64,000 bases of DNA from a virus, in IMG/VR virus record IMGVR_UViG_3300036945_000620, positions 1-64,000 of that record. One strand, given 5' to 3'. Numbering within the stretch: the first letter of the stretch is position 1; each line of letters opens with the position of its first letter. Below, piece after piece: positions 1-64,000 of this stretch. The notes under the pieces are model-generated. The model saw only the letters and a program-made list of their open reading frames with translations. It was not told the DNA's origin and made no database searches. The translations under genes were made by a program, and so were the position numbers.

Positions 1-1098
1 GCGGAACGCCGAAAGCTTTTCGACCAGCCGGTCGATGCCTTTCGCGCGCTGCTTTTCGATCAGCTTCACCAGACCCTCGCCGATCTCTTTTCCGAGAATG
101 CGGACCGGCTTGCGCGCCTTCAGCATTTTGTAGCCGAGGGCGATCAGGGGCTTGGTATTGCGGCAGACGACAAGGTCAGCCGGGGCGAGCATGTCCAGCG
201 ACCAGTCCGCCATAGTGTCAACCGTGCCTTCCGGGGCCGTGGACGCGGGCAGGATGTGGCCGACCCACTGGCGCGCGTAGTTCACCACGGATTGCGCACA
301 GCGATAGGACACGCTCAGGGGGAGCGTGGACGCGTTGAATTCCGAGGCGATCATGCCGAGGCTTTCCGAGTCCGCGCCGCGAAAGCCATAGATCGCTTGC
401 GCAGGATCGCCGACCGCCACAAGGCGCGAGTCGTCGCGCATGATCTTGCGAAGGATCGCGCGCTGAATCGGGTTCGTATCTTGCGCCTCGTCCACGAAAA
501 CCCAGTCGAATTTCGGGAGCGTCACGCCTTCCTTGACGCACAGATAAAGCATGTCGTCGAAGTCGATCATTTTGGACGCGTTCGAGATGCGCAGGAACTT
601 GCGCGACCATTCGATTGCCGTCGCAAAATCCGCCGCGTCGCTTTCCAGCTCCATATCGTGATGATCCGCCAGCGCGACCCATTCCGACTCGGTATCTTCC
701 ACAAGGCAACCGATGCCGACGCCTTTGGCAAGGCCGACCAGCTTGCGCACGAATTTCGCGTACAGGCGCGCGTCACGATCTTCCCAGTGACCAGCGTCCG
801 AATCGGTCAGCCGATACATCTTGTCCGTCGTCGCGTCGCGCACGCCGCGCAGGCTCAGGGCCGGATTGAAAACCAGCGAGTGAAACGTGCGAGCGTTCAC
901 GCCGCGCGATTTCAGCTCCGTCGCGATTGACTTGTTGAAGGCGAGAAAGATCACGCGCGCGTCGCCGCAACGCTTTGTCGCCTCGACGATGGTCGTCGTT
1001 TTGCCGGACCCGGCGACGGCTTCCACGATCAAGTTCCCGGCTGTCGGGTTCTCGACGTGTGCGAAAATCGCCTGCTGATATTCGGACCACTGTGTCAT
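1..1098 (-). CDS. UvrD/Rep-type superfamily 1 DNA helicase (3' end cut by window edge)
   Basis: ATP-driven DNA-unwinding enzyme. The first 366 codons are visible and the gene runs off the left edge. Motifs in order: Walker A GSGKTT at residues 30-35, motif Ia-like FLAFNKS near 51-57, Walker B FVDEAQD at 201-207, motif III VGDPAQAIYGFRGA at 229-242, and motif IV-like SYRC near 264-267. This set is diagnostic of the UvrD/Rep/PcrA group. AGGAG lies about 10 bases before the ATG. Other frames on this strand are shadows. It is the outermost gene of the left minus-strand block and probably serves replication or recombination. Subfamily (UvrD against RecB-like) cannot be settled without the C-terminus. 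Confidence 0.93.
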   Translation of the reverse strand, partial: MTQWSEYQQAIFAHVENPTAGNLIVEAVAGSGKTTTIVEATKRCGDARVIFLAFNKSIATELKSRGVNARTFHSLVFNPALSLRGVRDATTDKMYRLTDSDAGHWEDRDARLYAKFVRKLVGLAKGVGIGCLVEDTESEWVALADHHDMELESDAADFATAIEWSRKFLRISNASKMIDFDDMLYLCVKEGVTLPKFDWVFVDEAQDTNPIQRAILRKIMRDDSRLVAVGDPAQAIYGFRGADSESLGMIASEFNASTLPLSVSYRCAQSVVNYARQWVGHILPASTAPEGTVDTMADWSLDMLAPADLVVCRNTKPLIALGYKMLKARKPVRILGKEIGEGLVKLIEKQRAKGIDRLVEKLSAFR

Positions 1099-1761
1099 AA
1101 CGGAAGCTCCTGAAACTCTCTGACGGTTGCGTTGCGATTGTCATGCCACGCCGGGCGGTCCGGATCAACCGGAAAATTATTACCGTGAAACGTCGCGCGC
1201 GGTAAGGATAATGGCGGGTGGTCGATCGTTAAGGATAATGGCCGGGCGGCGGATCGGGCGGACGCGGGGGCTTCAGCGGGTTACCCCTCCACCATTATCC
1301 GCGCCCGTTCTCCCGCCGTCATCCTTTCGCCCTTGCATGACGCTAGCCGGGCGTCGGGCTTCTCTTCGCGGCGATCACTTTCCGCTAGGCGTTTGCATCG
1401 CCACGTCTCTATAAAATCCTTCGGCTCTTTCGTCGCCGTTTCCTTGTGAACCAGAAAAACCCGGACCAGAAACTTCGGCCCTTGCGTCCATCGGTCAGCC
1501 AGCTTCCCATTGCAATCCTTACGCCAGTTAGAGAACGCGCCCGGTGCGGTTTAGGTCGCCGGGCGCGACCGTCTGATGGCTACCGCTGCCAAAATTTGAA
1601 CCGTGCTGAATTGATCCGTTCCTAACCACGCTCAAGCCGCAGGGGCGAGCATGACGGGAGGGCAGACTTTTCGGACTCGCGTCCTAATCCAGCTTTGCAG
1701 TCTGTTACCAGTTCGAGCCCGCGCCGTTCACGCGCGGTTAGAGTTCCCTCCCTTGAGCAAC
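1099..1761. other. Gene-poor interval with repeats, hairpins and a start-less open frame
   Basis: No complete gene is supported here. The stretch holds two copies of GTTAAGGATAATGGC-like sequence (about 1200-1242, the first as GGTAAGG), a perfect 8-bp stem GCGCCCGG/CCGGGCGC at 1537-1544 and 1559-1566, and a 7-bp inverted pair GGGAGGG/CCCTCCC at 1656-1662 and 1746-1752. The open frame at 1281-1550 is listed separately. The repeats resemble the TTAAGGTTAA family that dominates 9.1-10 kb, with one changed base. Confidence 0.6.
1281..1550 (-). pseudogene. Open frame of 89 codons without a usable start codon, protein-like
   Basis: The frame from the TAA at 1551-1553 to the stop at 1281-1283 is uninterrupted. 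It reads like real protein, for example NWRKDCNGKLADRWTQGPKF near its N-terminus and TAGERARIMVEG at its end. No ATG, GTG or TTG occurs before about three-quarters of its length; only CTG codons are available. A good Shine-Dalgarno plus ATG (AAGGATTGCAATG, near 1507-1519) sits inside it in another frame and gives only 33 codons. Most likely a decayed or frameshifted gene, or one starting at an unusual codon. Product not recognised. Confidence 0.4.
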
Positions 1762-2511
1762 TTAATACACAAGTCCGAGTCGTTTTTGCAGATACTTCGC
1801 GACCGCCTTGCGGACGCGTGCAATGTCCGCGCCCTTGCGGTAGGCGACGAAACTGATCTGCGTATCTGTCCAGCCGCCGGATCGCAGCGCGTTCATGATC
1901 AGCGTGCCGTGCATGTATCCCTCGCGGATGTGTTCGAGCAAGTGGCCGGTGTCGCCGTCGTGCGTGGTCATGCCTTCGCCCCGGAACGGGCCTTGCTGCG
2001 GAAGCGTCTCACGTTGCGCCATGCAGATGAAACAGTCGCCCAGTTCCGGCTTGGGAAGCTCGACGCCGTCCGGGAGCGTCGCCTTAACGAAGTCGCGAAT
2101 CTGCTTCTTGAGCAACTTGGCCGCGACGCCGTCGCGCTGCGCTTGCGCGCGTGCGTCAGGATCATCCCAAGCGTCCGGGAGGATCATGCCATCGGTGAAA
2201 GGAATCGCGTCCACGTGCTCCGGACGCTTGCCGACGAACCACTGGCCTTTGTTCGAGTAGATGTAGAAAGCGCCGAGGCCGAACGCGCCGAGGGAGATGT
2301 TGAGTCTGTCCTTAGTCGTGACGCTTTTCCAGCCGCCGGTGTCCAGCTTGACCCGTCCGTCCGGGAGCTGCACAGCGATGTCCGTTGTGTGCAGGCGGAT
2401 GACGTTCTCGCCGTCGGCGCGCGTGTAGCGGAAAGTATTGTTCGCGATCTTGCGGGGCTTCCCGGCGATGTCCGGGACGCGCCTGAAACTGTCAGCCATA
2501 GAAATTCGCAT
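1762..2511 (-). CDS. Unknown phage protein with Cys/His cluster, 249 aa
   Basis: Not recognised. The C-terminal half carries C160-F-I-C163 followed by H184, H190 and H194, a spacing that could bind a metal ion (inference). A basic helix-rich tail follows. The start is the ATG preceded by GAGAGACACC, a leader shared with the genes starting at 3019 and 7042; the longer frame upstream runs into the sigma-54-like site at 2563-2578. That site ends 51 bases before the start, so this gene probably has its own promoter. Confidence 0.8.
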   Translation of the reverse strand: MRISMADSFRRVPDIAGKPRKIANNTFRYTRADGENVIRLHTTDIAVQLPDGRVKLDTGGWKSVTTKDRLNISLGAFGLGAFYIYSNKGQWFVGKRPEHVDAIPFTDGMILPDAWDDPDARAQAQRDGVAAKLLKKQIRDFVKATLPDGVELPKPELGDCFICMAQRETLPQQGPFRGEGMTTHDGDTGHLLEHIREGYMHGTLIMNALRSGGWTDTQISFVAYRKGADIARVRKAVAKYLQKRLGLVY

Positions 2512-2562
2512 CGGTGTCTCTCTGGTTTGTGTGGCGGGCCTTATGCCCGCCACGTCTAACAA

Positions 2563-2578
2563 TGCAAGCGCCGTGCCG
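2563..2578 (-). promoter_or_regulatory. Sigma-54-like -24/-12 promoter
   Basis: Minus-strand CGGCACGGCGCTTGCA matches the TGGCACG-N4-TTGCW consensus except at the first base. It lies directly after the stop of the upstream gene and 51 bases before the start at 2511. Confidence 0.6.
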
Positions 2579-3019
2579 TCAGTCCGCCCGCGTTTGGGAG
2601 AACGCGCCGACCACGCCGTTGGCCGTCAGGTGCTCGACGAACGCCAGCGCGCCGATCTCTTTGATGTCCATCGATTGCCCGCGATACTGGCCGGGGCCGT
2701 GAAAATACCAGTCGCTCGCCGTGTGGACGCCTTTCTTGACGTATCCAGCCCGGTCGCCCATGTCGCGCCCGGCTGTCAGTGCCTTGGCGATCCGCAGGGC
2801 CTTCATCAGTTCGGGGTTCTGCTTGGCAGGGATGATGACCCAAGCAAAGCCGCAATACATCGGCTCGATTGCGTGCTCGCCGCCGCAGGCGTTCGCCGCT
2901 CTCGCCCATGCTTCATCGCCGCGCGCCTTCACTTCGGCGCGGTAGGCGGTGATAGCCTTGTCCATCGCAGCGGTTGCCGCCGCGTGTGCGTTGTTGATCA
3001 GTTCCACATAGTTGCGCAT
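2579..3019 (-). CDS. Unknown phage protein, 146 aa
   Basis: Product not recognised. Helical Ala-rich N-terminus, then a central segment FAWVIIPAKQNPELMKALRIAK and a C-terminal DIKEIGALAFVEHLTANGVVG that looks folded. The ATG at 3019 has the GAGAGACACC leader seen before the gene at 1762-2511; an in-frame upstream extension lacks a ribosome-binding site. A near sigma-54 match sits 44 bases upstream. The stop at 2579 abuts the next promoter-like site, so each gene here looks like a separate transcription unit. Confidence 0.78.
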   Translation of the reverse strand: MRNYVELINNAHAAATAAMDKAITAYRAEVKARGDEAWARAANACGGEHAIEPMYCGFAWVIIPAKQNPELMKALRIAKALTAGRDMGDRAGYVKKGVHTASDWYFHGPGQYRGQSMDIKEIGALAFVEHLTANGVVGAFSQTRAD

Positions 3020-3063
3020 CGGTGTCTCTCTTTGTTGCAGTAGGGAAGCCATGGGGGATGTAT

Positions 3064-3079
3064 TGCATCCCCCATGCCA
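3064..3079 (-). promoter_or_regulatory. Sigma-54-like promoter, weaker match
   Basis: TGGCATGGGGGATGCA on the minus strand: perfect -24 half, -12 half ATGCA instead of TTGCA. It lies 44 bases before the start at 3019. Confidence 0.45.
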
Positions 3080-3084
3080 CGTGT

Positions 3085-3351
3085 CTACAGAAAAAAGCCT
3101 TCGCTGATCTCGACCGTCACGCCGGTCCGTTCAAGGATCGCCGCCGCAAGGTTTTCGCAGTGCTTGCGCGCCTTCTCTTTCCCTTTGGCGTCGCCGTTCT
3201 TGTACTGAAAATACTGCTCGCGTCCGAACGCCTCCCTGATCTTCGCGTATGCGTCCTTGCGCTCTTGCGAGCGGAGGGGGTACGTGCCGATGGAAAGGTG
3301 ACAGGTGAAATGCGACATTGAATGATCGCCGCCGAAAAACGTCTTAGTCAT
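3085..3351 (-). CDS. Unknown small protein, 88 aa
   Basis: Not recognised; lysine-rich and soluble, with KTFFGGDHSMSHFTCHLSIG at its N-terminus and a middle helix rich in K/E/A. ATG chosen at 3351 because GGAGAG lies just upstream; longer in-frame starts overlap the sigma-54-like site at 3403-3418. Stands between two such sites. Confidence 0.75.
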   Translation of the reverse strand: MTKTFFGGDHSMSHFTCHLSIGTYPLRSQERKDAYAKIREAFGREQYFQYKNGDAKGKEKARKHCENLAAAILERTGVTVEISEGFFL

Positions 3352-3402
3352 AGTTCTCTCCGTGTCCATTACGGGACGGTCGTGCCGCCCCATAACGAAC
3401 AA

Positions 3403-3418
3403 TGCAAGCCCCATGCCA
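3403..3418 (-). promoter_or_regulatory. Sigma-54-like promoter
   Basis: TGGCATGGGGCTTGCA on the minus strand fits TGGCAYG-N4-TTGCW at every fixed position, 51 bases upstream of the ATG at 3351. Confidence 0.65.
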
Positions 3419-3442
3419 CGTGCCCGAGGCCCGTGTCCTTAA

Positions 3443-3487
3443 CCTTACCACCGATTGCCCGTTAGCCTTACCACCGATTGCCCGTTA
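3443..3487. repeat. Tandem 22-bp direct repeat
   Basis: CCTTACCACCGATTGCCCGT followed by TA occurs at 3443-3464 and again at 3466-3487, separated by one base, in the gap downstream of the gene ending at 3501. It is followed by TTAACGGCGTTAACCAT, related to the TTAACC repeat family. Role unknown. Confidence 0.8.
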
Positions 3488-3500
3488 ATGATTAACGGCG

Positions 3501-3881
3501 TTAACCATAAATCCATTCTTTCGGTCGTCGCTCCGCGAACGGGGTCATCGAATGCACGATGGCCGTGTTGCTGGCGCGCGGTTCGATCATGACACAATGA
3601 CCGCCGCGAATTGTCAGCCCGCCGCCCTTCTCATAGTTGCGCGAGACTTCCAGATAATCCTCGAACGATGGCCCGAAACGGAATCGGATCGTCGCGTGTT
3701 CGAGAATGGGCCGCGCAGGATCGTCGCCATAGCCGACGATTGTGTTCCGCGTCAATTCATCCGCGACGCCAAGCTGCTCGTCCAGACGGTCGCGCAGGCT
3801 CTTTTCGTTGCGCTCCATCGACTCGATGTGCGTCTGCCACTTCTTAGGCAAACGCTCGAACCCGTCCGGCCTGATCATCAT
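3501..3881 (-). CDS. Unknown phage protein, about 126 aa
   Basis: N-terminal helix with heptad-like charge (LPKKWQTHIESMERNEKSLR) then a beta-rich part with IRFRFGPSFEDYLEVSRNY, a layout common in uncharacterised phage proteins. Start placed at the ATG that overlaps the stop of the gene at 3878-4282 (ATGA); a TTG four codons earlier is possible. Co-transcribed with the gene at 3878-4282. Function unknown. Confidence 0.75.
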   Translation of the reverse strand: MMIRPDGFERLPKKWQTHIESMERNEKSLRDRLDEQLGVADELTRNTIVGYGDDPARPILEHATIRFRFGPSFEDYLEVSRNYEKGGGLTIRGGHCVMIEPRASNTAIVHSMTPFAERRPKEWIYG

Positions 3882-4282
3882 GATCTGATCCAATACGTGA
3901 CGCCGTCAAAATCGACCGACGTATAATCTTGCTGCAACTCTTCCGCCGCCTGTTTCCAGTCGATGCACGTCTGCGGCCATGACGCATTGCTGTCAATCGC
4001 GCCGATGTCATCGGCGAATTCACGCGCCCAGCGTTCGAAGTGAGAGTCGCGTATCAGCGCCTCGCCATGATGCCAGTCGGCGCAACCTTCGGCTTCTTCC
4101 GCCAGCGCCAGAAGCGCCGTCAGCTCTTCCTGCTCTTCCGTCATATCGACGCCGTTAACCATGAAACCTTCTTCGGTTTCTTCGCCGCCGTCCAGCTCTT
4201 CCTGTAGCTGCTCGATCTTTTCGATCACGTCGCGGCTGTCGATGATGTCGTCGCCGTTCGAGATGTTGATTCTGCGGGCCAT
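3878..4282 (-). CDS. Acidic protein of a widespread phage/plasmid family, 134 aa
   Basis: Very acidic (EELDGGEETEEGF, EEQEELTALLALAEEAEG). It ends in SVDFDGVTYWIRS, preceded by LIRDSHFERWAREFADDIGA and a WPQTCIDW segment. I recall this C-terminal pattern from many phage and plasmid hypothetical proteins; no biochemical role is known to me. The charge would suit a DNA-mimic or anti-restriction role, but that is only a guess. ATG at 4282 is preceded by GGAGAGTTTCAGA. A sigma-54-like site lies 33 bases upstream. Overlaps the downstream gene by 4 bases. Confidence 0.8.
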   Translation of the reverse strand: MARRINISNGDDIIDSRDVIEKIEQLQEELDGGEETEEGFMVNGVDMTEEQEELTALLALAEEAEGCADWHHGEALIRDSHFERWAREFADDIGAIDSNASWPQTCIDWKQAAEELQQDYTSVDFDGVTYWIRS

Positions 4283-4315
4283 TCTGAAACTCTCCGGTTG
4301 ATGTAGTCCAATCAA

Positions 4316-4331
4316 TGCAAGCGCCGTGCCT
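4316..4331 (-). promoter_or_regulatory. Sigma-54-like promoter
   Basis: AGGCACGGCGCTTGCA on the minus strand; only the first base differs from consensus. It overlaps the last codon of the upstream gene and lies 33 bases before the start at 4282. Confidence 0.6.
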
Positions 4332-4566
4332 ACAGGTGCGTGCGCAGGTCCAGCGTCATGTTCTGCAACGTCCGGATGGCGAGGTGAAAGCCATCCTCCA
4401 GACCTTTGCAGTACGTCTTAGCCTCAAGCGCCAGCGCCGCCCGTGCCGCCGCCTTGTCCACGTCCGGGCGGTTGTCGGCGCTCAGCGATTTGACCGGCTG
4501 ATCGTTAACCGCGATGACCGCGTAGTCCGGTGTCGGAAACAGTACAGTGATCTTCTGGTTACCCAT
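4330..4566 (-). CDS. Unknown small protein, 78 aa
   Basis: Not recognised. Beta-rich N-terminus (KITVLFPTPDYAVIAVNDQP) followed by a long Ala-rich helix ending ...LDLRTHL. Starts one base after the stop of the gene at 4568-5107, so it is translated from the same message; its 3' end overlaps the next sigma-54-like site. Confidence 0.75.
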   Translation of the reverse strand: MGNQKITVLFPTPDYAVIAVNDQPVKSLSADNRPDVDKAAARAALALEAKTYCKGLEDGFHLAIRTLQNMTLDLRTHL

Positions 4567-4567
4567 G

Positions 4568-5107
4568 TTAGCCTCCTAGTTCCGCAATGGCGCGGTCCTT
4601 TTCCTGATTGTATGGGTAGAGCAATTCCGATGCCAAGTCTCGCGCGCATTCGGCGATGTAGTCCTCACAATTGCTCTCGACGCCGCCGAGGTATTGCGTT
4701 TCATGCGTGCCGTCCAGCGTCACACCGATGACCACGTATTGCCATTCATCATCACACCAGCCGCGCAGAAATTCATAGTCGCGGCGGACCGCTTCCTTGC
4801 GGATGTCGCGGGCCGTGGGCGTGCGTCCCAGACGTTTCGCCAGCTTGGCCTTGTGCTCTTCGCACAGGCCCCATCCGTCGCGCTTGGCGATGGTCATCGT
4901 CTCGAACCAGTTATACAGGCGCTCGTAATGGCGTTCGCAAGAAAGACGCCAGTATCCACGCGGTTCGGTCGTCGTCTCGCGTCGCTGCCAGTCGCCGACA
5001 ACGCCGTGACCTTCAGCGCGCTCCCATGGCGTGTCGCCGCAATCGTCGCGCTCGATTGAAACGGTGAAGGTCGCGCCTTCATGTTCGAATTTGTCGCCGT
5101 CGTACAT
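4568..5107 (-). CDS. Unknown protein of a common phage family, 179 aa
   Basis: Trp- and Cys-rich soluble protein. The C-terminal half, WCDDEWQYVVIGVTLDG then YLGGVESNCEDYI, resembles a segment seen in many uncharacterised phage proteins (W-x-Y-V-V then GVES). The N-terminal half has several Cys/His pairs (SCERHYERLY, GLCEEHKAKL) that could bind metal. ATG at 5107 preceded by GAGTTTCAGA. First gene of a two-gene unit with 4330-4566, with a sigma-54-like site 33 bases upstream. Confidence 0.82.
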   Translation of the reverse strand: MYDGDKFEHEGATFTVSIERDDCGDTPWERAEGHGVVGDWQRRETTTEPRGYWRLSCERHYERLYNWFETMTIAKRDGWGLCEEHKAKLAKRLGRTPTARDIRKEAVRRDYEFLRGWCDDEWQYVVIGVTLDGTHETQYLGGVESNCEDYIAECARDLASELLYPYNQEKDRAIAELGG

Positions 5108-5140
5108 TCTGAAACTCTTCGGTTGCTCTAGTTCGAATGA

Positions 5141-5156
5141 TGCAATCGCTATGCCA
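5141..5156 (-). promoter_or_regulatory. Sigma-54-like promoter
   Basis: TGGCATAGCGATTGCA on the minus strand, 33 bases upstream of the ATG at 5107. Matches -24 and -12 blocks; position 7 is A instead of G. Confidence 0.6.
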
Positions 5157-5195
5157 TGCCGGCTAGTCTAGGTAAGTGTGCGCTGGCGTACTCTG

Positions 5196-5296
5196 TTACA
5201 AATAGCGACCGCGACCTACTTCGATCTGATTCCTGATCTCGCGCCAGCCGTCGAATCTCTCGACGATCTCGCGGCCATGCGTGATATGGCGTACTA
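5196..5296 (-). pseudogene. Frame-shifted C-terminal continuation of the gene at 5294-5476
   Basis: Directly after the stop at 5294 another frame reads FDLVRHITHGREIVERFDGW and continues with REIRNQIEVGRGRYL to a stop at 5196. It has protein-like composition but no start of its own. A single -1 shift in or near the CCCC run around 5300 would join it to the upstream gene. No classical slippery heptamer is visible, so a mutation or an assembly error is more likely than programmed shifting. Confidence 0.4.
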
Positions 5297-5476
5297 GGTC
5301 GAAGGCGGGGCGACAAACCCATGTCGCTCCGCTATCGCCGCCAGCCAGTTGATCGTGGCCGGTAGCGTCGCCTGTATGATAGCGTCGCGCAGGATCGCCG
5401 ACGCCGGGTGCAGGTGGCCGTCGATCTCGACCCAACGCGCCAGCGCGTTCGCCAGTGCTTGCGTGTCCCTGTCCAT
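5294..5476 (-). CDS. Unknown small protein, 60 aa, possibly truncated
   Basis: Helical: ALANALARWVEIDGHL, then ILRDAIIQATLPATINWLAA. ATG overlaps the stop region of the gene above (TAGATG). The frame ends abruptly after AERHGFVAPPST while the next frame continues with plausible protein (see 5196-5296), so the true product may be about 95 residues. Confidence 0.65.
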   Translation of the reverse strand: MDRDTQALANALARWVEIDGHLHPASAILRDAIIQATLPATINWLAAIAERHGFVAPPST

Positions 5477-5671
5477 CTATTCGATCTCGATTGTAAACTG
5501 GGGGCCGGGCGTGTCGTGCTTGTGATGCGCGTAATGCCAGCCCTTCACGAACCAGCGCGCCGACTGATCATCGGGGAACGTGTGCGAAGGGGGCGATATG
5601 TGCAGCGACCGCGACGGGGGCGCGAACATGACTCTTCCGTCGCTCAGGCGCGTGAGGTGATACGTGATCAT
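5477..5671 (-). CDS. Unknown small protein, 64 aa
   Basis: Not recognised; rich in His, Ser and Pro (HISPPSHTFPDDQSARWFVK). ATGA overlap with the preceding gene ending at 5668 indicates coupled translation. Confidence 0.7.
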   Translation of the reverse strand: MITYHLTRLSDGRVMFAPPSRSLHISPPSHTFPDDQSARWFVKGWHYAHHKHDTPGPQFTIEIE

Positions 5672-5865
5672 GCGCGCAGCTCGTACGCCAGCGCCCGGAT
5701 ATTGCGGACGCGTTCCTCGACCACTAGGTCCGACTCGTCAAGGATCACGCCATACAGCGCGCCGTCGTCCATTGCGCCCAACAGGCGCGCGTGTGCCGCC
5801 CATTTTTCTTTGCAGCGCCCGGTGTAGGTCATGCCGTCACGGTTGACGTAGCTGATTCGGTACAC
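5668..5865 (-). CDS. Unknown small protein, 65 aa, GTG start
   Basis: Starts at GTG, preceded by GGAGACACAA. The reading YRISYVNRDGMTYTGRCKEK suggests a small beta-rich fold followed by helices (AAHARLLGAMDDGALYGVIL). A longer ATG start would run over the sigma-54-like site. That site ends 35 bases upstream, so this gene heads the unit 5865-5294. Confidence 0.72.
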   Translation of the reverse strand: MYRISYVNRDGMTYTGRCKEKWAAHARLLGAMDDGALYGVILDESDLVVEERVRNIRALAYELRA

Positions 5866-5959
5866 TTGTGTCTCCGTACAGGTTGCTCTCCCCTGCCACA
5901 AGCAAAGCACATGCCATGAAAATGGCCGCAGTGATTAACAGCGAGAGTGTCTGTTTCAT
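5837..5959 (-). CDS. Putative small membrane or exported peptide, 40 aa
   Basis: MKQTLSLLITAAIFMACALL is a typical signal or membrane helix with a Cys near its end; the remaining 20 residues are polar. Lies 6 bases after the gene ending at 5965, with a weak ribosome-binding site, and overlaps the next gene by 29 bases. Real if the overlap is tolerated; moderate doubt. Confidence 0.5.
   Translation of the reverse strand: MKQTLSLLITAAIFMACALLVAGESNLYGDTSVPNQLRQP
5901..5916 (-). promoter_or_regulatory. Sigma-54-like promoter
   Basis: TGGCATGTGCTTTGCT on the minus strand fits all fixed positions (W = T). It is inside the 40-codon peptide gene and 35 bases before the GTG at 5865. Confidence 0.6.
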
Positions 5960-5964
5960 TAGGG

Positions 5965-6171
5965 TTACCGGGGCTCGATCTCGAATTCCATCCGGTGCTT
6001 GGCGCGTCCCTTGTTGAGACTTTCGCACGTCAGGTCAGCATCGCCGTCGTCGCGCTTGTAAACCTTAGCGCGGTCCCGGAATTGCGTAAACGCTTCCTGT
6101 CCCTGCTTGCCGGTGTAGTACAGGACGCGGCCCGACTTGATGTCGGTGCCGCGCAAAATACTGTTAGCCAC
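5965..6171 (-). CDS. Unknown small protein, 68 aa, GTG start
   Basis: Basic and soluble (GRVLYYTGKQGQEAFTQFRD, then KRDDGDADLTCESLNKGRAK). GTG start three bases after the previous stop, with AAGGGAC just upstream. Not recognised. Confidence 0.7.
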   Translation of the reverse strand: MANSILRGTDIKSGRVLYYTGKQGQEAFTQFRDRAKVYKRDDGDADLTCESLNKGRAKHRMEFEIEPR

Positions 6172-6174
6172 GTT

Positions 6175-6582
6175 CTAGTCCCTTTCGATCTTCTTCACTT
6201 CCACGGTGAACCCGGCGATCATCAGCTCGCGCCGGACGTTCTGCGCCGTCGATTCGTCATCCGTCTGGACAATGCACTGTGACACAAGTTTGCCGTCGCG
6301 CAATCCCTCGACCATGTCCTTTGCATCTTTCAGGCCGTAGTTCGCGCCCCAGTGGCGGATTGCCTTGATGCCGTCGATCAGCCGCGCGCCGTCGTGGTTC
6401 GTGATGATGACGCGATACAGCACAGCCGCGCCATACACTTCATTGGCAAGCTCTTCGGCCCATTTCTGTAGACCGTTCTGGATCATGACCGCCAGCAGAG
6501 GGTCCGCCTCGCCGATGGCCGGTTGCAGCATCTTGCGCTCGCGGATCATGCGGCGGATGAAGTCGTCGCGTGTCAAAAGCAT
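6175..6582 (-). CDS. Protein with ribosomal L7/L12 C-terminal-like domain, 135 aa
   Basis: The last 65 residues align by eye with the C-terminal domain of ribosomal stalk protein L7/L12: IKAIRHWGANYGLKDAKDMV corresponds to the conserved vIKavReaTGLGLKEAKdlV helix pair, and the end AGFTVEVKK to aGAeVEVK. That domain recruits translation GTPases. The N-terminal 70 residues (helical) are unrelated to L7/L12. Known: small L7/L12-like domains occur in various non-ribosomal bacterial and phage proteins. Inference: it may contact host elongation factors or the stalk. ATG at 6582; a TTG overlapping the previous stop is an alternative. Confidence 0.8.
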   Translation of the reverse strand: MLLTRDDFIRRMIRERKMLQPAIGEADPLLAVMIQNGLQKWAEELANEVYGAAVLYRVIITNHDGARLIDGIKAIRHWGANYGLKDAKDMVEGLRDGKLVSQCIVQTDDESTAQNVRRELMIAGFTVEVKKIERD

Positions 6583-6587
6583 CTGGT

Positions 6588-6821
6588 TCAATCCATTACG
6601 TCAAAGGTTGCATCGTCCGGCAGGCCGTGGATCGTGGCGACTTCGCTCACGGTCACGCCGTCCGGTTCGTCGCCGTCGCTCTCGATGTTGAGCGTGGCGA
6701 ATGTGGGCTTCGCGTGCGTGCCGACGTACGCCAGCGCCTTGCTCAGCGCCTCGCCTTCCGACTCCGCTTTGATGTAGAGCGTGGCCCAGACGGGCACGTC
6801 AACAGAGTATTCCAGTGTCAC
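6588..6821 (-). CDS. Unknown small protein, 77 aa, GTG start
   Basis: Beta-alpha pattern: VPVWATLYIKAESEGEALSK resembles small phage proteins with a strand followed by a helix. The C-terminus is acidic (DGDEPDGV). GTG start overlaps the stop of the previous gene (GTGA). Not recognised. Confidence 0.75.
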   Translation of the reverse strand: MTLEYSVDVPVWATLYIKAESEGEALSKALAYVGTHAKPTFATLNIESDGDEPDGVTVSEVATIHGLPDDATFDVMD

Positions 6822-7042
6822 GATGCGACTCCCATCAGTTGATCGATTGATCCGACGATATACTGCCGACGGTCCGCGTCATAGACCGATCCGCCCGTCT
6901 CGCGAACGCCGCGAACAAACGCCGCGAAGGCATTGCCGTCGCCCGCCGTGTTCTCGAACCGCGCCACAAGTTGACCGTCCACGCTCACGATGACCGGGCC
7001 GGTGATGTGATTCGAACTTTGCCGCATGAAGTCGTAACGCAT
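6818..7042 (-). CDS. Unknown small protein, 74 aa
   Basis: Beta-rich (GPVIVSVDGQLVARFENT) with a helix AFAAFVRGVRET and a Tyr-rich end. ATG at 7042 preceded by the GAGAGACACC-type leader. Overlaps the next gene by 4 bases. Confidence 0.75.
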   Translation of the reverse strand: MRYDFMRQSSNHITGPVIVSVDGQLVARFENTAGDGNAFAAFVRGVRETGGSVYDADRRQYIVGSIDQLMGVAS

Positions 7043-7081
7043 AGGTGTCTCTCTCTGTTTTCCCGCCCGTGTCGGGCGTGC

Positions 7082-7324
7082 TCAGTGCCTTGCGGGATTC
7101 ATGCCAACGCGCCGGTCGCGCTGCTCAGCGCTTTCCATCTGGTAAACCGTGCCGACGCGATACACGTCTTTCCCGATATCGCACGCCTGCCATCCCCCAA
7201 AGTTGGCTTGGCCGATGCCGCGCGAAAACATATTGCCGGGCAGGCCGACCGTGCCGTCAGGAAGCCGTCGCACAGTGCCGACGTACCCGCGCCAGTTCAT
7301 CGGGTGGACGCCTTGCGGGGTCAC
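7082..7324 (-). CDS. Unknown small protein, 80 aa, GTG start
   Basis: Gly-rich: YVGTVRRLPDGTVGLPGNMF, GGWQACDIGKDVYRVGTVYQ. GTG overlaps the stop of the previous gene (GTGA); an internal ATG eight codons later is possible. Not recognised. Confidence 0.7.
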   Translation of the reverse strand: MTPQGVHPMNWRGYVGTVRRLPDGTVGLPGNMFSRGIGQANFGGWQACDIGKDVYRVGTVYQMESAEQRDRRVGMNPARH

Positions 7325-7563
7325 GTGTGGCGCTCCAGCTTGTAACGCTCTTTCGAGACGGAACCGTCCGCCGTGCGCTTCTCGATGATGATGATGTCCC
7401 GGTCCGCGCCCAGTTGGCGACGCTCGCGCGTGTAGCTGATCAGGTCAGGCAACGGGCCGATGATGCCGGGCAGGGCGTTGTCGAATTCCTGCTCTTGACC
7501 GTATGACGCGATCACAGCGAACGGGCCAGCGGGATACAGTTGCCGGTGGAGTGTGCAGCGCAT
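7321..7563 (-). CDS. Unknown small protein, 80 aa
   Basis: Basic, beta-rich at both ends with DRDIIIIEKRTADGSVSKER. ATG at 7563 is preceded by CGGAGATTTTCAAA. A perfect sigma-54-like site lies 33 bases upstream, so this heads the unit running to 7082. Confidence 0.75.
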   Translation of the reverse strand: MRCTLHRQLYPAGPFAVIASYGQEQEFDNALPGIIGPLPDLISYTRERRQLGADRDIIIIEKRTADGSVSKERYKLERHT

Positions 7564-7583
7564 TTTGAAAATCTCCGGTTGCT

Positions 7584-7817
7584 CTAATCAGGACGATGCA
7601 ACATGCGTGCCACGCTCTTGTACTCACGATAGGCGTCGCGCGTTAAGTCTTGATAAACCATAACCGCCTCCGCATACATCCGCGTCCATTCGTCGGGCGT
7701 GATCGCCTTGGCGCTCCGCATCTTTTCGAGCCTATACATCTCGTCTTCCAGCAGCTCGCTTGCCGGGCTCGCGACCTCGCAATACTTGGCCCAAGCCGCC
7801 GCTTCCCAGACGCTCAT
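7584..7817 (-). CDS. Unknown small helical protein, 77 aa
   Basis: Almost entirely helical, with a Glu/Leu-rich middle (ASELLEDEMYRLEKMRSAKA) and repeated Tyr. ATG overlaps the stop of the gene at 7814. Its 3' end covers the sigma-54-like site at 7597-7612. Confidence 0.72.
   Translation of the reverse strand: MSVWEAAAWAKYCEVASPASELLEDEMYRLEKMRSAKAITPDEWTRMYAEAVMVYQDLTRDAYREYKSVARMLHRPD
7597..7612 (-). promoter_or_regulatory. Sigma-54-like promoter, perfect consensus
   Basis: TGGCACGCATGTTGCA on the minus strand matches TGGCACG-N4-TTGCW exactly, 33 bases before the ATG at 7563. Confidence 0.7.
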
Positions 7818-8011
7818 GTCAGCAGCGTGATCGTGAAGTCGAATCCCTGATCTGGAATCTTGACCACGCGCCCGGCTTCAAGGTCGGGCAACACGCGGGT
7901 GATCTCCCCACGGGTGAACCCGTACGCCGTCAGGGCGGCGCGAACGGTGCGGCCCGCCGCGACGCGCGGCTTGGCTTCCGATGACGGTGTGCTGATTTGA
8001 ACGCGTACCAT
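7814..8011 (-). CDS. Unknown small protein, 65 aa
   Basis: AAGRTVRAALTAYGFTRGEI followed by TRVLPDLEAG has helix-turn-helix-like spacing, so DNA binding is possible but unproven. ATG overlaps the stop of the gene at 8011-8262 (TAATG). Confidence 0.72.
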   Translation of the reverse strand: MVRVQISTPSSEAKPRVAAGRTVRAALTAYGFTRGEITRVLPDLEAGRVVKIPDQGFDFTITLLT

Positions 8012-8262
8012 TATATCACCTTCATGCGCAGCGCGTCGTTAGCGCGCTCGATCTCTTTCGCCGTGAACTCTTGCGCGGCGATGTACGCGCCAGCGAAGCC
8101 GCAACGCTCCAGCTCGTCCTTGCATTCGGCCCAGCGCCGCCGCGCCATCTCTTCCACGTCACGGGCCAAGCTGGCGTTTTGCAGCGCGACCGCTTGGCGC
8201 GTTGCGAGCGTCGCGGCTTCGCGCAGGAATCGGGCGTCTGCGTTTTTCTTGATCAGGTTCAT
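8011..8262 (-). CDS. Unknown helical protein, 83 aa
   Basis: One long predicted helix rich in Ala, Glu and Arg; no motif recognised. Its ATG overlaps the stop of the 264-residue gene, and a perfect sigma-54-like site lies 41 bases upstream inside that gene. Confidence 0.75.
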   Translation of the reverse strand: MNLIKKNADARFLREAATLATRQAVALQNASLARDVEEMARRRWAECKDELERCGFAGAYIAAQEFTAKEIERANDALRMKVI

Positions 8263-9053
8263 ATCAGTCCCTCAATGCCTTCGTCTGTCTCTTCATCATC
8301 GTATGCAATAGGCGTGCCAGCAGCGAAAGGTATGACCGGCTCGTATTCCATCCCGCCTGCATACGCTAGGGGCCGACATGACACAAGCTGAAAATTGATT
8401 GCGTCCCAGAATGGGAGGCCCTTCCCATTGCGGCCCTGCACTGGGATATACACGTCGGGCTTATTGAGTGTCCGGGGCCATGGCGTCGTTTCATGCCGCC
8501 GGGTGATCGCTATGCCTTTCTGTGACAGCCGGACGCCGGTCAGCAGATAGTCCAGCACATTGTTCGCAGCGAATAGCGCGCGGGTCGCCTCACGTTCGGC
8601 GCGGGCATGATAGGACGATATCAGAATGTGGGGCGTCTCCCCATACGGTTGCAGTCTCATAATGGGAAGATGATGCCAGTAGATAAAAGTCGGTTGGCCG
8701 TGCTTGGCCTTAAAGCCGAGGGTCCGGTTAATGCGCGCCTGATAGTCCAGAGGCCGCAACGCGTCCACGTCTTTACCAAAGTTGCCACGTCGCGGGTCGC
8801 GCTTGGTAAATACTGACTTGGCCGTCGTCTTGGGGCCACGGGCTAGGTACTCTTTCAGGAAGTCGCCGCGCAAAGCCGGGGGCATCCCTCCCTCGACCAT
8901 GCGCTCGCCGGACAAACCGGACAACGTCCAGCCGTCCCATTGCCCGTTAGGGGTGACAGCCCCCATCGTCTCGTCCACGCGGAATTTCGTGGGCCGTTGC
9001 TTGGCGCGGCTAACTATGGCCCGGTGCCGGGCTAGGGCGGTTGCGTCTATCAT
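8259..9053 (-). CDS. Unknown protein, 264 aa, first gene left of the repeat zone
   Basis: Not recognised. Basic N-terminal region (RHRAIVSRAKQRPTKFRVDE), middle with PTFIYWHHLPIMRLQPYG and HARAEREATRALFAANNVLD, acidic end (YDDEETDEGIEGLI). As the gene next to the candidate origin at 9.07-10 kb it could take part in replication initiation, but only its position says so. Its start lies just right of a poor ribosome-binding region; the ATG is the only long-frame start. Confidence 0.75.
   Translation of the reverse strand: MIDATALARHRAIVSRAKQRPTKFRVDETMGAVTPNGQWDGWTLSGLSGERMVEGGMPPALRGDFLKEYLARGPKTTAKSVFTKRDPRRGNFGKDVDALRPLDYQARINRTLGFKAKHGQPTFIYWHHLPIMRLQPYGETPHILISSYHARAEREATRALFAANNVLDYLLTGVRLSQKGIAITRRHETTPWPRTLNKPDVYIPVQGRNGKGLPFWDAINFQLVSCRPLAYAGGMEYEPVIPFAAGTPIAYDDEETDEGIEGLI
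8304..8319 (-). promoter_or_regulatory. Sigma-54-like promoter, perfect consensus
   Basis: TGGCACGCCTATTGCA on the minus strand matches the consensus at all fixed positions. It lies within the 3' end of the 264-residue gene and 41 bases before the ATG at 8262. Confidence 0.68.
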
Positions 9054-9066
9054 CTTTCCGTACTAG

Positions 9067-10016
9067 CACGATCCGGGCCACGGGGACAAGAGGGTAGGGG
9101 GCCGTCACCCTCACAACTGGGGGCGGTCACCCCGTCTTAACGAGTTGGGCGGCGTTTAGGTTAATTGGCGTGGAGCACTAACTTACCGTATCCCCCCTAA
9201 TCGCTCCGTGGCGGCGGGGCTCCCGATTAGGGTTACTGTCCCCGTATAAGTTAGGGTATCCATCCCCTAATTAGCATATTAGGGTTTATAATAGGGTGCC
9301 AATCCCCTAATCACGATAATGTGATATCCTAATATTTTCTCAGCACTTTAAGATGAGGAGAAGGTTAATAGGTAGTGATTGTCAAAAAAGCCCATAAATA
9401 AAGGATAAAAAGCCCCTTTTTCAACCTCGCATTGGCCGTGGTAGGGTGGAAGGTTAATGGCGCGTCGGCTGTTAAGCTTAAGGCCGAGGGGGACTTGCTC
9501 TAATTAGGCTTAACGTCGTATAACTTAAAATTAACCCTAACAGCCCGTATAACCTCATTTATAATAGCTATAATTAACCTTAACGGGCTATAAATTAAGG
9601 TTAATTTAGCCTATTAGGGTTAATTTTCGACGAGGCCACGGGGGACTTCAAGGCTGTTAAGGTTAACAGCTCTTGTTTTTCATGGTAACCTTAACACATA
9701 TTCGGCGATTAGCACAAAATTAACCTTAACAGGCTATTAAGGTTAATGGCGTTAAGGTTAATGCAGGCCGAGGGGGACTTCAAGGCCACAGGGGACTTCA
9801 AGGTTAACAGGCCAGAGGGGACTTCAAGGTTAATTAGTAGTAAATCCGAGGCGGCGGCTGTCATTAATGGGCCGTTAACCTTAACGCGTTAACCTTAACA
9901 GGGCGGTAAGGTTAACAGGCTGTTAAGGTTAATGGCGTGTTAAGGTTAATGGGCATTAACTATAAACGGCTGTTAAGGTTAACCGGCGGCGGCGCGTTAA
10001 CCATGGTCACGGCAGG
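9067..10016. repeat. Gene-free AT-rich zone with reiterated TTAAGGTTAA; candidate origin
   Basis: About 950 bases without a plausible gene. The 10-mer TTAAGGTTAA (or its complement TTAACCTTAA) occurs about eleven times exactly between 9575 and 9982, with many one-base variants back to 9155. Several form convergent pairs. A second motif, GRGGGGACTTCAAGG and close forms, occurs about five times (near 9485, 9637, 9770, 9787, 9813) interleaved with the first. Dense short iterons in an AT-rich gap beside a transcription boundary are typical of phage origins; a multi-site regulator platform is the alternative. Confidence 0.65.
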
Positions 10017-10148
10017 TTAGACATCCCCCTTGTCGTGGGGGATGTCGAAGATGACCGGGGAGTAATTCCGCCAGACCATGCCGAGGTGATGCGGGCAGCG
10101 GATCAGGCAGATAAAGAGGGCGTAGGACTTCCAAAGGATGCGGTGCAT
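10017..10148 (-). CDS. Small protein, 43 aa
   Basis: Begins MHRILWKSYALFICLIRCPH, a hydrophobic Cys-containing stretch, and ends FDIPHDKGDV. The ATG is preceded by ACGGAGATCGACC, the same leader type as the cassette genes up to 13.7 kb. Promoter candidate upstream: TTGCAT near 10202-10207. The 3' end overlaps a perfect 9-bp hairpin (ACATCCCCC/GGGGGATGT, about 10021-10045). Unknown role. Confidence 0.6.
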   Translation of the reverse strand: MHRILWKSYALFICLIRCPHHLGMVWRNYSPVIFDIPHDKGDV

Positions 10149-10222
10149 GGTCGATCTCCGTTTCTGATGACGCATGTATGCCATAGACCCGGACGTTATG
10201 CAATAGCTATTTTGCATTATTC

Positions 10223-10264
10223 CAAAAAAAATTGCTCGCCCCGCGCATCATGGCGGGGCGAGCA
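10223..10264 (-). terminator. Strong rho-independent terminator
   Basis: On the minus strand a 12-bp stem TGCTCGCCCCGC/GCGGGGCGAGCA is followed by a run of eight T. It ends the three-gene unit 11031-10292. Confidence 0.85.
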
Positions 10265-10291
10265 GTTTACCTGTAGACAACGGAGAGAAAC

Positions 10292-10555
10292 CTACAGGCT
10301 AGTAAGAAGCGCCACAATCCAGAATATCAGGCCCATGGGCGCGCATACGTACAGCCATGCCTTGCGCGCTGCTAGGCCTATCAGCCACCCTAGATCAGCG
10401 ATCCAGCGGGGCAGGGCATGGTCTGGCGTCCAGCCGGTCCGCTCGCATTCGAAAGGCTTGGAAGGCGCTTGCGCGCCTTCCGTGTATACCCCTTCGACAA
10501 TTGGCCGCTGGCGTGTTCCAAAGGCGCTCAAGTCAATCCCTCCACCCATTGCCAC
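10292..10555 (-). CDS. Small protein with C-terminal membrane helix, 87 aa
   Basis: Polar N-terminus (PSKPFECERTGWTPDHALPR) then two hydrophobic stretches, IADLGWLIGLAARKAWLYVC and APMGLIFWIVALLTSL, the last forming a tail anchor. Overlaps the upstream gene by 28 bases; a TTG eight codons downstream, behind GGAGGG, is an alternative start. Last gene before the terminator at 10223-10264. Confidence 0.65.
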   Translation of the reverse strand: MAMGGGIDLSAFGTRQRPIVEGVYTEGAQAPSKPFECERTGWTPDHALPRWIADLGWLIGLAARKAWLYVCAPMGLIFWIVALLTSL

Positions 10556-10761
10556 AGGTCAGGCTTGTTCATGCAAGATCGCTGCCCGCGATCGTGGCGC
10601 ACGTGGACGGAAGCGCCGACGGGATAGGCGCGAAGCACGTCCGCCGCTGCTTTGGCGTCGCTGCCGGTATACATGGCCGCGACAGGCTCGATGGACATCG
10701 CCACGACTCCCCGGCTATCCGGGGAGGTGCAGCGGATTTGGTTCGCTGATACCGTGATCAT
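10528..10761 (-). CDS. Unknown small protein, 77 aa
   Basis: Contains SIEPVAAMYTGSDAKAAADV and VGASVHVRHDRGQRSC, mixed alpha/beta. ATG three bases after the stop of the gene at 10765, so co-translated with it. Not recognised. Confidence 0.7.
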   Translation of the reverse strand: MITVSANQIRCTSPDSRGVVAMSIEPVAAMYTGSDAKAAADVLRAYPVGASVHVRHDRGQRSCMNKPDLWQWVEGLT

Positions 10762-10764
10762 GGT

Positions 10765-11031
10765 CTAGGCCTCCTTCAGAAAGTAATACATTGCCAGAGT
10801 GCAGCCGAGTCGCGGCGCTTCCGGGCAGATAAGCGCAACCTGATGGGCGTGAGCAAAATAGTGCTCTTCCTCTTCGTCCATATGCGCGGGCGCTCCGGCG
10901 TCGATGCGAGCGATGAAGGCATCCGCTGCGGCGATATCTGCGTCAGACAGGCCTTCCGGGTCATCGTTGAAGAAATAGCAGGCCCAATGCGCGGGGGCGG
11001 TGGCGTCGATATTGATCAGGTCGCGGCTCAT
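10765..11031 (-). CDS. Acidic small phage protein, 88 aa
   Basis: AHWACYFFNDDPEGLSDADI then DAFIARIDAGAPAHMDEEEE and a C-terminal LGCTLAMYYFLKEA. The 'N-D-D-x-x-G-L-S-D-x-D' pattern recalls a small uncharacterised phage family. ATG at 11031 is preceded by CGGAGACAGAATC; a longer frame would run through the 15-bp leader hairpin (11056-11118). Heads the unit ending at 10264. Confidence 0.75.
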   Translation of the reverse strand: MSRDLINIDATAPAHWACYFFNDDPEGLSDADIAAADAFIARIDAGAPAHMDEEEEHYFAHAHQVALICPEAPRLGCTLAMYYFLKEA

Positions 11032-11055
11032 GATTCTGTCTCCGTTTTTTTTTGG

Positions 11056-11118
11056 TCGAGAGAGGGAAACCGCCGGGGCTTCGGGGGGTAGGAAGCTTGT
11101 CCCGTTTCCCTCTCTCGA
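11056..11118 (-). promoter_or_regulatory. Long 5' leader hairpin before the gene at 10765-11031
   Basis: Perfect 15-bp arms TCGAGAGAGGGAAAC (11056-11070) and GTTTCCCTCTCTCGA (11104-11118) enclose a C/G-rich loop. It is followed by an A-run and the ribosome-binding site, so the structure sits in the untranslated leader. Could protect the message or regulate translation; no known riboswitch class recognised. Confidence 0.6.
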
Positions 11119-11168
11119 TACGCAAGACATAGCACGACTGGCGGAGTATGCAATAGCTATTTTGCATT

Positions 11169-11184
11169 ATTACAAATTTGTAAT
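11169..11184. promoter_or_regulatory. Palindromic operator ATTACAAATTTGTAAT, copy 1
   Basis: Perfect 16-bp palindrome flanked by TGCA on both sides. Lies between a leftward promoter (TTGCAT near 11149) and the rightward TTGACA at 11200. Confidence 0.75.
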
Positions 11185-11199
11185 GTTGCATTTTTCTTC

Positions 11200-11228
11200 T
11201 TGACAGGCTCGGATTTTTGTGATATAAT
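11200..11228 (+). promoter_or_regulatory. Consensus sigma-70 promoter P1
   Basis: TTGACA, 17-base spacer, TATAAT: both hexamers perfect. Reads rightward into a short gene-free unit that ends at the hairpin 11310-11338. Confidence 0.85.
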
Positions 11229-11299
11229 GGATTGACGACCTATTTTTGCCCGTTAACGAGTTGTTAACCTTAATAGGCTGTTAAGGTTAACGCCGCGCC

Positions 11300-11338
11300 A
11301 CGAAAAATTAACCATGCCAGTGCGAAACTGGCATGGTT
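11300..11338 (-). terminator. Hairpin terminator, possibly two-way
   Basis: AACCATGCCAG/CTGGCATGGTT (11310-11320, 11328-11338). For leftward transcription it is followed by AATTTTT and comes right after the stop at 11346. For rightward transcription the tail is CTTGCATT, weaker. Confidence 0.75.
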
Positions 11339-11344
11339 CTTGCA
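11329..11344 (+). promoter_or_regulatory. Sigma-54-like sequence at cassette end, copy 1
   Basis: TGGCATGGTTCTTGCA fits the -24/-12 consensus. It is formed by the right arm of the terminator hairpin plus TTGCA, and points toward the antisense of minus-strand genes. The same arrangement occurs at 12006 and 12990, so it may be a by-product of cassette duplication. Confidence 0.35.
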
Positions 11345-11345
11345 T

Positions 11346-11468
11346 TCATAGCAGTCGGCGTTTTCGCTTGTCCTTAACCCAGCCTCGCATGGGTTGCGGC
11401 GCTTTTACAGCTTTCATTAACCCTGCCAATGGGTTGCGCTTTCGTCGGCGTTTTACGAACAATTTCAC
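11346..11468 (-). CDS. Very basic small peptide, about 40 aa
   Basis: GTG-started frame with roughly 40% Lys/Arg: KLFVKRRRKRNPLAGLMKAV at the start and KDKRKRRLL at the end. A shorter ATG form of 23 residues is possible. Support comes from position: the stop lies against the terminator hairpin exactly as for the genes ending at 12022 and 13005. No clear ribosome-binding site. Could bind nucleic acid. Confidence 0.45.
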   Translation of the reverse strand: MKLFVKRRRKRNPLAGLMKAVKAPQPMRGWVKDKRKRRLL

Positions 11469-11476
11469 GGAAGTTT

Positions 11477-11496
11477 GGGGAGGCTTTCGCCTCCCC
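11477..11496 (-). terminator. Hairpin after the gene at 11504-11770
   Basis: Stem GGGGAGGC/GCCTCCCC with a 4-base loop, followed leftward by AAACTT. Weak T tract; may only attenuate reading into the basic peptide gene. Confidence 0.55.
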
Positions 11497-11503
11497 TCAC
11501 TCA

Positions 11504-11770
11504 CTAGGCCGTGATCGAATTCCCTTCGTGCTTGCCTGCCGCGATCTCTGCGGCGGTCTGGTCCGCCAGCGCCTTCAGGGCGTCCGCAGCGCCGACATAG
11601 TCGCGCGCCTTGAACTTCTTCCCAGTGAGCGCCGCAGCCGTGTCCATCATGGCTTTCGGGGTGTATGCACGGTTGACCTTCATCCCGGTTTTTGCGTAGA
11701 GGCGCAGCGCCGAGGCGATGGCGACACACTGGTAAACCGAGACTGCGGTAGAGCCTGAAAACATGGTCAT
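11504..11770 (-). CDS. Unknown small protein of a phage family, 88 aa
   Basis: Helical, with VYQCVAIASALRLYAKTGMK then VNRAYTPKAMMDTAAALTGK and a basic/Ala-rich C-terminus. I recall similar N-termini in other phage hypotheticals; no function known. ATG preceded by ACGGAGAACGACCA, the cassette leader. Promoter upstream: TTGCAT (11824-11829) and TATCTC (11802-11807), 16-base spacer. Confidence 0.78.
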   Translation of the reverse strand: MTMFSGSTAVSVYQCVAIASALRLYAKTGMKVNRAYTPKAMMDTAAALTGKKFKARDYVGAADALKALADQTAAEIAAGKHEGNSITA

Positions 11771-11844
11771 TGGTCGTTCTCCGTTCGTTGTTGATGCACT
11801 AGAGATAGCACATCCATCGGCATATGCAATAACTATTTTGCATT

Positions 11845-11860
11845 ATTACAAATTTGTAAT
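11845..11860. promoter_or_regulatory. Palindromic operator, copy 2
   Basis: ATTACAAATTTGTAAT between the leftward TTGCAT (11824-11829) and the rightward TTGACC (11876). Confidence 0.75.
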
Positions 11861-11875
11861 GTTGCATTTTTCCTA

Positions 11876-11904
11876 TTGACCCGGTCCGGCTTTTATGGTA
11901 TGAT
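11876..11904 (+). promoter_or_regulatory. Sigma-70 promoter P2
   Basis: TTGACC, 17-base spacer, TATGAT. Same placement relative to the operator as P1. Confidence 0.8.
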
Positions 11905-11910
11905 GGAATG

Positions 11911-12020
11911 ACGACCTATTTTTTCGCGTTAACGACTTATTAACCTTAATGGCGTGTTAAGGTTAACGCCGCGAGGCTAAAAATTAACCGTGCCTCCCTT
12001 TCGGGTGGCACGGTTCTTGC
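11911..12020 (+). ncRNA. Candidate small RNA 2
   Basis: Same architecture as the unit at 11235: GACGACCTATTTTTT, convergent TTAACCTTAA/TTAAGGTTAA pair, then the hairpin AACCGTGCC.../...GGCACGGTT ending near 12015. Confidence 0.55.
11975..12015 (-). terminator. Hairpin terminator after the gene at 12022-12261
   Basis: AACCGTGCC and GGCACGGTT arms around a GAAA-type loop, followed leftward by AATTTTT. It comes immediately after the stop at 12022. Confidence 0.72.
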
Positions 12021-12021
12021 A
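12006..12021 (+). promoter_or_regulatory. Sigma-54-like sequence at cassette end, copy 2
   Basis: TGGCACGGTTCTTGCA, exact consensus match on the plus strand, overlapping the terminator arm. Confidence 0.35.
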
Positions 12022-12261
12022 TTACCCCTGCGGGTTCGGCTTGTACTCGCCGACCGGACCACTGTAGAGCAGTTGGAGCACTCCCGCGCCATTGTGGCGC
12101 GTCAGGTACACGCTGCACATATCGACGCCGTTTGCCTCATACAGCCGCACCTCGACAGCGCCTTGCCATGACGCGGCGCGCGTCGTGAGGCCCGAGGATT
12201 TATGGCCGAGGCGGGAAGCTTCCGTGCGTCCGCCCTGAACCGTTCCGCGAAAGTGAGCCAT
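12022..12261 (-). CDS. Unknown protein of a common phage family, 79 aa
   Basis: Starts MAHFRGTVQGGRTEASRLGH, a pattern I recall from many phage hypothetical proteins, followed by beta strands (AVEVRLYEANGVDMCSVYLT). Function unknown. ATG preceded by CGGAGAATAGAAA. Promoter upstream on the minus strand: TTGACT (12333-12338), 17-base spacer, GATACC (12310-12315), with the 34-bp palindrome just behind it. Confidence 0.82.
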   Translation of the reverse strand: MAHFRGTVQGGRTEASRLGHKSSGLTTRAASWQGAVEVRLYEANGVDMCSVYLTRHNGAGVLQLLYSGPVGEYKPNPQG

Positions 12262-12309
12262 TTTCTATTCTCCGTTTTCCGGGGGCGTTCATCGCCTCCC
12301 ATGCGTGTA

Positions 12310-12338
12310 GGTATCGCATATCCGGCCAATGCAGTCAA
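12310..12338 (-). promoter_or_regulatory. Sigma-70-like promoter of the gene at 12022-12261
   Basis: Minus-strand TTGACT, 17-base spacer, GATACC, adjacent to the long palindrome at 12345-12378. Confidence 0.55.
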
Positions 12339-12344
12339 CAGAAT

Positions 12345-12378
12345 AATGCACACATTACAAATTTGTAATGTGTGCATT
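12345..12378. promoter_or_regulatory. Palindromic operator, copy 3, extended to 34 bp
   Basis: A perfect 34-bp palindrome centred on ATTACAAATTTGTAAT (12354-12369). It sits just after the stop of the gene ending at 12389 and just before the promoter of the next, so it could act both as operator and as a terminator hairpin. Confidence 0.75.
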
Positions 12379-12388
12379 TTCCGCTTGA

Positions 12389-12649
12389 CTAATAGTCGGC
12401 GATCTTGTCCGCCTCGCGTTCGAGAAAAATCATCTGCACAGGCGTCAAGCGGTGGTCGCCTTGGCCGCTTCCGTTGTCGTCCAGAATGCCCATCATAAGC
12501 GCCACGGTGAGGCTAGACGAGTGTTTCCCGTTCGGGTCGGAGAAGCATACGAACCAGCGATTCCCGTCCTCCGGACCCATGTCCGTGCATTCGAAAATCA
12601 CGAGCGAGTGACCCTTCGCGATCACTTTGTCATTGCGTCCCAGTTTCAT
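12389..12649 (-). CDS. Unknown small protein, 86 aa
   Basis: Beta-rich N-terminal half (GRNDKVIAKGHSLVIFECTD, RWFVCFSDPNGKHSSSLTVA), helical end LTPVQMIFLEREADKIADY. ATG follows the stop of the 32-codon gene by one base, indicating coupled translation. Not recognised. Confidence 0.75.
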   Translation of the reverse strand: MKLGRNDKVIAKGHSLVIFECTDMGPEDGNRWFVCFSDPNGKHSSSLTVALMMGILDDNGSGQGDHRLTPVQMIFLEREADKIADY

Positions 12650-12650
12650 A

Positions 12651-12749
12651 TTAACGGCTCCATTTTTTGTGGAAGCGAACCGCGCAAATGCGGTTGCTGA
12701 GTTCTTCCGAAGGGAAGAAGAAAAAGACGATTTTCAGAACCGTTTCCAT
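12651..12749 (-). CDS. Small peptide, 32 aa
   Basis: METVLKIVFFFFPSEELSNR then ICAVRFHKKWSR. Hydrophobic Phe-rich start and basic end. ATG preceded by ACGGAGCGACCAA, the cassette leader, which is good support for so short a gene. Promoter: TTGCAT (12798-12803), 17-base spacer, GATAAA (12775-12780). First gene of a two-gene unit with 12389-12649. Confidence 0.65.
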   Translation of the reverse strand: METVLKIVFFFFPSEELSNRICAVRFHKKWSR

Positions 12750-12774
12750 TTGGTCGCTCCGTTGTTGATGACCC

Positions 12775-12803
12775 TTTATCGCATAGGTTGGCCGCATATG
12801 CAA
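12775..12803 (-). promoter_or_regulatory. Leftward promoter of the 12749-12389 unit
   Basis: TTGCAT, 17-base spacer, GATAAA on the minus strand. The -35 and its flank (ATGCAATA) recur before the other cassette genes. Confidence 0.55.
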
Positions 12804-12818
12804 TAGGATAATTGCATT

Positions 12819-12834
12819 ATTACAAATTTGTAAT
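12819..12834. promoter_or_regulatory. Palindromic operator, copy 4
   Basis: ATTACAAATTTGTAAT flanked by TGCA, between the leftward TTGCAT at 12798 and the rightward TTGACC at 12850. Confidence 0.75.
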
Positions 12835-12849
12835 GTTGCATTTTTCCTC

Positions 12850-12878
12850 TTGACCCAACCGGATTTATCTGGTAAAAT
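12850..12878 (+). promoter_or_regulatory. Sigma-70 promoter P4
   Basis: TTGACC, 17-base spacer, TAAAAT; same arrangement as P1 and P2. Confidence 0.8.
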
Positions 12879-12884
12879 GGATTG

Positions 12885-13004
12885 ACGACCTATTTTTCCG
12901 CGTTAATGAGTTGTTAACCTTAACAGAATGTGGCGCGCTGTTAAGGTTAACAAATCGAGGCGAAAAATTAACCATGCCAACCGCGGGGCTGGCATGGTTC
13001 TTGC
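12885..13004 (+). ncRNA. Candidate small RNA 3
   Basis: Begins with GACGACCTATTTTT as in units 1 and 2, has TTAACCTTAACAGA and its convergent partner CTGTTAAGGTTAAC, and ends at the hairpin AACCATGCCA/TGGCATGGTT. Confidence 0.55.
12962..12999 (-). terminator. Hairpin terminator after the gene at 13005-13319
   Basis: AACCATGCCA/TGGCATGGTT stem followed leftward by AATTTTT, immediately after the stop codon at 13005. Confidence 0.72.
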
Positions 13005-13005
13005 T
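12990..13005 (+). promoter_or_regulatory. Sigma-54-like sequence at cassette end, copy 3
   Basis: TGGCATGGTTCTTGCT, consensus with W = T, again made from the hairpin arm. Confidence 0.35.
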
Positions 13006-13319
13006 TAGGCGTCCACGGGCTCGGGATCGTCCGGCGATTCGAAGAATTCGCCAAGCTCAACAAATAGGACCGTGCAGCCCTGATCATATCTGATCATGTC
13101 GCCATAGTCCGAACGGCTTGAACGCTCGCCAGTGAGTCCAGCTTCGCGCCTAGCAGCCTTGGCGACACGCGCGCGACGCTTGCGCCATGCTTCGGGCGAA
13201 TACTGATCGCCATCGCTCCGGCGATGTTCGCAGCGGATAATGCCGCGACGAACCCAGCAATAATTCGCCTCGCCTCCAAAGGTGTCAGTGAATTCCCAGC
13301 GGTAAAGATGTTCGGCCAT
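13005..13319 (-). CDS. Unknown protein, 104 aa
   Basis: Trp/Tyr-rich start (AEHLYRWEFTDTFGGEANYC) with C...C spacing, a basic middle (EAWRKRRARVAKAARREAGL) and an acidic end. ATG at 13319 preceded by GAGGATTGACA; an upstream TTG is less likely. Third gene of the unit 13668-13005. Confidence 0.75.
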   Translation of the reverse strand: MAEHLYRWEFTDTFGGEANYCWVRRGIIRCEHRRSDGDQYSPEAWRKRRARVAKAARREAGLTGERSSRSDYGDMIRYDQGCTVLFVELGEFFESPDDPEPVDA

Positions 13320-13321
13320 TG

Positions 13322-13486
13322 TCAATCCTCAAAAAGCAATTCTGCGAATTCGTCGCGCGGCTGTTTGGACGCTTTCTCTTCGTCGCGAATCTCTTGACAG
13401 TATTTCTCGACGATTTTCAACTGACGAAGAATCTCGTCCATCGTCGGCTTTCGGCCATGAAGATAAAGGCTGTTTTCGGGGGCCAT
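13322..13486 (-). CDS. Small acidic protein, 54 aa
   Basis: MAPENSLYLHGRKPTMDEIL followed by a helix RQLKIVEKYCQEIRDEEKAS and an acidic end. Below the usual length cut-off, but its ATG overlaps the stop of the upstream gene (TAATG) and its TGA is followed by the next start after two bases, which strongly supports it. Confidence 0.75.
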   Translation of the reverse strand: MAPENSLYLHGRKPTMDEILRQLKIVEKYCQEIRDEEKASKQPRDEFAELLFED

Positions 13487-13668
13487 TAGAAGGTCACCAC
13501 GACGGTCAGGACAGCGACGGCGACGAAGAGCGCCACGGCGATGAAAGCGAAGTGATCGCGCTTCACGACGGCTTTAGGAGCCGTTTCGAGCGTGATGGGC
13601 GTGCGGCGCTCAACTCCGGCCCATTCGGCGCGGATTTGTTCGTCTGTCTGGCGGTAGTTGATTTGCAT
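13486..13668 (-). CDS. Small tail-anchored membrane protein, 60 aa
   Basis: Polar N-terminus (QINYRQTDEQIRAEWAGVER) and a C-terminal membrane helix FAFIAVALFVAVAVLTVVVTF. ATG preceded by ACGGAGCACGCAA. The 42 bases upstream of its leader are identical to those upstream of the gene at 11504-11770, a direct sign of promoter duplication. Heads a three-gene unit. Confidence 0.75.
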   Translation of the reverse strand: MQINYRQTDEQIRAEWAGVERRTPITLETAPKAVVKRDHFAFIAVALFVAVAVLTVVVTF

Positions 13669-13754
13669 TTGCGTGCTCCGTTGTTGATGCACTAGAGATA
13701 GCACATCCATCGGCATATGCAATAGCCTTTTTTGCATTTTTCTGCGTTTCGAAC

Positions 13755-13770
13755 ATTACAAATTTGTAAT
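13755..13770. promoter_or_regulatory. Palindromic operator, copy 5
   Basis: ATTACAAATTTGTAAT, flanked as ACATTACAAATTTGTAATGT. Lies between the leftward unit starting at 13668 and the rightward gene at 13848, whose -10 is probably TAGAAT at 13801-13806. Confidence 0.75.
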
Positions 13771-13847
13771 GTAGAAAAGTGCATTATGCGCTTGCGTTTC
13801 TAGAATAGGTGTGGCATTGTCTTTTTAACAGCAACGGAGAACTGCAA

Positions 13848-14090
13848 ATGACCTCGCTCTGGACCAAATATAACGACGCCACTCAGCCCGGCCCTTCGGC
13901 CACTAAGGAAGCGATTGCCGAGGTTGCCGCGGCGCTGAACTACGCGGGCAAGGAACCGCCGCTCTATGTCATGAAGCGCGCCCAACGCCTCGCCCAGATG
14001 AAGGGCCAGTCGATCCGGGAGTCAAATTTCCGCTACTGGTTCGATCAAGCGGTTAACAACTTAGCGGCCCAATTCGGGGTCGCTAAGTAA
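13848..14090 (+). CDS. Unknown small protein, 80 aa
   Basis: MTSLWTKYNDATQPGPSATK, then helical EAIAEVAAALNYAGKEPPLY and VMKRAQRLAQMKGQSIRESN. ATG preceded by ACGGAGAACTGCAA, the cassette leader in plus orientation. Replaces the small-RNA unit found in the other cassettes. Ends at a clear terminator. Not recognised. Confidence 0.78.
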   Translation: MTSLWTKYNDATQPGPSATKEAIAEVAAALNYAGKEPPLYVMKRAQRLAQMKGQSIRESNFRYWFDQAVNNLAAQFGVAK

Positions 14091-14106
14091 GACCCTGTTA
14101 AGGCTA

Positions 14107-14132
14107 AGCCCCCTCTTACTGAGGGGGCTTTT
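14107..14132 (+). terminator. Rho-independent terminator
   Basis: AGCCCCCTC/GAGGGGGCT stem, 5-base loop, then TTTT, just after the gene ending at 14090. Confidence 0.88.
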
Positions 14133-14137
14133 GCTTA

Positions 14138-14182
14138 TGCAATTAGCGTGCCAACATGGGTGCCCATGCAAGGCCCATGCCA
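14138..14182 (-). promoter_or_regulatory. Two tandem sigma-54-like sites
   Basis: TGGCACGCTAATTGCA (14138-14153) and TGGCATGGGCCTTGCA (14167-14182) on the minus strand; both fit the consensus at all fixed positions. They point left, against the gene at 13848-14090, so any transcript would be antisense to it. Confidence 0.5.
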
Positions 14183-14860
14183 GAGGGCACATGGTATGGT
14201 TAATTTATTGTGCTGTTTTGTTAACCATACTTTCTTGGTTAATGCTGCATTAAAGTTAACAACAGGGGTGTATTTATTAACCATACTTTCTTGGTTAATT
14301 TTTTAGGGTTATTCATTAACCATACCAGAATTTACAGATTTTTAACCTTAACAGAATGTGTCTTTCTGTTAAGGTTAACCCACTGCTAAGCCCCCTCTAT
14401 TTAAGCCCCCTATGTAGAGCATGGTTAATGCAAATTAACCTTACTATGTGCTACTGTATGCTAATCTCTTATTAACCTTAACAACATATGTATGCTACTA
14501 TGTATTAAGGTTAACATATGTATAATATTATTAATAATTAATAATAATTTAATTTTTTATTAATTTTATTGATTATTAACCTTAACAAGCTGTTAACCTT
14601 ATCGGTTAGGGTTTTGTTAACCCTAACGGGGGTATGCCCCAATCTGGGTCAATTAACCTTACTACGCCACTCATTATACGCATGTGCCAGACCCACCTTT
14701 TCGACCGGGGGTACTTATAATTAAGCCCCGCCTCTTATAACCTTGATTTCATAAAAAATTTTCAGAATTTAGCCCTTACAGGGGGTGAAAGGCTTCTAGC
14801 CTCCGCAGGGGGTAAGGCCCATCGCCCGATAACAGCCCTTATCGGCCCATCAGCCTATAG
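14183..14860. repeat. Second gene-free AT-rich repeat zone
   Basis: No gene seen. Contains TTAACCATACTTTCTTGGTT (plus AAT) as an exact 23-bp direct repeat at 14221-14243 and 14277-14299. Each is a hairpin, the second followed by TTTTTT. A 14-bp hairpin TTAACCTTAACAGA/TCTGTTAAGGTTAA lies near 14344-14381, and further TTAACCTTAAC copies near 14471, 14576 and 14593. It separates the minus cassettes from the plus-strand block. Confidence 0.7.
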
Positions 14861-14899
14861 GGCTTGACTTCCGTCCATGGACATGGGACAACCGTCGCC

Positions 14900-15058
14900 A
14901 TGAAGCACACGCACTCTTCCAAGCTCACCGCCCACTCGCGGAAGAAGCCCGGAACGCCCGGCCCCAAGAAGGGGACGGGAAAGCCGAAGGCGAAGCCGTT
15001 CTCGGCTCTCGCGCGTCCTGCTACTGGCCCCAAGCGAATTACGATGTCTCGCGACTAG
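14900..15058 (+). CDS. Putative small basic protein, 52 aa
   Basis: Begins MKHTHSSKLTAHSRKKPGTP and is rich in Lys, Pro and Gly without acidic residues until its last position. A weak ribosome-binding site; a TTG start 12 codons upstream is possible. Looks like a disordered nucleic-acid-binding peptide. Could be non-coding, since it sits just before the tRNA. Confidence 0.45.
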   Translation: MKHTHSSKLTAHSRKKPGTPGPKKGTGKPKAKPFSALARPATGPKRITMSRD

Positions 15059-15073
15059 CCCGGCTCTCCTGAC

Positions 15074-15150
15074 GGGCGGGTAGCTCAGTTGGGAAGAGCG
15101 CGCGATCGATAATCGCGAGGTCGCGGGTTCGATTCCCGCCCCGCCTACCA
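15074..15150 (+). tRNA. tRNA-Ile (anticodon GAT), CCA encoded
   Basis: Full cloverleaf of 77 bases: acceptor GGGCGGG/CCCGCCT, D-stem GCTC/GAGC, anticodon stem CGCGA/TCGCG with loop TCGATAA, five-base variable loop, T-arm GCGGG-TTCGATT-CCCGC, then A-CCA. By canonical numbering the anticodon is GAT (Ile). Position 33 is C rather than the near-universal U, and bases 32 and 38 can pair, which would shrink the loop. Phage tRNAs commonly supplement host decoding; this oddity makes its activity uncertain. Confidence 0.88.
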
Positions 15151-15233
15151 TTACCGCATTCGGTAATAACATGGCCCGGATACCCGCATCCGTACCCGAT
15201 TTTACCCAAAGCGTAAAATAGTCCTTGACGATG

Positions 15234-15249
15234 TGGCACGACCCCTGCA
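15234..15249 (+). promoter_or_regulatory. Sigma-54-like promoter
   Basis: TGGCACGACCCCTGCA on the plus strand: perfect -24 block, CTGCA for TTGCA. It lies 39 bases before the ATG at 15289, the first gene of the plus block. Confidence 0.5.
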
Positions 15250-15288
15250 TAACCGGGTCAGGACCAAACAACAGCAAGGACTGACCAA

Positions 15289-15588
15289 ATGAAGATCGAA
15301 GGTTTCGAGAAGCCCAAGCGCTCCGGTATCGGGCGCTCCGGCTCGGACATCTATGGCCTGCGTGCAATGGCCGTGGGTGAGAGCGCTTTCCATGGCGCGC
15401 GTGTCACCGATGACATCAGCGGCGAGATGGAGACGGTGATCAAGACGGCGCGTCGCCTGTCCAACGCGATCGCGTTCGTGCAGAAGTCGAAGGGCATGAA
15501 GTTCTCGACGAGCACGGTCCGCGGCGACACCACATATGGCAACTGGACTGCGCCGTCGGATGGCGTGGTCGTGACGCGGACGGCCTGA
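15289..15588 (+). CDS. Unknown protein, 99 aa
   Basis: Conserved-looking: SGSDIYGLRAMAVGESAFHG, then a helix VIKTARRLSNAIAFVQKSKG and a C-terminal VRGDTTYGNWTAPSDGVVVT. Mixed alpha/beta, soluble. ATG preceded by AAGGACTGACCAA. Unrecognised, but its layout suggests a small DNA-binding or regulatory protein. Starts the coupled run to 16898. Confidence 0.75.
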   Translation: MKIEGFEKPKRSGIGRSGSDIYGLRAMAVGESAFHGARVTDDISGEMETVIKTARRLSNAIAFVQKSKGMKFSTSTVRGDTTYGNWTAPSDGVVVTRTA

Positions 15589-15590
15589 TC

Positions 15591-16139
15591 ATGGTCAAGG
15601 TCGTACACGTCAAGAAGTCGCGCGGCCCCGTTCCGCAACTCGATCTCCCCGCCGGAAGCTCCTACTACCACTGGAGCCTGATGTCTGGCGGGCGCGGCGT
15701 AAAGCGTTTCAGCAAGACGCCGCCGCGGCGATCGCAGCTCACCAATTCCGAATTCAAGGCGGCGCTCTACGATATCGAGGACGCGCTGGAAGCCTTGTCG
15801 GACGCGGATGATCTGGACGGCATCATTGAAGACATCCGTCAGCTCGGCTCCGAACAGGAAGAGAAGCACCAGAACCTCCCGGACAATCTCCAATACTCCG
15901 GCACGGGCGAGCTTCTTGAAGGCCGCGCTCAAGCCTGCGAAGAGTGGGCGAGCGAGCTGGAGCAAGTCGAGAAGCCCGAAGAAGTCTCGGACAGCGATGT
16001 CGATGACTACATCTCGGACAACTACGAGGAAGACGAGGTCCAGCACGCGAACCGTGAAGAGATCATCGGCCTCTTGGAAGGTGAACGCTTCGACGAGTTC
16101 AAGGAAGCTGTCTCCAACTGCCAGTACGGCGGCGAGTGA
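15591..16139 (+). CDS. Acidic protein, 182 aa
   Basis: Basic first 55 residues, then strongly acidic and helical (ALYDIEDALEALSDADDLDG, EEVSDSDVDDYISDNYEEDE), ending ...NCQYGGE. No family recognised. Starts two bases after the previous stop. Acid-rich coiled segments suggest a protein-binding or DNA-mimic role, unproven. Confidence 0.75.
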   Translation: MVKVVHVKKSRGPVPQLDLPAGSSYYHWSLMSGGRGVKRFSKTPPRRSQLTNSEFKAALYDIEDALEALSDADDLDGIIEDIRQLGSEQEEKHQNLPDNLQYSGTGELLEGRAQACEEWASELEQVEKPEEVSDSDVDDYISDNYEEDEVQHANREEIIGLLEGERFDEFKEAVSNCQYGGE

Positions 16140-16318
16140 TGATACAGCTCACCATCGACACCCCGCGCTTCAAGTACGAAGTGCAGGTAAAGGAATGGCC
16201 GAATACGACCGAGTTCGGCGAACGCATGGTCCGCATCCAGTACAAGGTCGGCGACAACGTGGTGATCAAGTACCTGTCCACCGACGGGCTCGACATCGAC
16301 ATGCGGCGAGTTGCGTGA
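16139..16318 (+). CDS. Unknown small protein, 59 aa
   Basis: Beta-rich: LTIDTPRFKYEVQVKEWPNT, VRIQYKVGDNVVIKYLSTDG. ATG overlaps the previous stop; a GTG one codon earlier is also usable. Function unknown. Confidence 0.7.
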   Translation: MIQLTIDTPRFKYEVQVKEWPNTTEFGERMVRIQYKVGDNVVIKYLSTDGLDIDMRRVA

Positions 16319-16710
16319 TGGCAGCATACCACTACATGACGGAGGCACAGCGGCGCGAGATGTTGGCCGCTCGTGTCAAAGCAGCACGCGAGGCGATCGA
16401 GAACGGCATGAAGTTGTACGACTTCGCTGCCGAACTCGGCGTCGCGCCCGGCGGGCTCCAGCGCTATTTCGAGCGCAACGGGCACAAGGCCATAGTGGAA
16501 GGGTTCAAGCACAACCCGAAGCACAACACGATCAAGGGCGAGGAAGCCGTCCGGCGGCTAACGATCATCATTGAGGAACAGGCCAAGGGGGATAAGTTCT
16601 TTTCTCGCTCCGCGAAACGCCTCGGCATGTCGCGTCAAGGGGTCAATGGTTGGCTCCGTCGCATCGCGCCCGATGGCGCGCACAACGCTCTTATGGATTT
16701 TGCAGAATGA
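16318..16710 (+). CDS. Putative regulator with two helix-turn-helix-like segments, 130 aa
   Basis: Residues about 36-57 (LYDFAAELGVAPGGLQRYFE) and about 98-118 (FFSRSAKRLGMSRQGVNGWL) both have helix-turn-helix spacing, the second close to the Xre/Cro pattern. Likely a DNA-binding protein and a candidate regulator of one of the operator families in the window. ATG overlaps the previous stop (TGATG). Confidence 0.7.
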   Translation: MAAYHYMTEAQRREMLAARVKAAREAIENGMKLYDFAAELGVAPGGLQRYFERNGHKAIVEGFKHNPKHNTIKGEEAVRRLTIIIEEQAKGDKFFSRSAKRLGMSRQGVNGWLRRIAPDGAHNALMDFAE

Positions 16711-16898
16711 TCAGTCGAGAAGACATCCGCGCGTTCTTGGCCTCCGGCATGTACGGCGGTCCGCCGATCCACGAATCTCACCCTGACGCGATCTGCGTGG
16801 CGGTGAACCCTCATGACTACGAGTGCCCGGCGTGCAAGGCGCGTGGCACAGCACTTGCACTCCCTTGCTCATCAACTCAGCACAAGGAACCAAAATGA
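16707..16898 (+). CDS. Small protein with a CxxC motif, 63 aa
   Basis: MISREDIRAFLASGMYGGPP, then HDYECPACKARG with a single zinc-knuckle-like CPAC. ATG overlaps the stop upstream; its TGA overlaps the SPFH gene start. A sigma-54-like site lies inside its 3' end. Unrecognised. Confidence 0.68.
   Translation: MISREDIRAFLASGMYGGPPIHESHPDAICVAVNPHDYECPACKARGTALALPCSSTQHKEPK
16844..16859 (+). promoter_or_regulatory. Sigma-54-like promoter of the SPFH gene
   Basis: TGGCACAGCACTTGCA matches except position 7 (A for G); it ends 35 bases before the ATG at 16895, the same spacing as for minus-strand sites. Confidence 0.58.
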
Positions 16899-17794
16899 CC
16901 TACGAAGAACAACAAAAAGAAGAACGTGCCGAATCAATGAAGCTCGCCAAGACCATCGCCAAAGTCGTCTTTGGAGTGCTCGGTCTTCTCACTCTCACCG
17001 TCGCCGGATGCACATCCTTCTACACCGTCGGCGAAGGCGAACGCGCTGTCCACACTCGCACCGGCGCGCTCGTCGGCATCACCAAGCCCGGCCTGAACTT
17101 CAAGGTGCCCTTCATCGACGACGTTCGCATGATGGACGTGCGCGAGCAACCGATCCAGTGGGCCAACACGGAAGACGGCGACAGTCGCATGAACTCCTAC
17201 TCGCGCGACCAACAGCCCGCGGAGATCGCCATCAACGTGGCGTGGTCCATCCCCTCCGACGACGCGACGATCTCGGACATCTACCAGACCTACGGATCGC
17301 GCGAGCGCTTCCGCACAACGGTCATCGTCCCCAAGACGGTCGAGGCGGTCAAGAACGTGTTCGGCGGCTACGACGCGGTGACGGTCATCCAGCAACGGTC
17401 GAAGTTCAACGCGGATGTCCGCGTCGCTCTCGACGCGCTGCTGAAGGGCTACCCCGTCATGATCAGCGCCGTGCAGGTTCAGGACATCTCGTTCTCTGAC
17501 GCCTACGAGAACGCGGTCGAGGCTCGCATGATGGCACAGGTCGAAGTGCAGAAGCGCGAGCAACAGAAGCAGACCGCACAGATCGACGCCGACATGCTCG
17601 TCATCCGCGCCGAAGCTGACGCCAAGCAGACCCGCCTCCGCGGCGACGCTGAAGCGGCGGCGATCCGGGCTCGCTCGGAAGCTATCGCCTCGTCGCCCAA
17701 ACTCGTCGAGCTGACGCTCGCTGAGAAGTGGGACGGCAAACTGCCCACGACGATGGTGCCGGGCCAAGCTGTGCCCTTCATCAACGTCAAGTAG
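16895..17794 (+). CDS. SPFH / band-7 / prohibitin-like membrane protein, 299 aa
   Basis: SPFH proteins form large membrane-bound rings that organise membrane domains and control proteases (known for HflK/HflC and prohibitins). Here: one hydrophobic segment at about residues 22-38 ending in VAGC, a lipobox, then YTVGEGERAVHTRTGAL and a band-7 core. An Ala/Glu-rich coiled C-terminus follows (EVQKREQQKQTAQIDADMLV, RAEADAKQTRLRGDAEAAAI). Start at the ATG with AAGGAACCAAA. A start at Met15 would give a textbook lipoprotein signal. Ends at a terminator. Role in the phage unknown; exclusion or host-membrane control is an inference. Confidence 0.88.
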   Translation: MTYEEQQKEERAESMKLAKTIAKVVFGVLGLLTLTVAGCTSFYTVGEGERAVHTRTGALVGITKPGLNFKVPFIDDVRMMDVREQPIQWANTEDGDSRMNSYSRDQQPAEIAINVAWSIPSDDATISDIYQTYGSRERFRTTVIVPKTVEAVKNVFGGYDAVTVIQQRSKFNADVRVALDALLKGYPVMISAVQVQDISFSDAYENAVEARMMAQVEVQKREQQKQTAQIDADMLVIRAEADAKQTRLRGDAEAAAIRARSEAIASSPKLVELTLAEKWDGKLPTTMVPGQAVPFINVK

Positions 17795-17836
17795 GTCGAA
17801 CCTCCGTCGCGTTATAGCGGCGGTCAGTAGAGAGCG

Positions 17837-17870
17837 GAGGCCCGTCAGCAATGGCGGGCCTCTTGCCATT
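17837..17870 (+). terminator. Rho-independent terminator
   Basis: GAGGCCCG/CGGGCCTC stem then TTGCCATTT, after the SPFH gene. Confidence 0.75.
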
Positions 17871-17888
17871 TAGTAGGAGGAACATTTC

Positions 17889-18311
17889 ATGCCGACAGCA
17901 TCACCTGAAGTTCGCAAACCGTGGCACGACAAGCGCAGGCTCGTGCATATCGCCAAGGAAGCCCGTGACGGCATTCCCAACTTCTTCGGTTGGGCGCTCG
18001 TGCCGAACGGCGACGGCGCGGCGATGGACTACCTGCTGAAGCGCGGCTACATCGATCACCGCTACACGTGGTATCGCCCCAAGGCCTCGCTCCTGATCGC
18101 GGAGCCGGAGAAGTGGACGCCTACGGAGAAGGAAACGTCGGCGCTGCGGTATCTCTCGGAAGAGTGGGACCAGAGCTACGATCTGCGCGGGCACCGCGCG
18201 ATCCTCGCCGAAGAGCGCAAGCGGGTCATCGACGCTATGCCGATGTCCCAGAGGGAAGTCGATAGCTGGCTTGTCCGGTACACGACCATGGTCCGGGTGT
18301 TCCTCCAGTGA
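17889..18311 (+). CDS. Unknown protein, 140 aa
   Basis: Aromatic-rich soluble protein (GIPNFFGWALVPNGDGAAMD, YIDHRYTWYRPKASLLIAEP). ATG behind a strong AGGAGG. First gene of a long coupled series. Not recognised. Confidence 0.75.
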   Translation: MPTASPEVRKPWHDKRRLVHIAKEARDGIPNFFGWALVPNGDGAAMDYLLKRGYIDHRYTWYRPKASLLIAEPEKWTPTEKETSALRYLSEEWDQSYDLRGHRAILAEERKRVIDAMPMSQREVDSWLVRYTTMVRVFLQ

Positions 18312-18376
18312 TCCCACGTTGGGCTAAGGTTCTGTTTTGGGCGCTGATGGTAGGCGCGCTGATTATGGGTGCGTGA
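18308..18376 (+). CDS. Single-helix microprotein, 22 aa
   Basis: MIPRWAKVLFWALMVGALIM then GA: a short positive head and one membrane helix. GTG start overlapping the previous stop (GTGA), TGA overlapping the next ATG. Tiny but held by both overlaps. Confidence 0.55.
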   Translation: MIPRWAKVLFWALMVGALIMGA

Positions 18377-18729
18377 TGACTGTCTGGTATCGGGCCGTTG
18401 AGAAGAAACACTACGACTGGGTCAACATTTCCGGCGACGAGGAAAGCACTCCGTTGTTCCGCGAGGCGACGGTTGAATTGGTCGAGTACGAGGTGATCAA
18501 GGTCACGCCCCAAGGGGTGAAGATCGCGGACCCTCTGCACTGGCGCGGCTATCGCTTTGTGCTGAAGGACGCGCGCAAGCGCTTCGCCTGTTCGACCAAG
18601 CACGAGGCCATTGAAAGCTTCCGCGCCCGCAAACTTCGGCAACTCTCCATCTTGCGTTCGCAGGCGCGTGTGGTAGAAAGTGCTATGCGATCGCTCGACA
18701 AGAAACCCGCGGGAGACTTATTCTCATGA
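18376..18729 (+). CDS. Unknown protein, 117 aa
   Basis: Beta strands early (VELVEYEVIKVTPQGVKI) then basic helices (ARKRFACSTKHEAIESFRAR), ending ...GDLFS. ATG overlaps the stop of the microprotein. Not recognised. Confidence 0.72.
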   Translation: MTVWYRAVEKKHYDWVNISGDEESTPLFREATVELVEYEVIKVTPQGVKIADPLHWRGYRFVLKDARKRFACSTKHEAIESFRARKLRQLSILRSQARVVESAMRSLDKKPAGDLFS

Positions 18730-18830
18730 AGAAAGACGACTACGTGCAGGAAGGCCTCGCCTTCATAGCCATAATGATTATGGCCGTCGCCATGCTCTTC
18801 GCCGGATTGTTCATCGGGCTTGCCGTATGA
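18726..18830 (+). CDS. Single-helix microprotein, 34 aa
   Basis: MKKDDYVQEGLAFIAIMIMA followed by VAMLFAGLFIGLAV: charged head, one long membrane helix. ATGA overlaps on both sides with the neighbouring genes. Confidence 0.65.
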   Translation: MKKDDYVQEGLAFIAIMIMAVAMLFAGLFIGLAV

Positions 18831-19675
18831 TCAAGGCTCACAACTTCAACGTCGTTCGCCCGCTCCCCAAGCGCATTCGCATCGGCGTTCCGCCCGGCGT
18901 CGGCGACACCTATTGGGCTCTCTGCAAGCTTGAGAGCTTCAGGGAGAGGCACGGAATCGAGCACGTGACGTTGTGCGTCAAGAAGGCGGAACTGAAGCGT
19001 GCGCTCGCGTGGCCCTCTATGGTGGACTGCGTAGACGCTGCGGAAGAGTTCGAGTTCGGCACGAACCCCGGCATCCGCGAGACAGGCTTCTCCTGCCGCA
19101 AGCCCGGCGTCGATGTCGTGATGTGGCCCAACGCGGTGATAGATCGCGGCGAACATCTGCGCAACTGGATGCCGGAGTACGAGCTGAACCTCGATATCGA
19201 GATCAAGACCCCGCCGATCTGGTCCAAGTTTATGAATCGTCACGTGATCTACGCCAGCTCCGAAGGCGTGAACCGCGAGTGGTTTCCGGACCGCGGCCCC
19301 GGCTTCTGGCGTCACCTGATCAACGAGATCGCGGACCAGACGGGCGAACGTCCGCTGCTGATCGGCGCTGGATGGGACAAGGATTTCTTCCGCGCGATCG
19401 AGCCGGTCGAGGCGGATAGCCTGATCAGCGAGACGACGCTCCCGGAAGTCGCGGGCTTGATCAAACACGCGAAGTCGCTTACAGGAATGATCTCCGGCAT
19501 GACGATCCTCGGGAACCATTTCCGCACACCCACTGTCGCGATATACCCGGATCGCTTCATGCCGGGGTTCCTCACATCATGGATCAAACCCGACACGCCC
19601 TACGTGCCGCTGATGGCGTCGCTAGTTCCGGCGTCGAAAGTCGTGGCCCGCATCACAAAAGATTTGGCAGGATGA
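18827..19675 (+). CDS. GT9-like (heptosyltransferase-fold) glycosyltransferase, 282 aa
   Basis: N-terminal PPGVGDTYWALCKLESF and C-terminal GMISGMTILGNHFRTPTVAI follow the GT9 pattern: a Gly-rich loop after strand 1, and a late S-G-x-T-x-x-x-x-G-N segment binding the nucleotide sugar. Known GT9 enzymes add heptose to lipopolysaccharide core; phage members are uncharacterised to my knowledge. Starts inside the preceding microprotein stop. Substrate unknown; see the second copy at 21643. Confidence 0.72.
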   Translation: MIKAHNFNVVRPLPKRIRIGVPPGVGDTYWALCKLESFRERHGIEHVTLCVKKAELKRALAWPSMVDCVDAAEEFEFGTNPGIRETGFSCRKPGVDVVMWPNAVIDRGEHLRNWMPEYELNLDIEIKTPPIWSKFMNRHVIYASSEGVNREWFPDRGPGFWRHLINEIADQTGERPLLIGAGWDKDFFRAIEPVEADSLISETTLPEVAGLIKHAKSLTGMISGMTILGNHFRTPTVAIYPDRFMPGFLTSWIKPDTPYVPLMASLVPASKVVARITKDLAG

Positions 19676-19842
19676 AGAAGTTCAAGTATAACGGCGTGCG
19701 GGAGCTTGACTTCGAACGAGCCGCAGGCGAGTTCGAAGTCGAAGAAAGCGAGATACCTCCGTCGTGCCAGCGGGAACGAAGTTACCGCTGGCAAGACGAT
19801 CCACGCCGTTACGACCCTCCGAAGGAAAAGAGACGCAGATGA
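19672..19842 (+). CDS. Small charged protein, 56 aa
   Basis: MKKFKYNGVRELDFERAAGE, then acidic and finally basic (DPPKEKRRR). ATG overlaps the stop of the GT9-like gene. Unrecognised. Confidence 0.68.
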   Translation: MKKFKYNGVRELDFERAAGEFEVEESEIPPSCQRERSYRWQDDPRRYDPPKEKRRR

Positions 19843-20267
19843 AACTGGAAGTCGGCAAGGTCTACCTGATGAACAATGGCGAGCGAGTCGCCATCGAACA
19901 GGCTGTGACAGTCAGCGGTCAGACGTGGTTCTATCGCGGCGTCACGCAGCGCGGCAAGTCCATCTCGTACGATGCGAACGGCGTCGGCCAATTCATCCTC
20001 GGCGAGCGCCCCCTGTTCAACATCAAAGAACTGGCCGGGATGGAGAAGGACGAGTTCAAGGCTTTCCACAAGGGATCGCTCTGGGTCACGCACGGCGGTC
20101 GCGTCTGGGAAGTGCTGACGGTCTATACGACTGTGCCGGACGATTTCCCGGTGATCGCGAATGAGGTGTTGCCAGATGGCACGCTTCATGCAAATATCAA
20201 ACGGTTCAACTGGGACGGCAAACCGCACGACGGATCGTCCACTGTCTTGGTGAGGAATTGCACATGA
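19839..20267 (+). CDS. Unknown beta-rich protein, 142 aa
   Basis: VGKVYLMNNGERVAIEQAVT, then VSGQTWFYRGVTQRGKSISY, a small beta-barrel-like pattern common in phage hypotheticals. ATG overlaps the previous stop. Not recognised. Confidence 0.74.
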   Translation: MKLEVGKVYLMNNGERVAIEQAVTVSGQTWFYRGVTQRGKSISYDANGVGQFILGERPLFNIKELAGMEKDEFKAFHKGSLWVTHGGRVWEVLTVYTTVPDDFPVIANEVLPDGTLHANIKRFNWDGKPHDGSSTVLVRNCT

Positions 20268-20392
20268 CGGACGGTATCATCAAAGTTATGGTGTTGATCA
20301 CCATGTTCGCGTTTATGATATGGGCGACGTTGTCGTCCGTGTCGTGCGCGATCGGCGCTGGCGTGGAGCTGGTCGAGAAGGTCAGCACGTGA
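20264..20392 (+). CDS. Single-helix microprotein, 42 aa
   Basis: MTDGIIKVMVLITMFAFMIW then ATLSSVSCAIGAGVELVEKV: one membrane helix with a Cys after it. ATGA and GTGA overlaps with both neighbours. Confidence 0.65.
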   Translation: MTDGIIKVMVLITMFAFMIWATLSSVSCAIGAGVELVEKVST

Positions 20393-20547
20393 TATTCCAG
20401 AAAGAAGACAGCACGCTTGTTCGGGTTCTCATCATGACCCCGGCGCTGATAGTCACTCTGGTGATGATCTTACTACTTCTGCCCCCAGAGCGTACGGCGA
20501 CGCGTCAAGATGAAGTTCAACAGCCGGTAAAGGCCGCGCCAAGATGA
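20389..20547 (+). CDS. Small membrane protein, 52 aa, GTG start
   Basis: Short charged head (IFQKEDSTLVR), helix VLIMTPALIVTLVMILLLLP, polar tail. GTG overlaps the stop before it; its own stop overlaps the next ATG. With the 42-residue protein it forms a pair of adjacent membrane peptides. Confidence 0.68.
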   Translation: MIFQKEDSTLVRVLIMTPALIVTLVMILLLLPPERTATRQDEVQQPVKAAPR

Positions 20548-21032
20548 CACGGTTCGAGCTTCGGGATGAAGTTCTGAAGGCGATCTTCTGGATAAGGGCG
20601 GTCCAGCTCAAATGCTATCCACGTCGGAATCATCTGGTCGCCCCGCCTCTCCGCACGCTCAACCAGTTAGCGGAGTTGGGCATCGCGAAGGTGTTCCGTC
20701 CGAGATACACGCGCGCGGGCGAAGTGTGGTCCCTTACGCGACAGGGCCTCGATCTGATCAACGAGATCATGACCTATGAGGAAGAGAACCCGCGCTACAG
20801 CACTGAAGAAGGGCCTTCCGCTCTACTTCACCGGGGTAACTTGCTCACGTGGTCACATCGCACAGCGGTACACGAGATCGAAAACCTGCGTCGAATGCGA
20901 CAGGGAAACGAAGAGCGCGCGGCCAAGAGGGCGGGCCGCACAGGATGCCATGAAACGCGCCTCCGGGCGCAACCGCGCCCCAAGGTGGCTATCTGCGTCG
21001 ATGGTTGCGGAGATCGAAAGCGTATACGCTAA
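20544..21032 (+). CDS. Winged-helix-like protein, C-terminus overprinted by an HNH gene
   Basis: The first 80 residues look real: a helical start, then LRTLNQLAELGIAKVFRPRY and GEVWSLTRQGLDLINEIM resemble a winged-helix unit. After residue 78 the frame overlaps the HNH gene and reads as low-complexity basic protein with no family character, so the last half is probably not original. Suggests that the HNH gene displaced its 3' end. Confidence 0.55.
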   Translation: MTRFELRDEVLKAIFWIRAVQLKCYPRRNHLVAPPLRTLNQLAELGIAKVFRPRYTRAGEVWSLTRQGLDLINEIMTYEEENPRYSTEEGPSALLHRGNLLTWSHRTAVHEIENLRRMRQGNEERAAKRAGRTGCHETRLRAQPRPKVAICVDGCGDRKRIR

Positions 21033-21252
21033 TGCAGCTTACCTCACCAGAGAAACGGGCGAGCTTCATCGCGTCGATCATATCATCCCTCTTAATGGGG
21101 TGGACTGTTCGGGCCTGCATGTCCCTTGGAACCTCCAGATACTTACTGAGGTTGACAACGTCGCCAAGAGCAATCGCTATCGCCAAGAAGACGCGCTGGC
21201 ACGTCCATTGCAATGTCTGATGGACATTCCCTTTCCGGAGCACGGCCCATGA
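20776..21252 (+). CDS. HNH endonuclease, 158 aa
   Basis: Zinc-ribbon half CSRGHIAQRYTRSKTCVECD, then the catalytic VDHIIPLNG (D-H of HNH), and the conserved tail GLHVPWNLQILTEVDNVAKS, all typical of phage HNH proteins that cut DNA, often homing or packaging-associated. Starts within the preceding gene in another frame, with a 257-base overlap and no good ribosome-binding site. Typical of a mobile freestanding nuclease gene. Confidence 0.88.
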   Translation: MRKRTRATALKKGLPLYFTGVTCSRGHIAQRYTRSKTCVECDRETKSARPRGRAAQDAMKRASGRNRAPRWLSASMVAEIESVYANAAYLTRETGELHRVDHIIPLNGVDCSGLHVPWNLQILTEVDNVAKSNRYRQEDALARPLQCLMDIPFPEHGP

Positions 21253-21650
21253 AAGTCTATGTCCCCGCTGGCATGATCAAGTACGTCCACGTCTATGAGC
21301 CGCACGGCTACATCGACGACGGCAGGAAAGACTTCATGGTCTGCATCGACGCGGAGTACATGAAGGGCTTCTCGGAGCTGAACGATTATTTCGCCAAGAC
21401 GCCCCACCTCGCGGGCAAGACCGTCGTGAAGATCAGCTCGCGCAAGCGTCCCGAAGTGAAGGCGAAGGACATCGACTTGCTGATGTACGAGCTGGACTGT
21501 CGCGTCGCCCGCAACGTCGGCAAGGACGACCTGTTTCGCGAGAAGCCGGTTATCGTCGAGTTCGAGATGAAAGAGATCAGCCCCAACATGGCCGGGTACA
21601 AGGGCTTCTATCTCGCCCTCGTCAGCGTCGAGGTGTTCTTCAATGACTAA
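21249..21650 (+). CDS. Unknown protein, 133 aa
   Basis: Beta-rich start (KVYVPAGMIKYVHVYEPHGY), central RKRPEVKAKDIDLLMYELDC and a C-terminal YKGFYLALVSVEVFFND. ATGA overlap with the HNH gene stop, and 8-base overlap with the next glycosyltransferase. Unrecognised. Confidence 0.72.
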   Translation: MKVYVPAGMIKYVHVYEPHGYIDDGRKDFMVCIDAEYMKGFSELNDYFAKTPHLAGKTVVKISSRKRPEVKAKDIDLLMYELDCRVARNVGKDDLFREKPVIVEFEMKEISPNMAGYKGFYLALVSVEVFFND

Positions 21651-22569
21651 GCTTTTCATCCGCGCCATGGTAGGGATTGGCGACAATCTCTACGCGCGCC
21701 CGTTCATCAAGGACTTGGCGCTGCACCATCAGGTTTCGCTGATGACAGGCTTCCCGCAGTTGTTCGGGGACATCCGTGGCATCCGTCTCGTGCGCGCCCA
21801 GACATCGCTGCCCTATGTGAAGAAGAACATCCGCGACTGGGGTGTTGACAACGACTGGCGCGGCGCTCCGCGCGAGAAGCCTGATGACGAGCACCAAATG
21901 GAGCCCGTCTTCATGGCGTACGACCCGAACGATCCGGCCAATGTCACAGAACAGATCGAACGGGCTTTCCCGATTCGGCACCTGTACCAATTCGATCTGC
22001 CGCCCCCGGACTTCCGCGGCATCAACTCGTACCTGACGACGCTGTTCCAGACACGCAAGAAGTACGTCGTCATTCGCCCTGTCGTGGTCCGTGAGGGCTT
22101 CGGAACGTCGGCGCGTAACTGTAAGGCCAAGTACGTCCACGAGGCTGTAGAGACGTTGAAGTCACACGGTATCCTCACGATCAGCGTGGCCCGCATCGGC
22201 GACGGTGAGACGGGGGAGGCTCCGCTCCCAGAATGCGACATCAGCTACATGGACGGGGTGCTCAGTTTCCCGGAGATGATCGAACTGGTCCGCCATTCGG
22301 CTGGCGTCGTATCTGGCCCCGGCTTCGCTATGCCTATGGCCGTGGCGGCGAAACGTCCGCTGCTGGCGATCTGGGGCGCGCGGGGAAGGCTCGACAACCC
22401 GGAGCGTATCTTCGACCGGCGCATGGACCTTTCGCAAGTCGTCAATTCCATACCAGATAATTTCTGTAGGCACTCGACAGGGGAGTGCGCTTGCGATAAG
22501 ACCATTTCCCGCTTCGGCTCGGACCTGATGAAATTCGTGAACAAGGTACACCATGCTCTCCCCGTCTGA
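21643..22569 (+). CDS. Second GT9-like glycosyltransferase, 308 aa
   Basis: Same architecture as the gene at 18827: strand-loop AMVGIGDNLYARPFIKDLA, mid-domain YVVIRPVVVREGFGT, and the nucleotide-sugar region VRHSAGVVSGPGFAMPMAVA followed by KRPLLAIWGARG. A Cys cluster CRHSTGECACDK lies near the C-terminus. Probably acts in sequence or in parallel with the first copy. Overlaps the methyltransferase gene by 17 bases, implying a shared pathway. Confidence 0.7.
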   Translation: MTKLFIRAMVGIGDNLYARPFIKDLALHHQVSLMTGFPQLFGDIRGIRLVRAQTSLPYVKKNIRDWGVDNDWRGAPREKPDDEHQMEPVFMAYDPNDPANVTEQIERAFPIRHLYQFDLPPPDFRGINSYLTTLFQTRKKYVVIRPVVVREGFGTSARNCKAKYVHEAVETLKSHGILTISVARIGDGETGEAPLPECDISYMDGVLSFPEMIELVRHSAGVVSGPGFAMPMAVAAKRPLLAIWGARGRLDNPERIFDRRMDLSQVVNSIPDNFCRHSTGECACDKTISRFGSDLMKFVNKVHHALPV

Positions 22570-23224
22570 TCTTCTCTCTTGGAATGCTGAACTCGGCTAC
22601 GGCTTCTACCCGGTTGATCAAGCCGAGTGGCCCTACGATGAGGCCTACCGCGCCAAGTACGCGGAGATGGCGGTGACGCCGATGGCGAAGCGCCTGAACA
22701 TGCATCGCGTGTCGCTGGCCCTGTACGCCGCGAGCCGGGTCAGCCAAGAGGGCAAGGCGTCCACATACATCGACATCGGCCCCGGCGACGGCGCGTTCAT
22801 GCGTGAGCTGTCGCGCGGTCTTCCCAAGGGTGAGGACATGGTGTTCGGGTTCGATGTCAATCCGGCCATGGTCGAACGCCTGAAGGAACAATTCCGATTT
22901 GCCAAGCCGTCCATGCCAGACATCGGCGGTAAGCCGTGGCGGTGGAGCGTGATGACGTTCTGGGACAGCTTCGAACACATCCATCGTCCGGACAAGACGA
23001 TCGTGGACGCGGACAGCGTCGTGATGTCGATCCCGATCTTCCGCAACAAGGCGCACGTGCTGGAGAGCAAGCACTTCCGGCCCGACGAACACGTCTGGTA
23101 CTTCACGCACGAAGGCATCGTTGCCTTCATGCAGAAGTGCGGGTTCCGCCTCATGGTGTGGGACCAAGTCGAGACAACCATCGGGCGCGAGGATATCCGC
23201 TCCTACGTCTTCTTGCGCGACTAA
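22553..23224 (+). CDS. Class I SAM-dependent methyltransferase, 223 aa
   Basis: Motif I YIDIGPGDGAFMRELSRG with the G-x-G-x-G SAM loop near residue 78, acidic strand-2 end FGFDVNPAMVERL, motif III-like WDSFEHI. N-terminal ELGYGFYPVDQAEWPYDEAY is family-specific and unknown to me. Overlaps the glycosyltransferase upstream, so probably methylates the same sugar or product. No DNA methylase signature (no DPPY/NPPY). Confidence 0.82.
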   Translation: MLSPSDLLSWNAELGYGFYPVDQAEWPYDEAYRAKYAEMAVTPMAKRLNMHRVSLALYAASRVSQEGKASTYIDIGPGDGAFMRELSRGLPKGEDMVFGFDVNPAMVERLKEQFRFAKPSMPDIGGKPWRWSVMTFWDSFEHIHRPDKTIVDADSVVMSIPIFRNKAHVLESKHFRPDEHVWYFTHEGIVAFMQKCGFRLMVWDQVETTIGREDIRSYVFLRD

Positions 23225-23303
23225 TCGTTAGGAAAGATTAAAGACGATGTTGACACCCATGATACTGTCTGGCACCTTCATCCCATGCAAATGGGAGGAT
23301 AAA

Positions 23304-23513
23304 ATGAAGAAGCTCGAACTCAGCGATATCAAGCCCGGCACGTGGCTGGTCAACGGCGACGCCACTCCGCGGTATCGGCTGATCTGTTCGTGTGGCGAGC
23401 CCCGCAAGCTGTCGGCTGTTTCGGACACGGGGTACATGATGTACGGCCCGACTTCGGCGGATGACCTGTTCGACTTCTATGCCAACGACGGCTGGCGCGT
23501 GGTTGAGCGCTGA
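23304..23513 (+). CDS. Unknown small protein, 69 aa
   Basis: LSDIKPGTWLVNGDATPRYR, then LICSCGEPRK (CSC) and an SADDLFDFYANDGW end. Strong GGGAGGATAAA ribosome-binding site. A TTGACA lies at 23250 but no good -10 follows. Unrecognised. Confidence 0.72.
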   Translation: MKKLELSDIKPGTWLVNGDATPRYRLICSCGEPRKLSAVSDTGYMMYGPTSADDLFDFYANDGWRVVER

Positions 23514-23827
23514 TGCTGTTCTCATTCCCCAAGCTAACGGATGACAAGGCGCGGCGCACGAAAGCCACGTGGATCATCGTCTTCCATGGGTACGATGAAT
23601 CTTCGTACACGAAGAAATTCGAGATCATCATCGGCTGGTGCGCCGACCTGATGCATCCGCGTCTGGACAAGGGCAGGCTGATCCCCGCGCTGCTCGCATT
23701 GCAATGGCGGTGGGCGACGTACGAGGCTGGTTGGCCTCACGCCAAGACCTACTTCCACTGGCGCTCCGACTGGAAGGAAATCTTCCGTCGCATCAACGCC
23801 CGTCGTCTGGCCGCGGCTGACGCATGA
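23513..23827 (+). CDS. Unknown protein, 104 aa
   Basis: Trp-rich: TWIIVFHGYDESSYTKKFEI then IIGWCADLMHPRLDKGRLIP. ATG overlaps the stop before (TGATG). Not recognised. Confidence 0.72.
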   Translation: MLFSFPKLTDDKARRTKATWIIVFHGYDESSYTKKFEIIIGWCADLMHPRLDKGRLIPALLALQWRWATYEAGWPHAKTYFHWRSDWKEIFRRINARRLAAADA

Positions 23828-23973
23828 AGTACGTCGCGCAAGTCGTGCTCTACATCTCGTTGATCGTGCTCGTCTGGATTTCGATCGGCGCGATCAAGAA
23901 GACATCCAACCTTCTCGACACCTTCGACAGCTTCGCGATCATTTCCGAAGCGATGGAAAAGGCGATCCGATAA
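23824..23973 (+). CDS. Single-helix membrane protein, 49 aa
   Basis: MKYVAQVVLYISLIVLVWIS then an amphipathic tail (KKTSNLLDTFDSFAIISEAM). ATGA before, TAATG after. Another of the plus-strand microproteins. Confidence 0.68.
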   Translation: MKYVAQVVLYISLIVLVWISIGAIKKTSNLLDTFDSFAIISEAMEKAIR

Positions 23974-24338
23974 TGTATAGTGGATACCTGATCGGCGGTC
24001 CGTGCCACGGCAGTCGCATCTCTGCCAACCGCCCGCACTACACTGTCGCCAATGCGAGGCTGGCCCCTATTCCGCTTTGCGCGGAAGACGCGGCCAGCGC
24101 TTCCATCCGCACCGAGGACATCAAACATTACACGTACGTCCACTCCGAAGAATATACGGAATGGGGCAACGCGGTAGCGGTGTTCATTTTGGATCGCATG
24201 GGCGCGCTGCCGCGGTTCGAGCGCGAGAAGTTCATCCGTGCCGCGCTGACCGGCGATGGCAAGGTTCGTGCAGTGACGAAAGCAAATCAAAAGATCATCT
24301 GGCCGGAGTGCCCGGATGACTGGTGGGAAAACTTCTGA
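23973..24338 (+). CDS. Unknown protein, 121 aa
   Basis: YSGYLIGGPCHGSRISANRP resembles small phage proteins that begin with G-G-P-C-H-G. It ends PECPDDWWENF. Soluble. ATG overlaps the microprotein stop. Confidence 0.74.
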   Translation: MYSGYLIGGPCHGSRISANRPHYTVANARLAPIPLCAEDAASASIRTEDIKHYTYVHSEEYTEWGNAVAVFILDRMGALPRFEREKFIRAALTGDGKVRAVTKANQKIIWPECPDDWWENF

Positions 24339-25243
24339 TGGCTAACATAGGGACATTGATAAAAGCGTCATCGATAGGGAAAAAGCTCGCGCCCGATTTC
24401 AAGTACCTGAAGTTCGATGACACAGCAATTGGTATGCTGAAGAACATCGGCAACTTGCCTATCGGCGCATGGGGACCACTCGCGTTACGTCCATTCGATG
24501 ACTATGTCATAGAACTGCTGGACAAAACTTCTGATGTCACTATCGCGGCGGTGGGGTACGGGCCTTACACCTTTTTCTATTTTGACATAAAAAACTCCGC
24601 GGGCAAAATCATCGGAGTGAGGTCGGCGGGGTTTCGGTTCTTCTGGTGTGACCCAGAGGACGATTACGAAACCCAACAGATTCTAGCTGAAGAACTCGCT
24701 GTCATGAAGAAAGCGGGGATTGACTGGGAACAGATTCAGCGCGAAGCGTGGGGCCTCAACAACAAAGACCAAAATTTTCCCATGATCATGGTCATCCCAG
24801 AAAGCGTGGACTTTGTTGCGCACTCAAAATCCGAACCCGGATATGCGCGTGACATGCTCGCGGCATTTGCGCTCCTGTCCATCGAACGTGAAGTGATAGA
24901 AATCCCAGCATCGTTCCGTTCGGGTCGCGCGTTTATCAATACCGACAGCGTACCCTCTTACGAGCCGGTCACGGTTTTCATTCGGCCCAACGCTCCCCGC
25001 GTCATAATCCAGAAAGCGGAAGATGCAGCGAAACAAGAGCGCCTACTTCGTGAGCACGACGTTCGCTCGCATTGGCGTATTCTCAACAGGGGCACGCCTG
25101 CGGAACGACGCGTGCCTGTAAAATCACACAAGCGAGGTGACCCTGAATTGGGTCGCGTCGAAAAATCGTACGTGGTCGAACTGGACCCACTTGCCGAAGT
25201 GCGCGCGAGCACGGCAAAGAAACTTATCAAGGAAGACGCATGA
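24338..25243 (+). CDS. Unknown protein, 301 aa, lower GC than neighbours
   Basis: ANIGTLIKASSIGKKLAPDF at the start; centre FFYFDIKNSAGKIIGVRSAG; C-terminal EHDVRSHWRILNRGTPAERR, a basic segment followed by RVPVKSHKRGDPELG. Codons are visibly more AT-rich than in the flanking genes, suggesting recent acquisition. ATG overlaps the previous stop. Not recognised. Confidence 0.72.
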   Translation: MANIGTLIKASSIGKKLAPDFKYLKFDDTAIGMLKNIGNLPIGAWGPLALRPFDDYVIELLDKTSDVTIAAVGYGPYTFFYFDIKNSAGKIIGVRSAGFRFFWCDPEDDYETQQILAEELAVMKKAGIDWEQIQREAWGLNNKDQNFPMIMVIPESVDFVAHSKSEPGYARDMLAAFALLSIEREVIEIPASFRSGRAFINTDSVPSYEPVTVFIRPNAPRVIIQKAEDAAKQERLLREHDVRSHWRILNRGTPAERRVPVKSHKRGDPELGRVEKSYVVELDPLAEVRASTAKKLIKEDA

Positions 25244-26088
25244 CCATCTCAGCAAAAGTAATTCTCTGTTCGCAGCTCAAAGAGCCGAATGGAGCCCCGC
25301 CCATCTGGACGCTCCAGCTCCGCTACCCACGGTTGATCCACGCGGAGTTCATGACGCACCGCGTCTTCTCGCGCAACGCGTCATCGTCGCGCGCGATCCC
25401 GGTCAAGAAGATGATCGAGGACATCCGCCTTGACCCGGCGATGCTCGTACACTGGGGCCGCAACCAACCGGGTATGCAGGCTGATGTCGAGCTGTCGCCC
25501 GAAGAGATGAAGCTGGCGAAGCTCGAATGGCGCGCGTCCATGGAGAGCGTGATCGGGCATGTCGAGAAGCTGATTGCGCTTGGCCTTCACAAGCAGGCGG
25601 CGAACCGCCTGCTCGAACCGTACAGCCACATCAATGTGATCGTGACGGCGACGGAGTGGGACAACTTCTTCCAGCTCCGCGATCACCGCGAGGCACAGCC
25701 GGAGATCAGGGCGCTCGCGGTGAAGATGCGCGAGGCGATGACCGACGTGTACTGGGACGAAAAGATCAATCTGCTTGAGCCCGGCCAATGGCACCTGCCC
25801 TACGTGCGCGCGAGCGAGTACGAGTACAGCGACGTGATCAAGCAGAAGATCAGCGCCGCCCGCTGCGCCCGCGTGAGTTATATGACCCACGAGGGCAAGC
25901 CCAGCACAGTGGACGAGGACGTGGCGCTGTATGACAAGCTGATCGTCATGAAGCCCGCCCACGCCTCTCCTATCGAGCATCAGGCCATGGCCCATGGCTT
26001 GAACAGCCTCGGAAAGTATGGCAGGTATGCGAACTTCGTCGGTTGGCAATCGCTGCGCAACCAGATGGAACAACGAGGTGAACTGTGA
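25240..26088 (+). CDS. thyX: ThyX-like flavin-dependent thymidylate synthase, 282 aa
   Basis: ThyX converts dUMP to dTMP with FAD and methylene-tetrahydrofolate. The signature RHRxxSxNxxSxR appears as THRVFSRNASSSR near residue 46, first Arg replaced by Thr, a variant I recall from phage relatives. NRLLEPYSHINVIVTATEWD and NFFQLRDHREAQPEIRALAV match the second half. Longer than a minimal ThyX. GTGA/ATGA overlaps on both sides. Some phage homologues may use other pyrimidines; not decided here. Confidence 0.85.
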   Translation: MTISAKVILCSQLKEPNGAPPIWTLQLRYPRLIHAEFMTHRVFSRNASSSRAIPVKKMIEDIRLDPAMLVHWGRNQPGMQADVELSPEEMKLAKLEWRASMESVIGHVEKLIALGLHKQAANRLLEPYSHINVIVTATEWDNFFQLRDHREAQPEIRALAVKMREAMTDVYWDEKINLLEPGQWHLPYVRASEYEYSDVIKQKISAARCARVSYMTHEGKPSTVDEDVALYDKLIVMKPAHASPIEHQAMAHGLNSLGKYGRYANFVGWQSLRNQMEQRGEL

Positions 26089-26573
26089 AACACTTGGACG
26101 CGAAACGCTCGATGCCTTCAGCGATGATGCGGCGTTTCCGCAAGCCCAAGTCCAAGGACACGCACGTCGCGATCGCGATCAGCGCGGACCGGACCAACAT
26201 CATCCTGAAGGTGGACAGCAACGTCCTGAAGGGCCGCGGCTCCGTCCAGCGCTTCAGCTTGAAGAAGCTTGGCGGCGAGGCGGCGATCAAGCGTGTGCTC
26301 ATGATCTCGTCGGCGATGCTGGCCCAGAGGCAGAACGAACTCTGGAAGGACAACCACGATATCAAGGAAGTCCAGCTCAAGGCGATCGAATCGTGGAACG
26401 CCATCCTGAAAGACAACAAGCTCATCCACGGCTTCGGCACGCTCACGCCCTACTCGGCGTACTCGCCCGGCAACGAGGACAAGCCCGCTGATCGCGTCTC
26501 GCGCGCGTCGGCTGATGATCCACTTACCCGTGATCTATTGAGGGGCAAGGGTAGCGACTGGGGTCTGGACTAG
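26085..26573 (+). CDS. Unknown protein, 162 aa, upstream of terminase
   Basis: Basic N-terminus (RRFRKPKSKD), middle HVAIAISADRTNIILKVDSN, helical KRVLMISSAMLAQRQNELWK. GTG start overlaps the ThyX stop. Its last part is polar. Position beside the small terminase gene suggests a late gene; no function seen. Confidence 0.7.
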   Translation: MKHLDAKRSMPSAMMRRFRKPKSKDTHVAIAISADRTNIILKVDSNVLKGRGSVQRFSLKKLGGEAAIKRVLMISSAMLAQRQNELWKDNHDIKEVQLKAIESWNAILKDNKLIHGFGTLTPYSAYSPGNEDKPADRVSRASADDPLTRDLLRGKGSDWGLD

Positions 26574-26585
26574 ACAGGCGTTAAC

Positions 26586-26612
26586 CATTGTGCCATCTTG
26601 CATGGCGCAATG
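26586..26612 (+). promoter_or_regulatory. Hairpin enclosing the start codon of the small terminase gene
   Basis: CATTGTGCCAT (26586-26596) pairs with ATGGCGCAATG (26602-26612) with one G-U; the start ATG is in the right arm and no Shine-Dalgarno is visible. May limit translation initiation. Confidence 0.5.
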
Positions 26613-27236
26613 ATGACCATGCCTGATCTCCCCGTCCCTGAACACCTGAAGTTCACGATGGACAAACTGCCCAAGCTACTCCTAGCTCTGGGTGAAGAGC
26701 CCGTGGAGATTCGAGCGTGCAAGAAGGCGAGCATCCATCCGGTCGCGCTGGCGTTCGCCCGCAAGGCCGACCCCCAGCTCAACGAGATGATTGAATTCGC
26801 GATACAGATTGGCTTCTCTGTAGTCGAAGAGCGTATCTACGCCCGGAGCATGGGTGAGAACCGCACGCCGAAGTATTTCGAGGGCAAGCCCCTGACCTAC
26901 ATCGATCTGGAGACGGGCGACACGCGGTACGTCTACGAGGAAAGCCAGAGCGATTCGCTGCTGAAGAAGTTCGCGGAGCGTATCCGGCCCGACCTGTACG
27001 GCGACCAAATCCAAGTCAAGGTGGACAACCGCACGACCCTCTATCTGCCGGAGGAAGTCATGGCTGACCAATTCGAGAAGCTTCTCGCCGCACAGGCGGA
27101 CAAGACCCGGCTTATCCAGTCGGAAGGCCTGCAAGGCATGATGGACCGAATTGACGCCGCTGGTCGCACTCCCCCTATTGACGCGGAGTTCCACGAGGTC
27201 CATGAAGAGGATGACGATCTCGCGGGGCTGACCTAA
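26610..27236 (+). CDS. Terminase small subunit (by position), 208 aa
   Basis: Directly upstream of the large terminase with TAATG overlap. The small subunit binds the packaging site on concatemeric DNA. N-terminal helical part EHLKFTMDKLPKLLLALGEE, a putative helix-turn-helix around KKASIHPVALAFARKADPQL, and a long C-terminal coiled region. Sequence match to a known family is not evident, so the assignment rests mainly on gene order. Confidence 0.65.
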   Translation: MMTMPDLPVPEHLKFTMDKLPKLLLALGEEPVEIRACKKASIHPVALAFARKADPQLNEMIEFAIQIGFSVVEERIYARSMGENRTPKYFEGKPLTYIDLETGDTRYVYEESQSDSLLKKFAERIRPDLYGDQIQVKVDNRTTLYLPEEVMADQFEKLLAAQADKTRLIQSEGLQGMMDRIDAAGRTPPIDAEFHEVHEEDDDLAGLT

Positions 27237-28669
27237 TGGTGACCATGGTTGCTGATGCTGTGATGCCCCAACCGGGCTCACAAACGCTGTTCCTCCAGTC
27301 CAGCAAGATCAAGGAAGTCCTGTTCGAAGGCGAGCGCGGCCCCGGCAAGACGTGGTCCATGCTGTTCGCATTCGCCCAGCACACCGGCAAGGGATACGGC
27401 TCACACTGGCGCGGCGTGATCTTTCGTCGCGAGAGCGGCGACCTCGACGACATCATCGAAAAGTCGAAGCGGGAATTCGGGCGGATTTACCCGGACGCGA
27501 TCTACAACAAGACCGAGAAGACGTGGGTCTGGCCGGGCGGCGAGATGCTGACCTTCGCACACTTCTTCGACGAGAACGATTACTGGTCGTGGCACGGTCA
27601 GGAATTGCCCTTCATCGGATGGGAAGAGTTGACGACGTGGCCCTCGAACAAGGGCTATCTCAGCATGTTCTCGTGCAACCGTTCCGCCGGTCCGATTAAC
27701 ATGCCGCGCATCATTCGATCGACCACGAACCCGTACGGCGTCGGCAAGAACTGGGTCAAGCGCCGGTTCAAGCTCCCAAGCCATCGGTACAAGGTCTGGC
27801 AGGAAGTCGAGGACGATGGGCTGATGTCCCCGCCCCGTCTCGCCATTCCAGGATTTCTTATTGAAAACAAGATACTACTTCGCACTGACCCGCGTTATGT
27901 GCAGACGCTTAAGCAGTCTGCGGCAGGCAACCAAGAGAAGCTGAAAGCTTGGCTCTTTGGTGACTGGGACGCGGTGTCGGGCGGCATGTTCGACGACATC
28001 TGGAACGCTGGCGTCCATGTCGTCAAGCCCTTCTATATCCCGAACACATGGACGATCCGACGGGCGTATGACTGGGGCGGTGCCAAGCCCGGCTCGTACG
28101 GCCTATGGGCGGAAAGTAATGGTGACTGCGTCGAGGTTGGGCCGGGCAAGTATCACGGCCTCGTGCCCGGCGATAGCTTCCGTATCGGCGAATGGTACTC
28201 GACTAGCGGCCAAGAGGATGAGGGCCTGAACCTCACGCCTCTGGAGATCGCCAAATGCATGGTCGAGTGCGAGGAACGGGCGGGCGTCCGCGGTCGCGTC
28301 ACGGCTGGCCCGGCTGACGTGAACATATTCGACAAGAGCCACGGGCGATCGATTTACGATACGCTCCGGGCCGACCCGTTCCATCTCCGATTCGACATGG
28401 CGGACAAGGGTCCGAACAGCCGGAAGATGGGCTGGCAAGTCGCGCGCGAGCGTTTGCTGAACTCCATTCCGGGTGAATTCGGAACACGTGAGCGCCCCGG
28501 ATTGTTCATCTTTAGCACATGCACTCACTTCATTGATTTGGTGCCTACGCTGCCGCGAGACTTGAAAGACCCAGATGATGTTGATACAAAGAGCGAGGAT
28601 CACATCGGCGACGAACTCCGTTACTACCTGCGGAGGGCTTCACGTCGCGCCGGACGACAGCGAGGATAA
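27236..28669 (+). CDS. Terminase large subunit, 477 aa
   Basis: Motor and nuclease for DNA packaging. Walker A GERGPGKT at 32-39, Walker B-like LPFIGWEEL near 120, coupling motif STTNPYG near 160. Nuclease acidic residues sit in AYDWGGAKPGSYG (about 285), AGPADVNIFD (about 360) and SEDHIGDELRYY (about 460). Full-length. It sits between the small subunit and portal, the classical order. Confidence 0.95.
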   Translation: MVTMVADAVMPQPGSQTLFLQSSKIKEVLFEGERGPGKTWSMLFAFAQHTGKGYGSHWRGVIFRRESGDLDDIIEKSKREFGRIYPDAIYNKTEKTWVWPGGEMLTFAHFFDENDYWSWHGQELPFIGWEELTTWPSNKGYLSMFSCNRSAGPINMPRIIRSTTNPYGVGKNWVKRRFKLPSHRYKVWQEVEDDGLMSPPRLAIPGFLIENKILLRTDPRYVQTLKQSAAGNQEKLKAWLFGDWDAVSGGMFDDIWNAGVHVVKPFYIPNTWTIRRAYDWGGAKPGSYGLWAESNGDCVEVGPGKYHGLVPGDSFRIGEWYSTSGQEDEGLNLTPLEIAKCMVECEERAGVRGRVTAGPADVNIFDKSHGRSIYDTLRADPFHLRFDMADKGPNSRKMGWQVARERLLNSIPGEFGTRERPGLFIFSTCTHFIDLVPTLPRDLKDPDDVDTKSEDHIGDELRYYLRRASRRAGRQRG

Positions 28670-28671
28670 CC

Positions 28672-30336
28672 ATGGTTTCGCAACGCGATAAAGAGAATCC
28701 GGCGACACCGGGACTGTTTCACACGGTCATGGATGAGCGCTGGGACTTGGTCAATTCGCTGCTCGGCGGAACCGAGGCGATGCGTCTGGCCGGTACGCTG
28801 TACCTCCCGCAGCACAGCCGCGAGTACGATGAAGACTATCGCGAGCGCCTGAAGCGTTCGATCCTGATCAACTATTTCGACCTGACCGTGGCGACGCTGT
28901 CGGGTAAGCCGTTCACCGAAGCCCTGCAATTCGGCGACGACGTGCCGGAGCAAATCCGCGGCGTGCTCGTCAAGGACGAGTCCGAGAAGAGCGAGAGCGC
29001 GGAGAAGGACGTTCTCCTGACTGGCGGCTGGATCGAGGACATCGATCTGGAAGGCAATCACATCGACCAATTCGCGGCGCGCGTCTTCCGGGATGGTGTC
29101 TCGAAAGGGTACACTCACATTCTGGTGGACACCCCGGCGAAAGACCCGTCCCGGACGTACACCCTCGCTGACGAGAAGGCAGAGGGCATCCGCCCCTACT
29201 TCGTTCACATCCATCCCGAAAACGTGATCGCGGCCAACTGCGTCCGCCAAGACGGCGTCGAGCTGCTGACCCACATCCGCTGGTACGAATCGACCACGAA
29301 GCGCGACGGCTTCGCGGAAGTCGAAGAGCTGGTCATCCGCGAGATGACGCTGAAGACTAACGCGGAAGGCAAGCGCTACGTCGAGACGGGCATGTACCGG
29401 AAGCTGGAAGGCAAGACCGGCGCGTCCGCTAAGTCGTGGCAGAAGGTCGATGCCAAGCCCACTGACCTTGATTACATTCCGATTTTCACGTTCTACGCGC
29501 GCCGTGACGGCTTCATGGTTTCGAAGCCCCCGCTGCTTGATCTGGCGCACATGAACGTGCTGCACTATCAGCGTTATTCGGACCACATGAACGCCCTGAC
29601 CGTGGCTTCGTTCCCGATCTTGGCCGCGTCCGGCGTCGCCCCGGAGGACGCGGGAAGCGTCACGATCGGTCCGCGCAACGTGCTCACGCTGGAAGACCCG
29701 AACTCCAAATACTACTACGTCGAGCATCAGGGTCTTGCCCTTACGTCATCCAAGGAAAACCTCGCCGATCTGGAGAACCAGATGGGTCTGTACGGCGCGT
29801 CGCTCCTGCGCAAGCGCCCGGACCGCGAGACGGCCACGTCGCGTTCTATCGAAGAGAAGAACACGTCGTCGGACCTTCAGCGTATGGCGTTTGGCTTCAA
29901 GGACACTCTCGAAAACTGCTTCAAGGCGATGGCCCAGATGGGCGGCGTCGGCACCGAGGGCGGCACCATCATGATCCACACCGACTTCGCGTTCGAAGGC
30001 GGCGACGTGGTCGATCTGCAAACGCTGCAAGTCGCGTACGACAAGCGCGCGATCTCGCGCGTCGGCTTCATCAACGAGCTGAAGCGCCGCGGTATTCTCG
30101 CGGAAGACTTCCACTCGGATGAAGACTTGGCCCACCTCGTCAAAGAAAAGCAGGAACAGATGGGCGCGTTCTACAATCCGAAGATGGCCGAGATCGGCGA
30201 ACAGACCAAGGGTCAGCTCGCCGTCGCGGACAAGACCAAGGAAACGCAGCTCGAACTCGCGGACAAGAACGCGGAAGTCGCCAAGGAAGTCGCCAAGAAT
30301 GGCCCGGTTAAGGCCGGGATCAAGAAGAAGGAATAA
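28672..30336 (+). CDS. Portal protein, DUF4055-type, 554 aa
   Basis: Dodecameric ring at the packaging vertex. Features of the DUF4055 group: LSGKPFTEALQFGDDVPEQI near residue 78, YTHILVDTPA near 145, PLLDLAHMNVLHYQRYSDHM near 288. A C-terminal region of about 50 residues is rich in Lys/Glu and Ala (QLELADKNAEVAKEVAKNGP). Follows terminase by two bases. Confidence 0.92.
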   Translation: MVSQRDKENPATPGLFHTVMDERWDLVNSLLGGTEAMRLAGTLYLPQHSREYDEDYRERLKRSILINYFDLTVATLSGKPFTEALQFGDDVPEQIRGVLVKDESEKSESAEKDVLLTGGWIEDIDLEGNHIDQFAARVFRDGVSKGYTHILVDTPAKDPSRTYTLADEKAEGIRPYFVHIHPENVIAANCVRQDGVELLTHIRWYESTTKRDGFAEVEELVIREMTLKTNAEGKRYVETGMYRKLEGKTGASAKSWQKVDAKPTDLDYIPIFTFYARRDGFMVSKPPLLDLAHMNVLHYQRYSDHMNALTVASFPILAASGVAPEDAGSVTIGPRNVLTLEDPNSKYYYVEHQGLALTSSKENLADLENQMGLYGASLLRKRPDRETATSRSIEEKNTSSDLQRMAFGFKDTLENCFKAMAQMGGVGTEGGTIMIHTDFAFEGGDVVDLQTLQVAYDKRAISRVGFINELKRRGILAEDFHSDEDLAHLVKEKQEQMGAFYNPKMAEIGEQTKGQLAVADKTKETQLELADKNAEVAKEVAKNGPVKAGIKKKE

Positions 30337-30339
30337 GCC

Positions 30340-30867
30340 ATGACGCCGAACTTCGAACGCATCTTCGAACGTATGCTGGCTCATGAAGGCGGCTACGTCG
30401 ATCACCCCAAAGACCCCGGCGGCGCGACCAATCTTGGCGTGACGCAACGGGTCTTCAACGAGTATCTGGCCGCGTCCGGCATCGCGCCGTACAGCGTCAA
30501 GATGATCACGCGCCAACAAGCCAAGGCGATCTTCAACGTCAAATACTGGATGGCCGTCAAGGGCGACAAGCTCCAGCACGGCTGGGATTATGCGGTCGTG
30601 GACTTCGCCTATAACTCCGGACCGGGGCGCGCGGTGCGCGTTCTTCAGACCGTTCTGGGACTGACCCCGGATGGCGTTGTTGGTCCGAAAACCGTTGCCG
30701 CGGTGTTCCACGCACCGAAGGAAAAACTGGCTGAATACAACGCGAAGCGCCTCGAATTCATGAAGTCGCTTGACCACTGGCCGACCTTCAAGAACGGCTG
30801 GACGGCGCGGGTTCAGGAAGTCGATGGGAAGTCCCAGATCGACTGGGAGCGCGGGCGCGGGGCTTGA
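30340..30867 (+). CDS. Endolysin, GH108-type muramidase with C-terminal peptidoglycan-binding domain, 175 aa
   Basis: Cleaves peptidoglycan glycan strands. Catalytic Glu16 in MLAHEGGYVDHPKDPGGATN, the hallmark of GH108 (N-acetylmuramidase). Residues about 85-160 form the PG-binding type 3 domain: LQHGWDYAVVDFAYNSGPGR, VLQTVLGLTPDGVVGPKT. No signal peptide, so it needs a holin. Unusual place, between portal and scaffold and away from the spanins at 50-51 kb. Confidence 0.93.
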   Translation: MTPNFERIFERMLAHEGGYVDHPKDPGGATNLGVTQRVFNEYLAASGIAPYSVKMITRQQAKAIFNVKYWMAVKGDKLQHGWDYAVVDFAYNSGPGRAVRVLQTVLGLTPDGVVGPKTVAAVFHAPKEKLAEYNAKRLEFMKSLDHWPTFKNGWTARVQEVDGKSQIDWERGRGA

Positions 30868-30974
30868 CGCGTTAACCATGTTCTGCCATTTTGGGGTCAC
30901 TCGAAAGGCGTGAGGCCGGTCGGGGATCGTGGCGAGAGGCCACAGCACTACCCCAAAGCGCGAGGCAAAGGGAC
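30868..30974. other. Intergenic leader of the scaffold gene
   Basis: GCGTTAACCATGTTCTGCCA at its start resembles the sequence before the small terminase gene. A TTTGGGGT/ACCCCAAA inverted pair (about 30894 and 30952) and a small GTGGC/GCCAC hairpin follow. AAAGGGAC lies before the ATG at 30975. Confidence 0.5.
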
Positions 30975-31811
30975 ATGGAATACGAATTTGATTTCGACAA
31001 TGGCATCGATTCACTCGATGGCGTTCCGGACGACCTGAAGCATTTCTACACCAAGGAAGGCTCAGTCTACAAAGTGGCCCCGACGATGGTCGGCGCGGCC
31101 AAGCGTATCAACGGTCTTTCGACGAACCTGAAGACCGAACGCACCAAGGTCACCAACAAGAACAAAGAAGCTCAAGAATTCCGCATGTCGGCGTCCGGCT
31201 TCAAGTCTATCGTCGAAGCTCTCCCCGATCTCCCGGAAGACCAGCGCACGCCTGAAGGCCTGAAGGCCTATCTCGACGCGCTCGCCGTCAAGGCAACCGC
31301 CGGTGGCAAGAAAGGCGACGACGCCGTGCGCCAGATCGAGGCCGTCAAGGCTGAGATGGCTCGCGACAAGGCCGAAGCCCTGAAGGCCAAGGACGGCGAA
31401 CTCGCCCAGATGCAGGGCTCGCTCTTCAACTACATGGTCGGCGATGTCGCCAACTCGGCGCTGTCGGAGCACAAGGGCAACTCGCTCTTCCTGCGTCCGC
31501 ACATCGATCGCCAGACCAAGGTCGTCAAGCAGGACGACGGCACGTACGCCGTCCGCGTTCTCGACGACAAGGGCGAGATTCGCTACAACGGCCAAGGCGA
31601 TCCGATGACTGTTCCGCAGCTCGTCGAAGCCATGAAACGTGACGACAAATTCGCTCCCGCATTCGAGGGGCGAGTTGCAAGTGGGGGCGGCAATACGTCG
31701 TCCAAGAAGACCGACCAACGTCAAGCGAATACCGTCGATCCGACCCAGAAATCTTCGAAACAGAAGATCGCTGACGGCCTCCGTGCTCGACAGGCGGCGC
31801 GGGGCAGATAA
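30975..31811 (+). CDS. Capsid scaffolding protein, 278 aa
   Basis: Acidic start (DFDNGIDSLDGVPDDLKHFY), then long Lys/Glu/Ala helices (AVKAEMARDKAEALKAKDGE) and a disordered Gly/Ser C-terminus ending in a basic helix (KIADGLRARQAARGR). That layout plus position before the major capsid protein is typical of scaffold proteins removed during maturation. The longer upstream frame lacks a ribosome-binding site. Confidence 0.8.
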   Translation: MEYEFDFDNGIDSLDGVPDDLKHFYTKEGSVYKVAPTMVGAAKRINGLSTNLKTERTKVTNKNKEAQEFRMSASGFKSIVEALPDLPEDQRTPEGLKAYLDALAVKATAGGKKGDDAVRQIEAVKAEMARDKAEALKAKDGELAQMQGSLFNYMVGDVANSALSEHKGNSLFLRPHIDRQTKVVKQDDGTYAVRVLDDKGEIRYNGQGDPMTVPQLVEAMKRDDKFAPAFEGRVASGGGNTSSKKTDQRQANTVDPTQKSSKQKIADGLRARQAARGR

Positions 31812-31832
31812 GCTCTGCCATTAACCATGGAC

Positions 31833-31861
31833 TTGACAGTCCATCAATGGCTTGGTACAAG
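31833..31861 (+). promoter_or_regulatory. Sigma-70-like promoter before the capsid gene
   Basis: TTGACA, 17-base spacer, TACAAG, preceded by CATTAACCATGG. About 100 bases of leader follow, with an AAGGGCA/TGCCCTT hairpin before the capsid start. Confidence 0.65.
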
Positions 31862-31958
31862 AAGGGCATCGGTGCTTAGTGGCATTGGTGCCCTTTCCAT
31901 TTTGGAGGGCCACACCGGCACTCCACGCCCTTAAGGGCACAGACAAAGGAATACAAAC

Positions 31959-32930
31959 ATGGCTGTTCTGTCAGAAGTTCAAGCAGGCCTCCTGACCCAA
32001 GACGAACTCGTCGCGGGCATCATCGAAGACATCATCACCGTGAACCAGATGTATCAGGTTCTCCCCTTCGACAACTACGAAGGCACGGGCCTGACGGTCA
32101 ACCGCGAGAACGTCCTCGCTGGTGCTGGTCTTGCCGCGGTTGGTGCATCGCTGGCGGGCGCGGTCCCGGCCAACGGCATTCCGTCCATCGCCGGTGTCGG
32201 CGCGGGTACGAACTTCAAAGACCCCGCGACTTGGACGCAGGAAACCTTCACCCTGAAGACCATCATCGGCGACGCCGAAGTGAACGGTCTGGTGCAGGCT
32301 CAGCTTTCGGATATGACCGACCAGACGGCTTCGCAGATCGCCGCGAAAGCCAAGCAGGTTGGCCGTATCTACCAAGACCTTCTGATCAACGGCAACGAGA
32401 GCGTTTCCTCGCTCCAGTTCGACGGCCTGCTCGTCCTCGCGGACAGCCAAGTCGATGCGACTGGCGGCGGCGCTCTGTCCTTCATCGACATGGATACCGC
32501 CATGGATGAAGTGAAGGACAAGGATGGTGTCGTGGATTACATCGTCATGGCGTCCCGCACGCGCCGGGCCTACAAGGCCCTGCTCCGCGCTCTCGGCGGT
32601 GCCGCGATCGACGACGTTGTCACGCTCGAAAGCGGCGACATCGTGATTGCCTACGAAGGCGTCCCGATCTTCCGCAACGAGTACATGCCGACGGACCTCG
32701 GCGAAACTGCCGCCCAGACGGACACTGCCGTGATCTTCGGCACGTTCGACGACGGCACTCGCCAGTACGGTGTCGCCGGTCTGACCTCCCGCTCCAACGG
32801 CGGCATCATGGTCGATGAGATCGGCGCGCTGGAAGGCTCCGATGCCACGCTGACCCGCGTCAAGTGGTACGCTGGCCTCGCGCAGTTCTCGCGCAAGGGT
32901 CTGACGATCCTCGCCAACGTGACGAACTAA
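31959..32930 (+). CDS. Major capsid protein, 323 aa
   Basis: Forms the head shell (HK97 fold expected). N-terminal helical region (LSEVQAGLLTQDELVAGIIE), a TLKTIIGDAEVNGLVQAQLS segment, and C-terminal SNGGIMVDEIGALEGSDATL with VKWYAGLAQFSRKGLTILAN, as in siphovirus capsid proteins. Own promoter, strong terminator after it, consistent with very high expression. No protease gene was recognised nearby. Confidence 0.9.
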   Translation: MAVLSEVQAGLLTQDELVAGIIEDIITVNQMYQVLPFDNYEGTGLTVNRENVLAGAGLAAVGASLAGAVPANGIPSIAGVGAGTNFKDPATWTQETFTLKTIIGDAEVNGLVQAQLSDMTDQTASQIAAKAKQVGRIYQDLLINGNESVSSLQFDGLLVLADSQVDATGGGALSFIDMDTAMDEVKDKDGVVDYIVMASRTRRAYKALLRALGGAAIDDVVTLESGDIVIAYEGVPIFRNEYMPTDLGETAAQTDTAVIFGTFDDGTRQYGVAGLTSRSNGGIMVDEIGALEGSDATLTRVKWYAGLAQFSRKGLTILANVTN

Positions 32931-32952
32931 TCTTCGCCACAGACTTGACAAA

Positions 32953-32993
32953 TCGAGCCCGGAGGGTTTACCTTCCGGGCTCGATCCGTTTTT
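32953..32993 (+). terminator. Rho-independent terminator after the capsid gene
   Basis: 11-bp stem TCGAGCCCGGA/TCCGGGCTCGA, then TCCGTTTTT. A TTGACA lies just before it. Confidence 0.9.
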
Positions 32994-33011
32994 AGCCCAA
33001 GGAACCTGACC

Positions 33012-33542
33012 ATGAAATCCGTGCCATTCGAAACCCGCGCCTTCTACGCCTACGGCCATCCGAAGAACCCCCGGACCCCGGCGAACAGCAAGATCGACCT
33101 GTCCGGCATTCGGATGATCGGCGGGTTCAAGTTCACCGATGGAGCCATGTCGCTCTATCTCCCTGCTCTGAAGTCGGAGCGCAATGCCGCCTACCTCGAA
33201 CGGTTGTTCGGCATTCATAACGAGGTACTTCAACGTGTGGATGTTCCTACGCGGTCGCGCACCTTCTCACCGCAATCCGAATCTCAAGGCGTACTCGGCC
33301 TCATTGACGCGGGTGCTCCCGTCGCCGAAGGACAACCGACCGAGGGGAGCGGACCTGCTAAAGCCAGCGGTCCCGACGGAGCTGCACTGGAAGCCATCCG
33401 GGGGCAACGTGGAGTCAGTGGCGCGAAGAAAGGTTCCAGTGTCGCCACCCCGACAAAACTGGACGCCGCCCAACGGGCCGCGCTCTTAGGCAATGGTCCG
33501 GGCGCGGACAAGCTCAACATCAACGCCGACGATCTGACGTAA
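33012..33542 (+). CDS. Unknown head-region protein, 176 aa
   Basis: First 75 residues beta-rich (FYAYGHPKNPRTPANSKIDL, GGFKFTDGAMSLYLPALKSE), the rest low-complexity Gly/Ser/Ala/Pro. Between capsid and head-tail genes, flanked by terminators. Could be a minor head or decoration component; not recognised. Confidence 0.7.
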   Translation: MKSVPFETRAFYAYGHPKNPRTPANSKIDLSGIRMIGGFKFTDGAMSLYLPALKSERNAAYLERLFGIHNEVLQRVDVPTRSRTFSPQSESQGVLGLIDAGAPVAEGQPTEGSGPAKASGPDGAALEAIRGQRGVSGAKKGSSVATPTKLDAAQRAALLGNGPGADKLNINADDLT

Positions 33543-33566
33543 GCTTCGACGCCTGATCAACGTCAC

Positions 33567-33600
33567 GCAAGGCCTGCCCTCACCGGCGGGCCTTGCACTT
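33567..33600 (+). terminator. Rho-independent terminator
   Basis: Stem GCAAGGCCTGCC/GGCGGGCCTTGC (one mismatch) then ACTTT. Confidence 0.75.
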
Positions 33601-33656
33601 TACGGTCCCAACATGATACAGAGAGCTTGCCCGCATCCGGGCCGGAGGAACGTGAA

Positions 33657-33842
33657 ATGAAAATGAATTGGCCGTATATCTTCGACCGTCTCAAGGAACT
33701 CAGCACGTGGCGTATGCTCGCCGCGGTCGCCGCTGGTGTTGGTGTCGTCGTCACCGCTGGACAAGTCCAGATGGTGTTCGGCGCTTTCACGGCGGTCGTC
33801 ACCCTGATCGAAGCGTTCCAACCGGACGCCCCGAAAGCCTAA
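33657..33842 (+). CDS. Small holin-like membrane protein, 61 aa
   Basis: KMNWPYIFDRLKELSTWRML then a hydrophobic helix AAVAAGVGVVVTAGQVQMVF and a second weaker one, with a polar end. I recall similar N-terminal ... LKELSTW ... patterns in small phage holin-like proteins. GGAGGA ribosome-binding site. Expressed between two terminators, among head genes, so lysis function is not certain. Confidence 0.6.
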   Translation: MKMNWPYIFDRLKELSTWRMLAAVAAGVGVVVTAGQVQMVFGAFTAVVTLIEAFQPDAPKA

Positions 33843-33848
33843 GTGACT

Positions 33849-33879
33849 GCAAGGCCCATCGAAAGATGGGCCTTGCGCT
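33849..33879 (+). terminator. Rho-independent terminator
   Basis: Perfect 12-bp stem GCAAGGCCCATC/GATGGGCCTTGC with GAAA loop, then GCTT. Confidence 0.82.
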
Positions 33880-33930
33880 TCACAGGGCTAGATGGTAACC
33901 ATATGGTCGCACAATCGGAGCCCCACCCTC

Positions 33931-34443
33931 ATGGCCTTCACAGTTCAGGACGACAACGGTTCGGTCGCTGACGCGAACGCCTATATCTCGGTCGCCTTCT
34001 TCACGACCTATCACGCCGATCGCGCCCAGACTTACACGGGCGATACCGCGGCGATCCAAGCGGCCATCGTCCGCGCCACCCAGTATCTCGATACCCGCTT
34101 CACCTTCGTGGGCTATGTCCCGAACGTCGATCAGACGACCAAATGGCCGCGCCTGTCCGCGCGCGACAACAACGATCGCCTCCGCTACGACATCCCCCGC
34201 GAGATCAAGAACGCCACGGCAGAGTACGCGCGTATCGCGCTCGCCGCCACGCTCAACCCGACGCCCACGCGCGACGAATACGGTGTGTCGATCAAGTCGC
34301 GGTCGAGCCGCGCCGGGCCAGTGTCCGAATCATTCGAGTACGCTGATGGCGCTGTCTTCAAGATGCCGAAGTACCCCATCGCGGATCAATGGCTGATCGC
34401 TTCCGGCCTCGTTGAGCGCAGTGGCCGAATCAACAGGGGGTAA
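33931..34443 (+). CDS. Head-tail connector, DnaT-like / gp6-type, 170 aa
   Basis: ADANAYISVAFFTTYHADRA, then AAIVRATQYLDTRFTFVGY and a W-P-R-x-x-A-R segment, the pattern of the DnaT-2/head-tail adaptor family that sits under the portal. ATG preceded by GGAG; a longer frame has no ribosome-binding site. First of the connector series. Confidence 0.78.
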   Translation: MAFTVQDDNGSVADANAYISVAFFTTYHADRAQTYTGDTAAIQAAIVRATQYLDTRFTFVGYVPNVDQTTKWPRLSARDNNDRLRYDIPREIKNATAEYARIALAATLNPTPTRDEYGVSIKSRSSRAGPVSESFEYADGAVFKMPKYPIADQWLIASGLVERSGRINRG

Positions 34444-34445
34444 GA

Positions 34446-34859
34446 ATGTCCGACCATTCGTCATTCGTCACCCTAGCTTCACGACTTCTCCAGAAGAACG
34501 GGCGATCGTCCACCCTAACGATCCGGACGACTACGCCCGGCGCGAACCCTTGGGACATCGCGGTCACGACCGACATCCCCCTTACGGTGATCATGATGTT
34601 CGTCCCGACCACGGTCAAGGACGATAAAGGCACGATCATCCCCGGCAACTTCCAGCGCTGCTATTTCGCTTCCGCGGATGCCGAAGCGGCTTACGCTGAC
34701 TGGGTGCTGACCAATGCCCCGTCGCTGGATGACAGCTTGCCCATCCTGACGACCAAGGATGTGATCACGGACGGCGATCGCGAGTACCGCATCGTCCGCC
34801 TCGGTCAGCTCAAGCCGGGCGACCAATCCATTCTGTATGATCTTCTGGTCGCGGGGTAA
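34446..34859 (+). CDS. Head closure / head-tail joining protein (by position), 137 aa
   Basis: Small mixed protein: LASRLLQKNGRSSTLTIRTT, FQRCYFASADAEAAYADWVL and YRIVRLGQLKPGDQSILYDL. The late 'xxPGD-x-I-x-Y' segment is usual in head-closure proteins that cap the connector. Starts two bases after the connector gene. Confidence 0.68.
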   Translation: MSDHSSFVTLASRLLQKNGRSSTLTIRTTTPGANPWDIAVTTDIPLTVIMMFVPTTVKDDKGTIIPGNFQRCYFASADAEAAYADWVLTNAPSLDDSLPILTTKDVITDGDREYRIVRLGQLKPGDQSILYDLLVAG

Positions 34860-34862
34860 GCC

Positions 34863-35312
34863 ATGTCCATGAACTCTGCACAGGCACGCGTCGCGATCTA
34901 CGAGCTTTGGGATGACGCATGGCAAGATGTCACCGGATGGGCCGCGCTGCCCGGCGTGACCGTTGAGCCCCCTGTCTACTACGACAATATCGCCCCTGAC
35001 GCCGCGCCCCGGTCGGACGCTATCAAGGTGGAAGTCAGTGTGATCCATACTGACAAGCCCATGGATAGCTTTGGGAACGGTCGCCCCAACTACAGGGCCA
35101 CTGGAATAGTGGTCGTGAAGTTCTACGTTCCCAAGGATCAAGGATTGACTTTGGCAGACAGTATGGTTAATATCGCCCGGCGAGCACTGCAAGGTGTCCG
35201 CGGTTCTTCGGGGCTGGTGCTCCGGGGTATGTCAAGCAACGAGGAAGGCGCGGCGGATCGCTGGTTTGTGGTTCGCACTGTCACCCCATTTGAATACGAG
35301 GATGCAAGTTAA
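34863..35312 (+). CDS. Tail terminator-type protein, 149 aa
   Basis: AQARVAIYELWDDAWQDVTG start, strands in the middle (RATGIVVVKFYVPKDQGLTL), then SMVNIARRALQGVRGSSGLV, typical of small tail-completion proteins that end the tube and join it to the head. Overlaps the tail tube gene by one base. Confidence 0.7.
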   Translation: MSMNSAQARVAIYELWDDAWQDVTGWAALPGVTVEPPVYYDNIAPDAAPRSDAIKVEVSVIHTDKPMDSFGNGRPNYRATGIVVVKFYVPKDQGLTLADSMVNIARRALQGVRGSSGLVLRGMSSNEEGAADRWFVVRTVTPFEYEDAS

Positions 35313-36877
35313 TGCCTTCCAATAAGATCGACAGCAATTTCACCGGCCTCCGCTTCGCTCCCGAAGCGGTCGGCTACATCGGCTATCTGCCGGGCGAAAC
35401 CCATCCTGACGACGGCGTTCTGCCGGGCGGCACGCCCGAGTGGAAACCCCTCGAACCGAACTCGTACAGCGACTTCGGTGGACAGATTTCGACCGTTGCC
35501 CGCACGCCGATCACGGCGAGCCGTCAGCGCTCCAAAGGCGTGACGACCGATCTCGACGCCTCCGCTGGCTTCCAGATCGACTTCACGGAAGACAACATTC
35601 AAGACCTGATGCCCGGCTTCTTCTTCGCTGACTGGCGTCTGGCCGCGACCCCGCTCTACACCGGCGAGAACGCCGCGATCACGGGTACGGCTGTTATCGG
35701 CGGTGTCGCCCAGTCATTCATCGACGGCATCGACACCTTCTACGCTGTCGGCGATCTCATCCGCACGTCGGGCTTCACGAACGACGCCAACAATGGCGTG
35801 TTCGTCGTCTCGAACGTCAGCACGCCCGACCAGATCACGGTCACGAACCTTGCCAGCGGTGCGCCCGGCCTCGTGGTCGAAGCCAACAACGCCAACGTCA
35901 AGGTCCGCAAGGTCGGTCGTCGCTTCGCTTCTGCCGATCTCTCGGTCGATGTGAGCGGTGGCTTCCCGGCTCTCGACAGCGCCGCGTTCACGATGACCGG
36001 CCTGAACCTCGTGCCCGGCCAGTGGATTTACATCGGTGGCGACGCCACGGCGAACCAATTCGCGAACGCCAACAACAACGGCTTCGCGCGCGTCCAGTCC
36101 GTTACGGCGGGCTCGATCTTCCTCGACAAGACGCAGAACACGATGACCACGGACGCGGGAACGGGCAAGCTCATCACCCTGTTCTTCCCCGACCTGATCA
36201 AGAACGAAAACGACCCGACCCTGATCCTCACGAAGTCCTTCCAGTTCGAGCGTTCGCTCTCGACGGCGGGCTACGAGTACGTTAAGGGCGCGGTTGGCAA
36301 TACGCTGGCGATCAACGTCGCGACGGCTGACAAGGTCAACATCGACCTCGCGTTCGTCGCCACGGATCACGTCGCTCAGGTTGGCCGCAAGTCGGGCACG
36401 TTCCCGGACATCGCGACTTCGGCCACGGCTTTCAACACGTCGTCCGACTTCTCCCGCATCCGCACCGCGGAAACGGGCGTCGCGGCTGACCCGCTGTTCG
36501 CCTTCATCACCGACCTGACGCTCAGCATCAACAACAACGTCACACCGGCCAAGGCCGTCGGCGTGCTCGGCGCGTTCGACATGACCGTCGGCGACTTCGT
36601 TGTCGAAGGCAACATCACTGCCTACTTCAGCGACGTGGCCGCGGTCAACGCCGTCCGCGACAACGCTGACGTGACGGTTGACTTCGCCCTGTCGAAAGAC
36701 AACGCGGGCTGGGTGTTCGACATCCCGCTCCTGACCCTCGGCGAAGGCCGTCTCGCGGTCGAGAAAGACGCGCCGATCACTCTGCCCGTCTCGCTCGCCG
36801 GTGCGAAGCACGAAACCCTGCTTACCACGCTCATCGCGTGCTACTTCAACTACCTGCCGGATGCGGCAGCGGCATAA
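35312..36877 (+). CDS. Major tail tube protein, 521 aa
   Basis: Builds the tail tube. Strand-rich throughout; N-terminal YIGYLPGETHPDDGVLPGGT and LDASAGFQIDFTEDNIQDLM, C-terminal MTVGDFVVEGNITAYFSDVA, as in large siphovirus tube proteins. Contains an extra middle domain (about residues 115-275), perhaps exposed on the tail surface. Followed by a strong terminator. Confidence 0.85.
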   Translation: MPSNKIDSNFTGLRFAPEAVGYIGYLPGETHPDDGVLPGGTPEWKPLEPNSYSDFGGQISTVARTPITASRQRSKGVTTDLDASAGFQIDFTEDNIQDLMPGFFFADWRLAATPLYTGENAAITGTAVIGGVAQSFIDGIDTFYAVGDLIRTSGFTNDANNGVFVVSNVSTPDQITVTNLASGAPGLVVEANNANVKVRKVGRRFASADLSVDVSGGFPALDSAAFTMTGLNLVPGQWIYIGGDATANQFANANNNGFARVQSVTAGSIFLDKTQNTMTTDAGTGKLITLFFPDLIKNENDPTLILTKSFQFERSLSTAGYEYVKGAVGNTLAINVATADKVNIDLAFVATDHVAQVGRKSGTFPDIATSATAFNTSSDFSRIRTAETGVAADPLFAFITDLTLSINNNVTPAKAVGVLGAFDMTVGDFVVEGNITAYFSDVAAVNAVRDNADVTVDFALSKDNAGWVFDIPLLTLGEGRLAVEKDAPITLPVSLAGAKHETLLTTLIACYFNYLPDAAAA

Positions 36878-36914
36878 GGGCCTAGCCCGCGGGCTCTCAG
36901 AAGAAAGGGCGGCT

Positions 36915-36950
36915 AGGGGCCGGAGAGAAATCTCCGGCCCCTTTCATTTT
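36915..36950 (+). terminator. Rho-independent terminator after the tube gene
   Basis: GGGGCCGGAG/CTCCGGCCCC stem, then TTTCATTTT. Confidence 0.88.
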
Positions 36951-36954
36951 GTCT

Positions 36955-36985
36955 ATTGACCATAATCCGGCCCGGTGGTAGCCAT
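36955..36985 (+). promoter_or_regulatory. Possible promoter before the tail chaperone genes
   Basis: TTGACC, spacer of about 17, then a poor -10 (TAGCCA), followed by CATTAACCCTAACG. Same local design as before the capsid gene. Confidence 0.4.
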
Positions 36986-37021
36986 TAACCCTAACGCTTC
37001 ACAGCCAAGGGAATACCAACC

Positions 37022-37480
37022 ATGTCCATGTACTCTGCCTTCAAGACCGACGCCAAGAAAGAGGCCGAAGGCATTTTCGTTGAATTCGGCGAGTTCCGGG
37101 TTCTCATCCGTCGCGCCGGTGGGGCGAACAAGCTCTACGCCAAGACGATGGAAAAGCTGGTCGCGCCGCACCGGCGTATGCTTCAGCTCGGGCAACTGGC
37201 CGAAGGCGTCATGAAGTCCATCCTCGCCGAAGGCTACGCCAAGGCGGTCATCATCGACTTCCAGTACAAGGTCGAGGATGTCGGCGACGGCCTGTCCGAA
37301 CCGACGATGGAATGGAAGTCCGGCATCGAACTCGCCGACGGCACCATGGGCGAAGTGACCGAAGAGCGGGTCAAGGAAATCCTGCTCGACGTGCCGTTCA
37401 TCTTCGACACGATCAAGGACGCCGCGGAATCGATCGCGTCCTTCAAGTTCGAGGGTGACGAGGCCGCAGTAAAAAACTAA
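37022..37480 (+). CDS. Tail assembly chaperone, upstream frame (lambda G-like), 152 aa
   Basis: Binds and positions the tape measure during tail assembly. FGEFRVLIRRAGGANKLYAK, then helical part and acidic end. The last sense codons GTA-AAA-AAC contain the slippery heptamer A-AAA-AAC (37471-37477) immediately before TAA. A -1 slip joins this frame to the gene at 37501, the hallmark of the G/GT pair. Confidence 0.85.
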   Translation: MSMYSAFKTDAKKEAEGIFVEFGEFRVLIRRAGGANKLYAKTMEKLVAPHRRMLQLGQLAEGVMKSILAEGYAKAVIIDFQYKVEDVGDGLSEPTMEWKSGIELADGTMGEVTEERVKEILLDVPFIFDTIKDAAESIASFKFEGDEAAVKN

Positions 37481-37857
37481 CCGACGTTCTCACCTACCAT
37501 ATGGTCCATGGTGAGAACGAGGTTCAGATCGCCACGGCAGCGGCCAAACGCCGTGGCGACATCCCCGACTTCCTGAAGAATTGCCCCCAACTGGAAGAGG
37601 GGCTTGAAATCTATTGGGACGCCTTCGGTGTCCTGACCACTACGCGTCTGATGGGACAGGGTTTTATCGGCCCTATCCCGTGGACTGCTATCATCCAGTA
37701 TTGCGATCGCTACGAGCTGGACTTCGAACAGAGCGAGCGCATGATTGCTTATTTGCGGGCTTTGGATAAAGTGTATCAAGAACACTTCCACAGTCGGATA
37801 AAGGCATCATGGCAAAAAACCTCGCCCCCAGCCCCCTCGCCAGCTTCCAAGTCCTAG
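37477..37857 (+). CDS. Tail assembly chaperone, -1 frame extension (GT-like)
   Basis: Frame -1 to the upstream chaperone and open from the slip site through 37857. On its own an ATG at 37501 gives 118 residues (RRGDIPDFLKNCPQLEEGLE, IPWTAIIQYCDRYELDFEQS). Made mostly as a fusion to the upstream product by ribosomal frameshifting. Overlaps the next gene by 49 bases. Confidence 0.82.
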   Translation, partial: LTDVLTYHMVHGENEVQIATAAAKRRGDIPDFLKNCPQLEEGLEIYWDAFGVLTTTRLMGQGFIGPIPWTAIIQYCDRYELDFEQSERMIAYLRALDKVYQEHFHSRIKASWQKTSPPAPSPASKS

Positions 37858-38315
37858 CCGACAATCTCCAGATTCTCAGCGACCGATTTCGGAATAACGT
37901 GGCCGTGATGGCGAAGAAGGCGGCTATCGTGGTCGTCGAGGCTGGCGCTGTCCGCACGCCTGTCGATACCTCGGAAGCCCGGTCCAACTGGACGCTCGGA
38001 ACCTCCACGGTGACCGTCGTACGCCCACCCTACGTCTCGGGCAAGCGCAATCTGGGGATAGGGGAGCGCACGGCTTACCAGTCGGTCGTGTCCGCCGCTC
38101 AGCGCAACGCCAGAGCGATATCCACGTCGGCGGTGGTCAACGGTCGCCCGATCAACGTCAGCAACCCTACGCCCTATATCGGCCTCCTGAACGCTGGTTC
38201 TTCGCGTCAGAACCCGGAGGGAAACTTCGACGCGATTGCTATCCAGCTCGCGAAGGGGTACATCGAATCGTATGTGCGTACAGGCAAGCTATTGACTAAT
38301 TTCGACGCAGTGTAG
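37809..38315 (+). CDS. HK97 gp10-like minor tail protein, 168 aa
   Basis: Helical start ASFQVLADNLQILSDRFRNN, then VVEAGAVRTPVDTSEARSNW, a pattern typical of the gp10/neck or minor tail group, and a C-terminal IAIQLAKGYIESYVRTGKLL. Unusually it follows the chaperones rather than preceding the tube gene. Confidence 0.65.
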   Translation: MAKNLAPSPLASFQVLADNLQILSDRFRNNVAVMAKKAAIVVVEAGAVRTPVDTSEARSNWTLGTSTVTVVRPPYVSGKRNLGIGERTAYQSVVSAAQRNARAISTSAVVNGRPINVSNPTPYIGLLNAGSSRQNPEGNFDAIAIQLAKGYIESYVRTGKLLTNFDAV

Positions 38316-38348
38316 ATTGTGCGGCATTAACCCTAACGGTGCTTAACG

Positions 38349-41252
38349 ATGGCTACCCAGCCTATTGTCATTTCGGTCACGGTGAACGGCGCGAACAACG
38401 CCGCTCGCCAGATCACGAATGTCGGCACCGCCGCCGGTCGCGCGGAGCGTTCCGTCTTCAATCTGCGCAACCTGCTTCTCGGCTTCTCGGTCGTCTCGCT
38501 CGCCAAGGGTCTTCTGGCGATCACGGACGTTGCGACCCGACTGGACAACCGCCTCAACGTGCTGACCGGCTCACAAGCCCGGTCGAACGAACTCTTCCGC
38601 GAGCTGCTGAAAGTCTCGAACGATACGCGATCCGATCTGGAAGAGACGGTCAACAACTACGCGCGCCTCGAACGCTCTACGCAGGGGTATAACCTCACGG
38701 GCCGCGAGCTGCTTGATCTCACCAAGGGCATCAACCAGTCGTTCAAGATTTTCGGTAACACGTCGGCGGAATCCGCGGCGGCGCTGGTCCAGTTTACACA
38801 GGGCCTTAGCGTGGGCGTGTTGCGCGGCGACGAATTGCGCTCCGTTTTGGAACAGGCCCCGCGTTTGGCGAAGGCGATCGCGGACGGCTTGAATGAAATC
38901 CCGGAGGGTCAAGAACTCGCGGGCAAGTTCGGTCGTCTGTTCAAGGACTTCGAATCGGGCGCGATCTCGTCGGAGCTTCTGTCGGGTAGCTTGCGCCAGC
39001 TCGGCGCGACCGGCAAGCTGACCGGCGAGCTGATCACCAAGGCGCTGCTCACCCAGTTGGGCAAGCTCAACGAAGAGTTCGAGCGCACGACGCCCACGAT
39101 TGAAGACAGCATCACGATCGTCAAGAACAACTTCATCGCCCTCGCGCGCGATCCGTCGTTCCGTCTTTTCGCCAAGTCGGTGGCGACGGCGCTGATCAAC
39201 TTCGCGGAAGAAATCCCGAAGGTAGTGGACGCGATCAGGCCCTTCATCGTTATTCTGGCTGAAGGTGTCGGCCTTTTCTCGGACCTCATTTCGATCGGCG
39301 CGGAATTCGTCGGTGCCATCTCGGAGTTGTTCGTTAGTCTGGCTGAAACGGCGCTTGGCGCTTTCGGTGTCGTTGCAACCGCGGGTGAAGACTCGGGCGT
39401 CACGTTCTCGAAAGTGTTCGTCAACGCTTTCGGTATCATCTTCAATTCGTTCAAGACGGTCATAGACACTCTTGTCCGGGGTGCCGCTTTCATCGGCGGT
39501 TTCATCGCGGGTGTGGCTAAGGACATTTTCCTCGCATTCGACGTTGCGTTCGACGCTATCTCCGGTGCCGCGGAAGGCCTGATCAACTTCCTGATCGACG
39601 GCCTAAATGTGTTCAAAGGCGAAAGTGAAAAGATCGCCAAGGTCAATTTCACTTCGGACAACGACCAGTTCAAGAACGAATTCCTCAACCCTCTTGAAGC
39701 GGGTACTGATGCCGCGAACAAGATGAGCGCTGCGGTGGACAAGGTGTTCGCGCCGTTCGAAGTCGCGGGCGAGAAAGCTGGCAATGCGATCGTGGCTTTC
39801 AGCCAGCGTTCCGCGGACGCCCTCGCGAAGATCAGGTCGGAAGTCCAAGAAGTCGCCGACACCGTTAATGAAATTACCGGCGATGCTGAAGCACTGCCGG
39901 TAGAAACGCAGTTGAATGCGAATGACCAGCGCCGTCTGGACAGCTTCCTCGATCGTCTTGCCGATCTGCGCGAAGGCGCGGATAGCGGTGTAGAAGGTCT
40001 GCGCGAGCTGAAGCGCGCCCAAGAACAGTACGACAAGCTCGCGGGCAACGACGAGATCGCGAAGAAGCTGCAAGGCCGGTCCAAACAGGAAGAAGAATTC
40101 GCGGCGCTTCGCACGAAGTACAGCCTGCAAGCCGTGGCCGACCTCATGCAAGAAAGCATGGCGCAGGAAGACGCCGCGCAATCTTCACTGGATCACTATC
40201 GGGCGTATCGTCTGCTTACGAAAGCGCTCAAGGACGGCGACGACGTTACGCAAGCGCAGATCGACACGCTCGCCGCCCAGCTTAAGGTCGAGCGCGATGT
40301 CATCGACGCTCAGCGTGAGAAGGACAACATCCTCGACAGCCTGACGCGCAAAGCGGACCAGTACAACGCGGTCCTGAAGGCGACCAACGAGCTGTTGGGC
40401 AAAGGCACGATCACCGAACAGCAACAGGCTCAATTCCTGAAAGAGACGGACGTTGGCCGCGGCGTGGAAGACGCGAAGCAATTCGTCGCTGATGAATCGT
40501 TGAACCCTGAAGACAAGATCGCTCGCGAGCTGGAGCTGCTTCAGGCAGAAGAAGACGCGCGTATCGCTTTCATTGACGAGGCCGCACTTCTGAACCAAGA
40601 GAGGCTGGTGGAGTACGAACAACTCCGTCTCGACACGATCGAAGCGTACTCCAAAAAGGAAACGGAAATCCGTCTGGCGGCGCAAAGCCTCCAGTACCAG
40701 AACGCATCTTCGGCGTTCGGCGATCTCGCGGAGCTGTCGAAAGGCTTCGTGAAGGAAAGCTCGGGCGTATACAAAACGCTGTTCGCCGTGTCCAAGGCAT
40801 TCGCGATCGCTGACGGCTTCGTGAAGCTGAACCAAGCCATCATGAACGCGTCCGTGTCCCTGCCCTTCCCGGCGAACCTCGCGGCCATGGCGCAAGTCGG
40901 TGCGGCTGGCCTCGGACTGCTGGCGTCTATCAAGGGCGCAGTGGCCCCTGACGTGGCCCTGAAGGACGGTGGCTTCGTTGTCGGCCCCGGCGGTCCGCGA
41001 GATGACGCGGTCAACGCGGCGCTCTCGAACGGCGAATTCGTCGTGCGCGCGGACGCCGCGGCCCGTAACGCGGACTTGCTGGAGGCGATCAACTCTGGCC
41101 GATTTAATTCTGGACAAGGCGGCGGTTTGACGCTAAACCTGACCCAGAACGTGAACGGCGTGACGGACGCGCAAGGCTTCCGCGCATCTGGCCGTCAAGT
41201 TGCACAGGATACGGCTCGCGTCGTCGAGCGCGCCATCGCGAGGAATAGTTAA
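38349..41252 (+). CDS. Tape measure protein, 967 aa
   Basis: Sets tail length. Starts with a tape-measure N-terminal domain: LLGFSVVSLAKGLLAITDVA, NNYARLERSTQGYNLTGREL, GLSVGVLRGDELRSVLEQAP. Several hydrophobic stretches follow (residues about 300-420), then coiled helices and a Gly-rich GGFVVGPGGPRDDAVNAALS near 880 that resembles the end-of-tape segment. At 1.5 angstrom per residue, roughly 145 nm of tail. Confidence 0.93.
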   Translation: MATQPIVISVTVNGANNAARQITNVGTAAGRAERSVFNLRNLLLGFSVVSLAKGLLAITDVATRLDNRLNVLTGSQARSNELFRELLKVSNDTRSDLEETVNNYARLERSTQGYNLTGRELLDLTKGINQSFKIFGNTSAESAAALVQFTQGLSVGVLRGDELRSVLEQAPRLAKAIADGLNEIPEGQELAGKFGRLFKDFESGAISSELLSGSLRQLGATGKLTGELITKALLTQLGKLNEEFERTTPTIEDSITIVKNNFIALARDPSFRLFAKSVATALINFAEEIPKVVDAIRPFIVILAEGVGLFSDLISIGAEFVGAISELFVSLAETALGAFGVVATAGEDSGVTFSKVFVNAFGIIFNSFKTVIDTLVRGAAFIGGFIAGVAKDIFLAFDVAFDAISGAAEGLINFLIDGLNVFKGESEKIAKVNFTSDNDQFKNEFLNPLEAGTDAANKMSAAVDKVFAPFEVAGEKAGNAIVAFSQRSADALAKIRSEVQEVADTVNEITGDAEALPVETQLNANDQRRLDSFLDRLADLREGADSGVEGLRELKRAQEQYDKLAGNDEIAKKLQGRSKQEEEFAALRTKYSLQAVADLMQESMAQEDAAQSSLDHYRAYRLLTKALKDGDDVTQAQIDTLAAQLKVERDVIDAQREKDNILDSLTRKADQYNAVLKATNELLGKGTITEQQQAQFLKETDVGRGVEDAKQFVADESLNPEDKIARELELLQAEEDARIAFIDEAALLNQERLVEYEQLRLDTIEAYSKKETEIRLAAQSLQYQNASSAFGDLAELSKGFVKESSGVYKTLFAVSKAFAIADGFVKLNQAIMNASVSLPFPANLAAMAQVGAAGLGLLASIKGAVAPDVALKDGGFVVGPGGPRDDAVNAALSNGEFVVRADAAARNADLLEAINSGRFNSGQGGGLTLNLTQNVNGVTDAQGFRASGRQVAQDTARVVERAIARNS

Positions 41253-41254
41253 CC

Positions 41255-41872
41255 ATGTCGTTCCATGACGTGCGCCTCCCCGTAGACGTTGAGCGCGGAG
41301 CCAGAGGTGGCCCCGGCTTCAACACTGGCGTTTCCGCGCTCGCTTCAGGCAAGGAACAGCGCAACATTAATTGGGCGCAACAGCGGTGTGCATACGATAT
41401 TTCTTATGGCATTGGCTCGAAACAGCTCTACCGGGAAATCCTCAACTTCTTCTATGTGCGCCGTGGCCGGGCGTACGGCTTCCGGTTCAAGGATTGGGCG
41501 GATTATACGCTGACCGATGAGAACATCGGCACGGGCAATGGCGTGTTGACGGCGTTCCAGATCACCAAGACATACAGCGACGCCGCGGCATCGTACGTTC
41601 GCAACATCTACAAGCCGGTCAGCGGAACCATTCAAGTTTACAAAGCAGGCGTTTTGCAAACCGTGACTACGCATTACACCATTAACCATTCGACCGGCGT
41701 CATCACGTTCTTGGTCGCGCCGACGGGCGGACAGGCGATCACGGTCACCGGCGAGTTCGACGTTCCGGTCCGATTCGACACCGACAGTCTGGACGTGACC
41801 CTCCAGTGGGTCGAGGCCGGTCAGGTGCAAGGCATCCCCCTCGTTGAACTTCGCCCGGAAGATTTGGCCTAA
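41255..41872 (+). CDS. DUF2460 distal tail protein (GTA-type), 205 aa
   Basis: FHDVRLPVDVERGARGGPGF at the start, then VRRGRAYGFRFKDWADYTLT, the hallmark of DUF2460 tail-tip proteins found in Rhodobacter-type gene transfer agents. Links the tube end to the hub. Confidence 0.9.
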   Translation: MSFHDVRLPVDVERGARGGPGFNTGVSALASGKEQRNINWAQQRCAYDISYGIGSKQLYREILNFFYVRRGRAYGFRFKDWADYTLTDENIGTGNGVLTAFQITKTYSDAAASYVRNIYKPVSGTIQVYKAGVLQTVTTHYTINHSTGVITFLVAPTGGQAITVTGEFDVPVRFDTDSLDVTLQWVEAGQVQGIPLVELRPEDLA

Positions 41873-43557
41873 TGCGTCTTGTCCCAGCCCTACTCGCAAC
41901 GCACCTCGATCAAGAGGTCACGTCGCTCGCGACGGTGTGGAAGATCATCCGTCAGGACAACGTCACGTTCCGCCTGACGGATTGCGACGTGCCGCTGACA
42001 GTGGCCGGGGAGGTCTATTCCTCGGTCAACTCGTATCAGCGTACCGCCATTGATACAGCGCTTGGCCTGCGATCCGACAACATGGAAATCAACGGCTTCT
42101 TTGATAACGCATCGATCACGCAACAGGACATCGACAACGGCCTGTTCGATGGCGCGGAGCTGCGCATCTGGATCGTCAACCATCTCGATACGTCGCAAGG
42201 CGTCATCGCGCTCATGCGCGGTAAGCTCGGAGAATTCGAACACACCGAAGAAGGCCTGTTCAACGCCACCTTCCGGTCGATCGCGGAAGCTTTTCGCAAC
42301 CGTATCGGCAACAAGTCGTCTGCCACATGCAGGACCGAACTCGGCTCGCTGAAGTGCAAGGTGCCCGTCCAGCCGCCGCTCGTTCAACGTGGCCGGTCTT
42401 ATGCCGTCGGCGACTTCGTGCGCGTCTTGACCAACGCTTCTGGCATCACTCGATACGCGGTTCCGTTCGTCAACCCCAGCTTCGAAAGCGCTCTCGGCGC
42501 GGAGTGGGATGTCGTCCAAGGCTTCGTGACGCGCAGTACCAACCTTGAAGGCATCGGCCCGTACGTCGGCTCCCAGCTTCTTCGTGGCGACACCAACGGC
42601 GCGACCAATCAAGTCGAACAGGTAGTCGATCTCGACACCATCGTGGGCCTCGATCTCGATCTCATCGACACGGGCCGTGCGACGATCTCTGGTGGGGCTC
42701 GCGCCCTGTCCGGCACGCTGACATCAGTCCCCAAGGGGCGCGTCGTGTACGAGCTTCTGGATGAAGCTGACGACGTGACGGCGGTCCTGCTCGACACCGA
42801 CTTCATCACCTTCTACCCGCAACTGACGTGGGTCCAGCAAACCTACGCCGACAAGCCTATCCCGCCGCTGTCGCGCAAGCTTCGCGTCACGCTCTGGATG
42901 CAGCGCGACCCAGCGACGCTTTACGCCCGGATCGCGTTCGACGACATCCTGTCCGAGATCACGACCTACGCCAGCGGCTACGGGTTCCAGACATCGTTCG
43001 AGAACCGTATCTACGAATGCACCACGGCGGGCGCTACGGCGACTTCCGCGCCGACCTATGACACTGTCGTAGGCAACCCCACCACGGACGGCACAGCGGT
43101 CTTCACGGCCCGCGAGGCGTTCATGAGGCACGCCACGATCGCGACTGTCACAGACCGCAGGACTTTCACGATCACTGTGACAGAGAGCCGGGCGGTGGAC
43201 GCATGGTTCGCCGACGGCTCAGTCACCATTGAGAGCGGGGCCAATCTGGGTAAGACCATTGAAGTCAAAACGTGGACGGATGCAGGGAACATTGTGCAGT
43301 GCTTCCTGCCCTTCGCTTTTGACCTTGCGCCGGGTGACCAGTTGCGCATCTCTCCGGGGTGTGACAAAACCAGACCGACGTGTCGTGACAAGTTCGTGAT
43401 CACCGGATCGACCGACTTTGCTCTCGGGAATGTGAAGAACTTCCGCGGTGAACCTGACGTGCCTATCCAAGAAACGCTCCAACTGAAAACCGCCACTTCG
43501 GTCCAGCCGCGCGCACCGGCATCGTCCACGCCGCGCTCCGGCAGCAAATACGGATAA
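41872..43557 (+). CDS. DUF2163/BR0599-type hub protein with a large insertion, 561 aa
   Basis: N-terminal DUF2163 part (VWKIIRQDNVTFRLTDCDVP, GFFDNASITQQDIDNGLFDG), and C-terminal BR0599-like part ending CDKTRPTCRDKF, a Cys set that in the lambda L family binds an iron-sulfur cluster. About 230 residues (roughly 185-415), beta-rich, are inserted between them and may be a receptor-facing or carbohydrate-binding domain. Confidence 0.85.
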   Translation: MRLVPALLATHLDQEVTSLATVWKIIRQDNVTFRLTDCDVPLTVAGEVYSSVNSYQRTAIDTALGLRSDNMEINGFFDNASITQQDIDNGLFDGAELRIWIVNHLDTSQGVIALMRGKLGEFEHTEEGLFNATFRSIAEAFRNRIGNKSSATCRTELGSLKCKVPVQPPLVQRGRSYAVGDFVRVLTNASGITRYAVPFVNPSFESALGAEWDVVQGFVTRSTNLEGIGPYVGSQLLRGDTNGATNQVEQVVDLDTIVGLDLDLIDTGRATISGGARALSGTLTSVPKGRVVYELLDEADDVTAVLLDTDFITFYPQLTWVQQTYADKPIPPLSRKLRVTLWMQRDPATLYARIAFDDILSEITTYASGYGFQTSFENRIYECTTAGATATSAPTYDTVVGNPTTDGTAVFTAREAFMRHATIATVTDRRTFTITVTESRAVDAWFADGSVTIESGANLGKTIEVKTWTDAGNIVQCFLPFAFDLAPGDQLRISPGCDKTRPTCRDKFVITGSTDFALGNVKNFRGEPDVPIQETLQLKTATSVQPRAPASSTPRSGSKYG

Positions 43558-43569
43558 CGAGAACCACAT

Positions 43570-46500
43570 ATGGGACTTCGGTTAGGCCTCGCGAAACAGA
43601 ACATAGAAGTCGGCAAAGTCGAAGAGTTTGCTGGCGGCGGATCGTATGGGAAAAACATCCCGTACGTGTTCGGCTCGCGCGTGGTCGAGGGTATGCCGCT
43701 CTGGTTCGCGCCAATCGAAGAGCGCGTTACCAAGAAGTCCAAGAAGAAAGGCCAAATCCTCGGCATCGGCGGCACAAAGGTCACCACGACCACGTACGAC
43801 TACTACGCGTCATTCGCCATGTGGTTTGGCGAAGGCCCGGCCACCAAGCTCGTGCGTCTCTGGATGGACGATCTTCTGGTGTTCGACGGCGCGGAAGTCG
43901 ATCTCACTGACCCGGACATCGCCCCGTTCACCGTGTTTCAGACGCGCTTCGGCAGGCGTCAGATAGTCAACGAACAGTTCAAGATACAGCAAGAGAACCG
44001 TATCCCCTACACGGTCTATCTCGGCTCGGAAGACCAAGACCAAGACCCGACCATCGTAGCGACCGAAGGCGCGGCTAACACTCCCGCGTATCGCGGGATG
44101 TGCTACATCGTGTTCAATCGCGTCAAGCTCGAACAGTTCGACAACAAGATTCCGAAAGTCCGTGCGGAGTTCATCTTCGATGTCGGCGGCTCGGACATCA
44201 GCATCAGCGAGACGACGCTTGCGGTCGAAGTGAATGACCGCGCGCAATTGCAGATCGACTACAAGCGCGGCCTGATCTACACGATGAACGACGGCGTGAA
44301 CGAAGTCAGCCTCGTCACGCTCGGCTTGGATGGCACGCTCATCCGCAGCGTGACGTACCCCGATTCGCTGGACGAGGGTTCCGTCGTGATCGACATGGAA
44401 TTCAACCAGCACTACTCGCGCCGGGGTACGGGTGGCATCAGACATAACTCGTTCACCGGCGCTGCGGAATACACGGACCATACCAACACCAAGCCACTCA
44501 CGGGTCGTTTCGGCGGCACGATGCTGTACGCTTCACCGGGCAGCACGACGCGTTTCCTTTTCACGTCGGGCAGGACATCGTCCTCGATCCACAGGGACAT
44601 CGCGTCCCACAACATTGAGGTCGGCCAGATCGCCAACATCTCCGTCTCCACGACTGGAGGCATGACTTCATATGTAACTCCGACTGCCCCGAACGACGCG
44701 CGCTTCGGCTTCGCTTACTACATCACCGGCGGTGTACTTTCCATGGTACGTTGCGACGGTGCGAACGGCACGTTCAAGTCCGACTATGCGACGATGCTCC
44801 CCGCCGCGTTCAACCTCGACAGCTTCGACGTATCGAGCGCTGCGAAGATCGGCTGGGACGATGGCAATGACCGCGTTGTCGGATTTGTCGCCGGTATCAA
44901 GAACAGCGTGTCGGTTGTCCGCATCTTCGCGTGGTCGGAAGCGACAGGCCTTGCGTGGGTGACCGAAGTTCCGTTCGGCCTGTTCTCCACTGAAGAATAC
45001 AACATGACCTTCCCGCGCCTGAATGGTGGGCGATGGGCGTGGACCAATGGCTCGCAAATCTGCGCCGTCGAGCTTACGGATGGGAAGATCACGACGCAAT
45101 ACGACGGCGTCAACAACGGGTACGTCGGCATCAGCGGCACAACGCTGTCGCAGGCGTATGACGACAGCACGAACAAACTGTATATGCTCCAGCGCAACGC
45201 TGCTGCACCGGACGATCTGCAAGTCATCCAGCTTTTCCTCGGTGAACAGACGGGCTCTTCGCTGTCGAGCATCGTCCGTAAAGTCGCGAGCGAGTGCGGC
45301 TTGGTCGAGGGATATGACTTCGATGTCAGCGCCATCGACGACATCCCTGTCCCCGGATACCTGATCTCCAAGACGGATGAGGGCAAGAAGCATCTCGATC
45401 CGCTGCTGGAGTTCTTCCAGATCAACGTGGTCGAGCGCGACCATCGTATCTATTTCGAGGAACGTCAGACCGTGTCGCTCGACACGCTGACCACGGATGA
45501 CATGCTGTCCGGCAGCAAGGGACAGGTGTTCAAGCGCGATCGCCAAGAAGAGAGCGCGCTCCCCCAGACCTACGAAGTCGAGTACGTGGACCGCATCCGC
45601 GACTACGAGAAAGGCATCCAGCGCGCCAGCCGCGTGAAGTTCCCTATCCCAACGACGGCGTCTACGAACACCGAGAACTTTGCGATCGACATCGCGCTCA
45701 ATCCGTCCGATGCCAAACAGCAAGTCGAGAAGCTGATGTACGCCTCGTGGATCGAGCGTAACGCGTATGAGTTCGGCCTGCCTCAACGGTGGCTCGCCTT
45801 TACACCGGGCGATCTCGTGACCTTCGTACAGCCTTCGGGCTATACGAGCGATATCATGTTCGACAGGCTCGCTATCGGCGCGGACTTCACGATGAAGGCG
45901 AACACCGTCGAGCAATCGACCGGGATGTACGTTTCGTTCGCTACCAGCACCACGGGTAGCTGGAACGATCCGCCCATGTACCTGTCCGCCCCGTCCGAAC
46001 CGTTCCTGCTCGACATCCCGTTCCTGACGGATGACGACGTGCCGACGACCGACAACCTGTCCATCGGATATTGGGCGGGCTCGGACTATGGCGCAGAAAC
46101 AAACTCTTGGCCGGGCGCGTTCATTCACCGCTCGTACGATAACCTGATCTATACGCAGTTGGACGCGCGTGTGAACCGCTCCAACTGGGGAATCCTCACG
46201 TCGGCGCTCGCCGCGCCCGACAGCCCGTGGGTCACCGACAATACCAACGTGGTCAGCGTCTTCATGAACTCCGGCTATCTGGCCGCGTCCGAGTACACGA
46301 TCTCGAAAGACGACATGCTGACCGGGCTCTACAACCGCGCCGTTATCTGCCATGCGGATGGCACGTTCGAGCTGATCTACTTCTCCGAAGTCGTCGAAGT
46401 CAGCGATCGTGCGCTGGAGCTTCATTCGCTTCTCCGTGGCCGTCGTGGGACCGACACCAATCTGGTCGCCGCGGCTGGCGATCGTATCGTCTTCCTGTCG

Positions 46501-46998
46501 GATGGACTGTACGACGACGACATTTCGACCTATGGCATCTTCGCCCAGCCCATCGCCCAGACGCTCGCTGATGACCAGTTCTACAAGGTCGTGACGCGCG
46601 GCCTTCTGGTCAGCGAGACGCTGGCTGAAACGACCAAATACACGTGCGCCGATCTCAAGCCGTATGCCCCGGATCATGTCACTGCGTTCCTTGACACCAT
46701 TGGCGATATCGTCATCAACTGGGAGCGCCGTACCCGCATCGGCGGCGAGATGGAAGACTTGATTGACGTACCACTGTCCGAAGAGACTGAGGCGTACGAG
46801 ATTGACATCTACAACGTCGCGGGTACAACTGTCCTCCGGACGTTGACTTCGACGGTGTCTCAGGTGGATTACCTCGCCGCCAACGTCCTTACGGATCAAC
46901 TGACTGCAACTCCGGCCACGCTCAAGGTCGGGGTCTACCAAATGAGCGCAACAGTCGGACGCGGCTTTGGCCGCATAATCACGGTCGAGGTCGGATAA
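43570..46998 (+). CDS. Tail tip / host-specificity protein (J-like), 1142 aa
   Basis: GSRVVEGMPLWFAPIEERVT, then WFGEGPATKLVRLWMDDLLV, a GTA/J-type hub start. It continues with many beta domains and a C-terminal fibronectin-like part (DVPLSEETEAYEIDIYNVAG). Central region (residues about 560-760) carries the conserved tail-hub segment LLEFFQINVVERDHRIYFEE. Determines host attachment. Confidence 0.9.
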   Translation: MGLRLGLAKQNIEVGKVEEFAGGGSYGKNIPYVFGSRVVEGMPLWFAPIEERVTKKSKKKGQILGIGGTKVTTTTYDYYASFAMWFGEGPATKLVRLWMDDLLVFDGAEVDLTDPDIAPFTVFQTRFGRRQIVNEQFKIQQENRIPYTVYLGSEDQDQDPTIVATEGAANTPAYRGMCYIVFNRVKLEQFDNKIPKVRAEFIFDVGGSDISISETTLAVEVNDRAQLQIDYKRGLIYTMNDGVNEVSLVTLGLDGTLIRSVTYPDSLDEGSVVIDMEFNQHYSRRGTGGIRHNSFTGAAEYTDHTNTKPLTGRFGGTMLYASPGSTTRFLFTSGRTSSSIHRDIASHNIEVGQIANISVSTTGGMTSYVTPTAPNDARFGFAYYITGGVLSMVRCDGANGTFKSDYATMLPAAFNLDSFDVSSAAKIGWDDGNDRVVGFVAGIKNSVSVVRIFAWSEATGLAWVTEVPFGLFSTEEYNMTFPRLNGGRWAWTNGSQICAVELTDGKITTQYDGVNNGYVGISGTTLSQAYDDSTNKLYMLQRNAAAPDDLQVIQLFLGEQTGSSLSSIVRKVASECGLVEGYDFDVSAIDDIPVPGYLISKTDEGKKHLDPLLEFFQINVVERDHRIYFEERQTVSLDTLTTDDMLSGSKGQVFKRDRQEESALPQTYEVEYVDRIRDYEKGIQRASRVKFPIPTTASTNTENFAIDIALNPSDAKQQVEKLMYASWIERNAYEFGLPQRWLAFTPGDLVTFVQPSGYTSDIMFDRLAIGADFTMKANTVEQSTGMYVSFATSTTGSWNDPPMYLSAPSEPFLLDIPFLTDDDVPTTDNLSIGYWAGSDYGAETNSWPGAFIHRSYDNLIYTQLDARVNRSNWGILTSALAAPDSPWVTDNTNVVSVFMNSGYLAASEYTISKDDMLTGLYNRAVICHADGTFELIYFSEVVEVSDRALELHSLLRGRRGTDTNLVAAAGDRIVFLSDGLYDDDISTYGIFAQPIAQTLADDQFYKVVTRGLLVSETLAETTKYTCADLKPYAPDHVTAFLDTIGDIVINWERRTRIGGEMEDLIDVPLSEETEAYEIDIYNVAGTTVLRTLTSTVSQVDYLAANVLTDQLTATPATLKVGVYQMSATVGRGFGRIITVEVG

Positions 46999-47720
46999 TG
47001 ACTACCCCCATTCTCAGCATTGCTGAAGTCTCACAATCGCAGTCCAACAAGGAAGTGACGATCAACGAGGCCATCCGTGCGCTTGAAGAAGCAATGCAGG
47101 CAACTCGCACCGCCGCGATCGTGGCCGCAACGACGCTGACGACCGCGCAGTTCACCGACTTCTTCCGGCATGTCTTCACTGGCACGTTCGGCGCGACGAC
47201 GGTCACCGTCCCGAACACTCAACGCCTGTTCTACGTCCTGAACAACACCAACGGAAACCTGACGATACGTGCAGGGTCGTTTGCTGTTACGGTTGTGATC
47301 GAGCCCGGTCAGGGGCGGTTGCTGCATTGCGACGGGTCGGATGAGATCACCGAAGTCGGCGGATCGAGCGCTGGCGGCAACGACCATCTCGTCTCGCTGT
47401 TCCTCGCGGGCGCGGGCGTGGACGAGAGCAAAGACCTGACGTACATCTTCACACGGGCTGTCGATTTCCCGTTGAACCTGACGGACTCGCGCGGTCACGC
47501 GGCCACTGTCCACACTGGTTCGTTCGATGTCACTATAACCCTCAAGAAGAACGGCGTGGCCTTCGGGTCGGTCGAATTCTTCACCAGCATCAGCACCGCC
47601 CACTTCGCTGGCTCGGCCACGAGCTTCGCCGCTGGGGATCGCCTTACCTTCTCATGCCCGGCGGCGTTCGAAACTCTGGCGGGCATTGCCATCACTCTCG
47701 TTGGTGAGATCGTAGCCTAA
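46998..47720 (+). CDS. Tail appendage protein, 240 aa
   Basis: Helical N-terminus (VTINEAIRALEEAMQATRTA) and a beta C-terminus (GSFDVTITLKKNGVAFGSVE). Follows the tip protein with one-base overlap; probably attaches to it. Not matched to a named family. Confidence 0.7.
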   Translation: MTTPILSIAEVSQSQSNKEVTINEAIRALEEAMQATRTAAIVAATTLTTAQFTDFFRHVFTGTFGATTVTVPNTQRLFYVLNNTNGNLTIRAGSFAVTVVIEPGQGRLLHCDGSDEITEVGGSSAGGNDHLVSLFLAGAGVDESKDLTYIFTRAVDFPLNLTDSRGHAATVHTGSFDVTITLKKNGVAFGSVEFFTSISTAHFAGSATSFAAGDRLTFSCPAAFETLAGIAITLVGEIVA

Positions 47721-48988
47721 TGGCCGCTGGTGTATTTTCCAAAGTTGTCCACTTCACTACGCCCGCTTCGACGGGCGACTATGATGTTACGGACGTAGGC
47801 ATCACAGAGACGCCGAAGCTGGTGATCCTGATCGGTGGCGCGTCTGGAGCTGGCGAAACCATCGACGCGCGCTTCACCATAGGTGCGTACGATGGCACGG
47901 ATCAAAACTTCAACGCGGTGTTCGCCCAAGATGGCGTGCCCGCATCCAACACCGACCGTCGTCGCAACACAGGGCAGATTTACCGCAACGTCGAGAACAC
48001 TGCGTTCCTCGCCGCTTCCGCTGTGTCCTTCCTATCGAATGGCGTGCGTCTCAATTTCGCAACGACGACGGTTGGCCGTCGCATCATGGCTATCTTTTTC
48101 TGGGGAGATGACTTCTCCGGGAAAGTCGGCACGATCGCTTACGGCACCGGCACTTCGGCGATTGCGGTAACGGGCCTCGGCTTCCAGCCTAACGCTGTGC
48201 TATTCCACGCCATCGGACAGGGCGCGGCCAACACGGCACTCGGCCTCGGTGTGATGACGCTCGGCATGGCCGCGGACAACAGCGGGGGCATCCAACGTCG
48301 AGGCTTCTTCCTGTTCTCGACAGAACCGCGAGGCGCTGGCCCCGGTCCGTCGTTGTTGATCGACGACACAGTCGCCAACGGCGAACTCTACGGCTCCAAC
48401 AACACCGGAGACGCCGACCCCGGCCTTGTCATCGCGTTCAACTCGTTCGACGCAGGCGGGTTCACCGTCACTCCGGCGATAAGCACCGGCAGCGTGACTG
48501 GGGCTTATATTGCAATGAGGTTCGGCGGGCGCGACGTGACTCTGACGAGCATAGCTTCGCGCACGACGGTAGGCATAGACACCATCTCTCTTGGCTACCA
48601 ACCCGAATTCTGTTTCGGTGTATCGACACGTCTTCCGAGTTTCAACAGCGTGGTCGAGCTTGGGAACGACGCTTCCAACTGGAGCGTGTTCGCTGCGGAT
48701 GGAGACAATGTCCAAGGCGCACAGGCGCTCGCCGAAAGATACAACACGGACCCGACCCAGTGTAACGAGTGGCTGGATCAAGACAACATGATCCGCATCG
48801 GATCGTTGTCCGATCCGGGCATAGAAACGAACCCGCTCGTGGTAGCCCAGATGACAGCCGTGGCCGATGGTATCGAGCTGAACTACACGACGGTGAATGC
48901 GACCGCTCGCCAAAGCTGGATGTTCTCCGTCGAAGGTGAAGCACCTCCCGCATCCCTCTACGCCGCCAGCCGATTCTTCTTCAACTAA
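47720..48988 (+). CDS. Tail fibre-like protein with three similar beta domains, 422 aa
   Basis: Three tandem units of about 130 residues each contain a 'predicted strand - x-x-x-P-K/N/E' opening (ITETPKLVILIGGASGAGET; LGFQPNAVLFHAIGQGAANT; LGYQPEFCFGVSTRLPSFNS) and end in an aromatic strand. Suggests internal duplication of a receptor-binding or adhesin domain. Last tail gene before the glycan-type enzyme. Confidence 0.72.
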   Translation: MAAGVFSKVVHFTTPASTGDYDVTDVGITETPKLVILIGGASGAGETIDARFTIGAYDGTDQNFNAVFAQDGVPASNTDRRRNTGQIYRNVENTAFLAASAVSFLSNGVRLNFATTTVGRRIMAIFFWGDDFSGKVGTIAYGTGTSAIAVTGLGFQPNAVLFHAIGQGAANTALGLGVMTLGMAADNSGGIQRRGFFLFSTEPRGAGPGPSLLIDDTVANGELYGSNNTGDADPGLVIAFNSFDAGGFTVTPAISTGSVTGAYIAMRFGGRDVTLTSIASRTTVGIDTISLGYQPEFCFGVSTRLPSFNSVVELGNDASNWSVFAADGDNVQGAQALAERYNTDPTQCNEWLDQDNMIRIGSLSDPGIETNPLVVAQMTAVADGIELNYTTVNATARQSWMFSVEGEAPPASLYAASRFFFN

Positions 48989-48998
48989 CGAGACGGAC

Positions 48999-49682
48999 AT
49001 GCCGAAGCCTATGGATCGACCCGGACGCGCATTGTGGGCAGCTCAGCCGGACCCTGACTACGAGGGTAAGGCGGTCATATGCATCGGCGGCGGTCCGTCG
49101 CTCAAGGGCTACGATCTGGAGCCTTACCGGCACATTCCGACTATATCGGTAAACCAGTCGTTCGAGATCGCGCCGTGGGCCAAGTACCATCTGTTCGCTG
49201 ACCGCCGCTGGTATATGTGGAACCAACAGGCCGTGGACGCGTCGCCGTCGATCAAGGTGACCGTCGGCAAATCGCTGTTCCCGGACGGGCTCGACTTCCG
49301 CCGCATGATCCGCGACAAGGACGCCGGGCTCTGCCACGAGCGGACGCATCTGGCGGGCATCGACAGCGGTTGCGTGGCCGTCAATCTGGCGTTCCACCTT
49401 GGCGCTTCCCGGATCATCCTGCTCGGATATGACAGTGGGTACAGCGAGACGGGCGAAAGCCACTACCACAACAAGCACCAGACGCCGTCGAATCCGATGT
49501 ACTATACCGACCGCTACGGTCCACGCCTGTCCGGCCTCTGCCAGAGGCTCAGGGACGTGGGCGTGCCCGTGGTGAGGGCAACACCGCCCGGACGGCCAGA
49601 TATCCCCTACGTGGCTCTCCCAGAGGCTCTGACGGCCCCTCTGCCCCCATGCGAAGGGCTCATCTCGACTTTTGTGCCTTAA
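48999..49682 (+). CDS. DUF115-like putative glycan/nucleotide-sugar enzyme, 227 aa
   Basis: KAVICIGGGPSLKGYDLEPY is the G-G-G-P-S-L start of the DUF115/6-hydroxymethylpterin-kinase-like superfamily, linked in flagella and surface proteins to sugar modification. It continues AKYHLFADRRWYMWNQQAVD and LGASRIILLGYDSGYSETGE. The ATG at 48999 lies 10 bases after the tail gene. Could modify virion surface proteins; unproven. Confidence 0.68.
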   Translation: MPKPMDRPGRALWAAQPDPDYEGKAVICIGGGPSLKGYDLEPYRHIPTISVNQSFEIAPWAKYHLFADRRWYMWNQQAVDASPSIKVTVGKSLFPDGLDFRRMIRDKDAGLCHERTHLAGIDSGCVAVNLAFHLGASRIILLGYDSGYSETGESHYHNKHQTPSNPMYYTDRYGPRLSGLCQRLRDVGVPVVRATPPGRPDIPYVALPEALTAPLPPCEGLISTFVP

Positions 49683-50013
49683 GGTAGGAAATAGCAGCTT
49701 CCAGAACGACCGGAGTTCTTAGGTATCCGATTCCGAGATTGCACTTGCGGCACAGCAATCCCCTGACAACCCCAGTATCATGGTCGTGATCAATGCATGG
49801 CTTGGTTTCTTCAAGTTCAAAGGGCGTGTGGCATATCGCGCAAGATGAATTTTGGCGGGCCATCATGCCGTCGTATTGGACTCGGGTCAGCCCGTACTGC
49901 CGGAAGAAGTTCTTTGATCTCCACTTCGCCTGATACGCGTTGTACTTCTCGCGGTTATTGACCCGCCAAGCGGTTATCGCGGCCTTGTTCTTTTCTGGAT
50001 CGGCGAAGGGCAT
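49660..50013 (-). CDS. Endonuclease VII-like HNH protein, 117 aa
   Basis: YGLTRVQYDGMMARQNSSCA then CAICHTPFELEE and CIDHDHDTGVVRGLLCRKCN fit the Recombination endonuclease VII family (zinc Cys pairs flanking the D-H-D-H catalytic segment), which resolves branched DNA. Opposite in strand to its neighbours, overlapping the preceding gene's 3' end by 23 bases, with its own promoter: a freestanding, mobile-looking insertion. Confidence 0.9.
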   Translation of the reverse strand: MPFADPEKNKAAITAWRVNNREKYNAYQAKWRSKNFFRQYGLTRVQYDGMMARQNSSCAICHTPFELEETKPCIDHDHDTGVVRGLLCRKCNLGIGYLRTPVVLEAAISYLKAQKSR

Positions 50014-50019
50014 TCGGGC

Positions 50020-50058
50020 TCTGTACCATGCTTGACCTTTTGGGTCAACGAGTATATT
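50020..50058. promoter_or_regulatory. Overlapping divergent promoters
   Basis: Minus strand: TTGACC (50043-50048), 17-base spacer, TACAGA (50020-50025). Plus strand: TTGACC (50032-50037), 15-base spacer, TATATT (50053-50058). The two -35 boxes form the palindrome TTGACCTTTTGGGTCAA. Predicted starts lie at the AT of each start codon, so both messages may be leaderless. Confidence 0.5.
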
Positions 50059-50066
50059 CAACGACC

Positions 50067-50327
50067 ATGATTTCCAAGGATGACAGACACCATTGGTTGT
50101 TCCGTCGGCGTTACCTGTTTGTGGTAACGGCGTTCATCATGCTTTTGATGGGCTGGTCAGCCCTTGGCATGGCCGGAGATAGCCTCGGTGAAGTCATCCT
50201 GACCAACGGCTTCTGGACGCTCGCGGCCCTGACCGGCACCTACGTTTTCGGTGCCACGTGGGACCATGCGAACCAGCGGAAGTTCGGAAAGACCAACGAA
50301 CCGGCCAGCGAACCGGCCAAGGGATAG
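50067..50327 (+). CDS. Two-helix membrane protein, holin candidate, 86 aa
   Basis: Basic start (KDDRHHWLFRRRYLF), two membrane helices (VVTAFIMLLMGWSALGMA; NGFWTLAALTGTYVFGA) and a polar tail. Next to the spanin pair, hence a likely holin. Directly follows the divergent promoter. Confidence 0.65.
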   Translation: MISKDDRHHWLFRRRYLFVVTAFIMLLMGWSALGMAGDSLGEVILTNGFWTLAALTGTYVFGATWDHANQRKFGKTNEPASEPAKG

Positions 50328-50333
50328 ACCATC

Positions 50334-50774
50334 ATGCCTATGTGGATCATCAATATCGGCTTATGGATCAAGGGTAACCCGATCCAAGCCCTGCAAATGC
50401 TTGCCGTTACGGCGCTTATAGGGCTTGCGACATGGTGGTATTTCGACTATACAGGGACCAAGCGTGAAAACGCGGACCTGAAGGCGAAAGTCGAGCAAGT
50501 CGAAGCCAACTACGAAGCGGCCAAGACCCGGATCGATGACTTCGTTTTAGCCCAAGAAAAGTTCGATGCTGATCTGGAAAAGCTCCGGCAATCTTCGATC
50601 CAAATTCGCGGCCAAGTTCGTGACGCACTGAAAGGCCTGAAAGCCGCGGAGATCGAAAGTGAGTTTGCAAATGATCCCTCTGGCGCTGAAGCCGCTCTTA
50701 ATCGGCGCGTTGCTGACCTGTTCAGCATGTTCGAGTCTGTCACCGGCTCCCGCGCCGCTTCCGACCCCCGCTAA
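50334..50774 (+). CDS. Inner-membrane spanin (Rz-like), 146 aa
   Basis: One N-terminal membrane helix (ALQMLAVTALIGLATWWYFD) followed by a long coiled-coil (ENADLKAKVEQVEANYEAAK, EKLRQSSIQIRGQVRDALKG) reaching the periplasm. Pairs with the embedded outer-membrane spanin to disrupt the outer membrane at lysis. Supports a Gram-negative host. Confidence 0.85.
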   Translation: MPMWIINIGLWIKGNPIQALQMLAVTALIGLATWWYFDYTGTKRENADLKAKVEQVEANYEAAKTRIDDFVLAQEKFDADLEKLRQSSIQIRGQVRDALKGLKAAEIESEFANDPSGAEAALNRRVADLFSMFESVTGSRAASDPR

Positions 50775-50991
50775 GGCCATCCTCCCCCTTCCGGAGCCCG
50801 TCATCACGCAGGACGTGAAATCCTATCTGCGCGTCGGCCCCAACGACATCCCGAACTCCGGCGGTGACGTGTTCGTCGTCTACCCGGCTGGCGAGCACGA
50901 AAAGCTGATGGAGAACATCGCCGAACTATACCGCTGGGTGGCCGAAGCCATGGCTCAGCTCGAATTCTACCGCCAGCGAGAGGGATCGTAA
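50671..50991 (+). CDS. Outer-membrane spanin (Rz1-like lipoprotein), 106 aa
   Basis: Embedded in the end of the Rz-like gene in another frame, overlapping by 104 bases. Signal ...LLIGALLTCSAC with Cys as lipidation site, then a Pro-rich segment (SPAPAPLPTPAKAILPLPEP). This nested arrangement is classic. Longer than most Rz1; the C-terminal helix ELYRWVAEAMAQLEFYRQRE may be an extra coil. Confidence 0.83.
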   Translation: MIPLALKPLLIGALLTCSACSSLSPAPAPLPTPAKAILPLPEPVITQDVKSYLRVGPNDIPNSGGDVFVVYPAGEHEKLMENIAELYRWVAEAMAQLEFYRQREGS

Positions 50992-51248
50992 TGTCCGAAG
51001 AGCCTGAACAATCCGCCAGCTTCGTTGAGCGGCATCTCCAGACGATGATCATGGCCGCGCTCGGCGCTGTCTGCGCGTGGATGGCTATGACCACGCAAGG
51101 CCTGACCGTGAGCGTCGCCACGCTGACAGAGAAGGTATCGAACCTTCAGGCGCAAATAAGCGAACAGGGTGACAACAATTTCGAGTCCGAGATCGCCGAC
51201 TTGAAGGCCCGCGTGTTCGTTCTGGAAAAGTCGCTCGACGCCAATTAA
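50991..51248 (+). CDS. Membrane protein with coiled coil, 85 aa
   Basis: Polar acidic start, one membrane helix (LQTMIMAALGAVCAWMAMTT), then a coiled-coil tail (VATLTEKVSNLQAQISEQGD). Adjacent to the spanins, so part of lysis (antiholin, or a second spanin-like part) or superinfection control. Not a known family. Confidence 0.65.
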   Translation: MSEEPEQSASFVERHLQTMIMAALGAVCAWMAMTTQGLTVSVATLTEKVSNLQAQISEQGDNNFESEIADLKARVFVLEKSLDAN

Positions 51249-51306
51249 CTATTGACTTGCGACTTTGACGCAGTCATGGTGCGCCGAAGTCAAACAGGAG
51301 CCGACA

Positions 51307-52956
51307 TTGGGATCGACGACCAATTTACGCGTGCTGAGTGAAACTCGCGCGCTGATGGACCAGCACGGCTCAACGGACAAAGTCGCAGAGATCATGGGCG
51401 TGTCGCGCCGCGCGATCCGGGAACGCCTCGCCCAGTCCGCCGACCTGAAGGTCAAGCCCATGTGGGGCGGCTCGAAAGAGGGCAAGGTCAAGATCGAGAA
51501 GAAGGCGCTCCCCAAGGGCTCCAATATCAGCCGGTACATCGTCACCAGCGCCCAGAACAATACCGCGATCCACGACGGCTTGTGGGCCAACCTTGAAGCG
51601 TACGCGGATGATCTTGGCGCGGAGATCATGATCTCCACCTTCACGTACAACCACAACGCGTTCGGCGAGATGTCCGTCAAGAAGGGCACGAAGGTCGAAC
51701 ACCAAGACCGGCTCTGGTATGACCCCCGCATCGTCCCCTTCATCGTCGATCGCCGCGTAGAGCTTGCTCCGGGCCTCGCGTGGTGCGGCGAGACGAACAT
51801 CCTCCCCACCAAGGTCCATCCTCTCACCGGCTACGAGACGTACACTGGACGCAAGTCGGGCATCATCCCGCACGCCAAGGTCGCCATGCAGTCGATCGCG
51901 TCCAGCAAGCACGAGCCGACCAAGTTCATGTACTCTACCGGCGCTCTGACGCTGAAGAACTACATCCACAAGGACGCCGGGCTCAAGGCCGAATTCCATC
52001 ACAGCTTCGCCGCCCTGATCGTCGAAGTGGACAGCGACGGCGACTGGTTCGTTCGCCAGCTCTCCGCTGACGACGATGGCAACTTCCAAGACCTGAACAA
52101 AGTGGTCGCCGATGGCAAGGTCCGCACGATCAAGCCGACCAAGGCTGACCCCAACATCGTTCTCGCCCTCAACCCCGGCGATGTCCACCACGCGAAGCTG
52201 GAAGACTGGATGAAGTCCCTGTTCTGGGGCAAGAACGGGATCAAGGACCAGCTCCGTCCGGCTTACGAGTTCGAGCACGATCTGTTCGACATGGACCGGC
52301 GATCGCACCACGATATGAAAGACGCTCACCAGATGTACGACAAGTACATCCGCGGCAAGGACAAGGTTGAGGATGAGGCGCGCGAGTGCGCCCTGTTCCT
52401 CGCCAACGAGGTCTATCGCCCATGGTGCGAGACAGTGGTCGTCGATAGCAACCACGATGAAGCGCTCGAACGGTGGCTTCGCGAAGCTGATTATCGTACC
52501 GACCCGCCGAACGCCCTGTACTTCCTGAAGCTCCAGCTCGCCAAGTATGAGGCGATCTCGCGCGGAGACGATGACTTCCACCTTCTCGAATACGCGCTGA
52601 ATCAAGTCTGCGACACCAAGGCCCGCTTCCTCCGGGAAGACGAGAGCTTCGTTATCGCACGCGAGTTCGGCGGCGGTATCGAGTGCGGCAACCATGGGCA
52701 CCGAGGCTCGAACGGGGCGCGCGGCGGCACCGCTAACCTTTCCAAGATCGGACGCAAGGCCAACTACGGCCACATCCATGGCGCGGTCATCATGCTAGGC
52801 GCGTGGTGGGCTGGCGTTATGGGTGCGCTCGATCAGGGCTATAACAAAGGCCCGTCCAACTGGTCGCACAGCTTTATCGTGACCTACGCCAACGGCAAGC
52901 GCGCGATGATCACGATCTGGAACGGTAAGCCGTGGGCAGGATTCAAGCAGCGGTGA
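51307..52956 (+). CDS. T5 A1-like / metallophosphoesterase-type protein with N-terminal HTH, 549 aa
   Basis: Residues 20-45 have a helix-turn-helix (HGSTDKVAEIMGVSRRAIRE). The rest resembles, from memory, the T5 DNA-transfer protein A1 family and calcineurin-type phosphoesterases: AIMNNTAxxx-like ITSAQNNTAIHDGLWANLEA, RELAPGLAWCGETNILPTKV, VDSNHDEALERW (N-H-D metal motif) and NWSHSFIV near the end. Start is TTG, chosen because AGGAG lies 6 bases upstream; a longer in-frame start lacks a site. A1 acts in host DNA breakdown and second-step transfer; here that is inferred. Confidence 0.7.
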   Translation: MGSTTNLRVLSETRALMDQHGSTDKVAEIMGVSRRAIRERLAQSADLKVKPMWGGSKEGKVKIEKKALPKGSNISRYIVTSAQNNTAIHDGLWANLEAYADDLGAEIMISTFTYNHNAFGEMSVKKGTKVEHQDRLWYDPRIVPFIVDRRVELAPGLAWCGETNILPTKVHPLTGYETYTGRKSGIIPHAKVAMQSIASSKHEPTKFMYSTGALTLKNYIHKDAGLKAEFHHSFAALIVEVDSDGDWFVRQLSADDDGNFQDLNKVVADGKVRTIKPTKADPNIVLALNPGDVHHAKLEDWMKSLFWGKNGIKDQLRPAYEFEHDLFDMDRRSHHDMKDAHQMYDKYIRGKDKVEDEARECALFLANEVYRPWCETVVVDSNHDEALERWLREADYRTDPPNALYFLKLQLAKYEAISRGDDDFHLLEYALNQVCDTKARFLREDESFVIAREFGGGIECGNHGHRGSNGARGGTANLSKIGRKANYGHIHGAVIMLGAWWAGVMGALDQGYNKGPSNWSHSFIVTYANGKRAMITIWNGKPWAGFKQR

Positions 52957-53017
52957 TACAAACTGTCGGCACAGTGACTAACATTGCCGACGAATAGTAA
53001 CACTGTGACTGTTAGTG
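52957..53017. terminator. Convergent intergenic inverted repeats
   Basis: GTCGGCA/TGCCGAC and ACACT/AGTGT pairs separate the plus gene ending at 52956 from the minus gene ending at 53018; no strong T tract, so terminator function is only probable. Confidence 0.45.
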
Positions 53018-53356
53018 TCAGGCCGGACGGTTAAACTGCTTCAGCGGATGGCCGTTCGGCAGCATTTGAACCTGCTCATCCACGTTCGTCCTCGCCGCCA
53101 TGTACCGATGGAAGCCTTGGCCGCGGCTGGTCACGCACCGTATGTTCACGAAGTCGGGGTCGTCGATCGTGTCTGCGACGTGCAACAGGCCTGCGTAGCT
53201 GAGAATGATCATGGAATTGTGGGCTACCCGCCCCCTGACGCGACGCGTCTTCTCGCCCCGGCTGGTTTCATCCACAATGGCGAACAGGATGAGCTTTTCC
53301 TCCGGGCGAAGGACTTTGTATTGCTCGGCATAGGGTAGAGGCGGATTGCGTTTCAT
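53018..53356 (-). CDS. Unknown protein, 112 aa
   Basis: KRNPPLPYAEQYKVLRPEEK, then EKLILFAIVDETSRGEKTRR and DFVNIRCVTSRGQGFHRYMA. A near sigma-54 match, TGGCATGGTTCATGCT, lies just upstream (about 53371-53386). Stand-alone unit between the A1-like gene and the ribonucleotide reductase. Not recognised. Confidence 0.7.
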   Translation of the reverse strand: MKRNPPLPYAEQYKVLRPEEKLILFAIVDETSRGEKTRRVRGRVAHNSMIILSYAGLLHVADTIDDPDFVNIRCVTSRGQGFHRYMAARTNVDEQVQMLPNGHPLKQFNRPA

Positions 53357-53406
53357 AAACGAATGGAAGCATGAACCATGCCAAGCCGTCAAGCCTAAAC
53401 GCGAAA

Positions 53407-53435
53407 CGCCCCTCCGACCGGGGCCAGAGGGGCGA
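53407..53435 (-). terminator. Terminator of the right-hand minus block
   Basis: CGCCCCTC/GAGGGGCG stem with a G/C-rich loop, followed leftward by TTTCGCGTTT, downstream of the ribonucleotide reductase gene. Confidence 0.72.
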
Positions 53436-53483
53436 GCGCAAGGGCTACGAGGACCAGTCGCAGCGCGTTAACCATATCCGGGA

Positions 53484-55394
53484 TTAGCGGATTTCGCAAG
53501 CCCCGCCAGCGCACGCCAGCTCTTGACTTCCGACGGTCATGTCATCTTCCTCGACCATATCGTTCCAGACGACGCCGACCGGCTGTTGACTTACCAGTCT
53601 GTCATAACGGTCCTTGGTGATCGATTCGTAAGGCATTTGCTTGTAAGTCCCGCCATCGTGGGGCAGGAAGCTCAGCCCGCCGCAGATGTCGAAGTTCTTG
53701 TAGACCCAAGCGCCGACCGCCAGCCATTCGTCTTCCCGGATATAGACCGTGGTCGAAGGATTGTGGTCACACCAGTTTACAGCGTACGTCTTCCAGAATT
53801 CGAGCTGTTCGATGGCCGTCATCTTGGGCTTGTCCGCCGCCGGGGATTTGATCGGGAATTCGATCACCATGGCGGCAGGGTTCATCTGGTCAGCTTCCAT
53901 CATGAAGTTCTTGTCGAACATGAACTTCGTGAGGGGGTCTTTAGCGTCATTGCGGACGCGCCTGACGTAGTATTCGGAGTGCCGCTCGTGGATGCCGCTC
54001 GCGCTGTCAACGAGCTGGGAGACGGTCCCAGACGGCTTCACGCACGTGATGGCGGCAGAGGGATTGATCCCGATCGCGGCAGCTTCCGCCTTGTTGGTGT
54101 CGCGAGCCAGACGACGCAGCGCGCCCAGCATCCCGGCGAGGAACGTATTGTCCGGCGACAGGATCGCGGCATCGTGGATGCCGGTGATCGACACGCCAAG
54201 CAGACGTTCTTCCTCGGCGTTCTCCTGCCACTTCTTCCGGATGTAGCGGTAGTTCGTCAGCGTCGATTGCCACGTCCCAAGGATGGTCGCGAGGCGGACC
54301 TTGCGCTCCAGAGACATTTCCGAATCGTCGGCGCGGGCGACCACTTCCGTCAGGTTGCAGAAGCCCATCGATCGCAGGATGATCTCGCCGCAAGGGTTCG
54401 TGCCGAACTCATGCTTCTCATCACGCCCAGTCTCACGGCACTTGGCCTTGGCAGCGGCGCGGTTGAAGATGCCACGCTCGCCAGACTTGGACTTATACAG
54501 CGCCATCCATTCGTCCATGAACAGCGCCATCTCGGGCTTGTCCTTATAGGCGACGGAGTTGTTGGCGAGCTGACGGTGGCCGGTCTTCTCCCACCATGCG
54601 CCAGACTTGGCCTCGCGCATACGAAGGTCGGACAGGTTCGAGAGCGAGATCAGGGCCGACCGGCGGACGCCCCCAACGACGACCACGTCAGCGATATAGC
54701 AGACGATGTCATGGACTTCGATGCTTTCGAGCTGGCGACCGGCGGCGTTCTTGAACATGGCGACGGTGAAGTCATACAGGCGACGCAGCGGAGCGGGGCC
54801 GGAGGCGCGACCGCCGAAGGTCTTCAGACGGGCTCCAGCAGGGCGTACGCCGCTGTCATCCCATTCCGGTATCTCGCCTGCCCAGAGCGCAGCGATGAGC
54901 TGCTTGTAGGCCTTGGCCCAGCCAAGCTTGCTGTCGCCGACTTTGATCGCGTAACCGGCGGGATGGAATTCCTCCGGCACGGCGGGGAGCTTGCTGACGT
55001 GCTGACGCTCAACGGAGAAGCCGACGCCAGTGCCGCACATGAGGATGTATAGAATTTCGTCGAAGGCGCGCGGATGATCGACGGCGATGTACGAGCAATT
55101 GAAGCCCGCAATGTGGTCGCGATCAAGCGCTTCGCCAGCGGTCATCAGCGCCCGCATCGACGGCATGATCTCCAGCTTCAGGATCGCCATCGTGATCTCG
55201 GCGACAACGAACGGATCGGCAGTGTAGCCGTGTTGCTTGTGCAGGTGCGAAACCATATACTCCATATAGCGTACGACGGTTTCACCCCAGCTCTCCCGAC
55301 GTTTCTTGTCATCGAGATACCGGGCGTATCGCGACTTGTGAATAAAAGCTTGGTAGTCCGTTGGGAGTTCAACGGAGGTGATGTCGTTCTGCAT
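53484..55394 (-). CDS. nrdJ: Ribonucleotide reductase, class II (B12-dependent), 636 aa
   Basis: Makes deoxynucleotides with adenosylcobalamin, without a separate small subunit. GFNCSYIAVD and CGTGVGFSVE carry active-site Cys and neighbours; FGTNPCGEIILRSMGFCNLT holds the N-x-C-x-E radical site; the tail ELACAGGACEI has the redox Cys pair. Length and organisation fit the monomeric class II enzymes. Last gene of the minus replication block. Confidence 0.92.
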   Translation of the reverse strand: MQNDITSVELPTDYQAFIHKSRYARYLDDKKRRESWGETVVRYMEYMVSHLHKQHGYTADPFVVAEITMAILKLEIMPSMRALMTAGEALDRDHIAGFNCSYIAVDHPRAFDEILYILMCGTGVGFSVERQHVSKLPAVPEEFHPAGYAIKVGDSKLGWAKAYKQLIAALWAGEIPEWDDSGVRPAGARLKTFGGRASGPAPLRRLYDFTVAMFKNAAGRQLESIEVHDIVCYIADVVVVGGVRRSALISLSNLSDLRMREAKSGAWWEKTGHRQLANNSVAYKDKPEMALFMDEWMALYKSKSGERGIFNRAAAKAKCRETGRDEKHEFGTNPCGEIILRSMGFCNLTEVVARADDSEMSLERKVRLATILGTWQSTLTNYRYIRKKWQENAEEERLLGVSITGIHDAAILSPDNTFLAGMLGALRRLARDTNKAEAAAIGINPSAAITCVKPSGTVSQLVDSASGIHERHSEYYVRRVRNDAKDPLTKFMFDKNFMMEADQMNPAAMVIEFPIKSPAADKPKMTAIEQLEFWKTYAVNWCDHNPSTTVYIREDEWLAVGAWVYKNFDICGGLSFLPHDGGTYKQMPYESITKDRYDRLVSQQPVGVVWNDMVEEDDMTVGSQELACAGGACEIR

Positions 55395-55408
55395 GGTGAA
55401 GTGGTTCC

Positions 55409-55858
55409 TTAGAAGCTGATGCCCGCCGCGGCCCGTAGAATATCTTCGGGTTTTGCGTTCGGTGCGATGACGGAGATGTCCGACAGATGCCGTTCGTTGG
55501 TCCGCCAGATCGACTTTTCGCCGTCTAACCGGAGCTTCCCGATGTCACATCCACGGATGAGGTAGACTTTCATCTTAGCCGCCATCCCAGTTTTGATCAA
55601 GACCCAAGCGTTGCCGCCAGCGTTCCAGCGCGACTTCAGCCAGCCCGGCTGTGCCTTGCGGAAGGTGATCTCGACTTCATCGCTCGTCTTGAAGGTGACG
55701 CCGCGTTTCAGCTCGATCTTGAACGCCGATCCTTTGTAGCATCCGTCAACGTCAGGCGTACCCGACCCAACGCTGTTCTCCACACGTTCGGCGTGCAGTT
55801 CCTTGATCGTTTTCCAGACGGGCTGAATCCAAGCCCATAGTCCTGCGTCAATTGCCAT
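55409..55858 (-). CDS. PD-(D/E)xK nuclease, VRR-NUC-like, 149 aa
   Basis: ENSVGSGTPDVDGCYKGSAF then KIELKRG give the P-D...(I)E-L-K catalytic core, and FRKAQPGWLKSRWNAGGNAW fits the Q-x-x-W helix of VRR-NUC/endonuclease-like proteins that act on structured or short DNA. May resolve replication intermediates. Confidence 0.78.
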   Translation of the reverse strand: MAIDAGLWAWIQPVWKTIKELHAERVENSVGSGTPDVDGCYKGSAFKIELKRGVTFKTSDEVEITFRKAQPGWLKSRWNAGGNAWVLIKTGMAAKMKVYLIRGCDIGKLRLDGEKSIWRTNERHLSDISVIAPNAKPEDILRAAAGISF

Positions 55859-55867
55859 GTGGTTCCC

Positions 55868-56413
55868 TTACTGCGGTTTGTGGAATGCGAGGCCGTACAC
55901 CGTCTTGCACAGTTCGGTGATCGTGCCGTCGTTGGTGACTTCATAGTGGACGGGGAGATGGGGGATGTCCCGCTCGCTCGGGTGAAGGTCCGGCCACGTG
56001 TCGGGATGCGGATCGGTGGCCGGGCGGCGGATACGGATGAGGATGCCGTTGTTACGCTCGACGATCGCCGCTTCATTGAAGAAGCGCATGTCGGCGGTGA
56101 CCACGAGGCGCTTGCCTTGGCAGCGAGCGGCCCACAGGCTTGTCCAGAGTTCGTCGGCAATCAGGTTGCGACCCCATTCGGTGCCAAGCTTCTGCATCGC
56201 GTAGCGGGGCGAGCGGCCACAGAGAAGCGGGTGGGGCTCTTCCTTGAGCTTGCGGTCCTCGATCTCTTCGGTCGTCAGGCCGATGGCACGCATCATGTCC
56301 TTCAGACCGTCAGCGAATTTGATGCCCTTGAAGCCGTAGTTCTGGATGAGGTATTCGGCGGCAGTGTCCTTGCCCGATCCGATGAACCCGGTGATTCCGA
56401 CGATGTGGGTCAT
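55868..56413 (-). CDS. Deoxynucleoside monophosphate kinase-like protein, 181 aa
   Basis: P-loop HIVGITGFIGSGKDTAAEYL at the N-terminus (G-x-x-x-x-G-K-D-T), followed by LIDENG-like lid helices and GKRLVVTADMRFFNEAAIVE. Same group as T4 gp1 and T5 dNMP kinases, which phosphorylate dTMP, dGMP and hydroxymethyl-dNMP. ATG at 56413; the 19-residue extension upstream has no signal. Confidence 0.82.
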   Translation of the reverse strand: MTHIVGITGFIGSGKDTAAEYLIQNYGFKGIKFADGLKDMMRAIGLTTEEIEDRKLKEEPHPLLCGRSPRYAMQKLGTEWGRNLIADELWTSLWAARCQGKRLVVTADMRFFNEAAIVERNNGILIRIRRPATDPHPDTWPDLHPSERDIPHLPVHYEVTNDGTITELCKTVYGLAFHKPQ

Positions 56414-56475
56414 GTGGTCTTCCTTCTTGCTTGGGGAATGGTTAACGCGGCCTCGCGACGGCGTCAACAACTATT

Positions 56476-57993
56476 TCAAATCAGGCCGCGCATTTCGATG
56501 ATCGTTTTCAGACCAAGCCCGGCCACTTGCTCACGAATATCAATCTTGAACTCTTGAGCTTCTAGGATGTACCCGAACACTGAGTTCTCGACTTCAAAGT
56601 CAATGATGTCGATCGTCTTGCCGCCGACCTTGGTCGCGCGCTCGTCGGCCTGTTCGCGCACGACGATGTCGAACGTGTGCGACATCCAGATAATAACATC
56701 GGCAGAGGACAGGTTGAGGCCGATGCCTCCACTCTTCGGCTGGCCGATGAAGACCGCGATTTCGGGATTGTTCATGAAGCTGTCGATCGCCGACTGCTTC
56801 TCTTGCTTGCTCATCCCCGTGCCGAAGTACGTCACGTGCGGGATATCGGCCTTTGTCAGAACCGCGGCCATCAGTTCGAGATCGTGGGTGTAGTTGGCCC
56901 AGATGATATACTTCTTGCGCTTGATCTCGCCTTTGACCGGCCCGTCCTCTTTCGTGACCGGCGATCTGCCTTCGGACACTTCGTTGAGGATCGCTTGCAC
57001 GAGCGGGTTCTGGCCGGGCTCGATAATGTCATGAGCAACGCTATGCTCGTCGTAATACCAACCGCCCGCGATCTGCGCGAGCTTGCTGAGAAGTCCAGCG
57101 CCGCTGACTTCGTACTCGTTTAGCAGACCGTCCTTCTCGACCTTCTTGTAGAGGTTCTTCTGCTTGTCGGTCATCTCGACCACGCGCCGGATGCGATTGA
57201 GCTTCGGCATGTCGTCGCAATCTTCGCGTCGCACGATGGACGTGTACTTAGCCTGACGCATGGCTAGGTCTTCAAGGTTCTTGTACCCGGTGATCTCTTG
57301 GTAGCTTCGACCGTCACGCGTGTTGCGCGTTACCTCGGTCGCGATATGCGCCTTGAATGCGCCGTGCGTCTTGAACCCTAGCGCCGACGGTTCGAGGATT
57401 TCATACTGGCCCCAGATGCGGAGCGGCGTGTTACCGCCAATCGATCCGGACATGATCCGGACCCAGTTGCACGCCTTGCCCAGCGCACGGGCGACGCGCC
57501 CACGCGACGATGATGGCGATCCGAACATATGGCATTCGTCGATCACCAGAAGCACGCGGCCATGGCGTGCGCGAATCATGTCGGTCAGGTACTTCTTGCC
57601 ATTCTCGGTGCGGATGCTGTCCGACCCGATGGCGAAAATCTGGAGGCGACCGTTGTATACCTTGGTCGTCATAGTCTGTGCGAATCGGGCCTTGTAGCCC
57701 TGATTGCCAGCGGCGGCGGGATTGTAGATGAAGGTCGAAGCGTTGCCAGCGAAGTGGACGGGAAGCTCGCGCTTGATCCAGTTCGTCTGGACGCCATCGG
57801 GAGCGATGACTATCATCGCCTCGATCTCACGCCCACGGTGCAGGTAGTCGGCAAGATCGAAGATAGCCTTCGTCTTTCCAGTCCTCATCGACCAAGCCAT
57901 CGCACGCTTGCGCTCGTTGCGGTTCTCTTCGAACTCGCGAGCTTGGTGCTTGTATGGCTTGGTCTTAGAGCGGTATGGAGGCTCTGTAATCAC
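56476..57993 (-). CDS. SNF2/DEAD-like helicase, 505 aa
   Basis: Superfamily 2 ATPase. Motif I AMAWSMRTGKTKAIFDLADY, Ia MIVIAPDGVQTNWIKRELPV, II VIDECHMFGS (DECH), III-like IMSGSIGGN, V QPKSGGIGLNLSSADVIIWM, VI REQADERATKVG. Likely opens replication forks or origin duplex. GTG at 57993 overlaps the previous stop (GTGA). Confidence 0.88.
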   Translation of the reverse strand: MITEPPYRSKTKPYKHQAREFEENRNERKRAMAWSMRTGKTKAIFDLADYLHRGREIEAMIVIAPDGVQTNWIKRELPVHFAGNASTFIYNPAAAGNQGYKARFAQTMTTKVYNGRLQIFAIGSDSIRTENGKKYLTDMIRARHGRVLLVIDECHMFGSPSSSRGRVARALGKACNWVRIMSGSIGGNTPLRIWGQYEILEPSALGFKTHGAFKAHIATEVTRNTRDGRSYQEITGYKNLEDLAMRQAKYTSIVRREDCDDMPKLNRIRRVVEMTDKQKNLYKKVEKDGLLNEYEVSGAGLLSKLAQIAGGWYYDEHSVAHDIIEPGQNPLVQAILNEVSEGRSPVTKEDGPVKGEIKRKKYIIWANYTHDLELMAAVLTKADIPHVTYFGTGMSKQEKQSAIDSFMNNPEIAVFIGQPKSGGIGLNLSSADVIIWMSHTFDIVVREQADERATKVGGKTIDIIDFEVENSVFGYILEAQEFKIDIREQVAGLGLKTIIEMRGLI

Positions 57994-58532
57994 CTGCCGT
58001 AGTGAGCCTTCACAGCACGAATGGAATGAGAGACGGTTGTGTGATGAATTGCATGACCGCCGCTGCCAATCCACTCACGGATGTTTTGTTCAGCATCATC
58101 CACCAGCAAATTTGGGGCGTCCACGAAACCATTTCGCGTAGCATAGTTCACCTTGTCCTTCCGCTGGCAGATGATGACACGCTCATGCGGAATGTGCAGA
58201 GTGTTCCGGGCGTATTCCAGCTTGACGCGGCGGATCATGTCTTGGGTTTCGTCATCCTTCGCGAAGGACGGAAGCGCAGTGAGAAGATACGTTTCATCTC
58301 GCGCGAACGCGGCGGCGATCAGCTCGTGAGCGCCCGGCGTGACCGGCATCGTCAGCCAGAACTTCTCTGTCCGCATGATGTCATTGGTGGCTTTCTGGAT
58401 GTCCTTCTGTTCCTGCGTCCACGTCGCCGGATCAGTTGTGTACCATGACCCCTCCCATGGCGGCACGCCAAGGTCGATCGCGTGGCCGCGGAAGTCACCG
58501 AGAGTATCGTCAACGTCGAGAAAAATGGTCAT
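57990..58532 (-). CDS. HAD-family 5'(3')-deoxyribonucleotidase-like, 180 aa
   Basis: Catalytic DVDDTLG at residues 6-12 (D-x-D-x-T/V), TALPS (motif II region) and LLVDDAEQNIREW (acidic motif IV). Resembles deoxynucleotidases that hydrolyse dNMPs, found in several phages. Together with the dNMP kinase it would balance the nucleotide pool. Confidence 0.8.
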   Translation of the reverse strand: MTIFLDVDDTLGDFRGHAIDLGVPPWEGSWYTTDPATWTQEQKDIQKATNDIMRTEKFWLTMPVTPGAHELIAAAFARDETYLLTALPSFAKDDETQDMIRRVKLEYARNTLHIPHERVIICQRKDKVNYATRNGFVDAPNLLVDDAEQNIREWIGSGGHAIHHTTVSHSIRAVKAHYGR

Positions 58533-58537
58533 GGCGT

Positions 58538-58888
58538 TTAGCCCCTTGCTTGATCGTATACTATTCCGGTTTCGAGGTCGTAGTCAACCATCTTCCACTC
58601 GCGCCGGTTCTCAACGCGGAGGCCGTAACAATCAGCCCACGCGAGAGCCCCGTAGAACAGACGACGGGTGTATTTGAACTTCGCACCACTTGCGGTCCAT
58701 GACAATCCATCATCTATCGGCCAGTCTTCACCAATGCAAAACTTCATAGTGTCGCTGAGATGGTTGAAGTTGTCCTTCACAAAGATACCCAGAGCATCGT
58801 ATTCGTGGTCGCTCATGACGTTCGTGCTGAATTCATAGTACAGCAACGCGGCCATGAGCAATCTGCGAGCGGCGAGATCGGGGGTCAT
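58538..58888 (-). CDS. Small protein with LigA-N-terminal-like motif, 116 aa
   Basis: LLMAALLYYEFSTNVMSDHE followed by YDAL resembles the N-terminal Ia domain of NAD-dependent DNA ligase (Y-Y-x-x-x-x-x-x-S-D-x-E-Y-D). The adenylation core (K-x-D-G) is absent. Possibly a remnant or an accessory domain. ATGA overlap with the polymerase gene. Confidence 0.6.
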   Translation of the reverse strand: MTPDLAARRLLMAALLYYEFSTNVMSDHEYDALGIFVKDNFNHLSDTMKFCIGEDWPIDDGLSWTASGAKFKYTRRLFYGALAWADCYGLRVENRREWKMVDYDLETGIVYDQARG

Positions 58889-61149
58889 TTGCGATACCGA
58901 TGCAGGATGTCAGCTTCAGATTTCAGCGGGAAGCCCGCGGCCCAAGGTGGCAATTGTTCCATGATCTTCTCGAACTCTTTCGCGTCGCCCTTGCTTCGCA
59001 GAACTTCGGCGATCAGCTCGTCATGGACGGTCAGGATCGGATGATATTTGCCGGTGCGATGACACTCGACCATGGCGTACGCCATCAGGTCGCGACAGAT
59101 GCCTTGCACGATGTTCTCGACCAGCGCGCCGCCGTACGTGTGGGTCTTGCCCCACTGCTTAGTCAGGCCGTCAACGGCGTAGTATCGAATCGTCGGCTTG
59201 AAGACCGGGTCGCCGTTCCTGTCCTTGAACTTGGTTTCTTCCATCTTCAGGTATGCGAACGGGTACGACAGCATCCGGGCCGAAGGCAGACGGCAGAACA
59301 GGAAGTTGCCGACCTTCTTCCAGTGCAGTTTCTTGTTGCAGCACGGAACCCACTGACCGGGCTTCTGAAGCGCAGCGATCGCGGCGTTCTCGACTTCACG
59401 CCACGTCTTCTTCACCTCGTCATACTTGCCGCGATAGCGATCGACGATGTACTTCGCCATGATCAGCGGGGGCAAAGTCTCTTCGCTGATGAAGTAGCCG
59501 GGCGCGTAGATCGCCGCCTGTTTGGGATCACGGAACAGCTCTTCCAGTTCCGCCCAGTCAGCCTCCGGCACGAGGGCTCGCGCCATCTCTTCGGTGAAGA
59601 AGATTTTGTACTTCGCACACGTCTCAAGGAACTTCACCGCGCCCATGCCGTAGCCAAGACCGAGGATCGCCTGCTTGCCTAGCTGGCGTTCTTTCTCGTC
59701 GGCCTTCGTGAGATGGCGGCGATAAATCTCCATGGCGATGTCGAGATAGATGTCCTTGCCGCTCGCGAAGATGTCGAGGGCGATCTGGCAGTCCGCCAGC
59801 CACATGACGCCGCGCGCTTCGACAGCCGCGTAGTCGCCGACGGCCAGCTCGTATCCCATACGCGGAATGATCAGGCCGCGGATAACATCCGACAGAAAGT
59901 TGATCGGCATGTCGGACAAGCGCATCAGCTCATCCACGGACATCAGTTTGATGTCGGCGGCGAGCTTGTCCATGTCCAGCTTGCCCTTGGCGGTACGATA
60001 GTTCTCGTGCGGCTTGCCGGGACGTTTGAGGTTGTGGAGCTGTAGACCCTTGCCGGACCAGCGCCCGGTTTGGGCTCCCCAGTACATGAGGTTCGAGCGG
60101 GCGAGATGATCCTCAAGACAACGGGCGACGGCCTTCTTGTACTTGGACGTGGTCGTGCGGTTGATATCCCGCACCAGCTCGACCACGCGACGCACGTGTG
60201 AGCTGATCTCCGGGTCTTCAAGCACCTTGTCCAGCGTCTCGCCTTGAAGGTCGTCCAGCTCTTTGTAAGCCAGATCGAGATGCTGTTTTATGCGATCCCG
60301 CGCGCCGCCGGTGACCGTCGGGTCTTGCATCAGCTCGCGCAATTCAGTGTTCATCACGTGCTTGGCGTCTTCAGCAAGACGCATAGCCGCTTCGGCAAGT
60401 TCCATGTCGATCTTGACGCCGCGTTCGTTCATCTCTTGATCGACGAACCAGATTTCCCATTCGAAGGGTATCAGGTCGGGCAGCTCTTTCGAGACATCGT
60501 ATTCCGCCCGCACGTCCTGCTTGTTATATTCGGCGCAACGCAGGAACGTGGCCGTGTCACCGGGCCATCGGCGGGGATTGTCCTTGGTGGGATCACGGGG
60601 CTTGTAGAGCGACTTCAGCGCGTTGCTGCCCTCGCCCACGTCTTTCTGATGTTTGACGCTCAGAACCTTCGCCAATCGCTCCAGATCGCGCGGTAGTGCG
60701 TATGCCGCGCCTTTAGCTGCGGAGCATCGCCACTGACGGATAGGTATCTGGGGCCAGCCCCATTTGCGTACGCAGATGCACGTCCACACAGCACGCTCGA
60801 ACTCAGCGTTGTGTGCTTCGAAGATCAGGCCATCAGCGATCGCCTTGACCAGAGACGGCGGACAGACCGGAAGGCCGGTCAGTTCATCCAGATCAGGCTT
60901 GGGCACCTCAATGGCGGGCACGAGAACGCGCGGCTGGCCTTTGCGTTCGCCGACCTTGTACGGCTCCCCCAGCACCGCCGGTTGAGCGACGGTTGGTCCC
61001 CAGAAGATGTCGGGATTTTCGATGGCGTCGCCGATGGCCCACGCCAGCATCATCACCTCCGTAGAGGGATCGCCAGCGTAGCGCCAAGCGCCGACATCGA
61101 TACCGACTTCAGATCGGGTTTCGAAGTCTAGGGTTACGTGCTTAGACAA
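58885..61149 (-). CDS. polA: DNA polymerase I (family A), 754 aa
   Basis: N-terminal 3'-5' exonuclease with DFETRSE (residues 8-14) and AHNAEFE (Exo II-like). Polymerase motif A DYAAVEARGV, motif B KQAILGLGYGMGAVKF, motif C TVHDELIAE. No 5'-3' domain. The main replicase of the phage. Coupled by overlap to the genes on both sides. Confidence 0.95.
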   Translation of the reverse strand: MSKHVTLDFETRSEVGIDVGAWRYAGDPSTEVMMLAWAIGDAIENPDIFWGPTVAQPAVLGEPYKVGERKGQPRVLVPAIEVPKPDLDELTGLPVCPPSLVKAIADGLIFEAHNAEFERAVWTCICVRKWGWPQIPIRQWRCSAAKGAAYALPRDLERLAKVLSVKHQKDVGEGSNALKSLYKPRDPTKDNPRRWPGDTATFLRCAEYNKQDVRAEYDVSKELPDLIPFEWEIWFVDQEMNERGVKIDMELAEAAMRLAEDAKHVMNTELRELMQDPTVTGGARDRIKQHLDLAYKELDDLQGETLDKVLEDPEISSHVRRVVELVRDINRTTTSKYKKAVARCLEDHLARSNLMYWGAQTGRWSGKGLQLHNLKRPGKPHENYRTAKGKLDMDKLAADIKLMSVDELMRLSDMPINFLSDVIRGLIIPRMGYELAVGDYAAVEARGVMWLADCQIALDIFASGKDIYLDIAMEIYRRHLTKADEKERQLGKQAILGLGYGMGAVKFLETCAKYKIFFTEEMARALVPEADWAELEELFRDPKQAAIYAPGYFISEETLPPLIMAKYIVDRYRGKYDEVKKTWREVENAAIAALQKPGQWVPCCNKKLHWKKVGNFLFCRLPSARMLSYPFAYLKMEETKFKDRNGDPVFKPTIRYYAVDGLTKQWGKTHTYGGALVENIVQGICRDLMAYAMVECHRTGKYHPILTVHDELIAEVLRSKGDAKEFEKIMEQLPPWAAGFPLKSEADILHRYRK

Positions 61150-61429
61150 GGCCGTCCAGACCGTCGATCGCCGTCTCGTAGGTTTCGAGAATTGCGTCCG
61201 CTTCTTCCCGCTCTTGGCGGTCCATGCGGCGGCGACGGATCACAGCGCGAAGCGCCTTCGTGTCATAGCCCATCGACTTCGCTTCGGCGTAGATGTCTTT
61301 CTGCGCGCCCTTGTGCTCGTCGATGTCCTCTTGGACGCGTTCGATCCGGGCAACCATATTGCGGAGCGCCTTCTTGGCGTTGTCGCCGAGGTTCGTGGCG
61401 ACCGCATCGACGTTGATTTCGTCTTCCAT
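61142..61429 (-). CDS. GapR-like DNA-binding protein (DUF2312), 95 aa
   Basis: Matches GapR, an alphaproteobacterial nucleoid protein that binds overtwisted DNA ahead of forks and topoisomerases: long helix ALRNMVARIERVQEDIDEHK, then KDIYAEAKSMGYDTKALRAV and IRRRRMDRQEREEADAILET. Phage copies are known. Marks an alphaproteobacterial host and probably assists replication. Confidence 0.88.
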   Translation of the reverse strand: MEDEINVDAVATNLGDNAKKALRNMVARIERVQEDIDEHKGAQKDIYAEAKSMGYDTKALRAVIRRRRMDRQEREEADAILETYETAIDGLDGLV

Positions 61430-61719
61430 CAGACCAGTCCTTCAAGTGAAACTTCAGGCGCATAGACGCGCACTTCGATGGTCGCCATCATACCCGTGAT
61501 CATCTTCAGGTCAAGCGAATACTCGCTGCGACCGATGGCGTATGCGATCGTCTCGATCACACCGTCCATAGTTGTTTCATGGGCGAGGAAGATGACTGTG
61601 TCTCCGGCGCGCGACGTATCGTGGACGACCAAATTCTTGTTGTGCCAGAGAAGGTCGCCGACGATGATCTTGTGCAGATCATCGCGTAGCTGGGTCAGTT
61701 CGTTCTTCGCGTGTTTCAA
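61429..61719 (-). CDS. Unknown protein, 96 aa
   Basis: Acid-helical N-terminus (TQLRDDLHKIIVGDLLWHNK), then strands VVHDTSRAGDTVIFLAHETT and EVRVYAPEVSLEGLV. Overlaps both neighbours by 1-4 bases. Not recognised. Confidence 0.72.
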   Translation of the reverse strand: MKHAKNELTQLRDDLHKIIVGDLLWHNKNLVVHDTSRAGDTVIFLAHETTMDGVIETIAYAIGRSEYSLDLKMITGMMATIEVRVYAPEVSLEGLV

Positions 61720-62369
61720 CGGTTGTCACCTGATCCGCTCAGCGTGCCCTTGGCTTTCCGGGCAGCGAGCTTTTTGATGTTGATCTCCATAGCCATCTGG
61801 AGCGAGAAGCTGAGATCGTTGCTGATGAACATCAGCGATTCGATCGCCTCGTGCATGTGGCGGATGATCTTGCCGCGGCGATCGGCGGTAAGTGTCAGGC
61901 TCGATACGGAGCCGTTGCCCGCGTCGCCGACGCGGAGTTGACCGGGCACGAAGTCGAGAGGCATCCCGTAGCCGTCGTCGCGCATCGCCTTGCCGAGTTG
62001 TTCGGCGATCTGGCCGACGATCGCGTTGAGCTTCAGCGCTTCCCTGTCGATGTTGCCGGTGCCTTTGACAACGATCACAGGCTCCCTGCCGAAGATCGAA
62101 TAGAGATCGGTTTCGAGTTCGTCGGCCATGGCGGCGAGATACCACATCACGTCGCCGATTTCCTTGACGATGAGTTCGACCCTGCCGGGGCGAAGGCCGA
62201 AGTGGCGGGGCTCGTAGTTCTCCGTCATGAATGCAGTGTGGACGTGGTCAGCAAGCTCACCTGCTTCGCCGTTCATCTTGAGGGCACAGTACATCATGCC
62301 ATGGGGGCTCATTCGCCCCGGATAGATCGCGGTGCCACTGGCCTCGCGCTGATAGGCGTTCAAATTCAT
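61716..62369 (-). CDS. MazG-like nucleotide pyrophosphohydrolase, 217 aa
   Basis: ALKMNGEAGELADHVHTAFM and VKEIGDVMWYLAAMADELET supply the MazG metal ligands (E-x-x-E ... E-x-x-D). Followed by an extra domain (GSVSSLTLTADRRGKIIRHM). Such enzymes hydrolyse dNTPs or ppGpp. ATG at 62369 with GGAGGA. Confidence 0.82.
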   Translation of the reverse strand: MNLNAYQREASGTAIYPGRMSPHGMMYCALKMNGEAGELADHVHTAFMTENYEPRHFGLRPGRVELIVKEIGDVMWYLAAMADELETDLYSIFGREPVIVVKGTGNIDREALKLNAIVGQIAEQLGKAMRDDGYGMPLDFVPGQLRVGDAGNGSVSSLTLTADRRGKIIRHMHEAIESLMFISNDLSFSLQMAMEINIKKLAARKAKGTLSGSGDNR

Positions 62370-62388
62370 TGGACTGGTCCTCCTACAA

Positions 62389-62416
62389 AAAGGGCCGCTC
62401 GTGAGAGCGGCCCTTT
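62389..62416 (-). terminator. Rho-independent terminator after the ssDNA-binding gene
   Basis: 12-bp stem AAAGGGCCGCTC/GAGCGGCCCTTT, then TTG on the minus strand. Confidence 0.8.
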
Positions 62417-62464
62417 CCATCTGGCACCAAGCCCCAGCGGGCTACGACCCTACAGTCGCTATTC

Positions 62465-63106
62465 CTAGAACAGACCGCCGCCGCCTTCGTTCGCGGCTTC
62501 ATCGAAGCCGAGTTCCGAGGCGTCGAGGCCAGCGCCGCCGGAGAACGCTTTCGAAGCGTCCTCGGTGCCGCCGCCGAGACGTTCGCCGTCGCGGATGAAG
62601 GCGAGAGAGCGAAGGCCGAAGCTGACACCCTTGTTGCCTTTGGCTTCATAGGCGAAGCAGTTCAGCTTGGCTTGGACTTGCGCGCCGCTGTAGAACAGCG
62701 AATTGTCGTCCACGTCGATCACAGTGGCAACGCCGTTCTGGACGACGTACTTGCCCAGCGTCGGTTTCTGTTCCGTGGAAGCACGGAAGAAAATCTTGCC
62801 GGGTTCGAAGCCTTTGTGTTTCGACAGGTCCGCAGCGTCGCGGAACGGCCACTTGTAGTTCCCCTTCGGATTGCCGCTGGCGTCGAGGCATTCCGGGCCG
62901 AACTTCGCCACGAGGGTTTTCTTGGCGACATCCTTCATGGCGGCGAGCCGCTTCTGGTCGGAGGCCGACAGCTTCTTCGGGTCGAAGATGAAGGTGGAGC
63001 TGAACTTCATCACACCGTTGTCGTCAGGGCGGGCCTTATCGACGTTGATGAAAGAAGCGGTCACGATGGGGGACGTGACGATTTCGTTGACAGGTTTGGT
63101 AGACAT
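62465..63106 (-). CDS. ssDNA-binding protein, DUF2815-type, 213 aa
   Basis: ETVTSPIVTASFIN-like start (VNEIVTSPIVTASFINVDKA), OB-type middle (GKIFFRASTEQKPTLGKYVV; VIDVDDNSLFYSGAQVQAKL) and an acidic Gly-rich tail DEAANEGGGGLF, the typical protein-interaction end of phage SSBs. Start at 63106; a longer frame upstream has none. Confidence 0.85.
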   Translation of the reverse strand: MSTKPVNEIVTSPIVTASFINVDKARPDDNGVMKFSSTFIFDPKKLSASDQKRLAAMKDVAKKTLVAKFGPECLDASGNPKGNYKWPFRDAADLSKHKGFEPGKIFFRASTEQKPTLGKYVVQNGVATVIDVDDNSLFYSGAQVQAKLNCFAYEAKGNKGVSFGLRSLAFIRDGERLGGGTEDASKAFSGGAGLDASELGFDEAANEGGGGLF

Positions 63107-63167
63107 AGTTTGTGCCTTCCTTGGCAGAGATGTTCGCTGAACGACATTGGACAGCGATAAGTAGTTC

Positions 63168-63545
63168 TTACTCGTCTTCTTCGGAGATAGCAAGTGCGGC
63201 ATTATAGGCCGTCAGGGATGGCATCCGTCCATCCTTGAATGCTTTGCGCCAGTAGTCAGGCACGTTCGAGTGGTCGCCAGACTGCTTCGCCATGATCAGT
63301 TTGCGCGCCGCGGCTCGCACCTGCTCAGGTTCATATGCAGCGGCTTCGCACGTCGCTTCGAATTCTTCCTTGTACTTCTTGTCGTAGAACCACAAGCGCG
63401 CTTCCGTCACGCACTTATGCTTGTCTTTCGCCTTCATGCCAGCGCCGACGAACCCCAGAGCGTCGCACAACATACGGAAGACTTTCGCTTTCCATAGCTG
63501 CGCCTCTGGCGATTGATCGTCATAGTCATTCGAGTTCGCTGGCAT
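63168..63545 (-). CDS. Unknown protein, 125 aa
   Basis: Lys/Glu-rich and helical (RMLCDALGFVGAGMKAKDKH, EEFEATCEAAAYEPEQVRAA), acidic end. Overlaps the nuclease gene by 20 bases. Not recognised; the surrounding genes suggest a recombination or replication accessory. Confidence 0.7.
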   Translation of the reverse strand: MPANSNDYDDQSPEAQLWKAKVFRMLCDALGFVGAGMKAKDKHKCVTEARLWFYDKKYKEEFEATCEAAAYEPEQVRAAARKLIMAKQSGDHSNVPDYWRKAFKDGRMPSLTAYNAALAISEEDE

Positions 63546-64000
63546 CCAGTTCGTCGCCTTCGAAAGCGTCCGATGCGGTGGCCTTCGCGGCTTCGCGCTT
63601 GTCGGTAGATTTGACGAGCACAAGAGCACCATCCGGACGCTCGGTCAACCCCTTGACGAGCTTCGCGGCTTCCGGGCTCATCTCTTCAATGTCCGTGAAG
63701 CTCTTCAGCTTGCGCGGCTGGTAGAGAACTTCCTCGTCGTCGAAGAACATGCCAAGCGTTTCCGCGATCTCATTCTGGTCACCAGCCCAGCAGCGCTTGG
63801 TCGCCTGACGCACCAGCTTGTAGTCCGGCAATGCCGTACCTTGGCTGACCATGTTGAACGCCTGAAGTCGCACAGCCTTCGCGAATTGCTCGATCAGGTC
63901 GGCGGCATTCAAGAGGCGCTTCAGCGTCTCGGGGTCTTGCTTCAATGCAACCAGCTTCGCCATCTCGTTGGCCTTCGTTTTCGTCCACTCGTTGATCAGC
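63526..64000 (-). CDS. DUF2800-like nuclease, C-terminal part (cut by window edge)
   Basis: The frame stays open to the right edge, so the gene is longer than its first in-frame ATG at 63963. Visible C-terminus KRLLNAADLIEQFAKAVRLQ then PDYKLVRQATKRCW matches the end of DUF2800, a Cas4-like PD-(D/E)xK exonuclease. Acidic tail follows. Probably works with the adjacent DUF2815 ssDNA-binding protein in recombination. Confidence 0.78.
   Translation of the reverse strand, partial: LINEWTKTKANEMAKLVALKQDPETLKRLLNAADLIEQFAKAVRLQAFNMVSQGTALPDYKLVRQATKRCWAGDQNEIAETLGMFFDDEEVLYQPRKLKSFTDIEEMSPEAAKLVKGLTERPDGALVLVKSTDKREAAKATASDAFEGDELDASELE

Follow-up and report, generated by a model that had tools for sequence, protein, structure and literature searches.

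Results

The gene and its genomic setting

The window analysed in this study, a stretch of 64,000 bases, is part of a 78,869-base virus record which carries genes for terminase, portal, tape measure and tail proteins as well as for a DNA polymerase, a helicase and a ribonucleotide reductase. Because of this gene content, the virus is considered to be a long-tailed phage. Its portal protein is about 40% identical to the portals of Bordetella phage FP1, which is classified under Mesyanzhinovviridae, and of others. Within a cluster of small genes lies the gene of interest, which encodes a protein of 135 amino acids termed P0001. A first-pass annotation had placed a phage protein at 6175-6582 with no strand stated; its coordinates and the phage assignment were right, and the coding strand is the minus strand, since on the plus strand these positions are not spanned by an open frame. 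The features of the region are as follows (window positions):

5965..6171, minus strand: downstream neighbour gene, 68 amino acids, conserved, with a 79% identical relative at the same place in the related fragment
6175..6582, minus strand: P0001 gene, 135 amino acids, ATG at 6582, stop codon 6177-6175, relative with about 49% identity
6184..6423, minus strand: P0001 residues 54-133, bL12 C-terminal domain (PF00542, AlphaFold model, 1ctf match)
6292..6393, minus strand: P0001 residues 64-97, two-helix hairpin, equivalent of the L12 factor-docking face, best-conserved stretch
6424..6582, minus strand: P0001 residues 1-53, N-terminal part, AlphaFold helices of low confidence, no PF16320 match
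6588..6821, minus strand: upstream neighbour gene, 77 amino acids, with 5 bases between its end and the P0001 start codon

The 77-aa gene and the P0001 gene likely form one transcription unit. For the 77-aa gene, no counterpart was detected in the related fragment at E ≤ 1e-3, and a PHROG search with the 68-aa gene gave no match at E ≤ 0.01. Another protein of the small-gene cluster (3881-4315, minus strand) matched phrog_25535 of unknown function with E 9.4e-33 and, weakly, the anti-restriction family phrog_2059 (E 2.3e-4). Between about 9100 and 14800 of the window, the G+C content is 0.52-0.55 compared with about 0.60, and this stretch is nearly free of frames of at least 150 amino acids; a tRNA-Ile gene is located just past it at 15074-15150.

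Conservation in a related phage

The relative of P0001 was reached via records with a related portal and not by a query with P0001 itself. It is encoded on one related phage fragment (L044; 44,868 bases; portal 91% identical), where it occupies the same gene order and shares 49% identity with P0001 over 129 aligned residues. For comparison of the surrounding region, 21 minus-strand frames between 1.7 and 9.1 kb were picked, two of which overlap, so that not all of them can be genes; 13 of these 21 frames, P0001 included, have a relative in L044 and the order is kept. The remaining two of the three portal-related records, short fragments with lengths of 6.9 and 8.8 kb, lack the P0001 gene in the part covered. 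The P0001 family comprises the two members known in this analysis.

Identity between the two proteins is distributed unevenly, with 15 of 50 residues identical in the N-terminus, 23 of 34 in the hairpin and 20 of 38 in the later residues; over the bL12 domain, 48 of 82 residues agree. At the DNA level, the two genes differ at codon positions 1, 2 and 3 in 45, 33 and 71 of 132 codons, respectively, a pattern to be expected if the gene is kept for its protein. Judged from these two sequences, the P0001 gene is conserved as a protein, and the hairpin most strongly.

Further searches were carried out with several types of query. P0001 itself gave no relative among the viral contigs, where the search patterns missed the divergent relative, and an alignment of both sequences recovered only the L044 contig again. 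Against genome contigs, the same alignment yielded 275 candidate stretches, none of which was confirmed. By tblastn of P0001 against 50,697 phage records, nothing was obtained at E ≤ 0.01 nor at E ≤ 10. Two weak tblastn matches to plasmids (E 0.3 and 0.6) and three phage records from a nucleotide search of the P0001 region, covering 1% of the query, were disregarded.

Identification of a bL12 C-terminal domain

PF00542 matched P0001 residues 57-130 with 28.7 bits (E 1.6e-6), compared with the curated cut-off (gathering score) of 25.9 bits, and this was the single PF00542 match in the whole virus record. The relative alone reached 23.5 bits and is thus slightly under this cut-off. With a separate L12 profile of nine sequences, built from the L12 of E. 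coli and eight L12 sequences of viral contigs, from which P0001 and its relative had been left out, the scores were 30.1 bits for P0001 and 26.4 bits for the relative, as against a best score of 7.5 bits among 2,000 shuffled versions of the C-terminal part. Among PDB sequences, the best phmmer matches of P0001 were L7/L12 proteins, at a weak E of about 0.1; a profile of the two sequences gave L7/L12 in the top nine rows with E 0.003-0.03. By these sequence comparisons, the L12-like resemblance of P0001 is well above chance. Compared with E. coli L12, P0001 has one extra residue between the hairpin helices and a longer stretch past the second helix.

Two PHROG families of unknown function, phrog_26927 and phrog_5819, weakly match the P0001 hairpin (E 0.014 and 0.03). 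The former matches the relative with E 0.0018, and a Streptomyces phage protein (P0002) and a viral protein (P0005) matched better. These matches extend over no more than 32-48 residues, in contrast to the complete domain of P0001.

Predicted structure

The input alignment for AlphaFold consisted of P0001 and its relative only and contained no L12 sequence. In the resulting model, residues 54-133 are arranged in the order strand-helix-helix-strand-helix-strand (strands 54-63, 102-107 and 125-133; helices 68-78, 84-96 and 110-122). The ten-residue blocks between residues 51 and 130 have pLDDT values of mostly about 82-94. The top structural matches of the model were L12 domains. All 68 of 68 residues of the E. 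coli L7/L12 domain 1ctf were aligned with Z 11.0, an rmsd of 1.7 Å and 34% identity, and the best bacterial L12 structure rows showed 31-34% identity with rmsd values of 1.7-2.3.

ClpS chains ranked next in the fold comparison (Z about 9-10, rmsd 2.6-3.0, identity 8-15%), headed by 9ayn with Z 10.2, rmsd 2.8 and 77 aligned residues. Being less than 1 Z unit below 1ctf, they are tied with L12 on this measure, and the viral structure matches of P0001 include phage proteins named ClpS. Where Z ties, sequence decides: identity and family match assign P0001 to L12 rather than to ClpS, as PF02617 (ClpS) did not hit the virus record at E ≤ 10 in a search that found this family in 8 of 14 control genomes. 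The domain of P0001 is therefore closely similar in fold to the ClpS adaptor and differs from it by low identity and the missing family match.

In the N-terminal part, AlphaFold placed helices at residues 5-16, 28-35 and 39-50, with mean pLDDT values of 46-61 in ten-residue blocks 1 to 5. A search for the L12 N-terminal domain responsible for dimerisation and uL10 binding (PF16320) left the virus record without any match at E ≤ 10, whereas 13 of 14 control genomes were positive. Between the two parts, no obvious hinge separates helix 39-50 from strand 54-63, at low confidence of the model in this region. Residues 1-53 are predicted with low confidence and may contain an analogue of the L12 N-terminal domain at the structural level.

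Taken together, P0001 combines a bL12 C-terminal domain with a mostly helical N-terminus of a different kind, and the domain call is well supported. The first-pass annotation had described an L7/L12-like domain in the C-terminal 65 residues, joined to an unrelated helical N-terminus and containing the factor-docking helix GLKDAKDMV, and had proposed a profile and structure search against L7/L12. Both searches agree with it, as PF00542 scores over its cut-off and the AlphaFold model matches 1ctf. The motif (residues 83-91) is indeed located within the L12-type docking hairpin, and the mostly helical model of the N-terminus fits the description. The stated extent was somewhat too short, since the domain takes up about residues 54-133 (80 residues) in the model.

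Residues of the factor-docking face

In bacterial L12, the N-terminal domain serves as anchor on uL10, all translational GTPases dock on the C-terminal domain, and this domain alone suffices for factor contact. L12 factor binding was reportedly studied by Helgstrand in 2007. In addition to the lysines of the docking face, we take Ile69 and Arg73 to be factor-contact positions. P0001 and its relative both have Ile69, Lys70, Arg73, Lys81 and Lys84 (E. coli numbering), while the position of Lys65 is occupied by Leu or Met; hence, five of six contact residues are kept. Arg, Arg and Val occupy this position in three further viral proteins that have a full domain but lack an L12 N-terminus. PMC10602876 names K65, K70, K81 and K84 as conserved, gives the C-terminal domain as the sole part of L12 needed for factor contact and reports weaker EF-Tu binding upon changes of Lys65 or Lys70. 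Since Lys65 is absent in both family members, EF-Tu binding by P0001 may be weak or lost. This lowers the confidence in EF-Tu as a target and argues against a plain L12 copy; the hairpin residues may also be conserved because the fold needs them.

Hairpin-only proteins in viral sequences

An exact DNA motif encoding the second L12 helix picked out 33 loci, and a longer motif added four viral loci, among them that of the P0001 relative already known; together these are 37 loci (L006-L038 and L042-L045) with 33 distinct proteins. In genome contigs, the longer motif gave no loci. The frames at these loci may not all be genes, those of L034 and L038 being doubtful, and bacterial DNA may be present in viral contigs. 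When aligned to the L12 profile, 12 of the 33 proteins have the whole bL12 domain, namely eight with an L12-like N-terminus, three with other N-termini and the P0001 relative. A hairpin of only 25-35 residues on unrelated scaffolds was assigned to 19 of the 33 and two were unclear, a split that is a reading of aligned ranges in a motif-biased set; L038 and L020/L036 were left unclassified.

In 10 of the 19 hairpin-only proteins, the motif is situated within 10 residues of the C-terminus. The hairpin count is biased by the selection with this motif, which also means that Lys81 and Lys84 are kept by construction. At positions outside the motif, Lys is found at 65 in 13 of 19, Lys or Arg at 70 in 18 of 19 and Arg or Lys at 73 in 17 of 19, with the offset of L016 being approximate owing to an insert. 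When one hairpin was compared with phage records at E ≤ 1, 66 matched, 44 of them from Streptomyces phages and most named hypothetical protein. In P0002 of Streptomyces phage Daubenski, the Pfam L12 match covers model positions 3-37 of 67. A single-sequence fold of the hairpin-only protein L010 gave two long helices (pLDDT about 72, pTM 0.41) and was uninformative on the hairpin.

Some further proteins were observed in the course of these searches. By eye, L024 appears to contain two L12-type hairpins, one in the middle and one at the C-terminus. A 232,937-base virus record (G005) has three PF00542 matches over the cut-off (L056, L057 and L051/L058), two of these proteins being of the hairpin type. 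Enterobacter phage vB_Ecl_SABI (PQ864023.1) encodes a full-type L12 domain (L055, 58.7 bits) inside a protein which PHROGs files as RIIB lysis inhibitor.

A description of the hairpin-only pattern as such was not found in our limited literature search, from which we make no strong claim. The idea that the L12 docking face is a portable phage module, with the hairpin repeatedly joined to unrelated proteins to grip host translational GTPases and with P0001 as a fuller, off-ribosome version, is speculative and on balance unlikely to hold.

Discussion

Relation to known phage bL12 proteins

Phage proteins of this kind were published in 2019. Mizuno et al. describe seven cultivated phages, along with uncultivated ones, that encode bL12 domains, often within larger, otherwise unrelated proteins, with conserved EF-G/EF-Tu contact residues and a likely role in translation takeover (PMC6375957). 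Mass spectrometry of 70S fractions from E. coli detected the bL12 of Salmonella phage FSL SP-076; the matched protein has 418 amino acids, about 15% of which is the bL12 domain, and is thus not a full L12 (PMC6375957). The same study did not succeed in purifying tagged viral bL12 ribosomes, and it left the function of phage bL12 in infection open (PMC6375957). Phage bL12 was taken up by Al-Shayeb et al. 2020, where L7/L12 is listed among the translation genes of huge phages (PMC7162821), and two genes of Streptomyces phage Riptide are annotated as L7/L12 C-terminus domain (PMC12509530). The suggestion of the first-pass annotation that such a takeover route had not been described for phages therefore does not hold, and P0001 is a real new example of a phage bL12 protein, not a new phenomenon.

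P0001 shares with the phage proteins of 2019 the bL12 C-terminal domain, the variable genomic context, the unrelated fusion sequence and largely kept contact residues; unlike them, it has its own N-terminus and phage lineage, as judged from the tblastn search of 50,697 phage records without a match at E ≤ 10, and is missing Lys65. Its C-terminal domain resembles bacterial bL12 (L7/L12) in sequence and fold; in contrast to bacterial bL12, P0001 has no recognised N-terminal dimerisation and uL10-binding domain, and position 65 is Leu or Met in the two family members.

Possible roles of P0001

The translation-factor reading of P0001 put forward by the first-pass annotation, a soluble decoy that could redirect or inhibit these factors, is plausible and not new. 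In the form that we favour, tentatively and at somewhat less than an even chance, P0001 would be a soluble early or auxiliary phage protein with a captured bL12 domain, which acts off the stalk and binds one or more host translational GTPases. The phage would have captured the bL12 C-terminal domain and placed it on a different helical N-terminus; away from the stalk, its two-helix face would bind EF-G, IF2, RF3 or EF-Tu, and this binding would either compete with the stalk or bring the factor to a partner of the N-terminus, to the benefit of the phage. This reading is favoured because the docking domain is placed on another N-terminus without a known stalk anchor. It draws further on the L12 match in sequence and fold, on the conservation of the hairpin and its contact residues in both family members and on the precedent of bL12 domains in unrelated phage proteins (PMC6375957); the loss of Lys65, the structural closeness to ClpS and the small size of the family speak against it. 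As no L12 N-terminal domain is recognisable, we infer a decoy rather than a stalk replacement. Incorporation into the stalk in place of the host bL12 dimer, altering factor recruitment for phage messages, has been proposed for other phage bL12 proteins, and by analogy the detection of the FSL SP-076 protein in 70S fractions would speak for it, though that protein is not a full L12 (PMC6375957). For P0001 we regard this as quite improbable in view of the missing PF16320 match at E ≤ 10, the model with no obvious hinge, at low confidence, and the failed purification of tagged viral bL12 ribosomes (PMC6375957).

A re-purposed L12 domain, in which the fold was kept for another phage or host partner and translation factors are not the target, is somewhat unlikely in our judgement. 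It would account for the loss of Lys65 in both members and for the extra residue and longer stretch around the second helix, and the RIIB-like protein of vB_Ecl_SABI places an L12 domain in a context without known tie to translation; against it, the factor-contact face is the best-conserved part and retains Ile69, Lys70, Arg73, Lys81 and Lys84. That P0001 is ordinary variable cargo of the small-gene cluster with no measurable effect on translation appears very unlikely. The cluster does vary between the two phages, where 13 of the 21 picked frames have a relative, and two of the three near portal-relative records, both short fragments, are without the gene in the part covered, but the single related fragment covering the region conserves it at the protein level. 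An adaptor like ClpS, which would direct host proteins towards the Clp protease or keep them from it, was set aside as highly improbable despite the tie in Z and the phage ClpS-named proteins among the viral structure matches, given its lower identity to P0001, larger rmsd and the absence of a PF02617 match at E ≤ 10.

If P0001 indeed acts as a soluble factor-binding protein, a free phage copy of the L12 domain could act on initiation, elongation and release together, because all translational GTPases dock on this domain. With P0001, the known phage bL12 proteins gain a further lineage and a further fusion partner. Should binding to EF-G or EF-Tu require no more than the hairpin, this would provide a likely target for many unnamed phage proteins.

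Follow-up and report, generated by a model that had tools for sequence, protein, structure and literature searches.

The window analysed here, a stretch of 64,000 nucleotides from an environmental phage, contains an array of small genes arranged around a 16-bp perfect palindrome, ATTACAAATTTGTAAT, of which five exact copies lie within 2.6 kb. Other environmental phages, T4-like and T5-like ones among them, carry one to six copies of the same 16-mer. A protein probably reads the 16-mer, and we tentatively propose that the palindrome is the site of a dimeric regulator, most likely supplied by the host, which would sit between divergent sigma70 promoters of early or accessory genes. An operator that is identical letter for letter in unrelated phages without a common regulator gene suggests an unnamed common control point of infection. 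The palindrome may serve as bait for finding its protein and as a simple marker by which early or accessory arrays, with their many tiny host-takeover candidates, could be recognised in environmental phages.

The phage is a siphophage with a complete genome of 78.7 kb (record of 78,869 bases with 127-bp identical ends), and its host is a CcrM/CtrA-type alphaproteobacterium. Its terminase and capsid match those of PaMx11/RcSimone-type siphophages, its replication genes are of the lytic type, and gene 15591-16139 has relatives in the Brevundimonas phages Delta, BabaJaga, and Fanboy; a distant blastn search of the region against named phages gave no match. The five copies of the palindrome reported in the original prediction were reproduced by exact search, and its restriction to these positions was confirmed, with no other site at up to three mismatches in the window and no other copy in the rest of the record. 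The chance expectation for ATTACAAATTTGTAAT within three mismatches is 0.06, and none of 100 shuffles reached five. A literature search for the palindrome string retrieved no paper.

A rightward TTGAC(A/C) promoter or an equivalent had been predicted beside each copy. Such promoters look real at operators 1, 2, and 4, whereas operators 3 and 5 deviate (Table 1); to the right of operator 3, only a TTGACT without a -10 box is present, which points at the 3' terminus of 12389-12649. All leftward promoters combine a -35 box of TTGCAT or TTGACT with a poor, extended -10 box and fail a canonical consensus scan. In the window and in the T5-like phages, the stronger member of the divergent pairs is mostly without a gene.

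Table 1. Features of the operator array (G009, a close relative of the window phage; percentages refer to the G009 counterpart)
Feature	Position	Strand	Remark
43-aa cargo gene of degenerate unit	10017..10148	-	replaced in G009
Sixth, degenerate unit	10197..10226	-	leftward promoter kept, operator cut to ATTCCAAA
Intrinsic terminator, operator-1 leftward genes	10233..10264	-	
77-aa cargo gene	10528..10761	-	unrelated gene in G009
88-aa gene (DUF6926)	10765..11031	-	93%
Leftward promoter 1, TTGCAT-16-TATGTC	11126..11153	-	read from sequence
Operator 1, ATTACAAATTTGTAAT	11169..11184	no strand	exact match
Rightward non-coding promoter 1, TTGACA-17-TATAAT	11200..11228	+	12/12, 15 bp from operator
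CtrA-type boxes TTAA-N7-TTAACCTTAA-N7-TTAAGGTTAAC	11253..11291	+	+18 of promoter 1
Intrinsic terminator, operator-2 cassette	11310..11338	-	
88-aa gene	11504..11770	-	67%
Leftward promoter 2, TTGCAT-16-TATCTC	11802..11829	-	read from sequence
Operator 2	11845..11860	no strand	exact match
Rightward non-coding promoter 2, TTGACC-17-TATGAT	11876..11904	+	10/12, consensus scan
CtrA-type boxes	11929..11967	+	+18 of promoter 2
Terminator hairpin, operator-3 cassette	11984..12014	-	AATTTTT tail
79-aa cargo gene	12022..12261	-	unrelated gene in G009
Leftward promoter 3, TTGACT-17-GATACC	12310..12338	-	read from sequence
Operator 3	12354..12369	no strand	centre of 34-bp perfect palindrome, 12345-12378
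86-aa gene	12389..12649	-	weakly similar to G009 counterpart
32-aa gene	12651..12749	-	97%
Leftward promoter 4, TTGCAT-17-GATAAA	12775..12803	-	read from sequence
Operator 4	12819..12834	no strand	exact match
Rightward non-coding promoter 4, TTGACC-17-TAAAAT	12850..12878	+	10/12, consensus scan
CtrA-type box TTAA-N7-TTAACC, longer spacer, TTAAGGTTAAC	12903..12951	+	+18 of promoter 4
Intrinsic terminator, operator-5 cassette	12970..12999	-	
104-aa cargo gene (phrog_22729)	13005..13319	-	replaced in G009
54-aa gene	13322..13486	-	81%
60-aa gene	13486..13668	-	83%; apparent membrane segment near C terminus, by eye
Leftward promoter 5, TTGCAT-16-TATCTC	13695..13722	-	sequence and unit comparison
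Operator 5	13755..13770	no strand	exact match
Rightward coding promoter 5, TTGCGT-17-CATTGT	13792..13820	+	drives gene 13848-14090
80-aa gene, operator-5 promoter	13848..14090	+	about 71-73%; all-helical model

The original prediction of a serially duplicated module came with a twofold objection, namely, that the intergenic regions might resemble each other in their promoter motifs only and that no binding factor might be found. The operator-bearing units are paralogous, with 82% and 65% identity over 202 bp, and since this likeness extends well past the promoter motifs, the first half of the objection fails; with respect to the second, no protein binding the palindrome was found. The 42-bp identity noted between two cassettes is real, although the run measures 46 bp (11786-11831 and 13679-13724); for the two genes whose ends lie at 11504 and 13486, it represents the 5' leader plus leftward promoter and not the genes as such. 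At the place of the degenerate unit, G009, whose record is a fragment that itself carries five operators, has an intact operator (position 16635), and it lacks a homologous operator at the place corresponding to operator 3. Proximal genes are conserved between this one pair of relatives, whereas some four cargo genes differ through replacement, the borders of which coincide with the unit edges. The paralogous units and the replacements bounded by their edges thus support the predicted duplicated module with swapped cargo. Units resemble non-syntenic units better than syntenic ones, and a relative of the 104-aa cargo gene adjoins an operator of another phage (G017). The promoter-operator-terminator unit is reused as a module by duplication, movement between positions, and exchange of cargo at its edges. 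The label "moron" suits the insertion of genes with their own promoter and terminator but fits loosely: given replication genes of the lytic type, the cluster looks more like an array of early or accessory genes.

It is very unlikely that the palindrome and promoter only provide short homologies for cargo swaps, with the palindrome itself being non-regulatory; the swap borders and the better match of non-syntenic units agree with such a recombination tag, but a distance to the -35 box that is fixed per lineage would be needless for recombination, and the operator recurs in other lineages without common flanks. A related arrangement is known from T4-type phages, i.e., the promoter early stem-loop cassettes (PeSLs; Arbiol 2010 and Comeau 2014, via PMC4503421), which according to that source are repeated intergenic early promoters with a stem-loop terminator, located in an accessory region and tied to gene shuffling. 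The units of the window likewise combine an early-type promoter and a stem-loop terminator between accessory genes, and gene exchange is bounded by the cassette in one pair of relatives. A fixed 16-bp palindrome between divergent promoters sets them apart from PeSLs as described there, as does their presence in a siphophage, which is not T4-type, and in T5-like besides T4-like phages.

Two to six exact copies of the 16-mer are present in 11 viral contigs, and in more when one mismatch is allowed; a reversed-palindrome control of equal composition matched 36 contigs, none of them with multiple copies. A promoter of at least 10/12 lies beside 48 of the 61 copies, compared to 1% with shuffled flanks. 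The distance between the palindrome and the sigma70 -35 box is fixed per lineage at 10, 11, 14, or 15 bp, with near-consensus boxes: 10 bp in all 18 T4-like copies, 15 bp in the window phage, and, for the T5-like phages, mostly 11 (or 14) bp towards the non-coding promoter. The lineages are unrelated according to a T4-like capsid (group B of the operator phages), a T5-like terminase, and a PaMx11/RcSimone-like terminase and capsid. The palindrome is absent from the nearest named relatives, as would be expected of a site that goes with the host rather than with the lineage of the phage. A search with a 62-bp element yielded AT-rich chance matches only, among them a T5-like repeat region that was read and dismissed as such, and a scan for the variant GTTACAAATTTGTAA gave mostly single matches. 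That no specific protein is involved and that mobile promoter cassettes have spread the site as an AAATTT-centred element, either UP-like for alpha-CTD or acting through DNA structure, appears improbable. Its AT richness and location at -43 to -59 beside sigma70 promoters would suit such an element, but UP elements are degenerate, while here all 16 positions and the perfect symmetry are kept in most copies and the spacers vary by lineage (a pattern that the exact search favours), and exact copies are nearly absent from host genomes.

The helix-turn-helix (HTH) proteins near 7814 and 16318, originally put forward as first candidates for the reading protein, did not gain support. Protein 7814-8011 has no family match and no match in G009, and the HTH_3 protein 16360-16710, whose sole relative among the phages checked is found in D16 (record G016), is gone from its syntenic place in G009, although this record with its five operators is a fragment. 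GapR (61142-61429) is an AT-rich/topology-binding protein and was set aside as such. Each phage might nevertheless encode an early repressor or switch protein of its own, whose binding to the palindrome would turn off or redirect the early promoters once the protein is abundant, which we consider possible but rather doubtful. Multicopy clusters in phages and the near absence from host genomes are consistent with this idea, as are D5-like HTH proteins inside the arrays of T5-like members, the conservation of the sole plus-strand gene of the array (13848-14090), which is driven from operator 5, and near-consensus promoters, which fit a repressor better than an activator. Apart from the missing HTH_3 gene, it is opposed by the all-against-all phmmer comparison, which detected no regulator gene common to the palindrome phages, by the profile of the window's HTH protein, which retrieved no common regulator across the palindrome lineages, and by the rejected 80-aa product of 13848-14090, which has no family, no fold match, and one relative in viral contigs.

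Among 385 alphaproteobacterial genomes, the exact 16-mer occurs in two, with one copy each and none with several, and the 14-bp core in 11. In 190 genomes, ATTACANNNNTGTAAT was counted 22 times and control sites 15 times, one-mismatch sites 16 versus 5 times in 114 gammaproteobacterial genomes, and an exact scan of bacterial contigs revealed single matches, mostly without a nearby promoter. No matching host regulon was detected for exact and near-exact forms in the surveyed genomes of plausible hosts; if the factor is of host origin, it would either recognise degenerate sites at home or come from an unsampled clade. GANTC depletion indicates a CcrM-type host in groups A, D, and E and does so only weakly in groups B and C, so that a common host does not follow from it.

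The favoured host-supplied regulator could act from a defined position, since the operator centre about 43-59 bp upstream of the starts would place the protein beside RNA polymerase (alpha-CTD) and not atop the promoter. We infer that it is bound there and that it probably sets which of the divergent promoters fires, and when, the sign of regulation being a matter of interpretation; the offsets of 10/11 and 14/15 bp, about half a helical turn apart, suit a rigid class-I activator poorly. If the factor comes from the host or something resident in the host, as seems most likely, unrelated phages would have converged on the same site at promoters read by the unmodified host polymerase. With more reserve, we suggest that one bacterial regulator may be exploited by at least three unrelated lineages (T4-like, T5-like, and PaMx11/RcSimone-type), each of which placed the palindrome independently at a set distance from its early and accessory promoters, and that in the T5-like arrays and that of the window, the switch also includes a strong divergent non-coding promoter, with a presumed role for its transcript. 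Phage switches with divergent promoters are represented by phi29 p4 and lambda OR, and here, too, one dimer between unequal promoters could repress one and aid the other, but the genomes carry many operators instead of one, and the site sequence is unrelated. The stoperators of mycobacteriophage L5 are asymmetric and scattered genome-wide; they share the many copies of one operator per phage genome, whereas the sites described here are perfect palindromes within 2.6 kb at the promoters of one region.

CtrA-type boxes are located just downstream of the strong non-coding starts and should let host CtrA block the transcript. They were observed 13 times versus 0.2 expected (TTAACCAT, 20 versus 0.5) and are invariant in six of six leaders. 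All 13 TTAA-N7-TTAA sites lie at 9.7-14.6 kb of the 78.7-kb genome, and the normalised entropy of about 0.50, calculated with the plain consensus and not the PSSM of PMC9437464, is below the limit of 0.75 applied to the CtrA-controlled LPEG phages, including Brevundimonas vB_BsubS-Delta (PMC9437464). In addition to this dense cluster, the window phage shares with the LPEG phages the location of the sites in gaps between divergent genes and at promoters, here at +18 of three right-hand promoters; the Brevundimonas phages Delta, BabaJaga, and Fanboy differ in lacking the 16-bp palindrome. T4-like and T5-like phages with the palindrome show no enrichment of CtrA sites. Control of promoters by CtrA has been demonstrated in other phages (PMC9437464), and the combination with the palindrome implies that the accessory genes may be under joint control of the cell cycle of the host and a second signal. 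An Rfam scan of the right-hand leader recovered no family besides tRNA. Its stem 1 is invariant without covariation and is read as reflecting a DNA-binding constraint, and hairpin 2, which is variable with a few compensatory changes, is taken to terminate the opposing gene.

All five copies of the 16-bp palindromic operator were recovered at the positions of the original prediction, which had proposed the serial duplication of a regulated module with different cargo. No further copy was found within up to three mismatches in the window, and no further exact copy in the full 78,869-base record, of which the window represents bases 1 to 64,000. From left to right, the units consist of leftward genes, a leftward promoter that combines TTGCAT or TTGACT with a weak, extended -10, the operator, and a rightward promoter. 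The rightward promoters of units 1, 2, and 4 are among the best of the region (12/12 for unit 1), yet they drive no gene. Their leader contains TTAA-N7-TTAACCTTAA...TTAAGGTTAA beginning at +18 and, past these TTAA boxes, runs into the hairpin that terminates the next leftward operon. Among six leaders of this kind, drawn from two phages, the operator plus GTTGCATTTTT and the TTAA boxes do not vary, whereas the terminator hairpin does. Operator 5 drives a plus-strand 80-aa gene on its rightward side, and operator 3 confronts the end of a gene.

The units are alike over 202 bp (82% and 65% identity). The close relative G009 also has five operators, and its proximal genes and units align with those of the window at 70 to 86%, with unrelated genes in place of those at 10017, 10528, 12022, and 13005 and a weakly similar counterpart of the gene at 12389. 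Breaks in this alignment coincide with unit edges, e.g., 13006/13322. Since the unit of operator 2 is 80% identical to nonsyntenic G009 units versus 70% (gene included) to the block at its own place, the comparison suggests that units have undergone exchange with one another. Promoter-terminator cassettes mediating gene shuffling (PeSLs) are already known (via PMC4503421); the palindrome itself had no match in the literature searched.

Features of the operator region and of related sequences
Feature	Sequence	Position	Strand	Remark
Identical record ends	full record	1-127, 78743-78869		direct terminal repeat or circular assembly
Early operon gene	window	3878-4282	-	leftward operon
Early operon gene	window	6175-6582	-	leftward operon
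Left gap	window	9120-10010		TTAACC/TTAAGG repeats (CtrA type)
GGGGACTTCAAGG repeats	window	9480-9830		inside left gap
GGGGACTTCAAGG repeats	G009	15930-16130		conserved
Sixth unit	window	10197-10226		operator lost
Operators 1 to 5	window	11169, 11845, 12354, 12819, 13755
Right gap	window	14190-14660		TTAACC/TTAAGG repeats (CtrA type)
tRNA-Ile (GAT)	window	15074-15150	+	beside right gap
GapR homologue	window	61142-61429	-	PF10073
GapR-related protein	L258	11807-12067	+	inside T5-like operator array
Tandem operators	L258	12523-12570		16-bp period

An exact IMG/VR scan retrieved about 99 stretches, and many single-copy matches look like chance, being AT-rich sequence without promoters. Two to six copies were present on 11 contigs, namely, a T4-like group whose capsid shares 71% identity with that of Stenotrophomonas phage DLP6, a T5-like group assigned by terminase, and the relative of the window phage; a control with the reversed palindrome of equal composition yielded 36 contigs, none of them multicopy. 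The T5-like array adjoins the small terminase gene and includes genes for a HAD-type phosphatase and for D5-like HTH proteins. Tandem operators on the T5-like contig L258 (ATTACAAATAATTAAC-type units, then ATTACAAATTTGTAAC) suggest that adjacent dimers may bind cooperatively. The operator core ACAAATTTGT also lies within terminator hairpins (GGGTGTGACAAATTTGTCACACCC) upstream of the operators in the T5-like arrays of L013 and L066. Two further phages (G016 and G017) show GANTC depletion of the alphaproteobacterial kind and have one exact operator each, accompanied in G016 by two near copies.

A sigma70 promoter scoring at least 10/12 adjoins 48 of 61 operator copies, compared with 1% after shuffling of the flanks. 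All 18 T4-like copies have the -35 box 10 bp from the operator edge; this spacing is mostly 11 bp on the T5-like noncoding side (14 in one phage) and 15 bp in the window phage. T5-like arrays are divergent too, and their stronger promoter, TTGACA-17-TAAAAT, points away from the genes and at the terminator of the upstream gene. A putative dimer at the center of the divergent pair would touch polymerase on both sides and thereby decide the balance between a strong noncoding and a weaker coding promoter. In the window phage, CtrA at +18 could block the noncoding transcript, which would couple the switch to the cell cycle of the host.

Cross-lineage comparison revealed no protein with a DNA-binding signature common to the operator-bearing lineages. 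The nearest named phages contained no copies within two or three mismatches, save chance-level three-mismatch matches, and bacterial genomes no operator regulon, whether scanned for exact copies, the core, one-mismatch forms, or half-sites. A fast-evolving phage protein may be the binder, but we lean toward a host factor, whose home sites would be degenerate or which would come from an unsampled clade, because no shared gene accompanies the shared site, which adjoins promoters that unmodified host polymerase should recognize.

The 127 identical bases at both record ends make it probable that the genome, at 78,742 bp, is complete. The phage shares about 50% identity with RcSimone-Hastad/PaMx11-type siphophages in its terminase and capsid proteins, and its class II ribonucleotide reductase is nearest to those of roseophages. 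The fourfold depletion of GANTC (107 versus 425 expected) and the strong enrichment of the CtrA-type motifs TTAACCAT (20 versus 0.5) and TTAA-N7-TTAA (13 versus 0.2) mark the host as a CcrM/CtrA-type alphaproteobacterium. Every copy of TTAA-N7-TTAA is located within 9.7 to 14.6 kb. CtrA-controlled phages are already known (PMC9437464), and the entropy measure of that study places the window phage among those with focused CtrA sites. The two gaps flanking the operator array resemble the CtrA-rich gap of Brevundimonas phage Delta, and the GGGGACTTCAAGG motif of the left gap is possibly a replication or partition element. One protein of the leftward early operon has a weak anti-restriction match (phrog_2059), and another has a ribosomal L7/L12 C-terminal-like domain.
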